DNA from: Saccharothrix saharensis
Lineage (GTDB): Bacteria; Actinomycetota; Actinomycetes; Mycobacteriales; Pseudonocardiaceae
Length of the DNA: 64,000 nt
Assembly: GCF_006716745.1 (NCBI RefSeq)
Contig: NZ_VFPP01000001.1
Coordinates: 4,030,001-4,094,000 of the forward strand
Direction of reading: 5' to 3'
The position numbers and the translations under genes were made by a program. A model generated the notes under the pieces. The model searched no databases, had not been told where the DNA came from, and worked only from the letters and a program-made list of their open reading frames with translations. The number at the start of each line of letters is the position of its first letter. Position 1 is the stretch's first letter. Positions 1-64,000 of this stretch are shown here, piece after piece.

Positions 1-138
1 GCGGGCGCCATCTTCTACGCGTCCCGCTGGCCCAACCCCTGGCCGGAGGTCTTCGGCTACCACGAGTTCTTCCACGCGGCCACGGTGCTGGCGGCGTTGT
101 GCCACTACATCGCCATCTGGTTCGCCATCTACTCCTGA
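1..138 (+). CDS. Hemolysin III / PAQR-family membrane protein, C-terminal part
   Basis: Only the last 45 codons lie in the window; the gene starts to the left. The visible end reads [20 protein letters not shown] and then a hydrophobic tail, the last transmembrane segment of the hemolysin III (YqfA/TrhA, PAQR) family with its conserved HE-FH and CHY histidines, which are thought to bind metal. The family is an integral membrane protein of unclear bacterial function. It lies beside the YyaL and mca genes, as its homologue does in mycobacteria (Rv1085c by recollection), which supports the call. Confidence 0.85.
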
Positions 139-210
139 CCAGCGGCTTTGTGGTCGGCCGGTAGTCGTTTCCCGTGATCAGGCCGTCTCCGGGCCGTCAG
201 GCGGAGCGCC

Positions 211-478
211 GTGCGCCGGTTCACGTTGCACTGGGGCGAGGTCGTGATTTCCACGGACGAGCCCGTTCCCGACCTGTTGGTGCCCCACGCGGCGCTCACG
301 GCGCAGCTCGGCCCCTGACCTGCCGCTCCCCTCCGGCGACAGCCGGGAACGCCTCACCCCTGAGGACATGGCCGGTGTCGTCCTCGCCGAGTCTCCCGTG
401 CACACCTGCTTCGCCTGCCGACAGCGGTTCCGGGTGGTCCACCCGGAGACCGGCCTGGTCTTGTCCGGCGCACGGAGG
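211..478 (+). pseudogene. Possible broken small gene
   Basis: A GTG at 211 opens a 35-codon frame (VRRFTLHWGEVVISTDEPV...) that stops at 316. The text appears to continue one base over as ...DLPLPSGDSRERLTPEDMAG, then a CFAC pair and FRVVHPETGLVLSG. Together they could be one short protein with a frameshift near 310-318. The second frame runs on antisense into the neighbouring M1 gene, so its 3' end is not defined. I recognise no family. The rest of the 139-510 gap shows nothing else. It could simply be noncoding. Confidence 0.25.
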
Positions 479-510
479 TCTGACCGGTGGCACCCGTGCC
501 CACGACGGGG

Positions 511-1545
511 TCAGCCTTCGGACCAGTACGCGGTGAAGGCGGACTCGCTCAGGTGGCGGTGGGGGTTGGTGGTCATGATCTCGTGCAGGGAGCGCAGGAG
601 GGCGTCGCGGCCGATGGTGGATTCCACGGCGCGGATGCGGGCCAGGTAGGGGGCGTAGGGGTGGTCGGGGAACGGGGTGGACGGGTCCGGGTCCCAGGGG
701 TGGCCCAGCACGTGCTCGACGAAGAGGCGGCTCAGGTAGACGGCCAGGCCTTCGATCAGGGGCTGGGTGGTGCTGACCAGGTTGCCCGACCACGTGTGCG
801 CGACTTCGTGGCTGACCACCGTCATCGCCCGAACGGGATCGGTCAGGCGGTCCAGGACGGTGTGGTCGAAGAGGATCAGGCCGGGGGTGGACAGCGCCAG
901 TGACGACAGGTCGTGGACGAAGACGGCGTCGCACTTCGGGTACGGGAACGGGCCCAGCAGGGTTTCGAAGAATGCGATCGAGGCCTTCACCAGGTCGGCG
1001 ATGGCGGTCCCGTCGACGTGGGCGCGCGACCGCGGCACGTGGACCGAGTCGTGCACTTCCACGAACGGACCCGCCACGGCCGTCACCGTCGCACGGGGGA
1101 TCGGGGCGGTCGGCGCGAACGTCCGCACCTCGCCCGCGTCCACGACCGCGGGACCGTTGGACAGGCACCGCCACGCCGGCGGCACGGTGACGGTCAGCGC
1201 GAACGGTGCGCGTTGCCAGGAGTCGCCGAAGCCGCACATGGTGCGCCGGGGGGTGTCCGGGAAGTTCGTCGCGTACAGGTAGACCTGGCCGTCCACCGGG
1301 TCGACCACCCGCCGGAACCCCCGGTCGCGGAACGGGAACAGCGCCTCGACCCGCAGCACGTTCGGGCCGTCCAGCGGCTCGTCCCACCGCACCGGTCCGC
1401 CGTTCAGGGACGCTTCGAGCACCTCGTCGGCTTCCAGGTCGACGCCCGTGCGCCCGCCCTCGAAGTGGATCGTGGTGCGACCGCGGACCCGCGGCGCGGC
1501 CGGGTCCAGGCGCCAGGCCAGGTCGTAGGACAGCATGACGATCAC
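511..1545 (-). CDS. Short M1-like zinc metallopeptidase
   Basis: A 344-residue protein resembling the N-terminal beta domain plus catalytic domain of M1 aminopeptidases (gluzincins). The zinc motif HEVAH is followed by TWSGNLVSTTQPLIEG, giving a candidate third ligand Glu after only 14 residues instead of the usual 18. The GAMEN exopeptidase motif is replaced by LALSTPG. The protein is less than half the length of PepN-type enzymes and lacks their helical C-terminal domain. No signal peptide is evident. It could hydrolyse peptides with altered specificity or be a degenerate member. The next gene upstream on the same strand starts beyond a short gap. Confidence 0.7.
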   Translation of the reverse strand: MIVMLSYDLAWRLDPAAPRVRGRTTIHFEGGRTGVDLEADEVLEASLNGGPVRWDEPLDGPNVLRVEALFPFRDRGFRRVVDPVDGQVYLYATNFPDTPRRTMCGFGDSWQRAPFALTVTVPPAWRCLSNGPAVVDAGEVRTFAPTAPIPRATVTAVAGPFVEVHDSVHVPRSRAHVDGTAIADLVKASIAFFETLLGPFPYPKCDAVFVHDLSSLALSTPGLILFDHTVLDRLTDPVRAMTVVSHEVAHTWSGNLVSTTQPLIEGLAVYLSRLFVEHVLGHPWDPDPSTPFPDHPYAPYLARIRAVESTIGRDALLRSLHEIMTTNPHRHLSESAFTAYWSEG

Positions 1546-1581
1546 CCCCGCTCCCCAAGCTAGCGGGAAACGGGGGTGGCG

Positions 1582-2130
1582 TCACGCGAGATCGGGCCCC
1601 TGGGCGCGCAGGTCGTCCACCCTGGTCATGGCCTCGCGCAACTCGGTCAGCCACGCGTCCGCGTGCTCGCCGACCAGCCGCACGGCCCACGCCAGCGCCT
1701 CCGACCGGGACCGCGCCACACCGGCCGCGACCAGCGTGTCCAGCACCATCCGCTCGGGCTGCCGCAACCGCGTCATCACGGGCACCGACAGCGTGGTGAA
1801 CAGCTCCTCCGTGCCGCCGAGCCGCGCGCCCCAGGCGACCTTGCGCCGGTAGCGGTGCTCGGCCTGGCGGGCGATCTCGATCCGCTCGTCCCTGGTCTGC
1901 TCGCGGAACCGGCTGATCCGGCCCGACTCGGCCGCCGCGCGCTCGGCGTCGTCGGCGAACTCGCCCTCCAACGCGGGCAGCGTGCCCACGACCAGGATCT
2001 CCTCCCGGTCGACGGTCACCACCGGAGCCCCGGTGAACCAGCCGTCGGGCAGCCTGCCGCTGAACCAGCCCGCCGCGTCGTCCGCCGGCGGCTGCTCGCC
2101 CTGCTGCCGGCCGCCCCATCCTCGTCGCAT
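1582..2130 (-). CDS. Conserved hypothetical actinobacterial protein
   Basis: A 182-residue soluble protein with an acidic, charged N-terminal half and a helical C-terminal part (about residues 125-175: MVLDTLVAAGVARSRSEALA, then a WLTELREAM helix). That part looks like a ribbon-helix-helix-type or helical-bundle segment. No catalytic motif is visible. It lies just upstream of the M1-like gene on the same strand, with a 36-bp gap, and may share its transcript. Function unknown. Confidence 0.6.
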   Translation of the reverse strand: MRRGWGGRQQGEQPPADDAAGWFSGRLPDGWFTGAPVVTVDREEILVVGTLPALEGEFADDAERAAAESGRISRFREQTRDERIEIARQAEHRYRRKVAWGARLGGTEELFTTLSVPVMTRLRQPERMVLDTLVAAGVARSRSEALAWAVRLVGEHADAWLTELREAMTRVDDLRAQGPDLA

Positions 2131-2206
2131 CCCGCACCGCCTCTGATTACATGATTACGACGATGCTGACGCTACGCCCGCAAGCCACCCGGGGGGCACG
2201 AGTTCG

Positions 2207-4174
2207 CTACCGGTGGACGGCCAGGGCGGCCGTCAGCTCCGCCACCGACGTGACGGGCCGGTCGCACACGTACCCGCGGCACACGTAAGCCGCCGCACCG
2301 CCGTCCACCAGCGGCCGGTCGGCCAGCAGCGGCGCCGAGTCCGGAGCGCCCGCCACCACCACCCCGCCGCCGTGCACGCCGTGCCACGCGGCCCCGACGA
2401 GTTCCGGCGCGTCACCGACCACGGCGACCTGCACGGGTCCGAGCGCCAACGCCTCGGCCACGCTCAACCAGTTCCCGGCGAACCGGGGCTCCCGGGACGC
2501 CAGCAGCCCGGCCCGCCCCAACGCCGCCTCGGCCGCCTCGCGGTAGGCCGACGGCCCGCCCAGCACGGACGCCGTCACCAGCGCCGAGGCCAGCGACGAC
2601 GCGCCGGACGGGGTCGCGTTGTCCGACGGGTCCGACGGCCGCTGAACCAACGCCTCGGCGTCGTCCGCCGTGTCGTAGTAGACCCCCGGCTCCTCCCCCG
2701 CGAACCGGGCCAGCGCGGTGTCCAGCAGCCCGCACGCGGCGGTGAACCACGTGACGTCGCCGGTCGCCTGGTGCAGCGCCAGCAGCCCCTCGGCGAAGCA
2801 GCCGTAGTCCTCCAGCACGCCCGCCGCCGTGCCCGCCACCCCGTGGCGCGACGTGCGCAGGAGCCGACCGTCGACCAGGTGCACGTCCAGGACCAGCGAC
2901 GCAGCCCGCACGGCCGCCTCCACCCACCGCGGCTCGCCGAACACCGCGCCCGCCTCGGCCAGCGCCGCGATCGCCAGGCCGTTCCACGCGGTGACGACCT
3001 TGTCGTCCCGTCCGGGCTGCGGCCGCCGGTCGCGGGCTTCGAGCAGCCTGGCAGCGATCTCCGGGTCGGGCGTGCCGAGCATCCGCAACGTCGATGTGCC
3101 GTGCTCGAACGTGCCCTCGTCCGTCACGCCGTACAGCTCCGCGGCGCGCACCCCGTTCGCCAGCCCGAGCACCTGCACGAGCTGCGCGGGCGTCCACACG
3201 TACGTCGCGCCCTCGACGCCCTCGGTGTCCGCGTCCAGCGACGCGGCGAACCCGCCCTCCGCCGTGCCGAGGTCGCGGACCAGGAACTCCGCCGTCTCCC
3301 GGGCCACCTGCGCAGCGCGCGGGTCGTCGTCACGACGGCTCAGGTGCGTGTACGCGCGCAGCAGCAAAGCGTTGTCGTACAACATCTTCTCGAAGTGCGG
3401 CACGACCCACGCCGCGTCCACGCTGTACCGCGCGAACCCGCCGGCGAGCTGGTCGTACAGCCCGCCGTCCGCCATCGCCGCGCACGTCGCCCGCGCCATC
3501 GACAGCGCCTGCACCGACCCGGTCCGCTCGTGGTGGCGCAGCAGGAACTCCAGCACCATCGACGGCGGGAACTTCGGCGCGCCACCGAAACCGGCGTTGG
3601 TCCGGTCGAAGTGGCCGAGCAGCGACACCACCGCGCCGGACAGCACCTCCTCGTCCACAGTGGAGCGCGGCAGCGGCTGGAACGCGAGCTGCGCCACGAT
3701 CCCGGCCGCCGACTCGCGCACCTCGTCGCCCTGCTCGCGCCACGCGTGCGCGATGGCCTCCAGCACCTGGCGGAACGACGGCATGCCGGGGTGCGGCGTC
3801 GGCGGGTAGTAGGTGCCCGCGTAGAACGGCTCGCCGTCGGGGGTGAGGAAGCACGTCATGGGCCAGCCGCCCTGCCCGCTGAGCGCCTGCGTGACCGCCA
3901 TGTAGACCGCGTCCACGTCCGGCCGTTCCTCGCGGTCGACCTTGACGCTGACGAAGTGCTCGTTCATGTACGCGGCGGTGGCCTCGTCCTCGAACGACTC
4001 GTGCGCCATCACGTGGCACCAGTGGCACGCCGCGTACCCGACCGACAGCAGCACCGGCACGCCGCGTTCCCGCGCCTCCCGGAACGCCTCCGGCGACCAC
4101 GGCCACCAGTGCACCGGGTTCTCGGCGTGCTGGAGCAGGTACGGGCTGGTCGAGGACGCGAGCCGGTTCGTCAT
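2207..4174 (-). CDS. YyaL/SSP411-type thioredoxin-domain protein
   Basis: A 655-residue member of the DUF255/YyaL family. The N-terminal thioredoxin-like domain (about residues 1-160) has the usual start [19 protein letters not shown] and a CHWC redox motif within [16 protein letters not shown]. The remainder is an (alpha/alpha)6-barrel region similar to N-acylglucosamine epimerases and cellulases (for example [28 protein letters not shown]). The length is typical. The physiological substrate is not known; a redox or sugar-related role is inferred from folds only. The equivalent gene sits next to mca in mycobacteria. Confidence 0.9.
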
Positions 4175-4241
4175 GGTTCCACAGTAGGACCCGAACCCCG
4201 GCCGGACGCGTCGGTCGGACCGGGGTGCGGTACCGCCGCGG

Positions 4242-4520
4242 CTAGTCGTCCTTCTTCGCGTCGCCGTTGCCGTTGCCGGCCTTCGCCCCCGGCTTGGCCT
4301 CGGGCTCGTCGAACGACGCGGGCAGCTTCTTCAAGTGCTTGCTCATCGACTTGACCAGGAAGAACACGGCGATGAAGAACAACACGAGGATCAGCAGGCC
4401 CAGCGGGGAGGACTTGCCGAAGTCCTCCTGCTGACCACCCGGGTCCTTCTCGGTGGACGGCTGCCGGGCCAGCACGACCGCCGTGGTCTGCGACCACGGG
4501 ATCGGGTCGAACGAGGTCAC
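4242..4520 (-). CDS. Small single-pass membrane protein coupled to mca
   Basis: A 92-residue protein starting at a GTG that overlaps the mca stop codon in the sequence GTGA, so translation is probably coupled. One transmembrane helix lies at about residues 40-58 ([20 protein letters not shown]) and is followed by a lysine- and glycine-rich cytoplasmic tail ending [10 protein letters not shown] gene of this kind follows mca in other actinobacteria (Rv1083 position by recollection). Function is unknown; the pairing hints at a link to mycothiol-dependent detoxification. Confidence 0.75.
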
Positions 4521-5398
4521 GCGGTCACCCTCTCCCGGACGCCCGCGAACAGGTCGTCCTCGGGCACGGTGCTGTCGACCAGCGACCGCGCCAACTCGTA
4601 CTCCTCCGTCGGCCACACCGCGCGCTGCATCTCACGCGGCACGGCGAACCAGCGGCTCTCGGGGTCGATCTGGGTGGCGTGGGCCTTGAGGGCCTCGTCG
4701 CGCACCGGGAAGTAGTCGGCGCACTCGACGCGGGTGGTGACCCGCTCGATGACGTCCGGCTTGTCGGCGTCCCACCCGGCCAGCCACTCGGCGTACGGGG
4801 ACTCCAGGCCCTCGGCGAGCATCGCCTCGTGGAACGCCAGCAGCTTCGCGCGGGAGAAGCCGTGCGAGTAGTACAGCTTCAGCGGCTGCCACGGCTCGCC
4901 CAGCTCGGGGTAGCGGTCGGGGTCGCCCGCCGCGTCGAACGCGGCCACGGACACCTCGTGGCAGCGGATGTGGTCGGGGTGCGGGTAGCCGCCGTTCTCG
5001 TCGTAGGTGACGATCACGTGCGGGCGGAACTCGCGGATCACCTGGACCAGCGGCGGCGTCGACTCCTCCAGCGGGGTCAGCGCGAAGCAGCCCTCGGGCA
5101 GCGGCGGCAGCGGGTCGCCCTCGGGCAGCCCGGAGTCCACGAAACCCAGCCAGCGGTGCTGCACGCCCAGGATCCCGGCGGCGCGCGCCATCTCCTGGCG
5201 GCGGATCTCGGCGATGTTCTCCAGCACGTCCGGGCGGTCCATGGCGGGGTTGAGGATGCTGCCCGCCTCACCGCCCGTGCAGGTCACGACCATGACCTCG
5301 TGGCCCTCGGCCACGTAGCGGGCCATCGTGGCGGCGCCCTTGCTCGACTCGTCGTCGGGGTGCGCGTGCACCGCCATCAGGCGCAGCTTCTCAACCAT
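4517..5398 (-). CDS. mca: Mycothiol S-conjugate amidase
   Basis: A 293-residue LmbE/PIG-L-like zinc amidase. It cleaves mycothiol S-conjugates of electrophiles and drugs, giving an exportable mercapturic acid and GlcN-inositol for recycling. Zinc-site motifs are HAHPDDE near residue 9 and HPDH in the middle ([14 protein letters not shown]). The ATG at 5398 was chosen because [16 protein letters not shown] is the family N-terminus; the frame is open further upstream but that extension looks non-coding. It is divergent from the DUF4307 gene. Its closest paralogue is MshB, but the length and C-terminus fit Mca better. Confidence 0.92.
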
Positions 5399-5508
5399 GA
5401 CGGTGGTGCTCCTCCTCGCCCCTGCCGAACCCGTCCGGCCCGGTCCCTGCGACACTCAACGCGGTGGTCGAGGGACATTGTTCCCCACGGGCAGGAAGGC
5501 TTCGGACA

Positions 5509-5919
5509 GTGGCACTGCCGGAGGGTCGGTACGGCAAGCCCCGCAAGTCCCTGCCCAGGTGGGCGCGGTGGTCACTCCCCGTGATCGCGGTGCTGGTGGG
5601 CGGGGTCGTCGCGTGGGTCGGCTACCGCAACCTGGGCACGATGCCCGTGGAGGCCAAGCAGACCGCGTTCGAGGTGCTCGACGACAGCTCCGTGCGGATC
5701 ACGTTCGAGGTGGTCAGGCAGACACCGGAGCAGCCCGTGGTGTGCATCGTGCGCGCGCGGTCCGAGGACGGCGACGAGGCGGGCCGGCGTGAGGTGCTGG
5801 TCGATCCCGGGGCCGACACCATCCGGGCGACCACCGTGCTGCGGACGTCCAAACCACCGGTCACCGGAGAGGTTTTCGGCTGCTCTTACCAGGTTCCGGC
5901 GTACCTGTCCACGAGGTAG
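5509..5919 (+). CDS. DUF4307-domain membrane protein
   Basis: A 136-residue protein with a basic N-terminus, one transmembrane helix (about residues 18-38, [18 protein letters not shown]) and an external beta-rich DUF4307 domain containing two cysteines (VVCIVRAR and VFGCSYQVP) that could form a disulphide. The GTG at 5509 is preceded by a good AGGAAGG Shine-Dalgarno site near 5492-5499, favouring it over the GTG at 5464. It is divergent from mca, like Rv1081c by recollection. Function unknown. Confidence 0.82.
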
Positions 5920-6110
5920 CGGCCAAGCGGGTGATCTGCGGGTTTAGTGGCGGATCCGGGAACAAAACGCCGTCGCCGAACGTTCTGTGCGTGTTACTCT
6001 GGCCATTCAGCACGGCCCCGACGCGGGCCGTGTTTTTCCGTTCCGGGCTGGTGCGCCCGGGAACTGCCAGCCCACGCCGTGGGCCGGAGCAAGACAAGGA
6101 GTTGGTGACC

Positions 6111-6599
6111 GTGAGCGACACTGAGGTGACCTGGCTGACCCAGGAGGCCTACGACCGGCTCAAGGCTGAGCTGGACGAGATGATCGAGAATCGCCCGGTC
6201 ATTGCTGCGGAGATCAACGCGCGTCGCGAGGAGGGTGACCTCCGGGAGAACGGCGGGTACCACGCGGCTCGCGAGGAGCAGGGCAAGCAGGAGGCCCGCA
6301 TCCGCCAGCTGCAGGAGCTGCTGCGGGTCGCCAAGGTCGGCGAGGCGCCCACGGTGACGGGCGTCGCGGCGCCCGGCATGGTGCTCACCGTGCGTTACGA
6401 CGGGGATGACGAGACGGAGGAGTTCCTGCTCGCCACCCGCGAAGAGGGCGCGCACGGCGCGCTCGAGGTCTACTCCCCCTCGTCGCCGCTGGGCAAGGCG
6501 TTGCTCGGCGCGAAGGAGGGCGAGGCGCGGGAGTACGAACTGCCCAACGGCAGCACGATGAAAGTCACGCTGATCAAGGCCGTGCCGTACGCCGGCTGA
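6111..6599 (+). CDS. greA: Transcription elongation factor GreA
   Basis: A 162-residue GreA. It enters the RNA polymerase secondary channel and stimulates cleavage of backtracked transcripts. The N-terminal coiled coil holds the acidic tip ([20 protein letters not shown]), which positions the catalytic Mg ion; the C-terminal FKBP-like domain ends with [15 protein letters not shown]. The GTG at 6111 lies 9 bases after AAGGAG at 6096-6101, whereas the in-frame GTG at 6105 is too close. A hairpin terminator follows directly. Confidence 0.95.
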
Positions 6600-6614
6600 C
6601 CCCCAGACACCGGG

Positions 6615-6644
6615 AGGGCGGCCACCACGCGGGGTGGCCGCCCT
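6615..6644 (+). terminator. greA terminator hairpin
   Basis: A perfect 12-bp stem (AGGGCGGCCACC with GGTGGCCGCCCT) around a 6-base loop, 15 bases after the greA stop. There is no long T run, as usual in actinomycetes. It may also serve the convergent Lrp gene. Confidence 0.85.
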
Positions 6645-6656
6645 TCTGCTGTCCGG

Positions 6657-7151
6657 TCACGTGATGCGCTCCAGCAGGGGCCGCACGCGGGGCGGGACGG
6701 GGGTGGACAGCGCGATCGACGTGGACAGCCGCTGCACGCCCGGCACGTCCACGATCGAGTCGATCACCCGCTGCAGGTCGGCGTTGGACCGGGCCACGAC
6801 CCGCGCGAACAGGTCACCGGGCCCGGTCGTCGCGTGCACCTCGCACACCTCTTCGATCGCGGCCAGGCCTTGCGACACCTCGTGCCGGCGGCCCTGGGCG
6901 ATCTCCAGCACGGCGAACGCGGTCAGCCCGTAGCCCATCGCGGCCAGGTCCAGCGCGGGCGGGAAGCCGGTCAGCACGCCGCGCGTCACCAGCCGGTCCA
7001 GTCGGGCCTGCACCGTGCCGCGGGCCACGCCCAGGCGCCGCGAGCACTCCAGCACGCCCAGCCTGGGCTCGTCGGTGAGCAGCAGCAACAGCCGTGCGTC
7101 CAGAGCGTCCACGACCTGGTCAGAGTGTTCAGCTTGCGGATCCGAAGGCAT
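6657..7151 (-). CDS. Lrp/AsnC-family transcriptional regulator
   Basis: A 164-residue regulator with an N-terminal winged helix-turn-helix (about residues 14-62, LGVLECSRRLGVARGTVQAR) and a C-terminal RAM ligand-binding domain (GPGDLFARVVARSNADLQRV). It is divergent from the 4-hydroxyphenylpyruvate dioxygenase gene, with 75 bp between the starts. From this layout it most likely controls tyrosine catabolism in response to an aromatic amino acid, as similar pairs do in Streptomyces; the ligand is inference. Confidence 0.85.
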   Translation of the reverse strand: MPSDPQAEHSDQVVDALDARLLLLLTDEPRLGVLECSRRLGVARGTVQARLDRLVTRGVLTGFPPALDLAAMGYGLTAFAVLEIAQGRRHEVSQGLAAIEEVCEVHATTGPGDLFARVVARSNADLQRVIDSIVDVPGVQRLSTSIALSTPVPPRVRPLLERIT

Positions 7152-7223
7152 GAACCACTGTACAGAATGCCCAGCGGATCAGGAGAGTGTTGCGCAGCCT
7201 GACCAGCATTCCACATGCTGTGA

Positions 7224-8408
<1,185 letters not shown>

Positions 8409-8437
8409 CCCTGCTCGAACCAGCGTGGGGAACGGCG

Positions 8438-8472
8438 ACGGGCCGGTCCGGGCACCCCCCGGGCCGGCCCGT
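8438..8472 (+). terminator. hppD terminator hairpin
   Basis: A GC-rich inverted repeat (ACGGGCCGG with CCGGCCCGT, extended by inner TCCGGG/CCCGGG pairing) starts 29 bases after the hppD stop. The following T-rich text TTCGGTCTTCC fits a terminator. Confidence 0.75.
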
Positions 8473-8590
8473 TCGGTCTTCCGGGGTTGCCTTTTCTGTC
8501 GGAAGGCTGACGATGGACGTACCGGGCGCGCCGGGACCGGTACTCTCGGTGCGGGGCATTCCTCACACAGCATTCACCTGGAGGGTGGCG

Positions 8591-8821
8591 ATGGCGCTCG
8601 CGGCACGGGTCACCGCGGTGCTCCCGCTCGTCGGAGCGGTGGTCACGGCCGTGGCGCTGACCGGCGCGGCCTTCTTCACCGTGGCCCACGCGGGGTGCGC
8701 GGACAGCGGCCGGTTCGTGGAGCGCGACGGCGTGGTGGAGTTCGTCGGCGGGTGCGTCGACCCGCACGAGCTGCCCGCCGTGCCGCGTGTGGAGAACGCC
8801 CGGTACGACGTCAAGCCCTGA
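8591..8821 (+). CDS. Small exported or membrane-anchored protein
   Basis: A 76-residue protein. The ATG at 8591 follows GGAGGG by about 6 bases. A hydrophobic N-terminal segment (residues 5-32, VTAVLPLVGAVVTAVALTGA) looks like an uncleaved signal anchor or signal peptide with possible cleavage after AHA. The short external part has two cysteines (AGCADSG and GGCVDPHEL) that could pair. I recognise no family. It stands between the hppD terminator and the DUF2277 gene. Confidence 0.55.
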   Translation: MALAARVTAVLPLVGAVVTAVALTGAAFFTVAHAGCADSGRFVERDGVVEFVGGCVDPHELPAVPRVENARYDVKP

Positions 8822-8852
8822 CGCCGGCGTCTCCTTGGGTGATAGTGGAGCC

Positions 8853-9125
8853 ATGTGTCGCAACATCAGGGTGCTCCACAACTTCGAACCGCCCGCCACC
8901 GAGGACGAGGTCCGTGCGGCGGCGGTGCAGTACGTGCGCAAGGTGAGCGGGGCGGCGCGCCCGTCGGCGGCGAACCAGGAGGCGTTCGACGCGGCCGTGG
9001 AAGCGGTCGCCGAGGCGACCCGCGTGCTGCTGGAATCGCTGGTCACCAACGCCCCACCCCGTGACCGCGAGGTCGAGGCCGCCAAGGCCCGCGAACGCTC
9101 CGCCGCCCGCTTCGGCCCCCGCTGA
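8853..9125 (+). CDS. DUF2277 family protein
   Basis: A 90-residue cytosolic protein starting MCRNIRVLHNFEPPATEDEV, the strongly conserved N-terminus of the DUF2277 family. The rest is helical (AAAVQYVRKVSGAARPSAAN, then a long amphipathic helix). The function of this widespread actinobacterial family is unknown. Three copies of a 22-bp repeat begin four bases after its stop codon. Confidence 0.85.
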   Translation: MCRNIRVLHNFEPPATEDEVRAAAVQYVRKVSGAARPSAANQEAFDAAVEAVAEATRVLLESLVTNAPPRDREVEAAKARERSAARFGPR

Positions 9126-9128
9126 CCC

Positions 9129-9367
9129 CGAGTGTCGAACGCTCAGGTCCCGAGTGTCGAACGCTCGCGTCCCGAGTGTCGAACGCTCAGGACCGGTGAA
9201 TTCGTCATTCGCGTACCGCGAGCCGACCCGTCCAACGACACGAACCCCGCGCTGGTTGTCACCGGGCGCGGGGTTCGTTCGTCCTGAACGTAGAACTCAG
9301 GGGTCCTGAGCGTTCGACACTCGGGACCTCAGCGTTCGACACTCGGGACCTGAGCGTTCGACACTCG
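9129..9367. repeat. 22-bp repeat cluster, three direct and three inverted units
   Basis: Core CGAGTGTCGAACGCTC occurs at 9129, 9151 and 9173 with an exact 22-bp period. The reverse complement GAGCGTTCGACACTCG (middle copy with one change) occurs at 9308, 9330 and 9352, again 22 bp apart. Between them are a GAATTC-containing spacer and a terminator hairpin at 9241-9277. The array fills the gap between the convergent DUF2277 and cystathionine gamma-synthase genes and touches both stop codons. The same element recurs near 15.7, 31.9 and 62.3 kb. Confidence 0.9.
9241..9277. terminator. Bidirectional terminator hairpin within repeat cluster
   Basis: Perfect 12-bp arms CGAACCCCGCGC and GCGCGGGGTTCG with a 13-base loop, centred between two convergent genes. 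TTCGT follows on the plus strand. It probably ends both transcripts. Confidence 0.8.
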
Positions 9368-9371
9368 GGGT

Positions 9372-10523
9372 TCAGGAGAGGGCGGTCAGGAGGTCGGAGA
9401 CCAGGTCGTCGGCCGATTCGATGCCCACGGAGAGGCGGATCAGGTCGGCGGGGACCTCCAGGAGGGAGCCCGCGGTGCTGGCGTGGGTCATCCGCCCCGG
9501 GTGCTCGATCAGGGACTCGACGCCGCCCAGCGACTCGGCCAGGGTGAAGAGCTTGGTGCGGGAGCAGACGCGCAGCGCGGCTTCCTCGCCGCCCTCCACG
9601 GTGAACGAGATCATGCCGCCGAACCGGCGCATCTGCTTCGCCGCGACCTCGTGACCGGGGTGCTCGGGCAGGCCCGGGTAGTACACGCGGGTCACCTTCG
9701 GGTGCCGGACCAGCGCCTCGACGACCTTCTCGGCGTTATCCGAGTGCTTCTCCATGCGCACTTCGAGCGTCTTGATCCCGCGCAACGTCAGCCACGCGTC
9801 GAACGGCCCCGGCACCGCGCCCGCGCCGTTCTGCAGGAACCCGAACTGCGCGTCCAGGTCGTCGTCCGACGTCACGAGCGCACCACCGACGACGTCGGAG
9901 TGCCCGCCCACGTACTTGGTCGTCGAGTGCAGCACCACGTCCGCACCCAGCTCCAACGGGCTCTGCAGGTACGGCGAGGCGAACGTGTTGTCCACCACGA
10001 GCCGCGCGCCCGCCGAGTGCGCGACCTGCGCGAGCAGCGCGATGTCGGCGATGTTCAGCAACGGGTTGGTCGGCGTCTCGACCCACACCACCTTGGTGTT
10101 CGGCCGGATCGCCGCGCGCACCGCGTCGACGTCGGACAGCGCGGCCGGCGTGTGCTCGACACCCCAGTGCGACAACACCTTGTCGATCAGCCGGAACGTG
10201 CCGCCGTACGCGTCGTTCGGGATGACGACGTGGTCACCCGGCCGGCACAGCGCGCGCAGGGCCGTGTCGGTCGCGCCCATGCCCGAGGCGAACGCGCGGG
10301 CGTGCCGTCCACCTTCGAGCGCCGCCAGGCACTCCTCCAGCGCGGCACGGGTGGGGTTGCCGGTGCGCGAGTACTCGAACCCGCCCCGCAGCCCGCCCAC
10401 GCCGTCCTGCGCGTAGGTGGAGGTGGCGTGGATCGGCACGATGACCGAGCCCGTGGTCGGGTCGGGGTCCTGCCCGGCGTGGATAGCCCTGGTCGCGAAA
10501 CCGTAGTGGCCGGTGTCCGTCAT
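9372..10523 (-). CDS. metB: Cystathionine gamma-synthase / gamma-lyase family PLP enzyme
   Basis: A 383-residue Cys/Met-metabolism PLP enzyme. The PLP lysine lies in LHSTTKYVGGHSDVVGGALV, with substrate and cofactor motifs YSRTGNPTR, ASGMGATDTA and VETPTNPLL. The start ATG at 10523 (MTDTGHYGFATRAIHAGQDP) is preferred over an upstream in-frame one. Linked to cystathionine beta-synthase at 11846, it may act in methionine synthesis or in reverse transsulfuration as a gamma-lyase; sequence alone does not settle this. Confidence 0.9.
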   Translation of the reverse strand: MTDTGHYGFATRAIHAGQDPDPTTGSVIVPIHATSTYAQDGVGGLRGGFEYSRTGNPTRAALEECLAALEGGRHARAFASGMGATDTALRALCRPGDHVVIPNDAYGGTFRLIDKVLSHWGVEHTPAALSDVDAVRAAIRPNTKVVWVETPTNPLLNIADIALLAQVAHSAGARLVVDNTFASPYLQSPLELGADVVLHSTTKYVGGHSDVVGGALVTSDDDLDAQFGFLQNGAGAVPGPFDAWLTLRGIKTLEVRMEKHSDNAEKVVEALVRHPKVTRVYYPGLPEHPGHEVAAKQMRRFGGMISFTVEGGEEAALRVCSRTKLFTLAESLGGVESLIEHPGRMTHASTAGSLLEVPADLIRLSVGIESADDLVSDLLTALS

Positions 10524-10603
10524 GCTCCTAGGGTACGGCGACCGAAAAAGCAACCGCCCGTCGACCGGAAGGCCGACGGGCGGTCGGGTGAACGGTCAAG
10601 CGG

Positions 10604-11695
10604 TCACCACTGCTGCGGCGGCTGCTGGCCGTAGGGGTTCTGCTGCTGCGGCTGGCCGTACGGGTTGGACGCGGGCGCCTGGCCGTACGGGTTCTGCTGC
10701 TGGCCGTAGCCACCGGGGTAGCCACCGGGCGCCGCGCCCTCGGGCGCGTTCACCACGACGGTGCCCATGATCTTGTCGGCCCACGTCTGCTTCTTGGCCT
10801 CCCACAACGGCGCGAACCAGCCCGCGTAGCAGGGCAGCGAGTCGACGAAGTGGCACAGGTGGCGCACGAAGGCGTTGCCGAAGCCGATCGGCTGCCCCGT
10901 CTCCTCCTTGATGAGCTTGACCTTCGCGACCTTCTTGCCCATCGACTGGCCCGTGGTGCCCGCCAGGTACCAGGAGTTGTAGATCATGAAGCCGATGAGG
11001 GCGAGGTAACCGACACCGCTGAGGATCAACGACAGGGTCGGGTCACCGGTGGCCGCGCCGATGCCGGCCAGGATGCCGACGACGAGGCCCGGCGCGAGGT
11101 AGTCGATCAGCGCGCCGACCGCGCGGCTGCCCCACTCGGCGTAACCACCCGCGGGCGCGCCGTAAGCGGCCTGCGCCGGGTACCCGGGCTGCGCGCCCCA
11201 CGCCTGCTGCTGCGGCTGGCCGTACGGGTTCGACGCGGGCGCCTGGCCGTAGGGGTTGGACTGCGGCTGCTGCTGGGCGTACGGGTTCGCCTGCGGCTGG
11301 CCGTACGGGTTGGACACCGGCTGCTGGCCGTAGGGCTGCTGCTGCCCGTACGGCTGCTGGCCGTACTGGGCGGGGGGCTGCTGGCCGTAGGCGGGCGGCT
11401 GCTGCGCCGGGAACGCGCCGGAGCCGGGCTGCTGCACCGGCTGGCCGTACGGGTTCGACGCGGGCTGCTGCGTCGCGCTCGGCGGCACGACCTGGGTCGC
11501 GTCCGGGTTCGACGGGGGCTGCTGCTGGCCGGAGGGCACGACCTGGGTCGCCTCCGGCGGCGGGAAAGCAGGGGGCTGACCGCCGCTCGGCACGACCTGC
11601 GTCGCGTCGGCGTTCGGGGGCTGGGCACCCTGCCCCTGCTCCTGCTGGTTTTGACCGCCGAACTGCTGGTTTCCTGGCGGCTGCGGAGCGTTCAT
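10604..11695 (-). CDS. RDD-family membrane protein with Pro/Gln-rich repeats (Pra-like)
   Basis: A 363-residue protein. Residues about 1-170 are low complexity, built from SNPYGQ and QQPYGQ-like repeats and three copies of ATQVVPS or similar. An RDD domain follows (YAEWGSRAVGALIDYLAPGL to WADKIMGTVVV) with three hydrophobic segments, then a short repeat tail that again reads SNPYGQPQQQ. It occupies the position of the proline-rich antigen gene (Rv1078 by recollection) between metB and cbs. RDD domains are often linked to transport or envelope processes; the exact role is unknown. The start ATG is at 11695. Confidence 0.85.
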   Translation of the reverse strand: MNAPQPPGNQQFGGQNQQEQGQGAQPPNADATQVVPSGGQPPAFPPPEATQVVPSGQQQPPSNPDATQVVPPSATQQPASNPYGQPVQQPGSGAFPAQQPPAYGQQPPAQYGQQPYGQQQPYGQQPVSNPYGQPQANPYAQQQPQSNPYGQAPASNPYGQPQQQAWGAQPGYPAQAAYGAPAGGYAEWGSRAVGALIDYLAPGLVVGILAGIGAATGDPTLSLILSGVGYLALIGFMIYNSWYLAGTTGQSMGKKVAKVKLIKEETGQPIGFGNAFVRHLCHFVDSLPCYAGWFAPLWEAKKQTWADKIMGTVVVNAPEGAAPGGYPGGYGQQQNPYGQAPASNPYGQPQQQNPYGQQPPQQW

Positions 11696-11783
11696 CGGAG
11701 TTTCCAACCCCCTTGGCACGGGCCGTAGGTGTATGAGTCGGTGGCCAACGCTAGCGGATGGGACCGCCCTGGCCACGCCCAAC

Positions 11784-11830
11784 CGGTCAACGTGTCCCGA
11801 TCCGCGACGTGGATCGGGACACGTTGACCG
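11784..11830 (-). terminator. Terminator hairpin after cystathionine beta-synthase
   Basis: A perfect 20-bp inverted repeat beginning CGGTCAACGTGTCCCGATCC, with a 7-base loop, located 16 bases past the cbs stop codon. Its length and symmetry are exceptional in this window. Confidence 0.85.
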
Positions 11831-11845
11831 CCCTCGGGGGGCCGG

Positions 11846-13216
11846 TCAGCGACCGGCGAGGAAACCCAGGACGTCCTGCCTGGTGACGACGCCCGCGGGC
11901 TTGCCGTCCTCCAGCACCAGCGCACCGTCCGCTGAGGACAGTGCCGACATGGCCGAGCTGATCGACTCGCCCGCGCCGATCGTGGGCAGCTTCAACGACA
12001 TGTGCCGGTCCAGCCGGTCGGTCAGCTGCGCCTTGCCGGTGAACAGCGCGTCGAGCAGGTCCCGCTCGTTGACCGCGCCCGCGACCTCCGCGGCCATCAC
12101 GGGCGGCTCGGCGTTGACGACCGGCATCTGGGAGACGCCGTACTCGCGCATGATCGCGACCGCCTCGGCGACCGTCTCGTTGGGATGGCCGTGCACGAGG
12201 TCGGGCATCGTGCCGTCCTTGCGCCGCAGGACGTCGCCGACGGTCGCGCCGGACGTGTCGGGCGACAGGAAGCCGTACTGGGCCATCCACTTGTCGTTGA
12301 ACACGCTCGACAGGTAGCCCCGCCCGCCGTCGGGCAGCAGCACGACGATCACGTCGTCCGGGCCGGCGCTGTCGGCCACGCGCAGCGCCGCCGCGACGGC
12401 CATGCCGCACGAGCCACCGACGAGCAGCCCCTCCTCGCGGGCCAGCCGCCGGGTGATCTCGAACGAGTCCGCGTCGCTCACCGCCACGATCTCGTCGCAC
12501 ACGTCGCGGTCGTACGCGTCGGGCCAGAAGTCCTCACCGACGCCCTCGACCAGGTACGGCCGGCCGCTGCCGCCGGAGTACACGGAGCCCTCGGGGTCCG
12601 CGCCGATGATCTTCACGCGGCCCTCGGAGACCTCCTTGAGGTAGCGGCCCGTGCCGGAGATCGTGCCGCCGGTGCCGACGCCCGCGACGAAGTGCGTGAT
12701 CCGGCCCTCGGTCTGCCGCCACACCTCCGGGCCGGTGCCGTGGTAGTGGCTGGCCGGGTTCTCCGGGTTGGCGTACTGGTTGGGCTTCCACGCGCCGGGG
12801 ATCTCGGCGACCAGGCGGTCGGAGACGTTGTAGTAGGAGTCGGGGTGCTCCGGCGCCACCGCGGTCGGGCACACCACGACCTCGGCGCCGTAGGCCTTGA
12901 GCACGTTGCGCTTGTCCACGCTGACCTTGTCCGGGCAGACGAAGACGCACTTGTAGCCCTTCTGCTGGGCCACGAGCGCCAGGCCGACGCCGGTGTTGCC
13001 CGACGTGGGCTCGACGATCGTGCCGCCGGGCTGGAGCTCGCCGCTGCGCTCGGCCGCCTCGACCATGCGCAGCGCGATGCGGTCCTTCACGCTGCCGCCG
13101 GGGTTGAGGTACTCGACCTTGGCCAGGATGAGCGGCCGGCGGCCTTCGGCGACCGCGTTCAACTTCACCAGCGGCGTGTTGCCGACCAGGTCTACGACGC
13201 TCTCGACGTACTCCAC
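11846..13216 (-). CDS. cbs: Cystathionine beta-synthase
   Basis: A 456-residue PLP enzyme that condenses serine (or acetylserine) with homocysteine. The catalytic fold type II domain (residues 1-320) has VGNTPLVKLN, the PLP lysine in GGSVKDRIALRM, the TSGNTGVGLAL loop and GTGGTISGTGRYLKE. Two C-terminal CBS domains (about 335-455; VSQMPVVN and GALVLEDGKPAGVVTRQDVL) could bind nucleotides. The GTG at 13216 follows GGAAGG by 8 bases. The frame extends upstream without a start of comparable quality. It is divergent from an SGNH hydrolase. Confidence 0.93.
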   Translation of the reverse strand: MEYVESVVDLVGNTPLVKLNAVAEGRRPLILAKVEYLNPGGSVKDRIALRMVEAAERSGELQPGGTIVEPTSGNTGVGLALVAQQKGYKCVFVCPDKVSVDKRNVLKAYGAEVVVCPTAVAPEHPDSYYNVSDRLVAEIPGAWKPNQYANPENPASHYHGTGPEVWRQTEGRITHFVAGVGTGGTISGTGRYLKEVSEGRVKIIGADPEGSVYSGGSGRPYLVEGVGEDFWPDAYDRDVCDEIVAVSDADSFEITRRLAREEGLLVGGSCGMAVAAALRVADSAGPDDVIVVLLPDGGRGYLSSVFNDKWMAQYGFLSPDTSGATVGDVLRRKDGTMPDLVHGHPNETVAEAVAIMREYGVSQMPVVNAEPPVMAAEVAGAVNERDLLDALFTGKAQLTDRLDRHMSLKLPTIGAGESISSAMSALSSADGALVLEDGKPAGVVTRQDVLGFLAGR

Positions 13217-13312
13217 GACGGACCTTCCACTTCTTGAGATGACGCGCTGAGCGTATATCGGTGGCGCGGTGGTCGGCCCGGTGGACGATGGGGTCGGGAG
13301 AGGGAGGTGCCG

Positions 13313-14107
13313 ATGCGGGGGTACCGGCTCCTCGCGGTGGTCGCGGGGGCGTTGGGCGCGGTGACCGGGGTGGCCTACGGGCTGGTCAGCGAGCAGTCGC
13401 GGCGGGCGCGGGTGGTGATCGGCGTGCCCGACGCGCCGCCGTTGCGCGCCGACGGGGTGTACGGGGTGGCCGGGTCCGGGGAGGGCGGCGGGACGCCGGT
13501 GCGGTTCGCCGTGCTGGGTGATTCGATGGCGGCCGGGCTGGGCGTGGACGACGTGACCGAGCTGCCGGGCGTGGTGCTGGCGACGGGGTTGGCCGACGAG
13601 GTGGGCGCGCCGGTGCGGCTGGAGACGTACGCGATCTCCGGCTCCACGTCCCGGGACCTGGCGGCGCAGGTGGACCGGGTGGTGGCCGACCCGCCGGACG
13701 TGGCGCTGGTGATCATCGGGGCGAACGACGTGACCACGCGGCTGTCGATCCCGGTGTCGGCGGCGTTGCTGGGGGCGCAGGTGCGGCGACTGCGGGCGGC
13801 GGGGGTCGGCGTGGTCGTCGGCACGTGCCCGGACCTGGGCACGGTGCGGCCGATCGCGGAGCCGTTGCGGTCGGTGGCGCGCGGCTGGTCGCGGCGGTTG
13901 GCGCGGGCGCAGCGGGTGGAGGTGGAACGGGCGGGCGGCGTGGCGGTGGCGTTGGGCGACCTGCTGGCGGCGGAGTTCCGGGCGCGGCACGCCGACTACT
14001 TCAGCCGGGACAGGTTCCACCCGAGCGCGACCGGGTACGAGGCGGCGACGTCCATCCTGCTGGCCCCGCTGTGCGGCGTCCTTCGTCACGAGTGGTGGCC
14101 GCGCTGA
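13313..14107 (+). CDS. Exported SGNH/GDSL hydrolase
   Basis: A 264-residue esterase-like protein. An N-terminal hydrophobic segment (YRLLAVVAGALGAVTGVAYG) suggests export or anchoring. SGNH blocks are present: GDSMAAGLG with the nucleophilic Ser (block I), a Gly in SGSTSRD (block II), IGANDVT with the Asn (block III), and FHPSATGY with Asp/His (block V). The ATG at 13313 follows GGGAGG by 5 bases. The neighbour order cbs, SGNH hydrolase, thiolase is as in mycobacteria (Rv1075c by recollection). The substrate is unknown. Confidence 0.88.
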   Translation: MRGYRLLAVVAGALGAVTGVAYGLVSEQSRRARVVIGVPDAPPLRADGVYGVAGSGEGGGTPVRFAVLGDSMAAGLGVDDVTELPGVVLATGLADEVGAPVRLETYAISGSTSRDLAAQVDRVVADPPDVALVIIGANDVTTRLSIPVSAALLGAQVRRLRAAGVGVVVGTCPDLGTVRPIAEPLRSVARGWSRRLARAQRVEVERAGGVAVALGDLLAAEFRARHADYFSRDRFHPSATGYEAATSILLAPLCGVLRHEWWPR

Positions 14108-14163
14108 ACGGGCGTTAACTAGGCTGCACGTCACACGTTGCGGCGAAACAAAGGAGTTCCGTA

Positions 14164-15384
14164 ATGCCTGAGGCCGTGATCGTCTCCGCCGCCCGGTCGC
14201 CCATCGGGCGCGCGGGCAAGGGCTCCCTGAAGGACGTGCGCGCCGACGACCTGACCGTGCAGGTCCTCAAGGCCGCGCTGGCGAAGGTCCCGCAGCTCGA
14301 CCCGAACGACATCGACGACCTCATGCTCGGCTGCGGCCTGCCCGGCGGCGAGCAGGGCTTCAACATGGGCCGCGTGGTGTCGGTGCTGGCGGGTTACGAC
14401 AACCTGCCCGGCACGACCGTGACCCGGTACTGCGCGTCGAGCGTGCAGACGACCCGGATGGCGCTGCACGCCATCAAGGCCGGCGAGGGCGACGTGTTCA
14501 TCAGCGCCGGCGTGGAGACGGTGTCCAGCTTCGCGCGCGGGTCGTCGGACTCGTGGCCGGGCACGCACAACCCGGTGTTCGCCGACGCCGAGGCCCGCAC
14601 GGCCGCCGTGGCCGGGTCCGGGGCGGCGGAGTGGGTCGACCCGCGGCTCGGCGGGCAGGTGCCCGACATCTACATCGCCATGGGCCAGACCGCGGAGAAC
14701 CTGGCGCTGGCCAAGGGCGTGACGCGGCAGGAGATGGACGAGTTCGGCGTGCGGTCGCAGAACCTCGCCGAGAAGGCCATCGCCAACGGGTTCTGGGCGC
14801 GCGAGATCACGCCCGTGACGCTGCCGGACGGCACGGTCGTGTCGGCCGACGACGGTCCGCGGCCCGGCGTGACGATCGAGGGCGTGTCGGGGCTCAAGCC
14901 GGTGTTCCGGCCGGACGGGCGGGTCACGGCGGGCAACTGCTGCCCGTTGAACGACGGCGCGGCGGCGCTGGTGATCATGAGCGACGTGAAGGCGAAGGAG
15001 CTGGGCATCACGCCGCTGGCGCGGGTCGTGTCCACCGGCGTGTCCGGGCTGTCGCCGGAGATCATGGGGCTCGGGCCGGTCGAGGCGTCGAAGCGGGCGC
15101 TGGCACTGGCCGGGATGTCGATCTCGGACATCGACCTGGTGGAGATCAACGAGGCGTTCGCGGCGCAGGTCATCCCGTCGTACCGGGACCTGGGCATCGA
15201 CCTGGACCGGCTCAACGTCAACGGTGGCGCGATCGCCGTGGGTCACCCGTTCGGGATGACCGGGGCGCGGATCACCACGACGCTGATCAACTCGCTGCAG
15301 TTCCACGACAAGCAGTTCGGCCTGGAGACCATGTGCGTCGGTGGCGGCCAGGGCATGGCGATGGTGCTCGAACGGCTGAGCTGA
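14164..15384 (+). CDS. Acetyl-CoA C-acyltransferase (thiolase)
   Basis: A 406-residue type II thiolase. It makes or cleaves 3-ketoacyl-CoA in fatty acid metabolism. The acyl-accepting cysteine is in TRYCASSVQTT (near residue 88), the catalytic His in AIAVGHPFGMTGAR, and the second cysteine in METMCVGGGQGMA-like text near the C-terminus (TMCVGGGQGMAMV). The start has a good AAGGAG site 7 bases upstream, preceded by a possible TAACTAG-type promoter. Corresponds to the fadA3 position in mycobacteria. Confidence 0.93.
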   Translation: MPEAVIVSAARSPIGRAGKGSLKDVRADDLTVQVLKAALAKVPQLDPNDIDDLMLGCGLPGGEQGFNMGRVVSVLAGYDNLPGTTVTRYCASSVQTTRMALHAIKAGEGDVFISAGVETVSSFARGSSDSWPGTHNPVFADAEARTAAVAGSGAAEWVDPRLGGQVPDIYIAMGQTAENLALAKGVTRQEMDEFGVRSQNLAEKAIANGFWAREITPVTLPDGTVVSADDGPRPGVTIEGVSGLKPVFRPDGRVTAGNCCPLNDGAAALVIMSDVKAKELGITPLARVVSTGVSGLSPEIMGLGPVEASKRALALAGMSISDIDLVEINEAFAAQVIPSYRDLGIDLDRLNVNGGAIAVGHPFGMTGARITTTLINSLQFHDKQFGLETMCVGGGQGMAMVLERLS

Positions 15385-15439
15385 ACCGCGTCACGACAGG
15401 TGTTGACCGACGTCCTACCTCCGAGTGAGGGAGGTCGGG

Positions 15440-15652
15440 GTGCCCATGACGTACGTGTGGTGGCACAGCGGGTACGACCGGCTGTGCCACGCCTTTTCCG
15501 CGCAACAGGCGTCGGCGGCGTACTTCGAGGCGGCGTGCGCGCACTCCGTGCCGCCCGACCGGGTGGTGCGGGCGGCGCGCGGGACGTTGTGCGTGCCGTG
15601 CCTGGTGGAGGTCGGGTCGGCGATGGAGGCCGACCACTCCTGGCGCGGCTGA
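15440..15652 (+). CDS. Small cysteine-containing protein
   Basis: A 70-residue protein. GTG at 15440 sits 5 bases after GGAGG; ATG at 15446 and GTG at 15425 are alternatives. Residues include DRLCHAFSAQQASAAYFEAA, a cysteine in FEAACAHSVPPDRV and a CVPC pair (GTLCVPCLVEVG), so four cysteines and several histidines could bind a metal ion. I recognise no named family. It lies between the thiolase and a repeat cluster. Confidence 0.6.
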   Translation: MPMTYVWWHSGYDRLCHAFSAQQASAAYFEAACAHSVPPDRVVRAARGTLCVPCLVEVGSAMEADHSWRG

Positions 15653-15669
15653 CGTCCCGGCTCGTCCGT

Positions 15670-15735
15670 CCCGAGCGTTGAATTCAGGGGTCCTGGGCGT
15701 AGGACTCTCGGGACCCGGGCGTTCGACACTCGGGA
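15670..15735. repeat. Repeat cluster, second locus
   Basis: Contains a degenerate inverted unit, the GAATTCAGGGGTCCTG spacer, a diverged unit (GGCGTAGGACTCTCGGG) and an intact GCGTTCGACACTCGG unit, the same element as at 9.1-9.4 kb. It again fills the gap between two convergent genes, next to a terminator. Confidence 0.8.
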
Positions 15736-15739
15736 ATGG

Positions 15740-15772
15740 CGAAGGGCGTCCCGGTGGCCGGGACGCCCTTCG
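15740..15772. terminator. Terminator hairpin between convergent genes
   Basis: An inverted repeat CGAAGGGCGTCCC / GGGACGCCCTTCG with a 7-base loop, just past the stop of the BI-1 gene on the minus strand and after the repeat cluster on the plus strand. It probably works in both directions. Confidence 0.85.
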
Positions 15773-15790
15773 GTCATCGTGCGGGGTGGG

Positions 15791-16609
15791 TCAGTCGTTC
15801 TGGAAGTAGGACAGCAGGCGCAGGATCTCCAGGTACAGCCAGACCAGCGTGGTCATCAGGCCGAACGCGGCGAGCCAGGCGTACTTCGCGGGCAGCGCGC
15901 CCCGGATCATCTCGTTCGCGGCCTCGAAGTCCAGCAGGAAGCTGAACGCGGCGATGCCGATCACGACCAGGCTGAAGACGATCGCCAGGGTGCCGCCGTC
16001 GCGCAGGCCCATGTTCACGCCGAACAGGCCCAGGAGCAGGTTGCCGAGCATGAGCACGGCCGCGCCCACGGTGGCGCCGATGATCCACTTGGTCAGGCGC
16101 GGCGTGACGCGGATCGCACCCGTCTTGTAGACCACGAGCATCGCGCCGAAGACGCCGAACGTGCCCAGGATCGCCTGCCAGGCGATACCGGGGAAGATCG
16201 CCTCGAACACGCCGGTGATGGCGCCCAGGAACACGCCCTCCGCCGCCGAGTAGGCGAGCACCATCGGGCCGCTGGGCTTCTGCTTGAAGATGATGATCAG
16301 GGCCAGGACCAGGCCGACGATCATGCCGGGCACGGCGAGCGCGAACGGCGCGACCGCGCCGGACAGCACCATCCACGCCGAGACGAAGCCGGTGAGGATG
16401 GCCACACCGAGCGTCGTGGCGGTCTTGGTCACCACGTCGTCGATCGTGATCGGGCGCTCACCCGTGGTCGGCGGAGCCGGCTGGTAGCCGCCGTACTGCT
16501 GCGCGCCGTACTGCTGCTGCCCCTGGTAGGGCTGGCCGAAGCCTGCGTAGTTACCGCCACCGCCGCTGGTCGGCAGGTTGCGGAACGCGGGGTTGCTGGT
16601 GGTACGCAC
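15791..16609 (-). CDS. Bax inhibitor-1/YccA family membrane protein
   Basis: A 272-residue protein. A 70-residue N-terminal cytosolic part rich in Gly, Gln and Tyr (QPYQGQQQYGAQQYGGYQPA) precedes seven hydrophobic helices typical of the actinobacterial BI-1-like (YccA/YbhL-related) family, ending WLYLEILRLLSYFQND. The GTG at 16609 has an AGGAGG site 5 bases upstream. The family is associated with ion leak and stress; its specific role here is unknown. It is divergent from the surface-protein and sortase operon. Confidence 0.88.
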   Translation of the reverse strand: MRTTSNPAFRNLPTSGGGGNYAGFGQPYQGQQQYGAQQYGGYQPAPPTTGERPITIDDVVTKTATTLGVAILTGFVSAWMVLSGAVAPFALAVPGMIVGLVLALIIIFKQKPSGPMVLAYSAAEGVFLGAITGVFEAIFPGIAWQAILGTFGVFGAMLVVYKTGAIRVTPRLTKWIIGATVGAAVLMLGNLLLGLFGVNMGLRDGGTLAIVFSLVVIGIAAFSFLLDFEAANEMIRGALPAKYAWLAAFGLMTTLVWLYLEILRLLSYFQND

Positions 16610-16858
16610 CTCGTCCTCCTGTGGCGTGCTGACGCCGTCACGGGGTTCAACGACCACACGAGTCGATCGGTTCCCGTCGGGTAAAAGCGACTTTACTCGG
16701 ACTGTCGATCTCGGATCCACACCCCGCGCTGCGGAGCGTAGTCGCGGTTCCACCCCGCTGGTGGCTTGTCGACGTGATCTCGGACCCGTAAGGCTCAGTG
16801 CCGGCAGCTCTCACCGACCGGCGACGCCCACCGGCGCGCCCGAGGGGTTCAGGACATC

Positions 16859-18286
16859 ATGGTGTGGAGACGACTCGCCGGCGCGGTGCTCGCGGCCGGT
16901 CTGGCCCTGCTCGCCGCACCCGCCGCGGGCGCACAACCCCCGCTGGTGGAGCACGGCCCGGGGCACTGGACCGACCCGCAGGGGTACCGCGACAAACCGG
17001 CGGGCGGCGACTGGCTCGGCGCCTACAAGTGGCGCGGCCAGCTGGTGTGGTGCGTGCAGTACTCGCTGCTCGCGCCGGACAGCAACGTGGAGTACAAGGA
17101 GGGCGACGAGCTGCTCTCCAAGGGCGGCGCGCGGCTGCGCGACGACGTCGCCGGCAGCATCTCCTACCTCCTGTTGAGGTACGCGAACACCCAGTCGAAT
17201 GACGAGGCGGCGGCGCTCGCGCACCTGCTGCACACGTGGACGGCGTACGAGGACCCGGCCAACGGCATCTCCCTCGACCCGAACAGCGACTTCCGGCACA
17301 TCGCCTACAACCCGGACTTCCACTTCCGGCAGCTCGGCGACACGAACCGCTTCGGCCAGGCCCAGCAGGCGGTGAAGCGGCTGGAGGAGGAGGCGGCGGC
17401 CAACCGGGGCCCGTGGGCGGCGAAGGTGAGCGCCCCGGCGAAGGAGCAGGTGATCGGCACGCCCGACACCTGGGTGGTCGACATCACCAAGACCGACGGC
17501 GGCCAGGTGGCCGGCGCGCCGGTGACGGTGGAGGTGACCGACGCCACGCTGGAGTCCGGCGGCGCCACCGCCGAGCTGACCACCTCGACCGACGGCAAGG
17601 CGCTGGCCGTGCAGGTCGTGCCGACCGGGCCGAACCCGTCGGTCACGGTGAAGCTGGACAGCCCGGCCGACCGGCCCAAGGTCCACGTGCCCGCGAACAA
17701 CGACATGCAGCGGATCGTCACCACCGGCGGCGAGAAGAAGCTGACCGCGAACGCGTCGACGACCGCGAAGACCCCGCCGGGCGTGGTGAAGGTCGCCAAG
17801 ACCGACGCCGAGACCGGCAAGGCGATCGCCGGCGTGGCGCTGAAGGTGACCGGGCCCGACGGCAAGGCCGCGAAGCGCCAGGACGACTCCGAGCTGACCG
17901 GACCCGAGGGCACGCCGCTGGTCCTGCAGACCTCCGCCGACGGCACCGCCGAGGTGCCGGACCTGCGCACACCGCAGGAGGTGTGCCTGACCGAGGTGGC
18001 GCCGGCCAAGGGCTACGAGGAGTTCTTCGACCCGAACGCGCCGCCCAAGGTGTGCGGGACCGTCCAGGCGGGGCAGACGCTGGCGCTCGCGCTGACCAAC
18101 AAGCCGGACAAGCCGGTCGTCCCGATCACGATCCCGGCCGGTTCGGAGGGCGCGGGCGTGGTCGCGAAGGCCGCGTTCACCACCGAGGTGCCCACCGGCG
18201 CGCTGGTCGGGTTCGGCGGTGTGGTGCTGGTCGGCGCGACGCTGGTCGGGCTGCTGGTGCGGCGGCGGGCGACCGCTCGCCGGTGA
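16859..18286 (+). CDS. Sortase-anchored surface protein with SpaA-like domain
   Basis: A 475-residue exported protein. A signal peptide occupies residues 1-25 (LAAPAAGAQ). The N-terminal domain (about 30-190) resembles thioester-type adhesin domains: a Cys in LVWCVQYSLLAP and a TQ motif in YANTQSNDEAAALAHLLHTW could form a Cys-Gln thioester, which is inference. Two Ig/prealbumin-like beta domains follow; the last (VVKVAKTDAETGKAIAGVAL) is SpaA/CnaB-like. The C-terminus has a candidate sorting signal EVPTGA, a hydrophobic helix and RRRATARR. The next gene, overlapping by four bases, is a class F sortase, presumably its anchoring enzyme. Confidence 0.78.
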   Translation: MVWRRLAGAVLAAGLALLAAPAAGAQPPLVEHGPGHWTDPQGYRDKPAGGDWLGAYKWRGQLVWCVQYSLLAPDSNVEYKEGDELLSKGGARLRDDVAGSISYLLLRYANTQSNDEAAALAHLLHTWTAYEDPANGISLDPNSDFRHIAYNPDFHFRQLGDTNRFGQAQQAVKRLEEEAAANRGPWAAKVSAPAKEQVIGTPDTWVVDITKTDGGQVAGAPVTVEVTDATLESGGATAELTTSTDGKALAVQVVPTGPNPSVTVKLDSPADRPKVHVPANNDMQRIVTTGGEKKLTANASTTAKTPPGVVKVAKTDAETGKAIAGVALKVTGPDGKAAKRQDDSELTGPEGTPLVLQTSADGTAEVPDLRTPQEVCLTEVAPAKGYEEFFDPNAPPKVCGTVQAGQTLALALTNKPDKPVVPITIPAGSEGAGVVAKAAFTTEVPTGALVGFGGVVLVGATLVGLLVRRRATARR

Positions 18287-18996
18287 GGTCCGGTTCCGTG
18301 AAGGCCCTGCTGACCGGCGCGGCGGTGGCGGCTCTCGTCGCCTCCGCCGCGCTGGTGTCCACCCGGGCGCCCGACGTCGTGCTGGCGGGCAGCCCGGTCC
18401 CCGGTGACGCCGTGGTGCCGCACCCGTTGGGCGACAGCGCGCGCTCCGGCCGCGGCATCGACCTGGCGGGCATGCCGGTCGGCGGGAACCCGCCCGCGTC
18501 ACCCCCACCGGCGACGACCACCACCGCCGCCCCGCCGCCCGCCGATCCGCCCGAGCAGCAGCCCGGCACGGTGCGGCTGCCCGGCGGCGGGTCGGCCACG
18601 CTGGTGCGCGCCGAGGTCACCGCGGCCGGCGTGCTGCCGGTCCCGGAAGCCCTCGGCGAGGCGACCTGGTGGGGCGTGGACCTCGGCGCGGCCGAGGGCG
18701 CGACGGTGCTCGCCGGGCACGTCAACTGGAAGGGCCTGACCGGGCCGTTCGACGAGCTGTGGCGCGCGGCGGTCGGGCAGGGCGTGACCGTGGTCGACAC
18801 GGCGGGCCGCGCGTTCCGGTTCCAGGTCGGCAAGGTCGAGACGGTGCGCAAGGACGACCTGCCGTCCCGGGCGGTCGAGCTGTTCGGGCCGCGCGGCGCG
18901 CACCGGCTGGTGCTGGTGACGTGCGGCGGTCGGTGGGTCGGCGGCGACACCGGCTACGAGGAGAACCAGGTCGTGACCGCCACCCCCGTGCCCTGA
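18283..18996 (+). CDS. Class F sortase
   Basis: A 237-residue transpeptidase. An N-terminal signal anchor is followed by a Pro/Thr linker and then the sortase domain (residues about 95-237). The catalytic triad is visible as His in LAGHVNWKG, Cys in VLVTCGGR and the nearby Arg in GGRWVGGD. The GTG at 18283 overlaps the stop of the surface-protein gene as GTGA, while GTG at 18298 is an alternative start. The pairing implies that it attaches the upstream protein to the envelope through its EVPTG motif. Confidence 0.87.
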   Translation: MRSGSVKALLTGAAVAALVASAALVSTRAPDVVLAGSPVPGDAVVPHPLGDSARSGRGIDLAGMPVGGNPPASPPPATTTTAAPPPADPPEQQPGTVRLPGGGSATLVRAEVTAAGVLPVPEALGEATWWGVDLGAAEGATVLAGHVNWKGLTGPFDELWRAAVGQGVTVVDTAGRAFRFQVGKVETVRKDDLPSRAVELFGPRGAHRLVLVTCGGRWVGGDTGYEENQVVTATPVP

Positions 18997-19056
18997 GCGG
19001 TCACCGGCCGTGATCACGTCACGAAGAGGCAACCTCCGGCTACCTTCCGTCGTCCT

Positions 19057-20220
19057 GTGGTTGTGAAGCGATGGGGCTGGTCGAGCACGGGCGTCGCGCT
19101 GGCACTCACCCTCGTGGTGCTGGCCGTGCTGGGCGCCCGGGAACCCGAACCGGGGCACGACGTGGGCGACCTGGCCGCGCCGCTGCCGATGGCGCCGCGC
19201 ACGACCGGCAGCAGCAGCGCCGCCGCCTCGCCGACCGTGCCCGCCTCGGCGTCGCCGCCGTCGTGGATGCGGCGGATGCTGCCGGGCGAGAAGCCGCCCC
19301 AGTTCGTGCTGTTCTCCTTCGACGGCGCCGCGTCCAAGCCGCACTGGGACCGGATCATGCCGATCGCGGAACGGGCGAACGCCCACGTCACCGGCCTGCT
19401 GTCGGGCGTGTACCTGGTGCCGGACGACGAGGCCGCCACCTACACCGGTCCGGGCCACCGGGCCGGCTACTCGTCGATCGGGTTCGGCGGCAGCCGCGCG
19501 GACGTGGCGCTGCGGATCGGCTACCTCAACGCCGCCCTCGACGCGGGCCACGAGATCGGCACGCACTACAACGGGCACTTCTGCGTCGGTGACGAGCCGA
19601 ACGTCGGCACCTGGAACACCGAGCAGTGGAACCGGGAGCTGGACCTGTTCCGCGCCATCGTGGAGAAGGCCCGGCAGCAGGGGTTCAAGCTCGACCCGGC
19701 GGCCGTGCGCGGCGGCCGCACGCCGTGCTTGGAGGGTGACTGGGGCCAGGCGTTCCCGGCGATGCGGGGGCACGGCCTGGCCTACGACACCAGCCACGTG
19801 AGCCTGGGCGTGGTGTGGCCGTTCGTGCAGGACGGCGTGTGGGAGTTCCCCATGCCGGAGGTGCGCGTGCCCGCGCTGGGCAAGCAGGTCGTGATGATGG
19901 ACTTCAACCTCTGGTACGCGCTCAACGGCGCGAAGGAGGAGCCGGAGCGGGCCGCCGACTTCACCCGGATCGTGCTGGACACCTACCGGTCGGTGTACCA
20001 GGCGGCGATCAACGGCAACCGTGCGCCGGTGGTGATCGGCAACCACTTCAACGACTGGGCGGGCGGCGCGTTCAGCGGCGCGGTGGAGGGGTTCCTCGGC
20101 GAGGTGTGCGTCAAGCCCGAAACGGTGTGCGCCACCTATACGGAGGTGATCCAGTGGATGCAGTTGCAGGATCCGGTGGTGCTGGAACAGTTGAGACGCA
20201 TACCCGCCGCACGGAACTAG
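19057..20220 (+). CDS. Exported polysaccharide deacetylase-like protein
   Basis: A 387-residue protein. An N-terminal signal anchor (TGVALALTLVVLAVLGA) and a Ser/Pro/Ala-rich linker precede a NodB-like fold. Likely metal-site motifs are FSFDGAA (the Asp) and HEIGTHYNGHF (the two histidines). Later motifs include GGRTPCLEGDWGQ and VIGNHFNDW. The usual TFDDGP signature is altered, so activity on peptidoglycan or another N-acetylated glycan is inferred, not certain. It lies between the sortase operon and pqqA. Confidence 0.75.
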   Translation: MVVKRWGWSSTGVALALTLVVLAVLGAREPEPGHDVGDLAAPLPMAPRTTGSSSAAASPTVPASASPPSWMRRMLPGEKPPQFVLFSFDGAASKPHWDRIMPIAERANAHVTGLLSGVYLVPDDEAATYTGPGHRAGYSSIGFGGSRADVALRIGYLNAALDAGHEIGTHYNGHFCVGDEPNVGTWNTEQWNRELDLFRAIVEKARQQGFKLDPAAVRGGRTPCLEGDWGQAFPAMRGHGLAYDTSHVSLGVVWPFVQDGVWEFPMPEVRVPALGKQVVMMDFNLWYALNGAKEEPERAADFTRIVLDTYRSVYQAAINGNRAPVVIGNHFNDWAGGAFSGAVEGFLGEVCVKPETVCATYTEVIQWMQLQDPVVLEQLRRIPAARN

Positions 20221-20295
20221 CGCGGTAGCCGCCGGGAGCTCTACGGTGGGTTACCGCCGCCCCACGGAGAAGCACCACCATCCGAGGAGTTGCGC

Positions 20296-20391
20296 ATGAC
20301 CACCGAGCCCGAGAAGCGCCCCTGGGTCGAGCCCGATTTCCGGGACGTCGACACCCCCATGGAAGTCACCGCCTACGCCGCTCGCGGCTGA
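20296..20391 (+). CDS. pqqA: PQQ precursor peptide PqqA
   Basis: A 31-residue peptide, MTTEPEKRPWVEPDFRDVDT followed by PMEVTAYAARG. The MEVTAY motif carries the conserved Glu and Tyr (E-x3-Y), which PqqE cross-links to start pyrroloquinoline quinone synthesis. The N-terminal part is the leader bound by PqqD. GAGGAG at 20284-20289 lies 6 bases before the ATG. A weak TTGAGA hexamer at 20191 may be part of its promoter. It is too short for many gene callers. A hairpin separates it from pqqC. Confidence 0.93.
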   Translation: MTTEPEKRPWVEPDFRDVDTPMEVTAYAARG

Positions 20392-20454
20392 GCCGACGCC
20401 GCCGCGCCCACACCGCCGCGCCGACACCGCCGCGCCCGTCCGCGCCCGCCCGTG

Positions 20455-20473
20455 CCCTCCGGCGGCCGGAGGG
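20455..20473 (+). terminator. Hairpin between pqqA and pqqC
   Basis: A perfect 8-bp stem CCCTCCGG / CCGGAGGG around a 3-base loop in the 118-bp gap between pqqA and pqqC. It could partially terminate transcription or stabilise a short pqqA mRNA, so that precursor is made in excess of enzymes. The gap is otherwise a run of CCGCCG-like repeats. Confidence 0.5.
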
Positions 20474-20509
20474 GCGCGGCGCCCGCGTACCGAGAGGTGC
20501 CCCTCCCCC

Positions 20510-21229
20510 GTGCTCATGCCCGAGACGCCCGGCTCCGCCACGCTGTCCCCCGCCGAGTTCACCGCGCGCCTGCGCGGCCTCGCGCCCCGCTACTGGGACC
20601 GCCACCCGTTCCACCTCCGGCTGCACGAGGGCCGGTTGAGCAAGCACGAGTTGCAGCTGTGGGCCGCCAACCGCTGGTACTACCAGCAGGCGATACCGCG
20701 CAAGGACGCCGCGATCCTGGCCAACTGCCCGGAGGTGGGGGTCCGCCGGGTGTGGCGGGAGCGGATCGTCTGGCACGACGGCGGCGGGCCCGGGGAAGGC
20801 CAGCCCGGGGAAGGCGGTGTGGAGAAGTGGCTGCGCCTGGCCGAGGCCGTCGGGTTGACCCGCGAGGAGGTGCTGGACGAGCGGCACGTGCTGCCCGGCA
20901 CCCGGTTCGCCGTGGACGCCTACGTGACGTTCGCCCGCACCCGGCCGTGGGTGGAGGCGGTGGCGTCCGGGCTGACCGAGATGTTCTCCCGCGGCCTGAT
21001 GGCGCGGCGGCTGGTGGACATGCGGGAGCACTACCCGTGGATCGCCGAGGAGGGCTTCGCCTACTTCACCGACCGGCTGGAGGTGGTCGCCGACGAAGGG
21101 AAGTCCACTGTGGACATCGTGGTGCGCCACTGCCGCACGCGCGGGCAGCAGGAGGCGGCGGTCGCCGCGCTGGCGTTCAAGTGCGACGTGCTGCGGGCGG
21201 TGCTCGACGCCGTGGACTACTACTCATGA
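20510..21229 (+). CDS. pqqC: Pyrroloquinoline-quinone synthase PqqC
   Basis: A 239-residue PqqC. It catalyses the last step, an eight-electron oxidation and ring closure of AHQQ to PQQ, without a metal cofactor. Family motifs include YWDRHPFHLRLHEGRLSKHE, WAANRWYYQQAIPRKDAAIL and YVTFARTRPW. GTG at 20510 or ATG at 20516 may be the start; AGAGG lies 12 bases upstream of the GTG. Its stop overlaps the pqqD start as ATGA. Confidence 0.95.
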   Translation: MLMPETPGSATLSPAEFTARLRGLAPRYWDRHPFHLRLHEGRLSKHELQLWAANRWYYQQAIPRKDAAILANCPEVGVRRVWRERIVWHDGGGPGEGQPGEGGVEKWLRLAEAVGLTREEVLDERHVLPGTRFAVDAYVTFARTRPWVEAVASGLTEMFSRGLMARRLVDMREHYPWIAEEGFAYFTDRLEVVADEGKSTVDIVVRHCRTRGQQEAAVAALAFKCDVLRAVLDAVDYYS

Positions 21230-21495
21230 CCGCGCTGACGGCCGTGCCGCGCCTGCGCCGGGGCGTGAGGACGGCGTACGACGAGACTCGGGAGAGCCAC
21301 GTGGTGCTGTTCCCGGAAGGCGTGCTGGTGCTCAACGAGACCGCGGCGGCGGTGGTCGGGCTGTGCGACGGCCGCACGTCGGTGGCGGGCATCGCGCGCC
21401 GGCTGGCCGAGCAGTTCGACGGGGTGCGGGCGGACGACGTGGCCGAGCTGGTCACGCGGCTGGTGGCGCGGCGGGTGGTGGACGTCGATGGCTGA
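21226..21495 (+). CDS. pqqD: PQQ peptide chaperone PqqD
   Basis: An 89-residue PqqD, the RiPP recognition element that binds the PqqA leader and delivers it to PqqE. It shows the winged-helix pattern VLVLNETAAAVVGLCDGRTS then AGIARRLAEQFDG. It begins within the pqqC stop (ATGA) and overlaps pqqE by eight bases, so C, D and E are probably translationally coupled. Confidence 0.93.
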   Translation: MTALTAVPRLRRGVRTAYDETRESHVVLFPEGVLVLNETAAAVVGLCDGRTSVAGIARRLAEQFDGVRADDVAELVTRLVARRVVDVDG

Positions 21496-22549
21496 GCCGC
21501 CCGGGGTGGCCGCGCCGTTCGGGCTGCTGGCCGAGCTGACCCACCGGTGCCCGTTGCGCTGCGGGTACTGCTCCAACCCCGTGGACCTGGTCGCGCGCGG
21601 CGACGAGCTGGACACCGCGACGTGGTGCTCGGTGTTCGACCAGGCGCGGGCGCTGGGCGTGCTCCAGGTGCACCTGTCGGGAGGGGAACCGCTGGCCCGC
21701 GGGGACCTGCCGGAGCTGGTCGGGCACGCGGCCGGGCTCGGCTGCTACGTGAACCTGGTGACCAGCGGGCTGGGGCTGACCGTCGAGCGGCTGGCCGGCG
21801 TCGACCACGTGCAGCTGTCCGTGCAGGACGCGGACGAGGCGGGGGCGAACCGGATCGCCGGGGTGAAGGCGTTCGGGGCCAAGCTGCGCGCGGCCGAGGT
21901 GGTGCGGGGAGCGGGGCTGCCGCTGACCGTGAACGTGGTGCTGCACCGGCTCAACGTCGACCACGTCGACGAGCTCGTGGCACTGGCCGAGCGGATGGGC
22001 GCGGACCGGCTGGAGCTGGCCCACACCCAGTACTACGGGTGGGCGCTGCGCAACCGGGCCGCGCTGCTGCCGACCCGGGAGCAGGTGGCGCGGGCGGCCG
22101 GGGCGGTGGCCGCCGCGCGGTCCCGGTCCGGGATGGAGATCGTGCACGTGGTCGCCGACTACCACGAGGCGCACCCCAAGCCGTGCATGCACGGGTGGGG
22201 CGCGCGGCAGCTGACCGTGGCGCCCAACGGTGACGTGCTGCCGTGCCCGGCGGCGGGCGTGATCGACGGGTTGGGCGTGGAGAACGTGCGGGACCGGCCG
22301 CTGGGCGACATCTGGCGCTCGTCGCCCGCGTTCACCGCCTTCCGGGGATTCGACTGGATGCGCGAGCCGTGCCGGTCGTGCGCCCGGCGCGAGCTGGACT
22401 TCGGCGGGTGCCGCTGCCAGGCGTTCCAGCTCACCGGTGACGCGGCGGCGACCGACCCGGTGTGCACGCTGTCGCCGCACCGGGGTCTGGTCGACGCGAT
22501 CCTGGCGGGCGACCCGACCGACGTCGAGCACCGCGCGGTCGTGCGGTGA
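21488..22549 (+). CDS. pqqE: PqqA peptide cyclase PqqE (radical SAM)
   Basis: A 353-residue radical SAM/SPASM enzyme forming the C-C bond between Glu and Tyr of PqqA. The radical SAM cluster cysteines are in THRCPLRCGYCSNPVD; the SAM-binding SGGEPL follows (VHLSGGEPLARGDLPEL). Auxiliary-cluster cysteines lie in PKPCMHGWGARQL, VLPCPAA and EPCRSCARRELDFGGCRCQA. Length and cysteine pattern fit PqqE well. It overlaps both pqqD and pqqB. Confidence 0.95.
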   Translation: MAEPPGVAAPFGLLAELTHRCPLRCGYCSNPVDLVARGDELDTATWCSVFDQARALGVLQVHLSGGEPLARGDLPELVGHAAGLGCYVNLVTSGLGLTVERLAGVDHVQLSVQDADEAGANRIAGVKAFGAKLRAAEVVRGAGLPLTVNVVLHRLNVDHVDELVALAERMGADRLELAHTQYYGWALRNRAALLPTREQVARAAGAVAAARSRSGMEIVHVVADYHEAHPKPCMHGWGARQLTVAPNGDVLPCPAAGVIDGLGVENVRDRPLGDIWRSSPAFTAFRGFDWMREPCRSCARRELDFGGCRCQAFQLTGDAAATDPVCTLSPHRGLVDAILAGDPTDVEHRAVVR

Positions 22550-23433
22550 AGGTCGTCGTGCTGGGCACGGCGGCCGGTGGTGGCGTGCCGCAGTGGAACT
22601 GCGCGTGCGGGCCGTGCGCGGCGGTGCGGTCCGGGCGGTTGCCGGCGCGCACGCAGGACGCGGTGGCGGTCAGCGGCGACGGGGTCCGGTGGTGGTTGGT
22701 CAACGCCTCGCCGGACATCGGCGCGCAGCTCGCCGCCACGCCGGACCTCGCGCCCGGTCCCGGCCCGCGGGACACGCCGGTGCGCGGGGTGCTGTGCACC
22801 GACGCCGAACTGGACCACACGCTGGGCCTGGGCGTGCTGCGCGGCGCGCCCGGGTTGACCGTCCACGCGCCGGCGGCCGTGCTGCACGCCCTGGCGCCGA
22901 CGCGGGCCGTGCTGGGGACGTACGGCGAGTGGGAGTGGCGGCAGGTCGAGCCCGGACAGCCGTTCGAGCTCGCCGGCGGGGTGGAGGTCACCGCGTTCGG
23001 GGTCGGCGGCAAGCGACCCCGCTACGCCGCCGACGCGCCCGGCCCCTGGGTGGTGGCCTACCGGTTCCGCGACCCGGCCACCGGCGGCGTGCTGCTGTAC
23101 GCGCCGTGCCTCGCCTCCTGGCCGGACGGCTTCGACGCGCTGGTGGCCGAGGCCGACGTGGTGCTGCTGGACGGCACGTTCCACGGGCCCGCCGAGATGG
23201 GTGCGGCCACCGGGCGGCCGAGCGGGCAGGCCGCGATGGGCCACCTGCCGATCGCGGACAGCCTGCCGCGGCTGCGCCGGCACCCGTCGACCCGGCGGAT
23301 CTACACGCACCTGAACAACACCAACCCGGTGCTGGACCCGGCGTCACCGGAGCACGCGGAGGTCACCGCGGCGGGCGCGGAGGTCGTGCCGGACGGCACG
23401 GTGATCGCGCTCCAGCCCGCATTGGGGGGTTAA
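22546..23433 (+). CDS. pqqB: PqqB, metallo-hydrolase of PQQ synthesis
   Basis: A 295-residue metallo-beta-lactamase-fold protein, thought to hydroxylate the cross-linked Glu-Tyr intermediate. It starts with the family text VVLGTAAGGGVPQWNCACGP; metal-site residues fit TDAELDHTLGLGVL and THLNNTNPVL. A CxCxxC-like zinc site is visible in NCACGPC. The GTG overlaps the pqqE stop as GTGA. As the last gene of the operon, it completes A-C-D-E-B; no pqqF-type protease gene is adjacent. Confidence 0.95.
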   Translation: MKVVVLGTAAGGGVPQWNCACGPCAAVRSGRLPARTQDAVAVSGDGVRWWLVNASPDIGAQLAATPDLAPGPGPRDTPVRGVLCTDAELDHTLGLGVLRGAPGLTVHAPAAVLHALAPTRAVLGTYGEWEWRQVEPGQPFELAGGVEVTAFGVGGKRPRYAADAPGPWVVAYRFRDPATGGVLLYAPCLASWPDGFDALVAEADVVLLDGTFHGPAEMGAATGRPSGQAAMGHLPIADSLPRLRRHPSTRRIYTHLNNTNPVLDPASPEHAEVTAAGAEVVPDGTVIALQPALGG

Positions 23434-23474
23434 GCCCACCGATTTCCCTGCGGCCTGCCGGAAGAATCGGCGCC

Positions 23475-24752
23475 ATGACCGACCACGACCTGGTACGGGC
23501 CGCCGGCGCCCGGCTCACGCAGGCCGCGCTGGGCCTGGCTCGGACACCGCTGTGCGTCGCGGGGCTGCTGCTGGTCCCGCTCCAGCTCTACGCCTACCCG
23601 TTGATCCTGGTGACGGTCGGCGTGCCGTTGCTGCTGCTGTTCACCGCGCTGGCCCGCCGCTACACCGGCTTCTTCCGCTGGTGGGCGGCGCGCGTGCTGG
23701 ACGTGGAGATCCCCTCGCCGTACCGGCTGCCCGCCAACCGGGGTCCGATGACCAGGGTCCGCACCATCGCCACCGACCCGGCGACGTGGCGCGACCTGGC
23801 GTTCCTGCCGGTCAACGCGATCACCGGCGTGCTGTGCGGCGTGCTGCCGGTCGGGTTCTGGGTCAACGGCGTGCTGGGGTTCGTGGTGCCGCTGATCTGG
23901 CTCGACCACGGGCGGGTCGAGTACGTCGGGATCGACTACGACACCCCGGGCAACTTCGTGCTCGCGCCGCTGCTCGGCATCGCCTTCCTGGTGCTCGCCT
24001 GGTGGGCCACGCCGCGTGCCGCCAGGCTGCACGCGACCGTCGCCCGGTGGCTGCTCGCACCCAGCGCCACCGCCGCGCTGACCGACCGGGTGCGGGTGCT
24101 GTCCGACTCGCGGGCCGACACGGTCGGCGCGCAGGCCGCCGAGCTGCGCCGGATCGAACGGGACCTGCACGACGGCGCGCAGGCCAGGCTGGTCGCGCTC
24201 GGGTTGAGCCTGGGCATGGCCGAGGAGCTGCTGGCCCGCGACCCGCGGGCGGCGCAGGAGCTGCTGGCCGAGGCGCGCCAGTCGTCCACCCAGGCGCTGG
24301 CCGAGCTGCGGCAGCTCGTGCGGGGCATCCACCCGCCGGTGCTGGCCGACCGGGGGCTGGACGGCGCGCTGCGCGCGTTGGCGCTGGCGCACCCGCTGCC
24401 GGTGGAGGTGGACCTGGAGCTGGCCGGGCGGCCGGAGGCGCCGGTCGAGTCGGCGGCCTACTTCGCGGTGGCCGAGACGTTGACGAACGTGGCCAAGCAC
24501 AGCGGCGCGACGAGCGCGTGGGTGCGCGTGCGGTACGAGGGCGGCAGGCTGGCGTTGATGATCGGCGACAACGGGCGGGGCGGCGCGGAGGCGACGGACG
24601 GTGGCGGGTTGCGCGGGATCGAGCGCCGGCTGGCCGCGTTCGACGGCACACTCGGCATCGCGAGCCCGGTGGGCGGGCCGACCATCGTGACCATGGAGCT
24701 GCCGTGCGAGTTGTCCTCGGTGAAGACCTCGTCCTCCTCAGGGACGGCCTGA
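23475..24752 (+). CDS. Sensor histidine kinase, NarL/DesK-like
   Basis: A 425-residue kinase. The N-terminal sensor domain (about residues 15-205) has four hydrophobic segments and resembles the actinobacterial Sensor domain. The phospho-acceptor His lies in IERDLHDGAQARLVALGLSL (HisKA_3). HATPase motifs are ETLTNVAKHSGAT (N box) and IGDNGRGGA (G1). It begins 41 bp after pqqB on the same strand, so it may be cotranscribed with the PQQ genes. It overlaps its response regulator by 49 bp. The signal is unknown. Confidence 0.88.
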   Translation: MTDHDLVRAAGARLTQAALGLARTPLCVAGLLLVPLQLYAYPLILVTVGVPLLLLFTALARRYTGFFRWWAARVLDVEIPSPYRLPANRGPMTRVRTIATDPATWRDLAFLPVNAITGVLCGVLPVGFWVNGVLGFVVPLIWLDHGRVEYVGIDYDTPGNFVLAPLLGIAFLVLAWWATPRAARLHATVARWLLAPSATAALTDRVRVLSDSRADTVGAQAAELRRIERDLHDGAQARLVALGLSLGMAEELLARDPRAAQELLAEARQSSTQALAELRQLVRGIHPPVLADRGLDGALRALALAHPLPVEVDLELAGRPEAPVESAAYFAVAETLTNVAKHSGATSAWVRVRYEGGRLALMIGDNGRGGAEATDGGGLRGIERRLAAFDGTLGIASPVGGPTIVTMELPCELSSVKTSSSSGTA

Positions 24753-25351
24753 TCCGGCTCCTGGAGGCCTACGACTTCGACGTGGTGGAGGCGGTCGACT
24801 CCGGTCCCGCCCTGCTCAAGGCACTCGTCGACCACCGCCCGGACGTGGCGGTGGTCGACGTGCGCCTGCCGCCGACGTTCACCGACGAGGGGCTGCGGGC
24901 GGCGATCGAGGCGCGCAAGCGGGTGCCGGGGCTGCCCGTCCTGGTGCTCTCGCAGTACGTGGAGCAGCTGTACGCGCGGGAGCTGCTGTCCGACCGGGGC
25001 GGCGCGGTGGGGTACCTGCTCAAGGACCGGGTGTCGGACGTCAAGCAGTTCGTGGACGCCATTCGCCGGGTCGCCGCGGGCGGCACCGCGATGGACCCCG
25101 AGGTCATCAACCAACTCCTCGCCCGCGGCGCGCGCGACCAACCGCTGACCACGTTGACGCCGCGCGAGCGGGAAGTGCTGTCGCTGATGGCCGAGGGCCG
25201 TTCCAACGGCGCCATCGCCGGGCGGCTGTTCGTCACCGAGAAAGCGGTCGGCAAACACATCGCCAACATCTTCGGCAAGTTGGACCTGCCGTTGTCCGAG
25301 GACGACAACCGGCGGGTGCTCGCCGTGCTCGCGTATTTGGACCGGGTGTAA
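24704..25351 (+). CDS. LuxR-type response regulator
   Basis: A 215-residue regulator and partner of the upstream kinase. The receiver domain has acidic residues in VVLGEDLVLLRDGL, phospho-Asp in VAVVDVRLPP, and Lys in YLLKDRVSD. The LuxR helix-turn-helix is LTPREREVLSLMAEGRSNGA then VTEKAVGKHIANIF. The GTG at 24704 lies 5 bases after GGAG inside the kinase gene. Targets are unknown; the location suggests control of pqq genes or of PQQ-related oxidation. Confidence 0.88.
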   Translation: MRVVLGEDLVLLRDGLIRLLEAYDFDVVEAVDSGPALLKALVDHRPDVAVVDVRLPPTFTDEGLRAAIEARKRVPGLPVLVLSQYVEQLYARELLSDRGGAVGYLLKDRVSDVKQFVDAIRRVAAGGTAMDPEVINQLLARGARDQPLTTLTPREREVLSLMAEGRSNGAIAGRLFVTEKAVGKHIANIFGKLDLPLSEDDNRRVLAVLAYLDRV

Positions 25352-25405
25352 ATCGTTTCTTAGGCTAAGTACCATCTTGGTTTCCACGACGACCAGGGGG
25401 TGCGC

Positions 25406-27034
25406 ATGGGCACGACCGCGGAGTTGGCCGACGAACTGCTCGACCTGATGTTCACGCTGTCGCCGTTGGGGGCGACCGTCTACGGCGTACCGGGGTACGA
25501 CCACCTGCTGGCCGACCACCGGGCCGAGACCGAGCAGGCGGCACGGGCGCGGGCGGTCGACATCGCCGACCGGGCGCGCGCTCTGCCGGCGGACGACGAC
25601 CCGGTGACGCGTGCGGTGGTCGTGCAGCAGGCCGAGGCGATCGTGGACCAGATCGACGCGCTGGGCGTCGAGTACACGATCACCGACTCGTTCTTCGCCC
25701 CGGCGGGCGAGGTGCTGACGGTCATGCCGACGACGGTGCTGTCGGGGCCGGAGTCCGAGCGGGCCTACCTGGACCGGCTGGCCGGCGTCCCCGACTTCCT
25801 GCGCCGCATCGCCGACCGGCAGCTCGCGGGCGCGGCGGCGGGCCGCACGCCCGTCCAGCACCTCGTGGACGCCGCCGTGGCGCACTTGGACCGGTACCTG
25901 GCCGCCGAGGAGGACCCGCTGGCGCGTCCGGCGGGCAGCGCGGAGTTCGACGCCGAGCGGCAGCGCCTGCTGGCCGAGGTGGTGCGGCCCGCGTTCGCGG
26001 CCTACCGGGACGTCGTCGCGGGCATCGAGGGCCGCCCGTCGGACCGGGTGGGCCTGGGTTGGCTGCCGAACGGCGAGGCGATGTACGCGGCACTCGCGCG
26101 GGCGCAGACGACGACCGACCGCACGCCCAAGGAGCTGCACCGGACCGGCCTGGACGTGATGGCGAGCCTCTCCCACGAGTACGCCGAGCTGGGGCAGCGG
26201 GTGTTCGGCACGTCCGACGTGGCCGAGGTGCTGGAGCGGATGCGCACCGACCCGGCGCTGCGCTGGGGCACCGAGGACGAGCTGATCACCGCCGCGCGCG
26301 AGGCCGTGGCCCGGGCCGAGCAGGCCGCGCCGGGCTGGTTCGGCCGGGTGCCCGAGCAGCGCTGCCAGGTCGAGCCGGTGCCCGCGGCCGACGCCCCGGG
26401 CGCGCCGATCGCCTACTACTCGCCGCCGACGCCGGACGGCCTGCGGGCGGGCACGTACTACGCGAACACCTACCGGGTGCAGGAGCGGTTCCGGTACCAG
26501 GCCGAGGCGATCGCGTTCCACGAGGCCGTGCCGGGGCACCACTTCCAGATCACGCTCGCGCAGCAGCTCACCGAGCTGCCGATGCTGCGCCGGGTCGCGT
26601 CCGTGACCGCGTACCTGGAGGGCTGGGGGCTCTACACCGAGCGGCTGGCCGACGAGATGGGCCTGTACTCCGACGACGTGGCGCGGCTCGGCATGCTGGC
26701 GATGGACTCGATGCGCGCCGGACGGCTCGTCGTGGACACGGGCCTGCACGCGCACGGGTGGAGCCGCGAGCGCGCGGTCGAGTACATGCTGCGGAACACG
26801 CCGCTGGCGCTGGTCGAGATCGAGAACGAGGTCGACCGGTACATCGCCGCGCCGGGCCAGGCGCTGGCGTACATGGTGGGCCGGCTGGAGATCCTGCGGA
26901 TCCGCGCGGCGGCCGAGGAGGCGTTGGGCGAGCGGTTCGACATCCGCGACTTCCACGACGTGCTGCTGGGCGGCGGACCGCTGCCGCTGGCCGTGCTGGC
27001 CGAAGTCGTCGCGGAATGGGTTCGCACGCGCTGA
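25406..27034 (+). CDS. DUF885 family, putative metallopeptidase
   Basis: A 542-residue soluble protein of the DUF885 family. Hallmarks are YYSPPTPDGLRAGTYYANTY, then AIAFHEAVPGHHFQITLAQQ, whose HE-x4-HH cluster probably binds zinc, and AYLEGWGLYTERLADEMGLY downstream. The ATG at 25406 follows a GGGGG run. The family is likely peptidases or related hydrolases; substrates are mostly unknown. It follows the two-component system and is the only peptidase-like gene near the pqq operon, so a role in PqqA processing is conceivable but unsupported. Confidence 0.85.
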   Translation: MGTTAELADELLDLMFTLSPLGATVYGVPGYDHLLADHRAETEQAARARAVDIADRARALPADDDPVTRAVVVQQAEAIVDQIDALGVEYTITDSFFAPAGEVLTVMPTTVLSGPESERAYLDRLAGVPDFLRRIADRQLAGAAAGRTPVQHLVDAAVAHLDRYLAAEEDPLARPAGSAEFDAERQRLLAEVVRPAFAAYRDVVAGIEGRPSDRVGLGWLPNGEAMYAALARAQTTTDRTPKELHRTGLDVMASLSHEYAELGQRVFGTSDVAEVLERMRTDPALRWGTEDELITAAREAVARAEQAAPGWFGRVPEQRCQVEPVPAADAPGAPIAYYSPPTPDGLRAGTYYANTYRVQERFRYQAEAIAFHEAVPGHHFQITLAQQLTELPMLRRVASVTAYLEGWGLYTERLADEMGLYSDDVARLGMLAMDSMRAGRLVVDTGLHAHGWSRERAVEYMLRNTPLALVEIENEVDRYIAAPGQALAYMVGRLEILRIRAAAEEALGERFDIRDFHDVLLGGGPLPLAVLAEVVAEWVRTR

Positions 27035-27152
27035 ACGTCGACGGGTCATCCGGTCGGACGCAGGTCCGACCGGGTGACGTGACGGTGACCGGCAACGACG
27101 CACCGCGCTGCGTTCACCCGGCAGATGGGTGAAGTCAATCCGGCGCCGAACG

Positions 27153-27226
27153 TGCCCCCGACGGGATTCGAACCCGTACTGTGACTCTTTTAAGGAGCCT
27201 GCCTCTACCGGTTGGGCTACGGGGGC
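27153..27226 (-). tRNA. Aberrant class I tRNA-like gene, anticodon UAA
   Basis: A 74-base cloverleaf on the minus strand. Acceptor stem GCCCCCG/CGGGGGC, T-arm ACGGG-TTCGAAT-CCCGT and discriminator A are perfect. The anticodon stem GGCTC/GAGTC encloses loop CTTAAAA, giving anticodon UAA (27190-27192), which reads the leucine codon UUA. Yet the variable region is only five bases (ACAGT), whereas leucine tRNAs have a long variable arm. The D arm GCCC-AACCGGTA-GAGGC is one base longer than usual, with a bulge or mispair. CCA is not encoded. It lies 87 bp downstream of the SagB gene on the same strand. It may be functional but unusual, or decaying. Confidence 0.85.
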
Positions 27227-27313
27227 AGCGGGGAGCCTAAGCGGTTACCGAGCGTTCGTGGGGCAGGTTCAGAAGAAGTCCCCCGCACGGCTCAATGAGA
27301 TCCGCTATTGCGC

Positions 27314-28384
27314 TCATTCGGGTAATGGACCCAAGGCGCTCAGACCGAGTACGACTTCGTGATAAGCGTCACAGCCGAGTGCTTGTTCGACGAGCTCATC
27401 CCGCAATGCTGCGGTGAAGCCGATACCAAATCCCATTGCCGTAGCTACCAGATAAGCCGTTTGGGACAGATGGCCTACGTCCATTTGCACAACACGGTAA
27501 GCACGTGACGTGTCGTAACGCCATCTGGTCCGTTCGAGGACGCCGGTGTACGCGAGGACCAGCGGCGCGCGCCCCACCCAGTCCTGGTCGCCCGCCGCCG
27601 CCGCCATCTCGGCGGGCCCCCACGTCACCCCGACGGGCTCCAGCGCGTGCGCGAGCCCGTCGTAGTGGTACCACCCCGGTTCCAGCGCCTCGACCGAGCG
27701 CACGTGCGCGTACAGCTCGACCGGGTGCCGCCCGCCGCCGGACGGGCTGGTCTTGAACACCGTGCCGGACCGCCCGATCCGCGACCGCACCGGCGACGGC
27801 CCGCTCAGCACGGCCAGCAGCTCGGCGACCTTCGTCAGCGGCAGCGGCCCCGGCCCGAACTCGCGTGTCGTGCGGCGGGACAGCAGCACGTCCAGCAGGC
27901 CCTCCCGCGCCCACTTCGCCGTGCCGTCCAGGCGGGGCAGCAGCACCGCCGTGCGGCCCAGGCTGCGGAACGGCGCGGGCGGCGGCTCGGCGGCCAGCTT
28001 CGCGTCCAGCAGGGCGTCGTGCTCCTCCGAGCGCTGGTAGGGCGCGTCGGCGAGGGTGCGGCTGGCGAAGTGGAAGTGCCGCGCCGCCGTGCCCCACTCG
28101 CCCCACGCGGCGAGCAGCCGCCGTTCCTCCTCGTGCTCGGGCGAGCCCTCGACGATCAGCACACCGGCCTCGACCAGCTCGTCCAACACCTTGCGCAGCG
28201 CCGCCCGGTCCGCCTCGGCCAGCGGGGCGAGCAGCGCGTCGACGTCGGTGAACTCGGTGAACTTGCGGCACAGCAGCTCGGCGGTCTCACTGATCGCGAA
28301 CTGCCGGTGGTGGAGGTAGTCGTCCCACACCACGGCCCCGTCGGCGTAGAACAGCGTCGCGTGCTCAGCGACCTTTGCCCGCAC
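27314..28384 (-). CDS. SagB-type flavin-dependent peptide oxidase
   Basis: A 356-residue protein. Residues about 20-85 form a winged-helix-like N-terminal domain (FAISETAELLCRKFTEFTDV) that could recognise a leader peptide. The SagB/ThcOx nitroreductase domain (about 145-350) shows the FMN motif SRRTTREFGPGPL, SPSGGGRHPVELYAH, and GHLSQTAYLVATAMGFG. SagB enzymes oxidise azolines or other peptide bonds in RiPP pathways. It overlaps the ATP-grasp gene by 20 bp. The last 220 bp are clearly less GC-rich, and the third-last codon is TTA, a rare and often regulatory codon in actinomycetes. Confidence 0.85.
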   Translation of the reverse strand: MRAKVAEHATLFYADGAVVWDDYLHHRQFAISETAELLCRKFTEFTDVDALLAPLAEADRAALRKVLDELVEAGVLIVEGSPEHEEERRLLAAWGEWGTAARHFHFASRTLADAPYQRSEEHDALLDAKLAAEPPPAPFRSLGRTAVLLPRLDGTAKWAREGLLDVLLSRRTTREFGPGPLPLTKVAELLAVLSGPSPVRSRIGRSGTVFKTSPSGGGRHPVELYAHVRSVEALEPGWYHYDGLAHALEPVGVTWGPAEMAAAAGDQDWVGRAPLVLAYTGVLERTRWRYDTSRAYRVVQMDVGHLSQTAYLVATAMGFGIGFTAALRDELVEQALGCDAYHEVVLGLSALGPLPE

Positions 28385-29483
28385 CCAGCAGCTCCTTGAA
28401 GCGCGCCGCCACCCACCCGTGCACGGCGTCCGACACCCGGGAGTCCTGCGCCCGGTGCTCGAACCACCGCCAGTCGCAGTTGACGTTGACCTCCAGGAAC
28501 ACGTGGTCGCCGCCGGAGAGGAGCAGGTCGAACGCGGCGACCTGGAGCCGCCAGTGCCGGGCCAGGGCGAGCAGCCGGTCGGTCAGCGAGGCAGGCACGT
28601 CCACGGGCGTGACGCGGACCGCCTCGGGGTCGACCCACAGCTGCGCCGGGTCCAGCTTGTCGACCTGGAACGCCAGGCACCGCTCGCCCACCACGAACAC
28701 GCGCAGCTCGGTGTCGGAGGGCACGTACTCCTGCACGATCACCGGCGCGGACTCGGGCACGTCACCGGACCGGCTGGTCTCCAGCGGTCGCGGAAACAGG
28801 CCGTGCTGCATGCCGGGGCGCGGTTCGAGCAGGTGGCGGCCGGAGGTCTTGACGATGCACCGGCCGCCGCCGGGCCGGGTGCGGCCGGGCCGGGTGGTGA
28901 CCGTGGTGCGCGGCACGCGCAGGCCGAACGCGGAGGCGTCGGCGAGCTGGGTGAGCCGGTTGAGGTGGGAGGTGTTGCGGCTGGGGTTGACGTGCGCCCA
29001 GTCGGCGCGGCTGGACAGCCACTCGGCGACGGCGCCCCACTGGTCCACCGCGTACGCGCCGGCCAGCGTGCCGGGCTCGTGGGGCAGGGCGGTCAGCTCG
29101 AAGTGCCTGCGCCACACCAGCAGGGGGCGCAGCAGCCAGCGGTCGAGCTCCAGCAGCGGCTGGTCGGTGTAGACGGTCAGCGGCAGGTCCGCGGAGCGGT
29201 CGGCGTCGATGCGGGCCATCCGGATGCCGCGCTCGGCGAGCGCGATGGAGAGCTCGTTCATCTCCATGTCGGCGGCGCGGGCCAGGACGAGCACGCACGG
29301 CACGGGGCTGCCGTCGCCCTCGTCGACCATGCCGAGGCGGTGCACCTGCTCCTGGAAGTCCAGGCACTTCGGCTGCGACCGGAAGAGGTAGTCCTGGCCT
29401 TGCAGCAACAGCGGGGGCGGTTTCGCCGGTCTGGCGGCCTCGGGTGGGGGAACGGTCTCGTTCCCCCACCCGGAGACGGTCAT
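28365..29483 (-). CDS. ATP-grasp peptide maturase
   Basis: A 372-residue ATP-grasp protein resembling RiPP maturases of the MvdC/MvdD and SAV_5884 types. After an unusual 60-residue N-terminal extension it reads SRNTSHLNRLTQLADASAFG then LRVPRTTVTTRP, CIVKTSGRHLL (ATP-binding Lys), VIVQEYVPSDTELRVFVVG and the metal-binding FLEVNVNCDWRWFEH. Such enzymes join Lys, Thr or Ser side chains to Asp or Glu. It starts 3 bases after the stop of a 40-residue peptide gene and overlaps the SagB gene: one operon. The substrate is presumably that peptide. Confidence 0.82.
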   Translation of the reverse strand: MTVSGWGNETVPPPEAARPAKPPPLLLQGQDYLFRSQPKCLDFQEQVHRLGMVDEGDGSPVPCVLVLARAADMEMNELSIALAERGIRMARIDADRSADLPLTVYTDQPLLELDRWLLRPLLVWRRHFELTALPHEPGTLAGAYAVDQWGAVAEWLSSRADWAHVNPSRNTSHLNRLTQLADASAFGLRVPRTTVTTRPGRTRPGGGRCIVKTSGRHLLEPRPGMQHGLFPRPLETSRSGDVPESAPVIVQEYVPSDTELRVFVVGERCLAFQVDKLDPAQLWVDPEAVRVTPVDVPASLTDRLLALARHWRLQVAAFDLLLSGGDHVFLEVNVNCDWRWFEHRAQDSRVSDAVHGWVAARFKELLGAGKGR

Positions 29484-29486
29484 GAC

Positions 29487-29609
29487 TCAGTCGTCTTTCT
29501 TGCTGCAAAAACGCTTTTCGGCGGTGGCGTACTCCGCGGAGTACTCCGCCAGCGCACGATCCTCGATCTCACCGCGGCGAAGCTGTGCGGCCAGCTCCTC
29601 GAGAGACAT
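29487..29609 (-). CDS. Putative RiPP precursor peptide
   Basis: A 40-residue peptide: MSLEELAAQLRRGEIEDRAL then AEYSAEYATAEKRFCSKKDD. The first 28 residues are acidic and amphipathic, leader-like. The tail TAEKRFCSKKDD holds one Cys, one Ser, three Lys and two Asp, plausible partners for ATP-grasp cross-linking. GAGAGAGG lies about 8 bases before the ATG. The stop is three bases from the ATP-grasp start. No known family is recognised; the precursor role is inferred from size, position and composition. Leader and core boundaries are guesses. Confidence 0.72.
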   Translation of the reverse strand: MSLEELAAQLRRGEIEDRALAEYSAEYATAEKRFCSKKDD

Positions 29610-29665
29610 CGCGGTCACCTCTCTCCCCACTGATGCATCACACATTCAGGCGATGCACCAGCTGT

Positions 29666-29694
29666 ATTCTCGGGTTCACGTTACGCAATGTCAA
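29666..29694 (-). promoter_or_regulatory. Near-consensus promoter of the peptide operon
   Basis: On the minus strand, TTGACA (29694-29689) is followed after exactly 17 bases by GAGAAT (29671-29666), a perfect -35 and a 4/6 match to the -10 box. The start of transcription would lie near 29658, giving a leader of about 50 bases before the peptide ATG at 29609. The surrounding DNA is AT-richer than the window average. Confidence 0.65.
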
Positions 29695-29746
29695 GGCGAC
29701 TGGCCCTGCGTTAGCCCGTATGGGGGCTCAAGGTCGAGGACTCAGC

Positions 29747-29800
29747 CGGACGGCCCCGGCCTGCCACGCCCGATCGGCGCAGCGTGCGCGGGGCCGTCCG
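29747..29800 (-). terminator. ndh terminator hairpin
   Basis: Perfect 11-bp arms CGGACGGCCCC and GGGGCCGTCCG separated by 32 bases that may fold further, directly after the NADH dehydrogenase stop. It insulates ndh from the peptide operon promoter downstream. Confidence 0.7.
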
Positions 29801-29803
29801 CGA

Positions 29804-31129
29804 TCAGCTCTTGGTGGCCCGGTCGAACTCGGCCTTCGGCTCGTGGATCTGGCCGAGGGCGACGACCTCGCGGCCCGAGAACAGCGCCTGCGTCCAGTCC
29901 ACGAACACCCGGAACTTGCGGTTGACCGTGGGCATGAACATGACGTGGTAGCTGCGGTGCATGAACCAGGCGACGACGCCCTTGAACCGCAGGCCGAACA
30001 CGTCGGCCACGCCCTTGTAGAGGCCCAGGCCCGCGACCGAGCCCAGGTACTTGTGGAAGTAGTCCTTCGGCTGCTTGCCGCGCAGCGTGGCCACGATGTT
30101 CTTCGCCAGCAGCTTGGACTGCCGGATGGCGTGCTGCGCGTTCGGCACGCAGGTCGCCGTCGGGTCCTCCTCGGTGCGCGACAGGTCCGGCACGGCCGAG
30201 CAGTCGCCCGCGGCCCAGACCCCCGGCAGGCCCACGACCTGCATCGCGGCCGTGCACCGGACCCGGCCGCGCTCGTCGAGCGGCAGGTCGGTGTTGCGCA
30301 GCATCGGGTTGGCCTTCATGCCCGCGGTCCAGATGATGGTGTCCGAGTCGAACTCGGTGCCGTCGTCCAGGACGACGTGGCCGCCCTCCATGCTCTTGAC
30401 GCGCGTGTCGAGGTAGCACTTGATGCCGCGCTTCTCGAGCTGCTCGACGGTGTAGACGCCGAGCCGCGCGCTCACCTCGGGCATGATCCGGCCGGTGGCC
30501 TCGACCAGCACCCAGTGCATGTCGGACTGCTTGAGGCCCTCGTAGTACCGCAGCGCGTAGCGGGCCATGTCCTCCAGCTCCGCCAGCGTCTCGATGCCCG
30601 CGAAGCCGCCGCCGATGACGACGAAGCTCAGCAGCCGCTTGCGCAGCTCCGGGTCGTTCGTGCTGGCGGCCTGGTCGAGCCGCGACAGCACGTGGTTGCG
30701 CAGGTAGATGGCCTCGCCGATGGTCTTCATGCCGATGCCGACCTCGGGCAGGCCCGGGATGGGCAGCGTGCGCGAGATGGCGCCGAGCGCCGAGACGAGC
30801 ACGTCGTACTCGTACTCCTCGACGTGACCGTCGGCGAGCTCGACCGTGACGGCCTTGCGCTCGTGCTCGATGCGGGTGGCGCGGCCGGTGACCACGTGGC
30901 AGCGCTTGAGGACCTTGCGCAGGGGCACCACGACGTGGCGGGGCTCGATGGAACCGGCCGCCGCCTCGGGGAGGAACGGCTGGTAGGTCATGTGCGGCTG
31001 GGGGTCGATCACCGTGACGGACGCCTCGCCGGAACGCAGCTTCTTCTGCAATCCCAGCGCGGTGTACATGCCGACGTACCCACCGCCGACAATCACGATC
31101 CGTGTGGGTTGCGACTTCACAGCAGCCAT
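29804..31129 (-). CDS. ndh: Type II NADH dehydrogenase
   Basis: A 441-residue NDH-2-like flavoprotein passing electrons from NADH to menaquinone at the membrane surface without pumping protons. FAD-binding motif IVIVGGGYVGMYTALGLQKK is near the N-terminus, the NAD-binding FVVIGGGFAGIETLAELEDM is at mid-protein, and the FAD loop VGLPGVWAAGDCSAVP follows. The C-terminal region with hydrophobic and aromatic helices (VVAWFMHRSYHVMFMP) should sit on the membrane. The ATG at 31129 gives MAAVKSQPTRIVIVGGG; upstream codons are not conserved-looking. Confidence 0.88.
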   Translation of the reverse strand: MAAVKSQPTRIVIVGGGYVGMYTALGLQKKLRSGEASVTVIDPQPHMTYQPFLPEAAAGSIEPRHVVVPLRKVLKRCHVVTGRATRIEHERKAVTVELADGHVEEYEYDVLVSALGAISRTLPIPGLPEVGIGMKTIGEAIYLRNHVLSRLDQAASTNDPELRKRLLSFVVIGGGFAGIETLAELEDMARYALRYYEGLKQSDMHWVLVEATGRIMPEVSARLGVYTVEQLEKRGIKCYLDTRVKSMEGGHVVLDDGTEFDSDTIIWTAGMKANPMLRNTDLPLDERGRVRCTAAMQVVGLPGVWAAGDCSAVPDLSRTEEDPTATCVPNAQHAIRQSKLLAKNIVATLRGKQPKDYFHKYLGSVAGLGLYKGVADVFGLRFKGVVAWFMHRSYHVMFMPTVNRKFRVFVDWTQALFSGREVVALGQIHEPKAEFDRATKS

Positions 31130-31299
31130 ACACACATGGTCGCACCGGGTGGGGCTTTCCGGCGCATCGAGCGGGCCCGTTGTGACCACAGTCGCCGGGT
31201 GATTGCGGACACCCTGCCGCTGACCAGCGGGAGCCGGTGAACGTGCTGAGAGGAACGATCCAGACGGTCAGCTCGCGCTGAGCGTCCAGGCCCGGTTCC

Positions 31300-31806
31300 T
31301 CAGCCCTTCCGACGCAGCAGGAGGACCACTCCGACGACGAGCCCGACGACGCACGCGAGCCCGACCACCTCGACCGCTTCGTCCGTTCGGCCGTCAGGCA
31401 GGAGGAGGACGACACCGGCGAGGGCGAGCACGCAGAGTTGCACCGCGGCGAACCTCTTCGCCGGTGCCCTTAGTGCATCCAGGTGAACGCGCGACCCGGC
31501 CGGGACGACCGCGGCGTAGGCGGACAGGACGTGCAGCAGGTGCAGCAGCACGATGAGCGCGAACACGCCCGGCCACGCCGGCTCGTCGCCGGTGAACACC
31601 ATCGCCGCCGCCGGGTACCCGATGATCAACGCGACCGCGGCGGACGCCGGGATCGCCGCCGCCACGACGACCAGCCCGCCGTACACCGCGAGCGCGGGCC
31701 ACTCGACCCCGTTGAGCGCGAGCACCCCGGCCACCGCCGCCGCCACCACCGCGATCGACGCCCGCAACACCCACGCCGGCCACCCGGCCCCCAGCTCAAC
31801 CCGCAC
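31300..31806 (-). CDS. Hypothetical multi-pass membrane protein
   Basis: A 168-residue protein with about five hydrophobic segments (for example ASIAVVAAAVAGVLALNGVE, ALAVYGGLVVVAAAIPASAA, VVGLACVVGLVVGVVLLL) and a short basic end RRKG. No motif or family recognised. The frame stays open into the repeat cluster upstream, but GTG at 31806 is the likely start because the extension reads repeat-derived sequence. It is followed, on the same strand, by ndh. Confidence 0.6.
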   Translation of the reverse strand: MRVELGAGWPAWVLRASIAVVAAAVAGVLALNGVEWPALAVYGGLVVVAAAIPASAAVALIIGYPAAAMVFTGDEPAWPGVFALIVLLHLLHVLSAYAAVVPAGSRVHLDALRAPAKRFAAVQLCVLALAGVVLLLPDGRTDEAVEVVGLACVVGLVVGVVLLLRRKG

Positions 31807-31819
31807 CGCCGCCCCCGTC

Positions 31820-31945
31820 CTGAGCGTTGAACCCGCGGTACCTGAGCGTTCGACACTCGAGACCTGAGCGTTCGACACTCGCGAGTGTCGAACGCTCGGC
31901 GCCCGAGTGTCGAACGCTCAGGCCCCGTGAATTCGACATTCGCGT
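31820..31945. repeat. Repeat cluster with perfect palindrome, third locus
   Basis: Holds diverged and intact inverted units followed by direct units of the 22-bp family. At 31866-31897 two units meet head to head, forming a perfect 32-bp palindrome (GAGCGTTCGACACTCG plus its reverse complement). The GTGAATTCGACATTCGCGTCA end resembles the spacer at 9.2 kb. Here the flanking genes are in tandem on the minus strand, not convergent. Confidence 0.85.
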
Positions 31946-33339
31946 CATCGCGTCACCCGACGGGCCGTGCGGGCGGCGCGGAGGACACCCGCGATCGGCG
32001 CGCCCCACTGCACGACGGCCACGCCGTGCTGCCGCATCGCCTCCAGCCGCACGTCGTGCTCCAACCGGATCACCTTCAACGCGCTCTCACCCCACGGCGT
32101 CTCGCGGTCGGCCCGCAACGGCGACGGCAGCACGTCCACCGCCAGCACCAGGTTGCCCCGCCGCGCCGCGTGCACGGCCAGCTCCACCACCTCGGCGTCC
32201 AGGAACGGCGACAGCACGACCACCAGCGCGCCGTGCGGCACCTGCTCCGGCCGCAGCACGGGCCGCTGCGCCCACCCGGCCGACCGGGCGCACACCACGA
32301 GCTGGTTGCGCAACCGCAGCAACTGCCGCCGTCCCGCACCCGCCCGCGCGCCGAGCTGCGGCCGGCCGAGGTCCACCAGCCCCACCCGGTCGCCCTGCCG
32401 CAGGTACCCGGCCGCCAACGACGCCGCCGCCCGCACGGCCAGGTCCAGGCTGCCGGCGGGCCGCACGGTCGTCCCCCGTGACGCCAACGACCACTCGCCG
32501 AGCGACCGGCCGAGCGCACGGCCCGACGCCACCTTCGCGGGCACCGACCAGTCACCCAGCTCCGCACCGACGTCCAGCCGCGTGTCCAACGCCAGCACGA
32601 CGTCCGCGTCCGCCTCCGCGTGGTGCTCACGCACGTGCAGGTTCGTGCCCTCCGCGGCACCCGCGCTCGCCCGCAGCGACACCCGCCAGTCGATCCGACG
32701 CAGCCGGTCGCCCGGCTGGAACGCCCGGATGTCGCGCAGCTCCACCGAGTCGCCCGGCCGCCGCGCCCGGTGCGCGCCGACCAGGCCGACCGCCCGCGCG
32801 GGCAGCAACCCGGCGGGCAGCGCCTCGACCGGCGGCAGGATCACCCGGCCGCGCTCGGCGGCCGTCACCGGACCGTGCACGAACAACGCGTCCGGCCCGG
32901 CCACCAGGTGGTCCGGCCGCAGGTCCACGCCCTCGCCCCACGCGTCACGCCGCAGCACGACCTCGATCTCCCGCGCCTGTCCGGACAGCAGGTGCACGGG
33001 CCCGATGCCCGCGCCGACACCCGGCAGCCGGATCGCCAGCACCTCCGCGCCCAGGCCCGGGTCGACCTCCACCACGGACTTGGCCGCGCCGACCTCGCCC
33101 GTGCGCGGCAGCCCGCGCACCCGCACCTCCGGCGTGCCGACGACCGGCGTGACCAGCGCCAACAGCGTCGACAGCAGCAGCGGCGCGCCGAACAGGACCA
33201 GCTCCACCTCGTGCAGCACGCCGCCCAGCACCACCATGCCGACGCCCAGCACGAGGCCCCGCACCAGCGCGTCCGTGGGGTGCCAGTGCGCGCCGCGCCC
33301 GCCGGTGAACGCCACGCGCAGCCGTTCCGCCCGGTTCAC
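31945..33339 (-). CDS. DUF58 domain protein
   Basis: A 464-residue protein with two N-terminal hydrophobic segments (ALVRGLVLGVGMVVLGG and VLFGAPLLLSTLLALVTP), a beta-rich middle part, and the DUF58/vWA-like domain marked by DSVELRDIRAFQPGDRLRRI followed by DW. DUF58 proteins work with MoxR ATPases, probably in envelope assembly or stress. The GTG at 33339 overlaps the MoxR stop as GTGA. It is last in the operon and ends in the repeat cluster. Confidence 0.87.
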   Translation of the reverse strand: MNRAERLRVAFTGGRGAHWHPTDALVRGLVLGVGMVVLGGVLHEVELVLFGAPLLLSTLLALVTPVVGTPEVRVRGLPRTGEVGAAKSVVEVDPGLGAEVLAIRLPGVGAGIGPVHLLSGQAREIEVVLRRDAWGEGVDLRPDHLVAGPDALFVHGPVTAAERGRVILPPVEALPAGLLPARAVGLVGAHRARRPGDSVELRDIRAFQPGDRLRRIDWRVSLRASAGAAEGTNLHVREHHAEADADVVLALDTRLDVGAELGDWSVPAKVASGRALGRSLGEWSLASRGTTVRPAGSLDLAVRAAASLAAGYLRQGDRVGLVDLGRPQLGARAGAGRRQLLRLRNQLVVCARSAGWAQRPVLRPEQVPHGALVVVLSPFLDAEVVELAVHAARRGNLVLAVDVLPSPLRADRETPWGESALKVIRLEHDVRLEAMRQHGVAVVQWGAPIAGVLRAARTARRVTR

Positions 33340-34307
33340 GAGCGCGCGCTCGCGGGGCCGGCCACCCGGCCCAGCAGCTCGGTCACGACCTCCACGCCGG
33401 TGACGCCGGACGTCCACGTCTCCGGACGCAGCGTGAGCCGGTGCGCCAGCGCGGGCACGGCGCACTCCTTGACGTCCTCGGGCAGCACGAAGTCCCGCCC
33501 GTCCAGCACCGCCAGGGCCCGCCCCACCAGCACCAGCGCCTGCGCGCCGCGGGGTGACGCGCCGACCTCGACCGCGGGGTGCGCCCGGGTCGCGGCCGCC
33601 AGGTCCACGCAGTACCGCAGCACGTCGTCGTCGACCGACACCTGCTCCACGCCGTGCTGCAGCCGGCGCAGCCGCTCCGCGTCCAGCACCGGCTCGACCT
33701 CGGTCTCCTCGCGCTGCCGCACGAGCCTGCGGCGCAGCACCTCGACCTCCTCGGCGGGCGGCGGGTAGCCGATGTCCAGCCGCAGCAGGAACCGGTCGAG
33801 CTGCGCCTCCGGCAGCGGGTAGGTGCCCTCGTACTCGACCGGGTTCGCGGTCGCCAGCACGTGGAACGGGCGGGGCAGCCCGAACGTGCGGCCCTCGACC
33901 GTGACCTGCCGCTCCTGCATGGCCTCCAGCAGCGCGGACTGCGTCTTCGGGGGCGTGCGGTTGATCTCGTCGGCCAGCAGCAGGCCGGTGAACAGCGGTC
34001 CCTCGCGGAAGGTGAACTCGCGGTCGCCCGGGTTGTAGAGGAACGACCCGGTGACGTCGGCGGGCAGCAGGTCGGGCGTGCACTGCAGGCGCTTGAAGTC
34101 CAGCTTCAACGCCTGCGCCAGCGACCGCGCCATCAGCGTCTTGCCCAGGCCGGGCACGTCCTCCAGCAGCACGTGCCCGCCCGCGAGGATCGCCGCCAGC
34201 GCCAGCCGCAGCGACCGCTCCCGACCCACGACGACCGTGCCGACGGCGGCCAACACCGCCTTGGCCTCGGCCGCGATCGCCTCGACGCCCACTCCGGCTT
34301 CGGTCAC
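33336..34307 (-). CDS. MoxR-family AAA+ ATPase
   Basis: A 323-residue ATPase. Walker A is in LLEDVPGLGKTLMARSLAQA, Walker B in GLLLADEINRTPPKTQSALL, sensor 1 in HVLATANPVEYEGTYPLPEA, and the arginine region in EAQLDRFLLRLD. MoxR proteins act as chaperones for metal-dependent or vWA-domain partners. The GTG at 34307 overlaps the upstream gene's stop (GTGA), and the gene stop overlaps the DUF58 start. This fits the common MoxR-DUF58-DUF4129 layout. Confidence 0.93.
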   Translation of the reverse strand: MTEAGVGVEAIAAEAKAVLAAVGTVVVGRERSLRLALAAILAGGHVLLEDVPGLGKTLMARSLAQALKLDFKRLQCTPDLLPADVTGSFLYNPGDREFTFREGPLFTGLLLADEINRTPPKTQSALLEAMQERQVTVEGRTFGLPRPFHVLATANPVEYEGTYPLPEAQLDRFLLRLDIGYPPPAEEVEVLRRRLVRQREETEVEPVLDAERLRRLQHGVEQVSVDDDVLRYCVDLAAATRAHPAVEVGASPRGAQALVLVGRALAVLDGRDFVLPEDVKECAVPALAHRLTLRPETWTSGVTGVEVVTELLGRVAGPASARS

Positions 34308-34771
34308 AGCTTCTCCAACAGGTCGGCGAGCCGGGACGGCTCGGGCAGCGGCGCTTTCGGGTCGGTGAGCAGGCGGTGCAGCTCGTCGCCGAGCACTTCC
34401 CCGGCTCTCGGGTGGTGCAGGTCGGGCACGCCGTGCACCTGCCGCAGGCGTGCCTCGGCGAGCCGGCGCAGCCGGGGCTGGATCCGCTTGACGAACCGGT
34501 CCTGGTCGACGGAGGCCTCGGCGAGCCGGCTCGCGAGCGTGCTGGCCTGCGCGGACGTGGCGGTGGAGATGGTCGCGGGCCGGGGCGCCCACAGCACGTC
34601 GGTCGCGCGCGGCAGGCGTGCGACGAGCAGGCTCAACGCGCCGACGGGCAGTGCGAGCAGCACCGCCCACAGCCACGGCGCGCCGACGCGGGCGAGCACC
34701 AGCGCGGTGCCGGCCGTGACGGCGACCGCCAGCGCCACCGCGCGTCCCATACCGCGGACGAGGGGGTTCAC
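34304..34771 (-). CDS. Small membrane protein of the MoxR operon
   Basis: A 155-residue protein with two transmembrane helices (residues about 10-50, AVALAVAVTAGTALVLARVG and WLWAVLLALPVGALSLLVA) and a cytosolic helical tail. The GTG overlaps the DUF4129 gene stop. A protein of this type often sits between DUF4129 and MoxR genes in actinobacteria. Function is unknown, presumably shared with the operon. Confidence 0.8.
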   Translation of the reverse strand: MNPLVRGMGRAVALAVAVTAGTALVLARVGAPWLWAVLLALPVGALSLLVARLPRATDVLWAPRPATISTATSAQASTLASRLAEASVDQDRFVKRIQPRLRRLAEARLRQVHGVPDLHHPRAGEVLGDELHRLLTDPKAPLPEPSRLADLLEKL

Positions 34772-35427
34772 CGCAGGTCTCGCACGATGTGCTCCAACGC
34801 GTCGGCGGCGGTGCGGGCGTCCGCCGCGGTCACCTCGGCCGTGCCGAACCGGGCCCGCTGGTAGGCGCGGCGCAGCGTGCCCGTGGCGTCCTCGTCCACC
34901 CGGTAGCGGCGCAGCAGGTCGCCGGTGAACTCGGTGGCCGTCTGGTGGCCCTCGCGCGGCACGCCGCTGTCCCGCGCGGCCCGTTCGAGGCTGAGCCAGG
35001 CGGCGATCACCGCGTCACCGGGCGGCCCACTCGCGGTGCCGCGCAGCTCCTCCAGCGCCTCGGCGGCGCGTCGGACGAGGATCGGCGGCGGCTTCGCGTG
35101 CTCCTCGGGCAGGTCGGGCGCGTCGACCGCGACCCCGGTGCCACGCCGCCGACGCCACTGGAACACGCCGAGCGAGACCAGCAGCCACACCACGCCGACG
35201 ACCACCACGGCGATCAGCACGATCAGGAACACCAGCAGCGACCCGGCCGCCCCGGACCCGTCCAGGTTCGGTTCCAACGGCGGCAGCGACTGCGCCGTGG
35301 GCGTGGACGTCGCGTCGTCGGCCGCCGGCCGGTCCTGGTACCGCACCGGTGACGTCCCGCGGGCCGCGAGCGCGATGAGGACGAGCGCCGACCCCACCGC
35401 GAGGACGAGCGCGAGCCGGGGCTTCAT
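34768..35427 (-). CDS. DUF4129 domain membrane protein
   Basis: A 219-residue protein. A signal-like helix (residues 4-22), an external Pro/Thr linker, a transmembrane helix (about 62-90, LLVFLIVLIAVVVVGVVWLL) and the cytosolic DUF4129 domain (AAWLSLERAARDSGVPREGH then TATEFTGDLLRRY). DUF4129 domains occur with transglutaminase-like and MoxR systems. The ATG overlaps the uracil-DNA glycosylase stop (ATGA). Confidence 0.87.
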   Translation of the reverse strand: MKPRLALVLAVGSALVLIALAARGTSPVRYQDRPAADDATSTPTAQSLPPLEPNLDGSGAAGSLLVFLIVLIAVVVVGVVWLLVSLGVFQWRRRRGTGVAVDAPDLPEEHAKPPPILVRRAAEALEELRGTASGPPGDAVIAAWLSLERAARDSGVPREGHQTATEFTGDLLRRYRVDEDATGTLRRAYQRARFGTAEVTAADARTAADALEHIVRDLR

Positions 35428-36191
35428 CCACCCAGGATGCCTGCCGGACCGGGCGGGCGTGGCGGGTTTCGCCGGATCGTCGCCCGCCCTCGGAGGATCC
35501 CCGCCGCGACCCCGGCGGCGCGCAGCACGTCCTGGAGCATCGGCTGGGTCAGCTTGCCGGTGAACGTGTTCTGCTGGCTCACGTGGTAGCAGCCGAACAG
35601 GTGCAGCGGCTCGCCGCCGTCCTGGGCCGGCAGGGTGACGTGCGCGCCGTGGCCGAAGGCGGGACGCGGCCGGGGCACCTGCCAGCACGAGGCCAGCACC
35701 GGGAGCGCCGCCTGCCAGCCGAACCCGCCCAGCACGAGCACCGCGCGCAACGTCGGCCGGAGCAGTTCCAGCTCGCGGATCAGCCACGGGCGGCAGTTGT
35801 CGCGTTCCTCCGGCGTCGGCTTGTTCTCCGGCGGCGCGCACTTCACCGGTGCCGTGATCCGCGTGCCGACCAGCTCCAGCCCGTCACCGATGTGCGTGGC
35901 CGTCGGCTGGGTCGCCAACCCCACCGCGTGCATCGCCGCGTACAGGAAGTCACCGGAGCGGTCGCCGGTGAACATCCGGCCGGTGCGGTTGGCGCCGTGG
36001 GCGGCCGGGGCCAGGCCGATGATCGCCAACGACGCGTCGGCCGGCCCGAAGCCGGGCACCGGGCGTCCCCAGTACTCCTGGTCGCGGAACGCCGCCCGCT
36101 TGACCCTGGCCACCTCCTCGCGCCACGCCACCAGCCGCGGGCACGCCCGGCAACTGGTAACCCGTTCGTCAAGAGCGGAAAGCGGGAGCAC
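35424..36191 (-). CDS. Uracil-DNA glycosylase, family 5 (UDGb)
   Basis: A 255-residue base-excision repair enzyme. The active-site region IGLAPAAHGANRTGRMFTGD matches UDGb rather than family 4, and the second motif is CYHVSQQNTFTGKLTQPM. Cysteines for the iron-sulphur cluster are in SCRACPRL, APVKCAPPENK, DNCRPW and FGCYH-like positions. The GTG at 36191 follows GGAG by 10 bases. It is first in the operon with DUF4129, MoxR and DUF58. Confidence 0.88.
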   Translation of the reverse strand: MLPLSALDERVTSCRACPRLVAWREEVARVKRAAFRDQEYWGRPVPGFGPADASLAIIGLAPAAHGANRTGRMFTGDRSGDFLYAAMHAVGLATQPTATHIGDGLELVGTRITAPVKCAPPENKPTPEERDNCRPWLIRELELLRPTLRAVLVLGGFGWQAALPVLASCWQVPRPRPAFGHGAHVTLPAQDGGEPLHLFGCYHVSQQNTFTGKLTQPMLQDVLRAAGVAAGILRGRATIRRNPPRPPGPAGILGG

Positions 36192-36221
36192 CGACGACGA
36201 CTCCGATCGTAGAGTTCGACC

Positions 36222-37706
36222 ATGACCGACAAGGACAACGGCGACGAGCGGGCCGCCAAGGACAACGGCGACGAGAAGGACATCCCCGCCGACGACCTCG
36301 TCACCACCCAGCACAGCATCACCGTCAAGCGGCGCAAGCTGAACTACACCACGACCACCGGTCGGGTGGTGCTGCGCCAGGAGGTGCTGACCGAGGGCAA
36401 GTTCGACGGGCACCTGCCGAAGGCCGAGGTCTTCGTCACCGCGTACACGCTGGACGGCGCGGACCCCGCGAAGCGGCCCGTGACGTTCGCGTTCAACGGC
36501 GGCCCCGGCTCGTCCAGCGTGTGGCTGCACCTGGGCCTGCTCGGGCCGCGCCGGGTGGTCTCCGGTGACGTCGGCGACCTCGCGCCGCCGCCGTACGACC
36601 TGGTCGACAACACCGAGACGCTGCTCGCGCACAGCGACCTGGTGTTCATCGACCCGGTGTCGACCGGGTACTCGCGGGCGGTGAAGGGCGAGAAGCCCGG
36701 CCAGTACCACGGGTTCCAGGGCGACCTGGAGTCCGTCGGCGAGGTGATCCGGCTGTGGACGTCGCGCAACGGCCGGTGGATGTCGCCGAAGTTCCTGGCG
36801 GGCGAGTCCTACGGCACCACGCGCGCCGCGGGGCTGGCCGACTACCTCCAGTCGCGGTACGGCATGTACCTGAACGGGCTGATGCTGATCTCGTCCGTGC
36901 TGGACTTCGCCACGCTGGACTTCAGCGAGGGCAACGACCTGCCGCACACGTTGTTCCTGCCGACCTACGCGGCCATCGCGCACTACCACGGGCTGCACGG
37001 CTCGCGGTCGTTGGAGGAGGTGCTGGCCGACGCGGAGGACTTCGCGTCGCGCGACTACCCGTGGGCGCTGGCGCGCGGCAACCGGCTGTCCACTGAGGAG
37101 CGTGCGGCGGCGGTGTCGCGACTGGCGGGCTTGACCGGGCTCAGCGAGGACTACGTGGACCGGGTCGACCTGCGCATCGAGCACGTGCGGTTCTTCACCG
37201 AGCTGCTGCGGTCGGAGCGCAAGGTCGTCGGCCGGTTGGACTCGCGGTTCACCGGTGCGGACGCCGACTACGGGCGCGAGCACTTCAGCGAGGACCCGTC
37301 GTACTCGGCGATCCTCGGGCCGTACACGGCGGCGCTGAACCACTACGTGCGGGCGGAGCTGGAGTACGAGAACGACCTGCCGTACGAGATCCTGACGATG
37401 AACGTGCGGCCTTGGTCGTACAAGGAGTTCGAGGGCACCCACGTGACGGTGGCGAACAAGCTGTCGGCGGCGATGCGCGCCAACCCGCACTTGAAGGTGC
37501 ACATCGCTTACGGGTACCTGGACGGCGCGACGCCTTACTACGCGGCCGAGCACGTGGTGGCGCACTTGCAGATCCCGGACGACCTGCACTCCAACATCGA
37601 GGCCGCTTACTACCCCGCGGGCCATATGATGTACGTGCACGAGCCTTCCCGGGTGCGGCAGTCGAAGGACTTGGCGGAGTTCGTCCAATCCGCCTCGAAC
37701 CGCTAG
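36222..37706 (+). CDS. S10 serine carboxypeptidase-like protein
   Basis: A 494-residue protein of the S10 family. The oxyanion and substrate region FAFNGGPGSSSVWLHLGLLG, catalytic Ser in FLAGESYGTTRAAGLA, Asp in IAYGYLDGATPYYAAEH and His in YYPAGHMMYVHEPSR are all present. There is no signal peptide: the N-terminus is a hydrophilic, Asp/Lys-rich run with two DNGDE repeats, so it is probably cytosolic, unlike eukaryotic S10 enzymes. It removes C-terminal residues from peptides. Divergent from the UDG gene. Confidence 0.9.
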   Translation: MTDKDNGDERAAKDNGDEKDIPADDLVTTQHSITVKRRKLNYTTTTGRVVLRQEVLTEGKFDGHLPKAEVFVTAYTLDGADPAKRPVTFAFNGGPGSSSVWLHLGLLGPRRVVSGDVGDLAPPPYDLVDNTETLLAHSDLVFIDPVSTGYSRAVKGEKPGQYHGFQGDLESVGEVIRLWTSRNGRWMSPKFLAGESYGTTRAAGLADYLQSRYGMYLNGLMLISSVLDFATLDFSEGNDLPHTLFLPTYAAIAHYHGLHGSRSLEEVLADAEDFASRDYPWALARGNRLSTEERAAAVSRLAGLTGLSEDYVDRVDLRIEHVRFFTELLRSERKVVGRLDSRFTGADADYGREHFSEDPSYSAILGPYTAALNHYVRAELEYENDLPYEILTMNVRPWSYKEFEGTHVTVANKLSAAMRANPHLKVHIAYGYLDGATPYYAAEHVVAHLQIPDDLHSNIEAAYYPAGHMMYVHEPSRVRQSKDLAEFVQSASNR

Positions 37707-37716
37707 GACCTGGGCT

Positions 37717-37769
37717 TTCGCTCGTCCGGGGGGTGAATCCGATTCACCAAGATCACCCGGACGAGCGAA
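37717..37769 (+). terminator. Terminator hairpin after S10 peptidase
   Basis: A long inverted repeat with 13-14-bp perfect arms (TTCGCTCGTCCGGG and CCCGGACGAGCGAA) around a loop that holds its own small hairpin (GTGAATCCGATTCAC). It starts 10 bases after the stop. Confidence 0.85.
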
Positions 37770-38013
37770 CCCATGGCCGTACGGGATCGATGTCATCGCC
37801 GATTTCGTTGCCGGAAACAAGGAGGCGGCGCACGGCGGGACCCGCAGGCCGAGCAGCCCGCGGACGGCGAGCGGCCCGAGGGACGGGAGGCCCGGGAACA
37901 AGCGGCCCGCGGAAGCCCCCGGAGCGCGGGCGGCTCGCGGTCGCGGAGCCACATCGGTCAGGCGCAGCCCGGCCAGGGACGAGCGGGGCGGCGGCGGGTC
38001 GGGGACGGTCGGG
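37770..38013. other. Intergenic region without a convincing gene
   Basis: Plus-strand frame opening at 37773 encodes an Arg/Gly-rich low-complexity text with no recognisable motif and runs antisense into the ABC ATPase gene. I judge it noncoding. No other feature seen. Confidence 0.4.
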
Positions 38014-39009
38014 TCAGGGGACGACGTGGCGTTCCTCGGCGAAGTGGCAGGCGCTCGGGTGGCCGGCGGCCCGGGTGACCAGCGCCGGTTCGTCGGTGGC
38101 GCACACGTCCTGGGCTTTCCAGCACCGCGTGCGGAAGCGGCAGCCGGACGGGGGGTTCAGGGGTGAGGGGACGTCGCCGGTCAGGCGGATCACGTCGCGG
38201 TGGCCGCGCAGGGTCGGGTCGGCGACCGGGACGGCCGACAGCAGGGCCTGCGTGTAAGGGTGCGTGGGGTGGTCGTAGATCTCCTCCTCCGTGCCGATCT
38301 CGACGATCTTCCCGAGGTACATCACGGCGACCCGGTCGGACAGGTGGCGCACCACCGACAGGTCGTGCGCGATGAACACGTAAGCCAGCCCGAACTCGCC
38401 CTGCAGCTCGGCCAGCAGGTTCATCACCTGCGCCTGGATCGACACGTCCAACGCGGACACCGGTTCGTCGCACACGATCACCTTCGGCCGCAGCGCCAGC
38501 GCCCGCGCGATCCCGATCCGCTGCCGCTGCCCACCGGAGAACTGGTGCGGGTATCGGTTGATGTGCTCCGGGTTCAGCCCGACGACGTCGAGCAGCTCGC
38601 GCACCCGGCCCGCGCGCGACCCGCGTGGCGCGACCTCGGGGTGGATCTCGAACGGCTCGCCGACGATGTCGCCCACGGTCATCCGCGGGTTCAACGAGGT
38701 GTACGGGTCCTGCAGCACGATCTGCATGTCCCGCCGCCACCGCCGCAACGCCGCGCCCCGCAGCGAGAACATCGGCTCGCCCTCGAACAGCGCCGTGCCC
38801 GACGTCGGCGGCTCCAGCCGCATCAGCACCTGCGCCAGCGTCGACTTGCCGCACCCGGACTCGCCGACCACCCCCAGCGTCTCCCCCGCGCGCAACGAGA
38901 ACGACACCCCGTCCACCGCCCGCACGTGCCCGACGGTCCGCCGGAACGCCACCCCGCGCGTCACCGGGAAGTGCTTCACCAGGTCGCGCACCTCCAACAG
39001 CTCAGCCAC
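38014..39009 (-). CDS. Oligopeptide ABC transporter ATPase (OppF/DppF type)
   Basis: A 331-residue ATPase. Walker [20 protein letters not shown]-loop in [13 protein letters not shown], signature [17 protein letters not shown], Walker [15 protein letters not shown] and the switch His in FIAHDLSVV. The C-terminal oligopeptide domain has the cysteine-rich [14 protein letters not shown] motif, typical of the family's iron-sulphur or zinc-like site. It overlaps the OppD-type gene by 8 bp and is last in the five-gene operon. Confidence 0.93.
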
Positions 39010-39973
39010 CGACGACCTCCTCCGCGAAGTGGCACGCGCTGGTCCGCCCGAACCCCAGCCGCACGTCCGGCGGCACGCGCACCGCGCACACGTCCTCCGC
39101 CCGCGGGCACCGGGGGTGGAACGGGCAGCCGGGCGGGACGGCCAGCAGGCTGGGTGGCAGCCCGCGGATCGTCTCCAGGGCCGTGCCCTTGGCGTCCAGC
39201 CTCGGCAGGGAGCGCATCAGCGCCGCCGTGTACGGGTGGCCGGGCGAGCGGAACAGCGAGACGGCGTCGGCCTGCTCCACGATCCGCCCCGCGTACATCA
39301 CCACGATCCGGTCGGCCACCTCGGCGACGACCCCGAGGTCGTGCGTGATCAGCACCAGCCCCATCCGCCGCTCGCGCTGGATCTCCGCCAGCAGGTCCAT
39401 GATCTGCGCCTGCACGGTGACGTCCAGCGCCGTGGTCGGCTCGTCCGCGATCAGCACCTCGGGGTCCAGCGCCAGCGCCATCGCGATCATGGCCCGCTGC
39501 CGCATCCCGCCGGAGAACTGGTGCGGGTACTCGCGGACCCGTTGCCGCGCGGCCGGTATCCGCACCAGGTCCAGCAGCTCGATCGCCCGCGTCCGCGCCT
39601 CGGCCCGGCTCATCCCGCGCCGCAGCCGCAGCTGCTCCTCGATCTGGAACCCGACCGTGAACACCGGGTTCAGCGCCGACAGCGCGTCCTGGAAGATCAT
39701 CGCGACGCCCTCGGCCCGGACGGCGCGCCGTCGTTCGGGCGACGCGGTCAGCAGCTCCTCGCCGTGGAACCGCACCGAGCCGCGCGTGACGAACGCGGGC
39801 GGCGTGTCCAGGATGCCCATGATCGCCTGGGCGGTCACGCTCTTGCCCGACCCGGACTCGCCGAGCACGGCCACGGTCTCGCCGGCCGACACGTGGTAGC
39901 TCACGCCGTTGAGCACGCGCGCCACCCCGTCCCGGGTGCGGAACTCCACGTGCAGGTCCTCGACCTCCAGCAC
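39002..39973 (-). CDS. Oligopeptide ABC transporter ATPase (OppD/DppD type)
   Basis: A 323-residue ATPase. Walker [19 protein letters not shown], signature [17 protein letters not shown], Walker [15 protein letters not shown] and switch His in [12 protein letters not shown]. The C-terminal [14 protein letters not shown] motif is intact. With the OppF-type partner it forms the heterodimeric motor of the importer. Starts 12 bp after the DppC-type permease stop. Confidence 0.93.
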
Positions 39974-39985
39974 GGTTCCCCCTTC

Positions 39986-40885
39986 CTACCGGAGTTTCGG
40001 GTCGAGGGCTTCGCGGACCGCGTCGCCCAGCATCACGAACGCCAGCACGGTCGCGGTCAGGAAACCGGCCGGGAACAGCAGCGCGTGCGGTGCGACGCGC
40101 AGGTAGTCCTTGGCGCTGTTGATCATCACGCCCCACGACACGACCGGTTGCCGCAGCCCGATGCCGAGGTAGGACAGGGTGGCCTCGGCGCCGATGAACG
40201 CGCCCAGCGCGATCGTCGAGTAGACGAGGACGGGCGCGACGCAGTTGGGCAGCAGGTGCTTGCCGATGATCCGCCGCGACGACGCACCCAGCGCCCGGGC
40301 CGCTTTCACGTAGTCCTGCTGCTTGGCCGCGATGGCGGTGGACCGCATGATCCGCATCGCGACGGGCCAGGACAGCACCGAGATCGACAGCACCACCTGC
40401 GCCACGATCCGCACCGGCCCCGCGTCGCCGCCCGCGTTCAGCGTGGTCAGGATGACGATGGCGCCGAGCACGAACGGCACGCCCACGAACACGTCCGCGA
40501 TGCGCGACACCACGGCGTCCAGCCAGCCGCCGTAGAAGCCGGCGAGCATGCCCACCGAGGCGCCGACCAGGATCACGCCGATCGTCGACAGCACGCCGAC
40601 CACGATCGACGCCCGGGTGCCGTAGACGATCCGCGTGTAGACGTCGTAGCCCTGGTTGTCGTAGCCGAACCAGGCGGCGGACGAGGGCGCGCCGCGGGAC
40701 CGGGACAGGTCGGCGGCGTTGGGGTCGCCCGAGGTGAACAGCCCGGGGAACGCCGCCATCAGCAGCACCAGCAGGATCAACGCCACCGACACCCAGAACA
40801 GCGGCCGGCGGCGCAGCGCGTGCCAGGCGTCCCCGAACAGGCCGCGCGGGCGTTCGGGGACGAGCGAGGCCAGTTGGTCAGTCAT
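39986..40885 (-). CDS. Oligopeptide ABC transporter permease (OppC/DppC type)
   Basis: A 299-residue permease with an N-terminal transmembrane helix after RPRGLFGDAWHALRRRPLFW, then about five more. The EAA loop is ARALGASSRRIIGKHLLPNC, which docks on the ATPases. The GALDPKLR-like end (REALDPKLR) is typical. It overlaps the DppB-type gene by 8 bp. Confidence 0.92.
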   Translation of the reverse strand: MTDQLASLVPERPRGLFGDAWHALRRRPLFWVSVALILLVLLMAAFPGLFTSGDPNAADLSRSRGAPSSAAWFGYDNQGYDVYTRIVYGTRASIVVGVLSTIGVILVGASVGMLAGFYGGWLDAVVSRIADVFVGVPFVLGAIVILTTLNAGGDAGPVRIVAQVVLSISVLSWPVAMRIMRSTAIAAKQQDYVKAARALGASSRRIIGKHLLPNCVAPVLVYSTIALGAFIGAEATLSYLGIGLRQPVVSWGVMINSAKDYLRVAPHALLFPAGFLTATVLAFVMLGDAVREALDPKLR

Positions 40886-41801
40886 AGCGGATCCTCGGGT
40901 CCAAGACCGCGTACAGCAGGTCCACCAGCAACGTCATCAGCAGGTACACCAGCACCAGCACGGTCACCACGCCGGTCACCATCGCGCCGTCCTTGGTCAG
41001 GATCGACCGGAACACCAGACCGCCCACGCCGGGCACGTTGAAGATCCCCTCGGTCACGATCGCCCCGCCCAGGAACGCGCCGAGGTCCGTGCCCAGGAAC
41101 GTGATCACCGGGATCAGCGAGTTCCGCAGCAGGTGCACCCCCACGATCCGGCGCGTCGGCAGCCCCTTGGCCAACGCCGTGCGCACGTAGTCGGCCCGCC
41201 GGTTCTCCGCGATGCTCGCCCGCGACAGCCGGGCCACGTACGCCATGGACAGGCTGGCCAGCACGAACCCCGGCACGACCAGGTTGCCGAAGGTCGGCGT
41301 GGTGACCGTGGGCGCGATCCAGCCGAGTTGCAGCCCGAAGACGAGCTGCACCACGTACCCGGTGACGAACACCGGGATGGAGATCAGGAACAGCGTCGAC
41401 ACCAGCACCAGGCTGTCCAGGAACCCGCGGTTGCGCAGCCCCGACACGACGCCGGCGGTGATGCCGATGACGGCCTCGATCAGCAGCGCCACCAGCGCCA
41501 GGCGCAGCGTCACCGGGAACGCGGCGGCGATCCGGTCGACCACCTGGACGCCGGACGAGGTGACGCCGAAGTCGCCCTGCACCAGGTTGACCAGGTACTT
41601 CCAGTACTGGAGCAGCAGCGGGTCGTCCAGGTTGAACCGCTCGCGCATCATCGCCACGTAGGAGGCGGGGCAGTCGCGCTCGCCGCACTTGCCCTCGAAC
41701 GGGTCGCCCGGGACCGCCCACACCAGCACGTAGATCAGGAACGTGGTGCCCACGAACACCGGCACCATCTGCAACAACCTGCGCAGCACGTACCGCCCCA
41801 T
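40878..41801 (-). CDS. Oligopeptide ABC transporter permease (OppB/DppB type)
   Basis: A 307-residue permease with the family start MGRYVLRRLLQMVPVFVGTT, six helices, the EAA loop VRTALAKGLPTRRIVGVHLL and the end LYAVLDPRIRYD. An insert with a CGERDC cysteine pair lies in the first external loop. A hairpin separates it from the upstream binding-protein gene. Confidence 0.92.
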   Translation of the reverse strand: MGRYVLRRLLQMVPVFVGTTFLIYVLVWAVPGDPFEGKCGERDCPASYVAMMRERFNLDDPLLLQYWKYLVNLVQGDFGVTSSGVQVVDRIAAAFPVTLRLALVALLIEAVIGITAGVVSGLRNRGFLDSLVLVSTLFLISIPVFVTGYVVQLVFGLQLGWIAPTVTTPTFGNLVVPGFVLASLSMAYVARLSRASIAENRRADYVRTALAKGLPTRRIVGVHLLRNSLIPVITFLGTDLGAFLGGAIVTEGIFNVPGVGGLVFRSILTKDGAMVTGVVTVLVLVYLLMTLLVDLLYAVLDPRIRYD

Positions 41802-41821
41802 CGGGCGCTCCCCTCACCAGG

Positions 41822-41853
41822 GGGCCGGTCCGGGTGCGTGCCCGGACCGGCCC
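41822..41853 (-). terminator. Intra-operon hairpin after the binding-protein gene
   Basis: Perfect 13-bp arms GGGCCGGTCCGGG and CCCGGACCGGCCC with a 6-base loop, in the 70-bp gap between the binding-protein stop and the permease start. As partial terminator or 3' mRNA stabiliser it could raise binding protein over the membrane subunits, a known pattern for such operons. Confidence 0.75.
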
Positions 41854-41871
41854 GAGTGGCCGGTGGCCCGG

Positions 41872-43512
41872 CTACGCCACTTCCACCGAGAAGAGGTCGA
41901 GCGTGCGGAACGGGTCGAGGTTGGCCACCTTGAGCCGGTCGGACCGGCCCGCGATGGTGTTCTGGGTCCACAGCGGGATGGCCGGCATGTCCGGGGCCAT
42001 GATCCGCTCGGCCTCGAGGTACAGCTCGATCGCCGCGTCCTCGCTGGTGGCCTTGTCGGCCTCGGCGAGCTTCGCGTCGAACGCCGGGTTCGAGTACAGG
42101 CCGTCGTTGGAGGACGCGCCGGTGCGGTACAGCGGCGTGAGCCAGTTCTCGATCGACGGGTAGTCGGCGATCCAGCCCGCCCGGTACATGCCGGTCATCT
42201 CGTGCGCGTTCACCTTCTGCCGGAACTCGCCGAAGCTGGTCGACGGCACGAACCGGGCCTGCACGCCGAGCGTGTTCTTGATGCTGTTGACGACGGCTTC
42301 GGCCCATTCCTGGTGCCCGCCGTCGGTGTTGGACAGCAGCACGATCTCGCCGGTGTAACCGGACTTGGCGAGCGCTTCCTTGGCCTTCTCCGGGTTGTAC
42401 GTGCAGTCGTCGCCGCACTGGCCGGGTTGGTAGCCCTTCATCAGCGGGTGCACCCAGCCGTCGGCGGGCTTGCGGGTGCCCTCGAAGATCCGCTCGGTGA
42501 TCTCCTCGCGGTTGATCGCCATGGAGATCGCGCGGCGGAGGTCGGCGTTGTCGTAGGGCGGCAGGTAGAACGGGAACGCGATGGTCTGGAGGTTCAGCGT
42601 CTCGCGCTGCACCACCCGGTCGCCGAGGTCGGTCTCGTACTGCCTGCCCGCCAACGCGTTGGGCGGCAGTTCCTCCATGAAGTCCAGGTTGTTGGCGACG
42701 AGGTCGGCGTAGGCCGATTCGCGGCTCTGGTAGACCTTGAGCGTCAGGTCCTTGAACTTCGGCTTGTCGTTGCCCTTGTAGTCGTCGTAGCGGGTCAGCT
42801 TGATGTCGGTGCCGACCGTGCGCGAGACGTACTTGAACGGCCCGTTGCCGATCGGGTGTTCCTCGAAGGCCGCGCGGTCCTTGAAGAACGCCTCGGGCAG
42901 CGGCGCGAAGACCTCGTAGCCGATGGTGACCGGGAAGACGGCGAACGGTTCGGACAGCGTGATGGTGAACGTGTGGTCGTCCACGATCGCGAGGCCGGAC
43001 AGCGTCTCGGCGGTGGGCGCCGGCGCTTCCTGCGGCTCCTCGGGGCCGTCGGGGTCCTTCGGGTGGACCGCGTCGTAGCCCTCGATCTGGGAGAAGAAGC
43101 TGGCGCCCTGGGTGCCGTTGGGGCCGTAGGCGGTCCAGTTCCAGGCGTCCACGAAGCTCTTCGCGGTGACCGGCGTGCCGTCGTGGAACAGCCAGTCCTT
43201 CTTGATCTTGACGGTGAACACCTTGGAGTCGGTCGTGTCGATCGACTCGGCCATGGCGTTGGCCGGTTGCGCGTCCTGCGCGCGGTACTCGACGAGGCCG
43301 GTGAACATCGGGTCGAGGACGCGGCTGCCGCCGACCTCGGTGGTGTTGCCCGGGACGAGCGGGTTCTCCGGCTCGGTGTTGAAGATCGTGATGCCGGCGT
43401 CGGTGTTCGCGCCGGCCGGGGTGTCGGCGGAGCCGCAGGCGGCGGCCGCCAAGGCGACGGCTGCGGCTGCGACCGTGGTCTTCGCTCCAGGAGCTAATCG
43501 TGCACGTGCCAT
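41872..43512 (-). CDS. Oligopeptide-binding lipoprotein (SBP family 5)
   Basis: A 546-residue extracellular substrate-binding protein. A lipobox AAAACGS (Cys near residue 26) marks it as a membrane-anchored lipoprotein. Family 5 text includes NTEPENPLVPGNTTEVGG near the N-terminus and YDNADLRRAISMAINREEIT at mid-protein. A Pro/Glu-rich insert (DPDGPEEPQEAPAPTAET) is unusual. The ATG at 43512 follows GGGAGG by about 5 bases. It is the first gene of the peptide importer operon. Confidence 0.92.
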   Translation of the reverse strand: MARARLAPGAKTTVAAAAVALAAAACGSADTPAGANTDAGITIFNTEPENPLVPGNTTEVGGSRVLDPMFTGLVEYRAQDAQPANAMAESIDTTDSKVFTVKIKKDWLFHDGTPVTAKSFVDAWNWTAYGPNGTQGASFFSQIEGYDAVHPKDPDGPEEPQEAPAPTAETLSGLAIVDDHTFTITLSEPFAVFPVTIGYEVFAPLPEAFFKDRAAFEEHPIGNGPFKYVSRTVGTDIKLTRYDDYKGNDKPKFKDLTLKVYQSRESAYADLVANNLDFMEELPPNALAGRQYETDLGDRVVQRETLNLQTIAFPFYLPPYDNADLRRAISMAINREEITERIFEGTRKPADGWVHPLMKGYQPGQCGDDCTYNPEKAKEALAKSGYTGEIVLLSNTDGGHQEWAEAVVNSIKNTLGVQARFVPSTSFGEFRQKVNAHEMTGMYRAGWIADYPSIENWLTPLYRTGASSNDGLYSNPAFDAKLAEADKATSEDAAIELYLEAERIMAPDMPAIPLWTQNTIAGRSDRLKVANLDPFRTLDLFSVEVA

Positions 43513-43669
43513 GGGTCCTCCCACCTGATCGGGGTTACCGAGCAGAGTCGACCGCTTTCACAGCGTGAGAGAGAACCTAAGGGCAGCGTGACAGCGGCCA
43601 CATGGGCGAGGGCGTCACGACCTGATCACGATCAATCCCAGTTGACAGGGATGGCCGCCGGAACCGGGG

Positions 43670-44620
43670 TCAGGCCAGCGCGAAGGCGATGCCGTCGAGG
43701 ATGTCGTGCTCGCTCGCGACCAGCTCGGTGATGCCGTGCGACTCCAGGTGGTCGGCGAGGGTGCGGACGATCAGCGCGCCGCCGCAGATGACGTCCACCC
43801 GGCCGGGGTGCATCGGGCCGAGGGCGGCGCGTTCGTCGTGGCTCATCGTGAGCAGCTTGGCGGTGACCTCGCGGACCCGGTCCAGGCTCAGCCGGGCGAG
43901 GTGGATCTCCTGCGGCTCGTACCGCGGCAGTTCCCTGGCCAGGGCGACGAGGGTCGTGACGGTGCCGGCCACGCCGATCCACGTCTTCGCGCCGGCGGTC
44001 GGCACGGCGGCGAACGCCTCGGCGAGGACCTCGCGGGTGACGTCGACGGCCTGCTCGACCTGCGCCTCGGTCGGCGGGTCGGAGCGCAGGCAGCGTTCGG
44101 TGAGCCGGACGCAGCCGATGTCCACCGACCGGGCGGCGTCGACGTCGCCGCGCACGCCGTTCCAGGTGCCCAGGACCAGCTCGGTGGAGCCGCCGCCGAT
44201 GTCGGAGACCAGGAACGGGCCCTCGTCCGGGTCCAGGTCGGACACCGCGCCGGTGAAGGAGAGGCGGGCTTCCTCGTCGCCGGTGATGACCTCGGCGGCC
44301 ACGCCCAGGACCTCGCGGGTCATGTCGAAGAAGACGTCCTTGTTGGCGGCGTCGCGGGTGGCGGAGGTGGCGACCATGCGGACGCGTTCGGTGCCCTTGC
44401 GGCGCAGGACGGCCGTGTAGTCGGAGAGGGCCGCGCGGGTGCGGGCGATGGCGTCGGGGTGCAGCTCACCGGTGGCGTCGACGCCTTGGCCGAGGCGGAC
44501 CACCCGCATCTCCCGGTGCACGTCGCGCAGCCACCGCTCACCACTGTCCGAAGTGGTCACGTCGGCGACCAGCAGGCGGATCGAGTTGGTCCCGCAGTCG
44601 ATCGCGGCCACGCGTGCCAT
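43670..44620 (-). CDS. ppx: Exopolyphosphatase/guanosine pentaphosphatase (Ppx/GppA)
   Basis: A 316-residue member of the sugar kinase/Hsp70/actin superfamily. The phosphate-binding motifs are IDCGTNSIRLLVAD (N-terminus) and VSDIGGGSTELVLG (mid-protein); VAGTVTTLVAL and HDILDGIAFALA follow. It degrades polyphosphate and possibly pppGpp. The short form is typical for actinobacteria (Rv1026 position by recollection). ATG at 44620; the open frame upstream belongs to a broken gene. Confidence 0.9.
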   Translation of the reverse strand: MARVAAIDCGTNSIRLLVADVTTSDSGERWLRDVHREMRVVRLGQGVDATGELHPDAIARTRAALSDYTAVLRRKGTERVRMVATSATRDAANKDVFFDMTREVLGVAAEVITGDEEARLSFTGAVSDLDPDEGPFLVSDIGGGSTELVLGTWNGVRGDVDAARSVDIGCVRLTERCLRSDPPTEAQVEQAVDVTREVLAEAFAAVPTAGAKTWIGVAGTVTTLVALARELPRYEPQEIHLARLSLDRVREVTAKLLTMSHDERAALGPMHPGRVDVICGGALIVRTLADHLESHGITELVASEHDILDGIAFALA

Positions 44621-44652
44621 GCCCGAGTCCCTTCCCCGCCGGTGAGTGGTGC

Positions 44653-44856
44653 TGGGGGAAGGGTAGTGGTGGAGGGCGCCACCGGTCCGCTCGGCGTGGT
44701 CGCCGGCGAAGTACTGCTTGATCGAGCCGGTGGACGGCGTGGTGGACGGGTTGCGGCCGCAGACGTCGGTGTAGACCTGACCTGGTCGTCGTCCCGGTGG
44801 GTGCACTTGTCGTCGTAGATCAGCTCGTTCACGTTGTTGCTGAACGCGTGGTGCCC
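44653..44856 (-). pseudogene. Frameshifted remnant of an unidentified gene
   Basis: Two adjoining minus-strand frames read protein-like text. The first gives GHHAFSNNVNELIYDDKCTH then RDDDQV; the second continues VYTDVCGRNPSTTPSTGSIK then QYFAGDHAERTGGALHHY. They join exactly if one copy of a tandem 5-bp duplication (ACCTG twice at 44775-44784, plus strand) is removed, so a slippage event probably caused the shift. Composition (Asn, Tyr, Asp, Cys) is unlike noncoding DNA here and suggests a secreted protein. I cannot name the family. It lies in the 372-bp gap between ppx and a lytic transglycosylase, where I see no other feature. Confidence 0.5.
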
Positions 44857-44992
44857 TGCGGCGGGACGGAGCGGGCGACCGCGCAGCCGGTGGCGACCGA
44901 TCCGGCAGGTGGCGGCACCGCCGGTGGCGAGTCGGTGTCCGACCGGGCCCGGTGCCCTGTGGACCAGTGGCACCACCTCGCGGAGGTCTGCC

Positions 44993-46360
44993 TCAGGTGG
45001 CCTTCATGGACGACGTGGTCGACGGCGACGCGGAGGAGACCGAGCCGCTGGACGAGGACGACGTGCCGCCGGTCGTGCCGCCGGTGGTGCCCTCCGGGGA
45101 CGTCGCGGCGGGCGGCTCGGTCGTCGTGGTCGTCGTCGTGGTGGTGGTCGTGGTGGTGGTCGTGGTCGTGGTCGGCGCGGGGCAGTCCGACGGGGTGGAC
45201 GACGTCGTGGTGGGCGTCGTCGTGGGGGTGGTGGTCGACGTCGTCGTCGTGGGCGGCGTCGGCGTCGGGCACACCGGCGGGGTGGTGGTGGTCGTCGTCG
45301 GCGGGAACGTGAACGTGGTCGTCACGCCGGTCCGCGTGGTCGTCGTGGTGCTCGTCGGGTGCGACGGGCTGGACGACGGCGGGTTCGAGTTGCCGGGCGG
45401 TGAGGTGTTGTTGTTGCCCGGGGTGGTGCCGTTGCCGACGTCCTGGCCGAAGTCGTCGTCCGAGCCGATGATGTCGGGCAGCACCGGCACGCCGCTGGCG
45501 TACACGTCCGCCCAGTACAGCACCGTGGCGACGTAATCGTTGGAGTGGTTGTAGCGGAACACCGACTTGGCGCGCTGCTCCGGGTCGGCCAGGTCCGAGT
45601 TGTGGGCGCACAGGTAGTTGCCCGCGCCGATGGTGGCGTCGTAGATGTTGTTCGGGTTGCGCTCGCCGTCGGCGTTGCCGTCGGCCGCGTAACCGGCCCA
45701 CGTGGACGGGATGAACTGCATCGGGCCGACGGCCCGGTCCCAGGTGCCGTCGCCGTCGAACCGGCCGCCGTCGGTGTCGCGGATGGCCGCCATGCCGGGC
45801 GCGCCGTTGAGCACCGGGCCCAGGATGGGTTCGACCGTGGTGCCCTTCTCGTTGACCCGACCGCCGCGGGCGTGCCCGGACTCGATGCGGCCGATGCTGG
45901 CCAGCAGCGGCCAGTCCAGGTGGCAGTTCGGCGTGGTCTGGGCCAGCCGGTCGGCCGCGCGCATGTACGCGTCGAGCATCACGCCGGGGATGCCGTGCTG
46001 GCCCTCGCGCAGGAAACCGCCCTCCAGCGGGGGCAGGTCGTCCTCGAACTCCGCCGGGTCGTCGGCCTCGGCCAGCAGGGCCGCGCTCAGCTCGTCGGTC
46101 TCGGGCAGCCGACCGGTCGCGCCCAGCTTGCCCTCGGCGTCCAGCGCGAGCGTGCCCAGCACGTCACCCGGACCGGGCGGCACGGCTTCCACGTCGGAGC
46201 GGCCGGCGAGGTGCACCCAGTCGATCGGCGTCGCGGTGTGCAGCAGCGCGGGCACGAGCATCGCGGCCGTCGCGGTGGCGGCGAAGCCCCATTGCCGCAG
46301 CGTCATCGTGCCCGGATGGACCTTCGTCCGCTTCCGCCCCCGACGCTTCGACTTCGGCAC
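44993..46360 (-). CDS. Exported lytic transglycosylase with Thr-rich tail
   Basis: A 455-residue protein. The basic N-terminus and a hydrophobic helix (FAATATAAMLVPALLH) direct export. The MltB-like/SLT domain (residues about 125-300) has the catalytic Glu in SIGRIESGHARGG and the family text WDRAVGPMQFIPSTWAGYAA and DATIGAGNYLCAH. It cleaves peptidoglycan. From residue 310 on it is Thr/Pro/Ser-rich, including a run of 18 Thr coded by an imperfect GTCGTGGTGGTGGTC-like tract (plus strand 45100-45180). The tail may span or bind the wall and may vary in length by slippage. Confidence 0.87.
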   Translation of the reverse strand: MPKSKRRGRKRTKVHPGTMTLRQWGFAATATAAMLVPALLHTATPIDWVHLAGRSDVEAVPPGPGDVLGTLALDAEGKLGATGRLPETDELSAALLAEADDPAEFEDDLPPLEGGFLREGQHGIPGVMLDAYMRAADRLAQTTPNCHLDWPLLASIGRIESGHARGGRVNEKGTTVEPILGPVLNGAPGMAAIRDTDGGRFDGDGTWDRAVGPMQFIPSTWAGYAADGNADGERNPNNIYDATIGAGNYLCAHNSDLADPEQRAKSVFRYNHSNDYVATVLYWADVYASGVPVLPDIIGSDDDFGQDVGNGTTPGNNNTSPPGNSNPPSSSPSHPTSTTTTTRTGVTTTFTFPPTTTTTTPPVCPTPTPPTTTTSTTTPTTTPTTTSSTPSDCPAPTTTTTTTTTTTTTTTTTTEPPAATSPEGTTGGTTGGTSSSSSGSVSSASPSTTSSMKAT

Positions 46361-46473
46361 AGCCCCGGACTCCCCATCGACTCGTCACCCCGGCCTGCGA
46401 ACCAGCCTGCCTGATCCGAACGGCGGTGTCACGGGCAGCCGCTGTCTTTGTGCCCGAACAACTGCCCGTACGT

Positions 46474-46965
46474 TCACTTTTTCACCGTTGACGCGCAATC
46501 ACCGCTCGGCCACCACTCCGCGAGCAGGTCGAGCGCCTCGTCGCCGAACGGGTTCACCCCCCGGCCCGCGGCCAGCGAGTGCGCCACGTGCACGTGCAGG
46601 CACTTGACCCGCCCCGGCATGCCACCCGCCGTGACCGCCGTGCCGAGCGGTTCGATCGCGTCCCGCTCGGCCAGGTACGACTCGTGCGCACGGCGGTAGC
46701 GCTCGGCCAGCTCGTCGTCCACGGCCAACCGGTCGGTCATCTCCTTCATCAGCCCGGCACCCTCGAGCCTGCTGACGTAGGAGTTCAACCGGGAGCAGGT
46801 CAGGTAGTACAGGGTCGGGAACGGCGTGCCGTCCTCCAGCCGGGGGTTGGTCTGCACGACCGCCGGGTGCCCGCTGGGGCACCGCGCCGCCACCGCCCGC
46901 ATGCCGCGCGGCTCGCGGCCCAACTGCGCCGCGACCGCCGCCCGGTCCTCGTCGCTCACCGTCAT
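46474..46965 (-). CDS. DUF501 domain protein
   Basis: A 163-residue cytosolic protein. Family text is LGREPRGMRAVAARCPSGHP, TLYYLTCSRLNSYVSRLEGA and GMPGRVKCLHVHVAHSLAAG, with conserved Cys and His that may bind metal. The ATG overlaps the FtsB-like gene stop (ATGA). Between eno, ftsB-like and ppx it occupies the same place as in mycobacteria (Rv1025 by recollection). Function unknown. Confidence 0.9.
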   Translation of the reverse strand: MTVSDEDRAAVAAQLGREPRGMRAVAARCPSGHPAVVQTNPRLEDGTPFPTLYYLTCSRLNSYVSRLEGAGLMKEMTDRLAVDDELAERYRRAHESYLAERDAIEPLGTAVTAGGMPGRVKCLHVHVAHSLAAGRGVNPFGDEALDLLAEWWPSGDCASTVKK

Positions 46966-47497
46966 CGTGCCGCCGCCGAATCCCACAACTGCTCGTACCA
47001 CGCCTTGTCCTCGGCCGGTTTCGTCTCCGGTCGCTCCTGGTCCGGTTCGCGCCCCGCGTCGCCGGGGAGCTGCACGATGTAGGGCGTCTCGCCGGGCCGC
47101 ACGTAGTGCAGCCTCCGTCGCGCCTCGGCCTCCACGTGCGCCGGGTCGGCCAGTTCCCGCTTGCGCTGCTCCAGCTGCCCCACCTCGGCTCGCAGCGTCT
47201 CCTGCGAGGCCGTCACCTCGCGCAGCTCCTCGCGTTGGGCCAGGTAGGTGCGCAGCGGCACCGCGATGCTCAGCGCGAGCGCGCACACCACCATCGCCAG
47301 CAGCGCGGCCCGCCGCGTGCCGGTCATCCCGAACGCGCCACCCGTGCCCGCCCTGCTCCGCGCCCGGGACTGCGGCTTGCGCGCCGCGGGCCGGGTGCGC
47401 GGCGGCGGCTTGCGGGGTTGGCCGTCGCGGGCCCGCGCAGGGCGGGACCTCGGCGTGGCCTCGCGGCCACGCCGGGGGTCCCGTTCCCGTCGTGCCA

Positions 47498-47498
<1 letters not shown>
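46962..47498 (-). CDS. FtsB/DivIC-like septum formation initiator
   Basis: A 178-residue bitopic membrane protein. A basic, Arg/Pro-rich cytosolic N-terminus (1-58), a transmembrane helix (about 62-80, AALLAMVVCALALSIAVPLR), then a coiled coil (REELREVTASQETLRAEVGQ) and the conserved LHYVRPGETPYIV. It joins FtsL and FtsQ at the divisome. Its start codon adjoins the enolase stop, and its stop overlaps the DUF501 start. Confidence 0.9.
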
Positions 47499-49607
<2,109 letters not shown>

Positions 49608-49675
49608 CACGCCGATCCCGTCATCCGGTCGGCTGTCGTCCGGCGGCCGGATGGCCGGGTAGCGTTGATCGAACC

Positions 49676-50053
49676 ATGACCGACAGCACCTTCGAGGCGT
49701 TCCGCCGGGCCGAGGCGCTGCTCGCGGACCGCCGACCGCTGGAGGCGCTGCGCGAGCTCCGAGTCGTGCTCGAAGCCGCGCCCGACCAGGTGGGCGTGCA
49801 GCTGCTCGCGGGGCGGGCGTACCTGGGGTCGGCCCAGCTCAAGCGCGCCGAGGCGGCGTTCCGCAAGGTGCTGGAGCTCGACCCGAGCGACCACTACGCG
49901 CGGTTCGCGCTGGGTCGGACGTTGCAGCGGCAGAGCCGGTTGACCGAGGCGTTGACGCAGTTGCGGATCGCGGCGGCGATGAACCCGTCACCGGAGTACC
50001 AGGAGGCGTTGGGCGAGGTCAGCGCCCGCCTGGCGGTGGAGCGGGACCGGTGA
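49676..50053 (+). CDS. Tetratricopeptide-repeat protein
   Basis: A 125-residue protein of about three TPR units (residues 8-110), for example LEALRELRVVLEAAPDQVGV and RAEAAFRKVLELDPSDHYAR. TPRs mediate protein contacts; no catalytic part is present. Its stop overlaps the next gene's GTG, so the two small proteins are probably made together. Confidence 0.88.
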   Translation: MTDSTFEAFRRAEALLADRRPLEALRELRVVLEAAPDQVGVQLLAGRAYLGSAQLKRAEAAFRKVLELDPSDHYARFALGRTLQRQSRLTEALTQLRIAAAMNPSPEYQEALGEVSARLAVERDR

Positions 50054-50388
50054 CGGCCTACGAGCTCGGCCCGGTGGTCGCCGAGCGCCGGGTGGACCGC
50101 GTCGCCCCGGACGGCAGCCGCGCACCGGTCGTGGTCCGCTTCGGCCGGCCCCACCCGGACCCGCTGAGCCCGAACGGCGACTGGTGCTGCCCGCACCAGG
50201 TGCTCGGGCTGGGTGACGAGGCGGTCGGCGCGGCGTTCGGCGTCGACTCGCTGCAGGCGCTGCTGCTCAGCGTGCACCGCGTGCGGCTGGAGCTGGCGGC
50301 ACGGGCGGAGCGGGCGTCGGTCAAGCTGGACTGGCTGGGCCTGCCGGACCTGGGCCTGACCGTCGAACCGCACGTCACCCGGCCCTAG
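50050..50388 (+). CDS. DUF6968-like hypothetical protein
   Basis: A 112-residue cytosolic protein. The pattern VVVRFGRPHPDPLSPNGDWC, CPHQVLGLGDEAVGAAFGVD and SLQALLLSVHRVRLEL resembles the DUF6968 family as I remember it; the assignment is tentative. The GTG overlaps the TPR gene stop. Its TAG stop shares the palindrome CTAG with the stop of the convergent transglycosylase gene. Confidence 0.75.
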   Translation: MTAYELGPVVAERRVDRVAPDGSRAPVVVRFGRPHPDPLSPNGDWCCPHQVLGLGDEAVGAAFGVDSLQALLLSVHRVRLELAARAERASVKLDWLGLPDLGLTVEPHVTRP

Positions 50389-51227
50389 CCGACGCTGACC
50401 CGCGCGTAGGCGTCCGCGCCGCTGTAGACGTTCTGGCCGTACTCGGTCGAGTTGTTGTAGGCCAGCACGGCCGCCCACCAGCCCGCGCCCGTGCCCAGGT
50501 CACGGCCGTCCGAGCACAGGTAGCGGGCGGCGGCCAGGGCGGCGTCGTCGATGTTCTGCGGGTCCGGCGCCCGGCCGTCGCCGTTCGCGCGCACGGCGTA
50601 GCGGGCCCACGTGGTCGGGATGAACTGCATCGGGCCGACCGCCCGGTCCCACTTCGTGTCGCCGTCGAGCACGCCGCCGTCGCTGTCCGCGATGGCCTTC
50701 ACGCCCGGTGAGCCGTCCAGCGGGATGCCGATGATCGGGCGTGACGGCCGGCCGTCCTCCCCGAGCCGCAGGCCGCCGAGCGTGCCGTGGTGCGACTCGA
50801 TCCGGCCGATGCCCGCCAGCGTCGCCCACGACAGCCGGCACGCCGGGCTCTGCGACCGCATGACCAGGTCGGCGGTGGCGTACGCGCGCAGCGCGCGGGC
50901 CGGGACGTCGGTCTTGTCCGACAGCGACGCCGCCCACGCGACCAGCGGGTCCGCGGTGGGCTCGGCCTGGCCCGCCGGCGGCACGTCACCGCCGGACCCG
51001 GGCAGGGCGGGCGCGGCGGCGCCGGGCTCGACCGCCTGGAACGGCACCGGGAACGGCGGGTCGGCGGCCTGCCGCGGCGCGGACCGGTTGAACGTGGCCA
51101 GCGCCCACGCGCCACCCGCCACGACGGCCAGCAGGATCAGCACCAGCACGAGGCGCCCGACGAGGTTGCCGGCACCGCCGCGCGACGGACGGCGCGGCTC
51201 GGTCTTGGACGGCGGCGGGACGACCAC
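50385..51227 (-). CDS. Exported lytic transglycosylase, short form
   Basis: A 280-residue protein with a basic N-terminus, a transmembrane signal anchor (VGRLVLVLILLAVVAGGAWA), a Pro/Ala linker and an MltB-like domain: catalytic Glu in GIGRIESHHGTLGG, then WDRAVGPMQFIPTTWARYAV and AALAAARYLCSDGRDL. It is a paralogue of the protein at 44993-46360 but lacks the Thr tail. It resembles LpqU of mycobacteria, located near eno there too. It probably remodels peptidoglycan. Confidence 0.88.
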   Translation of the reverse strand: MVVPPPSKTEPRRPSRGGAGNLVGRLVLVLILLAVVAGGAWALATFNRSAPRQAADPPFPVPFQAVEPGAAAPALPGSGGDVPPAGQAEPTADPLVAWAASLSDKTDVPARALRAYATADLVMRSQSPACRLSWATLAGIGRIESHHGTLGGLRLGEDGRPSRPIIGIPLDGSPGVKAIADSDGGVLDGDTKWDRAVGPMQFIPTTWARYAVRANGDGRAPDPQNIDDAALAAARYLCSDGRDLGTGAGWWAAVLAYNNSTEYGQNVYSGADAYARVSVG

Positions 51228-51306
51228 CGCCCCAGGCTACGTGCTCCCGGCACCCGGACGGCGGGATCGCCGGGCAATTCGTCCCCCGATGCCGGATGCA
51301 GCGCGG

Positions 51307-51495
51307 CTACGACGATCTCGGCTGTTCGACGAGCGGGGGGCGGCACCCCGGCGTCGCGGGCACGACCACCGGCGGCAGCGCGACGGTCCGGACCTCGGTG
51401 CGCACGCTCACCAGCGTGTGGTTCACCGTGACGGGCGGCGCCACGACCGCCGCCAGGCACCCGCGCCCGCTGCGCGGCAACTCACGACGGCTCAC
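51307..51495 (-). CDS. Possible small protein
   Basis: A 62-codon GTG frame, VSRRELPRSGRGCLAAVVAP then PVTVNHTLVSVRTEVRTVAL, PPVVVPATPGCRPP. The alternating hydrophobic pattern and two cysteines look protein-like, but no Shine-Dalgarno site or family is evident. It lies in the 362-bp gap between the transglycosylase and tricorn genes, which also holds an inverted repeat. Confidence 0.35.
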   Translation of the reverse strand: MSRRELPRSGRGCLAAVVAPPVTVNHTLVSVRTEVRTVALPPVVVPATPGCRPPLVEQPRSS

Positions 51496-51502
51496 GACAC
51501 CC

Positions 51503-51542
51503 CCGAACCCGATCTTGGGTGCCCCTCATTGATCGGGTTCGG
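51503..51542. repeat. Inverted repeat with a third nearby copy
   Basis: Perfect 12-bp arms CCGAACCCGATC and GATCGGGTTCGG with 16 bases between. A further GAACCCGATC copy lies at 51582-51591 at the 3' end of the tricorn gene. It may act as terminator for the tricorn gene or as an operator. Confidence 0.6.
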
Positions 51543-51589
51543 ACCACCGGCCGCAACCACCGCGCCATCACACGCACAGGTGAACCCGA

Positions 51590-54500
51590 TCAGGTGAGGG
51601 GCGGGAGCTGCGGCGGAACGGCCGCCGGCCGCGCCTCCAACGCCTCCAGCGCCAGCCGCACCGCCGTGTCGAGCTGCGGGTCGCGCCCGGCCACCCGGTC
51701 CTGCGGCGTGACGACCACCTCGACGTCCGGGTCCACGCCGTGGTTCTCCACGCCCCACCCCGGCCCGGCGAACCACGTCGCGTACCGGGGCTGCGTCACC
51801 AGCGTGCCGTCCACCAGGTGGTACTGCATGTCGATGCCGATCACCCCGCCCCACGTGCGGGTGCCGACGACCGGCCCGATGCCCATCTCCTTGATCGCCA
51901 CGTTCACGATGTCGCCGTCGGACCCGGCGAACTCGTCCGCGATCGCCACCACCGGCCCGCGCGGCGCGTCACCGGGGTAGCTGTCGGCCGTGGTGTACCC
52001 GCGCGCCACGGACCAGCCGATGATCCGCCGCCCCAGCTTCTCCACGACCAACTCGGACGTGTGACCGCCGCCGTTCTCCCGCACGTCGAGCACCACGGCC
52101 TCCCGCGCCAGCTCCACCCGCAGGTCGCGGTGCAGCTGCGCCCAGCCCGCGCCCATCATGTCCGGCACGTGCAGGTACCCGACCCGCCCGTCGGACAGCT
52201 CGTGCACGCGGGCCCGCCGGTCGGCCACCCACGCGTGGTAGCGCAACGGCTCGTCGTCCGCCAACGGCACCACGACGACCCGGCGCGGCTCACCACCGCC
52301 ACCGGGCCGCACGGTCAGCTCCACCGGCTTGCCCGCCGCACCGACCAGCAGCGGCGCGGGCCCCGTCACCGGGTCCACCTGCCGCCCGTCCACCGCCACG
52401 ATCGCGTCACCGGCCCGCACCGCGACCCCCGGCGCGGCCAGCGGTGACCGCGCCGCCGGGTCCGACGTCTCACCCGGGATCACCCGCACCACCCGCCACG
52501 CGCCCGACTCGTCCCGCTCCAGGTCCGCGCCCAGCAAGCCCACCGCGCGCCCGCGCGACCCGTGCGCCGGGATCACGTAGGCGTGCGACGTGCCCAGCTC
52601 GCCCTGCACCTCCCACAGCAGGTCGACCAGGTCGCTGTAGCTGCCCAGCCGCTCGACCAGCGGCCGGTAGCGCTCCAGCACCCCAGCCCAGTCCACGCCG
52701 CCCATGTCGGTGCGCCAGAAGTGGTCCCGCATCAGCCGCCCGGCCTCCGCGTACGCCTGCCGCCACTCGGCCGCCCGGTCCACCACCACCCGCACCCGCG
52801 ACAGGTCCACGTCCACCGAGTCGTAGTCGTCGGAGTCGACCTTCCGGTCCGTCGGCACCACCCGCAGGTCGCCGCCGTCCTGCACGGCCATCCGCTGCCC
52901 GTCGCCGGTCACCGCGAACGCGTCCACCCCGTCCACCAGCACGTCGGTGCGCGACTTGGCCAGGTCGAACCGCTCCAGCACCGCCCGCGGCGCCCGCGCC
53001 GACGGGCCGGCCAGGTTGTCGCCCAGCACCCCCCGCAACGGCGACCGCAGCCACAGCAACCCGCCCTTGGCCGCCGTCAACCCCGAGTAGCGGGCCGCCG
53101 CGACCGGCACCGTCACCACCCGGTCCGCCAACCCGTCCAGGTCGACGACCGTGATCGGGTTCTCCTCGTCCTTCTCCTTGTCCTTGTCCGACGAGTCGTC
53201 GCCCACCGGCCGGCCCAGGCGCAGCGGGTCGAACGGCGAGGGCGTCGTGGCCGCCAGCGGCAGCAGGTAGGGCCGGCAGCCGGTCGGGAACGACAGGTCG
53301 AACACGTGCGCGTCGTACACCGGGTCGAAGCTGCGCACCGACAGGAACGCCAGGTACCGGCCGTCCTCGGTGAACGTCGGCGAGAAGTCGGAGAACCGCA
53401 GCGGCGTCACGTCCACCACGGACAGGTCCGTCGTGTTCGTCATCCGGATGTGCTGCAACGGCCGCGGCCCGGGGTGCGACCACGCCAACCAGTTCGAGTC
53501 GGGCGAGAACGCCAGGTCGCTGACGTGCGGGTTCGCCCCCTTCAACACCTCGCGCACCTCACCGGACTCCACCTCGACCAGCAGCAGCCGCCCGTCGTGG
53601 GTGGCCACCGCCAACCGCCGCCCGTCCGGCGAGACGGCCAGCTCCAACACCCGCCCCAGCTTGCCGACCGCCACCCGCCGCGGCTCGTTGCCCGGCTCCA
53701 CCCCACCGACGGGCGCGAACTCCAACCCCTCCTCGCCGTCCGCGTCGGTCACCCACACCACGCCGTCCCCGACCACCCGCGGCAACCGCGCCCGCACCCC
53801 GGGCTGCTCCGCCAACGCGCGCACGGGCCCGTCCCGGTGGGTCACCCAGTGCACCGTCCCCCGCACCTCGACCACACTGGCCCGCCCGGTCCGGTCCGGG
53901 TGGAAGTCGTCGGGCCGCGACGGCACGTGCCGCGGCCGGCGAGCCGTCCTCGGCCCACCCAACCGGATGTCCAACCTCCGCGGCTCGGCGCCGTCCAACC
54001 CGTCCAACACCCACAGCTCACCGGCGTGCTGCCAGACGATCCGCTCACCGTCACTCGACGCCACCCGGGCGTAGAACTCCTGCTCCGTGTGCCGCCTCAG
54101 GTCCGACCCGTCCGCCGACACCGAGTACAGGCTCCCGACCCCGTCGTGGTCGGACAGGAACGCGATCCGCTCCCCGATCCACATCGGTGACGTCAGCGAC
54201 GACGTCAACCCGGGCAGGATGCGCTCGAACTCCCCCTCCCCACGCCGGTCGACCCACAACTTCGCCGCCGCCCCACCCCGGTACCGCTTCCACCAAGCCG
54301 GGTCCCGCCCGTACACCGACGTGACCACCACCTGCCCACCGGGCCCGAACGCCACGTCGTCCACCCACCCGAACGGCAACCGCCTCGCCGGTCCCCCGTC
54401 CACCGGAACCGCGTGCGCCCACTGCCGGTTCGTGGTCGCCTGCCCGGTGGACGTCACGGCGACGACCTCACCCTCCGCCGTCCACCCCCGGACCCCGGTC

Positions 54501-54763
54501 GTGTAATCACCCCAATAGGTGAGCCGAACCGCCTCCCCGCCCTCCACCGGCGCCAAGTGCACCTCGGGCGCCCCGTCCCGCCGACTGGTCCACGCCAACC
54601 CCGTCCCGGTCGGGTCGAAGCGGGGAAAGGACACAGGCACCTGGTCAGCGGTCACCCGCCAGGCCCGACCACCGTCGAGCGGCGCGAGCCACACATCGTC
54701 TTCGGCGACGAACGTCACCAGGTCGCCGTGCAGGTGCGGGAAGCGGAGGTAAGCCTCGGTCAC
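51590..54763 (-). CDS. Tricorn-type protease
   Basis: A 1057-residue cytosolic serine protease. The N-terminal half is two beta-propellers (WD-like repeats such as FSPDSNWLAWSHPGP). C-terminal parts: helical C1 domain, a PDZ domain (GVAVRAGDAIVAVDGRQVDP) and the C2 catalytic domain with Ser in ADEFAGSDGDIVNVA and His in LGTSHAYVIPAHG. An acidic insert SSDKDKEKDEENP lies between the propeller blades near residue 520. Tricorn trims peptides released by the proteasome, fitting an actinomycete. The start is a GTG at 54763. Confidence 0.93.
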   Translation of the reverse strand: MTEAYLRFPHLHGDLVTFVAEDDVWLAPLDGGRAWRVTADQVPVSFPRFDPTGTGLAWTSRRDGAPEVHLAPVEGGEAVRLTYWGDYTTGVRGWTAEGEVVAVTSTGQATTNRQWAHAVPVDGGPARRLPFGWVDDVAFGPGGQVVVTSVYGRDPAWWKRYRGGAAAKLWVDRRGEGEFERILPGLTSSLTSPMWIGERIAFLSDHDGVGSLYSVSADGSDLRRHTEQEFYARVASSDGERIVWQHAGELWVLDGLDGAEPRRLDIRLGGPRTARRPRHVPSRPDDFHPDRTGRASVVEVRGTVHWVTHRDGPVRALAEQPGVRARLPRVVGDGVVWVTDADGEEGLEFAPVGGVEPGNEPRRVAVGKLGRVLELAVSPDGRRLAVATHDGRLLLVEVESGEVREVLKGANPHVSDLAFSPDSNWLAWSHPGPRPLQHIRMTNTTDLSVVDVTPLRFSDFSPTFTEDGRYLAFLSVRSFDPVYDAHVFDLSFPTGCRPYLLPLAATTPSPFDPLRLGRPVGDDSSDKDKEKDEENPITVVDLDGLADRVVTVPVAAARYSGLTAAKGGLLWLRSPLRGVLGDNLAGPSARAPRAVLERFDLAKSRTDVLVDGVDAFAVTGDGQRMAVQDGGDLRVVPTDRKVDSDDYDSVDVDLSRVRVVVDRAAEWRQAYAEAGRLMRDHFWRTDMGGVDWAGVLERYRPLVERLGSYSDLVDLLWEVQGELGTSHAYVIPAHGSRGRAVGLLGADLERDESGAWRVVRVIPGETSDPAARSPLAAPGVAVRAGDAIVAVDGRQVDPVTGPAPLLVGAAGKPVELTVRPGGGGEPRRVVVVPLADDEPLRYHAWVADRRARVHELSDGRVGYLHVPDMMGAGWAQLHRDLRVELAREAVVLDVRENGGGHTSELVVEKLGRRIIGWSVARGYTTADSYPGDAPRGPVVAIADEFAGSDGDIVNVAIKEMGIGPVVGTRTWGGVIGIDMQYHLVDGTLVTQPRYATWFAGPGWGVENHGVDPDVEVVVTPQDRVAGRDPQLDTAVRLALEALEARPAAVPPQLPPLT

Positions 54764-54883
54764 CCTTCGACGTTATCGGACCCGCAACCAACCCACCGAG
54801 GCCCGATTCGACGTGGGTTCGGGCGCTTCAGGCAGGTCACAGCCGGGCTTACCGCGCAACCCCGCTTTCACCTCAGCCAGGGC

Positions 54884-55798
54884 TCACCGCGGCCAGTACC
54901 GACGCCACTCCTCCGCCGTCAACCTCTCCACACCCGCCGCCCGAGCCGCCTTCTCCGCCGCCCGCACATCGGCCTCGAACCGCCGCGCCACCACCCGCAA
55001 CTCGGTCTCCGGGTCCTCCCCGGCCAGCTTCGCCACCGCCGCCACCGCGAACAACGTCACCCCGACGTCGTCACCCTCCGGCAGCAGGTCCACCGGCAAC
55101 CCGGCCCGCGCCACCCGCTGCGCCAGCTTCCCGGCCAGCGCCACCGCCGGCTGCCCCATCGCGACCCCGTCGACGCTCGACTCACGCCGCTTCTCCGCCT
55201 GCTTGAGCTCTTCCCACCGGTGCTGCTGCGACGTCGCGTCCCGCACCGCCGGGTCCCCGCCCTCGAACACGTGCGGGTGCCGTCCGACCAGCTTCGCCAC
55301 CAGGTCCCCGGCGACCTCGTCGATCCCGAACGGCTCCTCGGCGTCCTCCGCCGCGATCCGCGCGTGGAACAGAACCTGGAGCAGCACGTCCCCGAGCTCT
55401 TCCCGCAACGCCGCCCGGTCGCCGTCCTCGATGGCTTCCAGCAGCTCGTACGTCTCTTCCACCAGGTACTGCCGCAACGACTTGTGGTCCTGCTCGGCGT
55501 CCCACGGACAGCCACCGGGCGACCGCAACCGGTCCATCACCGCCGCCGCCTCCAGCAACGGCACCCCGGGCGTCCGCACCACCTCGGCACCCGCCGCGAC
55601 CAACTCCCGCGCCACCGGCTCATCCGGGTTGGTCGTGATCAACACCACCGGCTGGCCCGCCACGAACTCGGACACCGGCACGGCCGACCACTCGGCCGCG
55701 TCCACACCCTCCCCCGCGTACACCGCCGCCGCGCCCCGCAGAGCGGACAGCGCGGCGGCGGGCAGAACCGGAACAGCCCCTACGACGACAACCGTCAC
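54884..55798 (-). CDS. mazG: MazG nucleoside triphosphate pyrophosphohydrolase
   Basis: A 304-residue protein. Residues 1-85 are an actinobacterial N-terminal extension resembling a decayed tetrapyrrole-methylase-like domain. The MazG domain (about 90-200) has CPWDAEQDHKSL, the metal-binding EETYELLEAIE and EELGDVLLQVLFHARIA. It hydrolyses noncanonical or excess NTPs. The start overlaps the SurA-like gene stop by four bases. The order mfd, SurA-like, mazG matches the mycobacterial neighbourhood in part. Confidence 0.92.
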   Translation of the reverse strand: MTVVVVGAVPVLPAAALSALRGAAAVYAGEGVDAAEWSAVPVSEFVAGQPVVLITTNPDEPVARELVAAGAEVVRTPGVPLLEAAAVMDRLRSPGGCPWDAEQDHKSLRQYLVEETYELLEAIEDGDRAALREELGDVLLQVLFHARIAAEDAEEPFGIDEVAGDLVAKLVGRHPHVFEGGDPAVRDATSQQHRWEELKQAEKRRESSVDGVAMGQPAVALAGKLAQRVARAGLPVDLLPEGDDVGVTLFAVAAVAKLAGEDPETELRVVARRFEADVRAAEKAARAAGVERLTAEEWRRYWPR

Positions 55799-56748
55799 GA
55801 CTTCTGCCGCGCCCGCGCCGTCGCCTGGTACCCGCTCAACTCGCCCTCACCGGCCGCGAGCGAGATCGCGGTACCGTCCCACACCCCGTACCGGGGGTTG
55901 ACCTGGATCTCCGGCTCACCGGCCAGCGTGTGCACGAGCCGCAGCCCGATCTGCTCCAGCAGCTGCGGCGTCAACTGCTCGGTGGACGACTCGCCGGACG
56001 GCCGCACGTCGGTCTTGCGGTCGGTCACGTACGCCACGATCCACTGCGCGCTGCTCGGGTCCGGCGCGAACGCCACCACCGTGCCCGCCGGCACGCCGAA
56101 CAACGGCGACTGCGCGGCCTGCGGCGAGTCGGCCGAGCGCACCCGCTGACCCTCCTTGGACAGCGTCTGGCCCTCGGCGCTGCGCGGCGCGTCGGCCACG
56201 AACCCGGCCATCTTCGCCGGGTCCGCCGCGACCTGCTTGGCCTTCTCGACCGCCTCGGCGTTGTCCTTGACGAAGAAGTAGTCGAACGTGACTTCCATCC
56301 GGTCCACGTACTTGCGCGCCAGCTCGACCAGCAGCAACTGGTCCTTGGCCCGCTCGCGGAACGTCGTCGCGTCGTACACCGTGTTCTGCGAGGCCGCCTC
56401 CGCGCCGCCGGCCTGCTCGACCGACTCGGTCACGGCCTCCTCGGACACGGACACGCCCTCGCGCCGGGCCGCCTGCTCGATCAGCTCGTGCTGCACGCCC
56501 AGGGTCACCAACTGCCGGGCGACCTGGTCGAGCTTGCGCTGGTCGTGCAGCTTCCGGGCCTCGGGCTCCTTCTCGAGCACGACGTCCAGCCGCTGCTGGA
56601 CCTGCTCCAGGGGCAGCACGGTGTCGCCGACGATGGCGGCCGAGCCGACGTGGCTCGGGCCGGTGCCGCAGCCCGCGACCAGCAGTGCCACCGAAGCCAG
56701 GGCCACCGCCGCGCCGATCTTGGTGAAGCGCCTCTGCACAGTCCTCAC
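55795..56748 (-). CDS. SurA_N-domain lipoprotein chaperone-like protein
   Basis: A 317-residue lipoprotein. A signal peptide with lipobox LLVAGCGTG (Cys near residue 27) is followed by the SurA_N-like helical region (AIVGDTVLPLEQVQQRLDVV, then HDQRKLDQVARQLVTLGVQH). No clear parvulin PPIase domain is seen, so it is probably a holdase-type folding factor outside the membrane. It lies between mfd and mazG and overlaps mazG. Confidence 0.85.
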   Translation of the reverse strand: MRTVQRRFTKIGAAVALASVALLVAGCGTGPSHVGSAAIVGDTVLPLEQVQQRLDVVLEKEPEARKLHDQRKLDQVARQLVTLGVQHELIEQAARREGVSVSEEAVTESVEQAGGAEAASQNTVYDATTFRERAKDQLLLVELARKYVDRMEVTFDYFFVKDNAEAVEKAKQVAADPAKMAGFVADAPRSAEGQTLSKEGQRVRSADSPQAAQSPLFGVPAGTVVAFAPDPSSAQWIVAYVTDRKTDVRPSGESSTEQLTPQLLEQIGLRLVHTLAGEPEIQVNPRYGVWDGTAISLAAGEGELSGYQATARARQKS

Positions 56749-56761
56749 GACCAGTACCTTC

Positions 56762-60340
<3,579 letters not shown>

Positions 60341-60493
60341 TGCGGTGGCTCCCCGAGGATCAAACGCGGACAGACCCCTGCCCGGGACCGGACGTCCACA
60401 CGTCCACCGGAGGGGTTCTCGGCTTCCCAGCCTACGGCCCCCGCCGGCCGGGTGCCCCGTGATTTCGGTTGACCGCGGGGTGACGCTGGGTAC

Positions 60494-61024
60494 GTGGAGC
60501 AGAAGCAGATCAGGGCCGACTACGACGATCGGCACATCACCGTGTACCAGGCGTACTCCCCCGCCATCGCCGACCCCGCGCTGGCGGCGGGCCGGTTCGT
60601 GCCGCCGTTCAAGCCCGGCCGGATGACGTGGGTCAAGCCGTCGTTCCTGTGGATGATGTACCGCTCCGGGTGGGGCGCCAAGCCCGACCAGGAGCGCGTG
60701 CTGGCCGTGCGAATCACCCGATCGGGGTTCGACTGGGCGGTGCGGGCGGCCGTGCCGAGCGACGAGGGGGTCGGGCGCAAGCCGGACGTGCGGGTGCAGT
60801 GGGACCCGGAGCGCGGCCTGCACCTCCAAGCCCTCCCGCACCGGTCGTTGCAGCTCGGGCTGGCCGGCGAGGCGTCGCGGCGGTACGTGGAGGAGTGGGT
60901 CGTGGGGCTGACCGACGTGACGCCCCTGGCCCACCGGGTGCACGCCCTGGTGCGGGCCGGCGACCTGGACGCGGCACGTGCCCTGCTGCCCGTCGAACGG
61001 CCGTACCCGGAGCCGTCCGGGTGA
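60494..61024 (+). CDS. DUF4291 family protein
   Basis: A 176-residue cytosolic protein with the family text [40 protein letters not shown] and [20 protein letters not shown]. Family function unknown. The GTG start is 153 bp from the divergent mfd start, and the PQQ-type dehydrogenase follows closely on the same strand. Confidence 0.9.
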
Positions 61025-61049
61025 ACGTCGAGCACACACGGGGGTCGTC

Positions 61050-62201
61050 ATGCTGGGTGACATGCGTCGGTTCTTCGGGTTCGCTGCGGTGCTGGCCGCG
61101 TGTGCGGCGTGTTCGACCGGGGGCTCCGGGGACTCCGACGGCTCCGGGGGTGACGCGCCCTCGACGACCACGTCCGCGGGGCTGGCGGTCGAGGTGGTGG
61201 CGTCCGGGCTGAGCCACCCGTGGGACGTGGGGTTCCTGCCCGACGGGCGGCTGCTCGTGCCGCAGCGGCCGGGGCGGATCTCGCTGGTCGAGGGCGGCCG
61301 GGTGACCGACGTGGAGGCCGACCTCGGTGACGTGGCGGCCCGGGGCGAGGGCGGGCTGATGAGCCTGGTCGTGCACCCGGACTTCGCGACCAGCCGCCGG
61401 TTCACCACGTGCTTCAACACGTCCACCGACGTGCGGCTGGTGACGTGGGAGCTGGACGGCACCAGGGCGACCAGGGTGAAGGACCCGCTGCTGGCGGGGC
61501 TGCCGACGGCGGCGAGCGGCCGTCACTCGGGGTGCCGGATGGCGCTGGACCGCGACGGCGACCTGCTCGTCGGCACCGGGGACACCGCGCGGGGTGACGT
61601 GCCGCAGGACCGGGCCAGCCTGGGCGGCAAGGTGCTGCGGGTCGACCTGGCGACCGGCGAGGGCGTGCCGGGCAACCCGTTCGGGGACCGGATCTACACC
61701 TACGGGCACCGCAACGTGCAGGGCGTGGCCGTGCGGCCGGACGGGGTGGTGTTCACCGCGGAGCACGGGCCGTCGGTGGACGACGAGGTGAACGTGGTGC
61801 GGCCCGGTGGGAACTACGGGTGGGACCCGTCGCGGGGCGGCACGGTCGGCGGGTACGACGAGGACGTGCCGATGACGGACCTGGAGCGGTTCCCGGACGC
61901 CGTGCCGGCCGTGTGGTCGTCGGGGCGGCCGACGGAGGCGATCTGCGACGCCGCGTTCCTGGTGGGCGAGCAGTGGGGTCCGCTGAACGGCGTCCTGGCC
62001 GTGACGGCGCTGAAGGGCGCCAAGCTCCTGCTCTTCACCGTCACCCAGGAGGGCGGTGTCCACTCGGTCTCCATCCCCCCGGAACTGGACGGCACCCACG
62101 GCCGCCTGCGCGGCGCCGAAACGGCCCCCGACGGCTCGCTCTACGTCACCACCTCGAACGGCACCGACGACAAGATCCTCCGCCTCACCCCCTCCTCCTG
62201 A
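61050..62201 (+). CDS. PQQ-dependent sugar dehydrogenase-like lipoprotein
   Basis: A 383-residue six-bladed propeller of the soluble glucose/aldose dehydrogenase (GSDH) family. Lipobox ACAACSTGG (Cys near residue 22) places it outside the membrane. Family motifs are [20 protein letters not shown], the His in [21 protein letters not shown]-like text, [20 protein letters not shown] and [13 protein letters not shown]. These proteins use PQQ to oxidise sugars. ATG at 61050 follows GGGGG; ATG at 61062 is possible. A complete pqq operon lies 38 kb away in the same window. Confidence 0.88.
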
Positions 62202-62207
62202 CCCGCG

Positions 62208-62353
62208 AGTCGAACGCTCAGGTCCCGAGTGTCGAACGCTCAGGACCCCTGAATTCAACGTTCAGGACAGCCAACCCGGGCCCCACGCGTCCTGAGCGTC
62301 GAATTCAGGGGTCCTGGAGGTTCGACACTCGGGACCTGAGCGTTCGACACGCG
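62208..62353. repeat. Repeat cluster, fourth locus
   Basis: Direct units (one shortened, CGAGTCGAACGCTCAGG, then CGAGTGTCGAACGCTCAGG) and a CCCCTGAATTCAACGTTCAG spacer are followed by the mirror order: GCGTCGAATTCAGGGGTCC, GGTTCGACACTCGGG and GAGCGTTCGACACGCGG. It fills the gap between the convergent dehydrogenase and TetR genes and touches both stop codons. Confidence 0.88.
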
Positions 62354-62357
62354 GGGG

Positions 62358-62999
62358 TCAGCGGGTGCGGAGGCGGGGTTTGTGGTCCATGTGGGACAGG
62401 CCCTTCCAGGCCAGGTTGACCAGGTGGGCGGCGACCTCGTCCTTCTTCGGCTTGCGGACTTCCAGCCACCACTGGCCCGTCAGCGCCACCATGCCGACGA
62501 GGGCCTGCGAGTAGAGCGCGGCCAGCTTGCGGTCGTAGCCCTGGCGCGAGAAGTGCAGCCCCAGGATCGACTCCACCTGGGACGCGATGTCGTTCAGCAA
62601 CGACGAGAACGTGCCGGTGGACGACGCCACGGGCGAGTCGCGCACCAGGATCCGGAAGCCGTCGGTCGAGCCCTCGATGTAGTCCAGCAACGCGCACGCC
62701 GCCTGCTCCAGCAGCTCCCGCGGGTGCCCGCCGGACAGCGCGTTGACGATGTGGTCCATCAGGTACTGCATCTCGCGGTCCACCACGACGGCGTAGATGC
62801 CTTCCTTGCCGCCGAAGTGCTCGTAGACCACGGGCTTGGACACGCCCGCCCGGTGCGCGATCTCCTCGATGGAGGTGACCTCGAAGCCCTTCTCGGCGAA
62901 CAACGCGCGGGCCACGTCGAGCAGTTGCTCGCGCCGCTCCTTGCCCGTCATCCGCACGCGCGGCACCGGTGTCCCGTCGCCGCGCCGTCTCCCCGCCAC
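62358..62999 (-). CDS. TetR-family transcriptional regulator
   Basis: A 213-residue repressor. The N-terminal helix-turn-helix is FEVTSIEEIAHRAGVSKPVV then YEHFGGKEGIYAVVVDREM. The C-terminal helical domain binds an unknown ligand. Starts at 62999 or 63008 (both GTG) are possible; 62999 has GGGTGG upstream. It follows the fatty acid desaturase gene on the same strand after a terminator hairpin, and its homologue sits by mfd in mycobacteria (Rv1019 by recollection). A role in lipid control is possible. Confidence 0.9.
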   Translation of the reverse strand: MAGRRRGDGTPVPRVRMTGKERREQLLDVARALFAEKGFEVTSIEEIAHRAGVSKPVVYEHFGGKEGIYAVVVDREMQYLMDHIVNALSGGHPRELLEQAACALLDYIEGSTDGFRILVRDSPVASSTGTFSSLLNDIASQVESILGLHFSRQGYDRKLAALYSQALVGMVALTGQWWLEVRKPKKDEVAAHLVNLAWKGLSHMDHKPRLRTR

Positions 63000-63014
63000 C
63001 CAGACCACCCTAAA

Positions 63015-63049
63015 CGCCTGCCCCCCGCGTGGAGCGCGAGGGGCAGGCG
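63015..63049 (-). terminator. Desaturase terminator hairpin
   Basis: Perfect 10-bp arms CGCCTGCCCC and GGGGCAGGCG around a 15-base loop, 17 bases after the desaturase stop on the minus strand. Confidence 0.8.
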
Positions 63050-63065
63050 ACAGCTCGTCGTCCGA

Positions 63066-64000
63066 CTACTTCTTGGCGCTGATGCGGGCCAGGCGCTGCT
63101 GGTTCGGCCAGCGCACGTTGGTCGCCCAGCCGAACTTCTCGAACAGCCAGATCATCCGCGCGGACGTGTCGATCTGACCGCGCTTGACGCCGTGGCGCGC
63201 GCAGGTCGGGTCGGCGTGGTGCAGGTTGTGCCACGACTCGCCGAAGCTCAGGATCGCCAGCGCCCACACGTTCGCGGAACGGTCACGCGCGGCGAACGGG
63301 CGGTCACCCACCATGTGGCAGATCGAGTTGACCGACCACGTCACGTGGTGCAGGAACGCCACCCGGACCAGGCCCGCCCAGAAGAACGCGGACAGCGCGC
63401 CGGCCCACGACATGGTGATCAGGCCGCCCAGCGCGGCGGGCGCGAGCAGGCTGATGGTCGTCCACAGCCAGAACAGGCTGTCGATGCGGACCAGGTCCTT
63501 GTCGGCGAGCAGGTCGGGCGCGAACCGCTGCGCGTTGGTCTTGTCGCGCTCGAACAGCCAGCCCATGTGCGCGTGCCAGAAGCCCTTGGCCAGCGCGACC
63601 GGGCCGCTGCCGAACAGCCACGGCGAGTGCGGGTCGCCCTCGCGGTCGGAGAACGCGTGGTGGCGGCGGTGGTCGGCGACCCAGACGATCACCGGTCCCT
63701 GCAGCGCCATGCTGCCCGCGATGGCCAAGCCGATCTTGAGGGCGCGGTTGGCCTTGAACGAGCCGTGCGTGAAGTACCGGTGGTAGCCGATGGTCACGCC
63801 GAGGCCGGCCAGGTAGTAGAACGCGACGAACAGCGCGACGTCGACCCAGCCCAGCCCCCAGCCCCAGGCGAACGGAACGGCCGCGAGCAGAGCCAGGAAC
63901 GGCACGATGACGAACACGTACACGCCCAACTGCTCGACGTGCCCTCGTCGCCCTTCGATCATCGGCTTGGGTCCGCGATCCTCCGGACCTTGCGGCGTGG
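63066..64000 (-). CDS. Acyl-CoA (delta-9 type) fatty acid desaturase
   Basis: A membrane di-iron desaturase. Three histidine boxes are present: GYHRYFTHGSFKA, ADHRRHHAFSDREGDPHS and SWHNLHHADPTCARHG, with four hydrophobic helices between. It introduces a double bond into stearoyl- or palmitoyl-CoA. An ATG at 63962 would give 298 residues, but the frame stays open to the window edge (TPQGPEDRGPKP before that Met), so the true start is probably outside and the gene is marked partial. Confidence 0.9.
   Translation of the reverse strand, partial: TPQGPEDRGPKPMIEGRRGHVEQLGVYVFVIVPFLALLAAVPFAWGWGLGWVDVALFVAFYYLAGLGVTIGYHRYFTHGSFKANRALKIGLAIAGSMALQGPVIVWVADHRRHHAFSDREGDPHSPWLFGSGPVALAKGFWHAHMGWLFERDKTNAQRFAPDLLADKDLVRIDSLFWLWTTISLLAPAALGGLITMSWAGALSAFFWAGLVRVAFLHHVTWSVNSICHMVGDRPFAARDRSANVWALAILSFGESWHNLHHADPTCARHGVKRGQIDTSARMIWLFEKFGWATNVRWPNQQRLARISAKK

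Follow-up and report, generated by a model that had tools for sequence, protein, structure and literature searches.

The locus lies on the minus strand of the window, the whole 64,000-nucleotide stretch analysed here, in a genome that forms a single 8.92-Mb contig. Genes for a small peptide, an ATP-grasp enzyme and a SagB-family protein stand between a dehydrogenase gene and a tRNA gene, with the following features:

29804..31189, minus strand: gene for a presumed NDH2-type NAD(P)H dehydrogenase, outside the peptide module; apparently an older neighbour of the tRNA
29666..29694, minus strand: promoter-like site of the cassette, TTGACA-17-GAGAAT (one found, against a mean of 0.1 in shuffled sequence)
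29635..29656, minus strand: block conserved in the 5′ leader (GCATCGCCTGAATGTGTGATGC in the window), complementary to the ribosome-binding site
29615..29620, minus strand: ribosome-binding site AGGTGA of the peptide gene, kept in an alignment of 28 loci
29487..29609, minus strand: 40-residue precursor-like peptide ending in KKDD
28365..29483, minus strand: ATP-grasp enzyme with a predicted graspetide-synthetase fold
27314..28384, minus strand: SagB-family (nitroreductase superfamily) dehydrogenase, optional in the family
27234..27239, minus strand: −10-like hexamer TAGGCT, immediately 5′ of the tRNA
27152..27226, minus strand: tRNA-Leu(UAA) by ARAGORN and Rfam, a probable bystander and the sole UAA tRNA found in the genome

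This layout agrees with a preliminary description made from the sequence, which had placed promoter, peptide, ATP-grasp, SagB and tRNA correctly and in this order on the minus strand, with a 3-bp gap between the peptide and ATP-grasp genes, a 20-bp overlap between ATP-grasp and SagB, and 87 bp from SagB to the tRNA. It had also seen no terminator between SagB and the tRNA; we likewise found no terminator-like site between 27000 and 29850, but shuffled sequences average 1.3, so the absence says little. The gene at 29804..31189, which we take to encode an NDH2-type enzyme, has NCBIfam matches to pyridine-nucleotide oxidoreductases, all below cut-off. Elsewhere in the window, positions 21488–23433 of the plus strand carry PQQ biosynthesis genes, with PqqE (TIGR02109, 500 bits) and PqqB (TIGR02108, 341 bits) both above cut-off. 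The closest named loci among the best 80 of 135 matches are from Saccharothrix, with ATP-grasp identity of up to 98%.

We compared the peptide across 77 loci (L151–L227, 41 distinct proteins) drawn from those best 80 of 135 matches. All 77 keep a related peptide gene 5′ of ATP-grasp, the conservation by which the preliminary description had proposed to check its reading of a RiPP-type operon; that reading is further supported by purifying selection on the peptide gene and by the modelled graspetide-synthetase fold of the adjacent enzyme. The peptide stops at KKDD in 76 of the 77 loci and at RKDD in one, with K at position −4 in 76 and K at −3 and D at −2 and −1 in every one. The conserved tail thereby contains a graspetide-type donor and acceptor, the Lys and Asp of KKDD, beside an ATP-grasp gene. 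The pN/pS ratio was 0.27 for 38 distinct 40-residue genes and 0.38 for 25 distinct 39-residue genes, and pN was highest in the middle of the peptide (about 0.31), compared with 0.08 and 0.20 in the leader and 0.06 and 0.03 in the tail. Judged from these sequences, the peptide gene is real, more than a chance reading frame, and under purifying selection. Spacing can vary: in an Actinosynnema locus (L181) 671 nt separate the peptide start from the ATP-grasp match downstream, and distances are similar in L067 and L068. We found no peptide match in plasmid records.

A P-h-h-x(1,2)-h leader motif and a GG-type site occur in about half or more of known graspetide precursors. Among the same 77 peptides from the best 80 of 135 matches, the leader motif is present in 42 if Ala is counted as hydrophobic and in none if it is not, the peptide in the window contains no Pro, and a GG cleavage site occurs in 0/77. 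This last absence, together with the high conservation and two predicted helices (residues 3–12 and 18–37), would suit a small regulatory or structural protein that is not a substrate of the ATP-grasp enzyme. However, the conserved leader, variable middle and fixed tail look substrate-like, and the distant triplets described below change the tail while ATP-grasp and SagB stay, so we regard a regulatory or structural role as improbable. When the peptide was modelled in line with the enzyme, blocks of residues 1–30 reached a pLDDT of 79–85.

The region upstream of the peptide gene is also conserved. TTGAC lies within 150 nt 5′ of the peptide in 75/77 loci (from the best 80 of 135 matches), and the promoter-like site could be aligned in 28 loci, in which the upstream region also keeps a −10-like element. 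Next to it, a near-invariant 5′ leader block, CACCTGAA, can pair with the ribosome-binding site AGGTGA (both within window 29615–29656). Each pair of this hairpin is kept in 24–28 of the 28 sequences, among which no pair had changed on both sides. The block is possibly a DNA operator or an RNA element that controls translation. The peptide and ATP-grasp genes of the window contain no TTA codon of the kind associated with bldA-like control; TTA is present in 17 of 68 ATP-grasp genes.

The ATP-grasp enzyme matches the graspetide synthetases MdnB/C, AMdnB, PsnB, CdnC and PruB by profile and by structure model, and on the model it has the graspetide-macrocyclase fold. It differs from these synthetases in sharing only about 17–22% identity with them in structural alignments, and we recognised no known core motif in its peptide. 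It falls far below all NCBIfam cut-offs, including that of the RimK model TIGR00768 (16.9 of 143 bits). RimK and the LysX–ArgX ligases, which attach amino acids to carboxylate groups on proteins or carriers, have the ATP-grasp fold in common with it and gave lower structural scores. At E < 1e-120 the enzyme is present in 87 of 249 genomes of the family, including its own, with a fragment in one more (G011). Outside the family it is rare, with matches at 1e-20 in 9 of 394 genomes of the class, its own genome included. Phage records gave two partial matches (32–33% identity over 31–36% of the enzyme), one of them annotated as RimK-like.

The preliminary description had called the tRNA odd. ARAGORN and Rfam (56.2 bits) agree that it is a 75-nt tRNA-Leu(UAA), and among the 51 tRNA matches typed in the genome there are five Leu isoacceptors, one of which reads UAA. 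Three of these five (UAA, UAG and CAA) have a short variable arm, so the form is normal in this genome; a search of 34 family genomes detected a short-form UAA tRNA in 33, and a short-armed tRNA-Leu(UAG) has been described in some mycobacteria (PMC6582537). As the sole UAA tRNA in the genome, it must serve translation.

A −10-like hexamer stands just 5′ of the tRNA in the window, in 34/58 cassette-bearing loci and in 19/26 cassette-less loci, compared with 33 of 16,800 random 20-base stretches. The idea that the tRNA has its own promoter as a general rule was weakened, and we cannot claim it for all loci, because the hexamer is missing in 24/58 cassette loci, including the Saccharopolyspora loci inspected. 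From the hexamer counts, a promoter of its own is likely for many loci.

We then examined the gene order in 60 fetched stretches (59 of 13 kb and one of 11 kb), of which 58 came from as many of the 86 other cassette-bearing genomes. In all 58 family loci the order is NDH2, ATP-grasp, SagB where present and tRNA-Leu(UAA). BLAST detected the peptide 5′ of ATP-grasp in 57, and in the last one (L099) it could be read in the DNA itself. The other two stretches, L111 and L112, hold distant ATP-grasp relatives (37% and 32%) and had no tRNA or NDH2 match. Likewise, the tRNA is present in 75 of 78 named loci from the best 80 of 135 matches, which, being largely from the same species, are not independent of the 58. 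Of the three without it, two (L175 and L223) are contig ends and the third (L228, from Actinomadura sp. DC4) has the triplet but no tRNA.

This linkage is what would be expected if, in the manner of PEARL pathways, the tRNA donated leucine or its nitrogen to the end of the peptide, a partnership that the preliminary description had entertained beside the option of a bystander. The two systems are alike in having a small scaffold peptide and carboxylate activation, the tRNA is adjacent and on the same strand in all 58 close loci, and PEARL enzymes have been proposed as ATP-grasp descendants, one of which uses Leu-tRNA (PMC11117183). The linkage, nearly perfect inside the family (58/60 fetched loci), also counts against a bystander. 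However, this system differs from PEARL pathways in that no LanB-type gene lies in the window, the nearest being about 2.7 Mb away (Lant_dehydr_N is matched at 0.29 and 1.28 Mb, whereas the window spans 4.03–4.09 Mb), and in that the linkage is explained by an older gene order.

The evidence for this older order comes from a sample of 30 of the 162 family genomes in which ATP-grasp gave no strong match (20 had none at all, nine had weak ones, and G192 completed the set), searched with four positive controls. Loci were obtained for 26 of the 30, and in 22 of these NDH2 stands 5′ of the tRNA on the same strand without the cassette; the two are adjacent but inverted in one (L134), and NDH2 was not found within 1.5 kb of the tRNA in three (L123, L131 and L144). 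In another family of the same order, an NDH2 relative was found at 1e-100 in 5 of 61 genomes, four of which have tRNA-Leu(UAA) just downstream. Because the pair adjoins both in cassette-less genomes and in another family, it looks older, with the cassette having entered between. In a tree of 87 NDH2 sequences, cassette-less genomes are nested among cassette-bearing ones in three or more separate places, with supports ranging from 0.14 to 0.999, some of them low, a pattern fitting one gain and several losses. By these sequence comparisons, the cassette is inherited vertically.

Thus the tRNA does accompany the peptide/ATP-grasp pair in 58/60 fetched loci, but NDH2 and the tRNA stand together without the cassette and distant triplets exist without the tRNA. 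Of the two options first raised, it is therefore the bystander that is favoured, the tRNA being a neighbour of NDH2 in an older gene order, and the partnership that is not supported. Together with the demands of translation on the sole UAA tRNA, these observations make a tRNA-dependent extension of the peptide very improbable; the tRNA next door is an ordinary leucine tRNA of the cell and probably preceded the cassette. Even where a tRNA has long been tightly linked to a biosynthetic cassette, inherited gene order, and not function, can be the cause.

The SagB-family protein passes TIGR03605 (109 of 78.4 bits) and Pfam Nitroreductase (74.8 of 23.5 bits). The preliminary description had proposed that the peptide tail is first cross-linked and then oxidised. 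The SagB gene is full length beside ATP-grasp in 18/58 family loci and absent as such in 40/58, one of which (L060) keeps a remnant, so the family can do without oxidation by an adjacent SagB, which would be a later or optional step. The TIGR03605 match, and the presence of Cys, Ser or Thr in some peptide tails, could indicate an azole-type pathway in which SagB oxidises azolines on the peptide. Against this, the window contains no YcaO cyclodehydratase gene (of two in the genome, the nearer lies some 210 kb from the window), Cys is present in just 13 of the 77 peptides from the best 80 of 135 matches, and most loci do without a full-length SagB; we find such a pathway hardly credible.

The 3′ end of the SagB gene has an unusual composition: over the last ~75 codons (window 27317–27541), third-position GC falls from about 96% to 54%, as it does in all seven Saccharothrix genes, and fourfold sites in codons 321–340 are 81% identical compared with about 31% expected from composition. 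L060, which has lost most of SagB, retains a degraded copy of this stretch. Counts of third-position GC led us to reject a rule that a shift to AT at the 3′ end marks any gene directly 5′ of the tRNA: a drop of more than 0.15 was seen in 7/7 Saccharothrix SagB genes, 2/11 other SagB genes and 1/18 ATP-grasp genes preceding SagB, and, directly before the tRNA, in 0/40 ATP-grasp and 0/23 NDH2 genes. Codon 354 of SagB (window 27323–27325) is TTA, very rare in this GC-rich DNA, and lies near the stop, just upstream of the sole tRNA reading TTA. A TTA near the stop occurs in 13 of 18 related genes, at codon 354 in 12 and at codon 359 of a longer gene in one.

SagB relatives were found at E 1e-40 in 32 of 250 genomes of a family of another order. 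In 20 stretches around such relatives (19 from that family and one from G192), six contained a related ATP-grasp gene (L259, L260, L261, L262, L277 and L273), that of L273 at 31% identity and without a matching peptide. Five distant peptide/ATP-grasp/SagB triplets (G192, G554, Actinomadura DC4, G806 and G700) had no tRNA in stretches of 9–10 kb; L112 and L114–L120, distant ATP-grasp relatives with no SagB match in the stretches searched, were left out of this count. The triplet peptides are 39–53 residues long and end in KKDN, CKSCHGG, CKGCHGG, CAKTHC or CNKTHC. Only the KKDN peptide matches the KKDD profile clearly (6e-6), with a weak match for G192 (0.019) and no significant match for the other three (0.94, 3.3 and 9.8), so kinship of the leaders is merely suggested. 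The tails of G192 (L277, CKSCHGG) and G554 (L259, CKGCHGG) both hold CxxCH, a pattern resembling that of c-type haem proteins, perhaps by chance.

Four of the five distant tails have no acidic residue within the last 11–24 positions and thus lack the donor–acceptor pair of graspetide tails, so that a side-chain ring there would have to use an acceptor farther away or else the carboxylate of the C-terminus. The enzyme may therefore act on the C-terminal carboxylate. By analogy with RimK and LysX, which do such joining with their protein substrates, the ATP-grasp enzyme might activate the C-terminal α-carboxylate, or a terminal Asp, of the peptide and couple an external amine or amino acid to it; the peptide would then serve as a carrier or be a capped signal. 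We consider this somewhat unlikely.

The preliminary description had taken the combination of enzymes for a class not yet described, which holds only in part. An association of ATP-grasp, SagB and precursor is in print, though uncharacterised: PMC8939145 reports an ATP-grasp branch 6 with precursor clusters 367 and 1115, most loci of which have a SagB-like enzyme and the precursors of which lack GG and P-h-h motifs, and suggests that this branch may serve RiPPs outside the graspetide class. As in branch 6 (PMC8939145), the locus here combines a small precursor-like protein, an ATP-grasp enzyme and a SagB-like nitroreductase, with no GG and no clear P-h-h motif; unlike in branch 6, SagB is optional and the pair is vertically inherited. 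The comparison uses the branch 6 description in the main text of PMC8939145, which makes no mention of KKDD, tRNA or Saccharo-. The KKDD family looks new, though its peptides may belong to clusters 367 and 1115; searches of the openly readable literature yielded no paper on the family or its tRNA linkage.

Taken together, a RiPP-type module beside a bystander tRNA is, in our judgement, a highly probable account of this locus. In the mechanism that we propose, the ATP-grasp enzyme would bind the peptide leader and phosphorylate a carboxylate in the KKDD tail, and the activated carboxylate would be joined to a Lys side-chain amine to give an isopeptide or lactam, as in graspetides. SagB, where present, would oxidise the product, and the tRNA, at least here, would be transcribed from its own promoter. 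Given such a module, we put a Lys–carboxylate isopeptide at roughly an even chance. The explanation as a whole, in which a vertically inherited RiPP-type cassette forms an isopeptide on the KKDD tail next to a bystander tRNA, stays tentative, at a little below even.

RiPP precursors usually change fast, whereas this peptide/ATP-grasp cassette is nearly unchanged across many soil actinomycetes. That many Pseudonocardiaceae genera keep an almost fixed tail, while only the ATP-grasp gene and sometimes SagB are conserved beside the peptide, points to a role inside the producer. Because no other gene is conserved between NDH2 and the tRNA, and because conservation is strong, an antibiotic is a less likely product than a signal, carrier or cofactor used inside the cell. 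A broader proposal, which we think rather unlikely, is that the KKDD peptide is a carrier activated at its C-terminal carboxylate, a vertically inherited, non-antibiotic RiPP present family-wide that would form one larger ATP-grasp/SagB class with its distant CKxCHGG, C(A/N)KTHC and KKDN cousins. If true, this class would lie outside the side-chain-ring graspetides, and its product would be a conserved peptide-derived signal or cofactor of the Pseudonocardiaceae.
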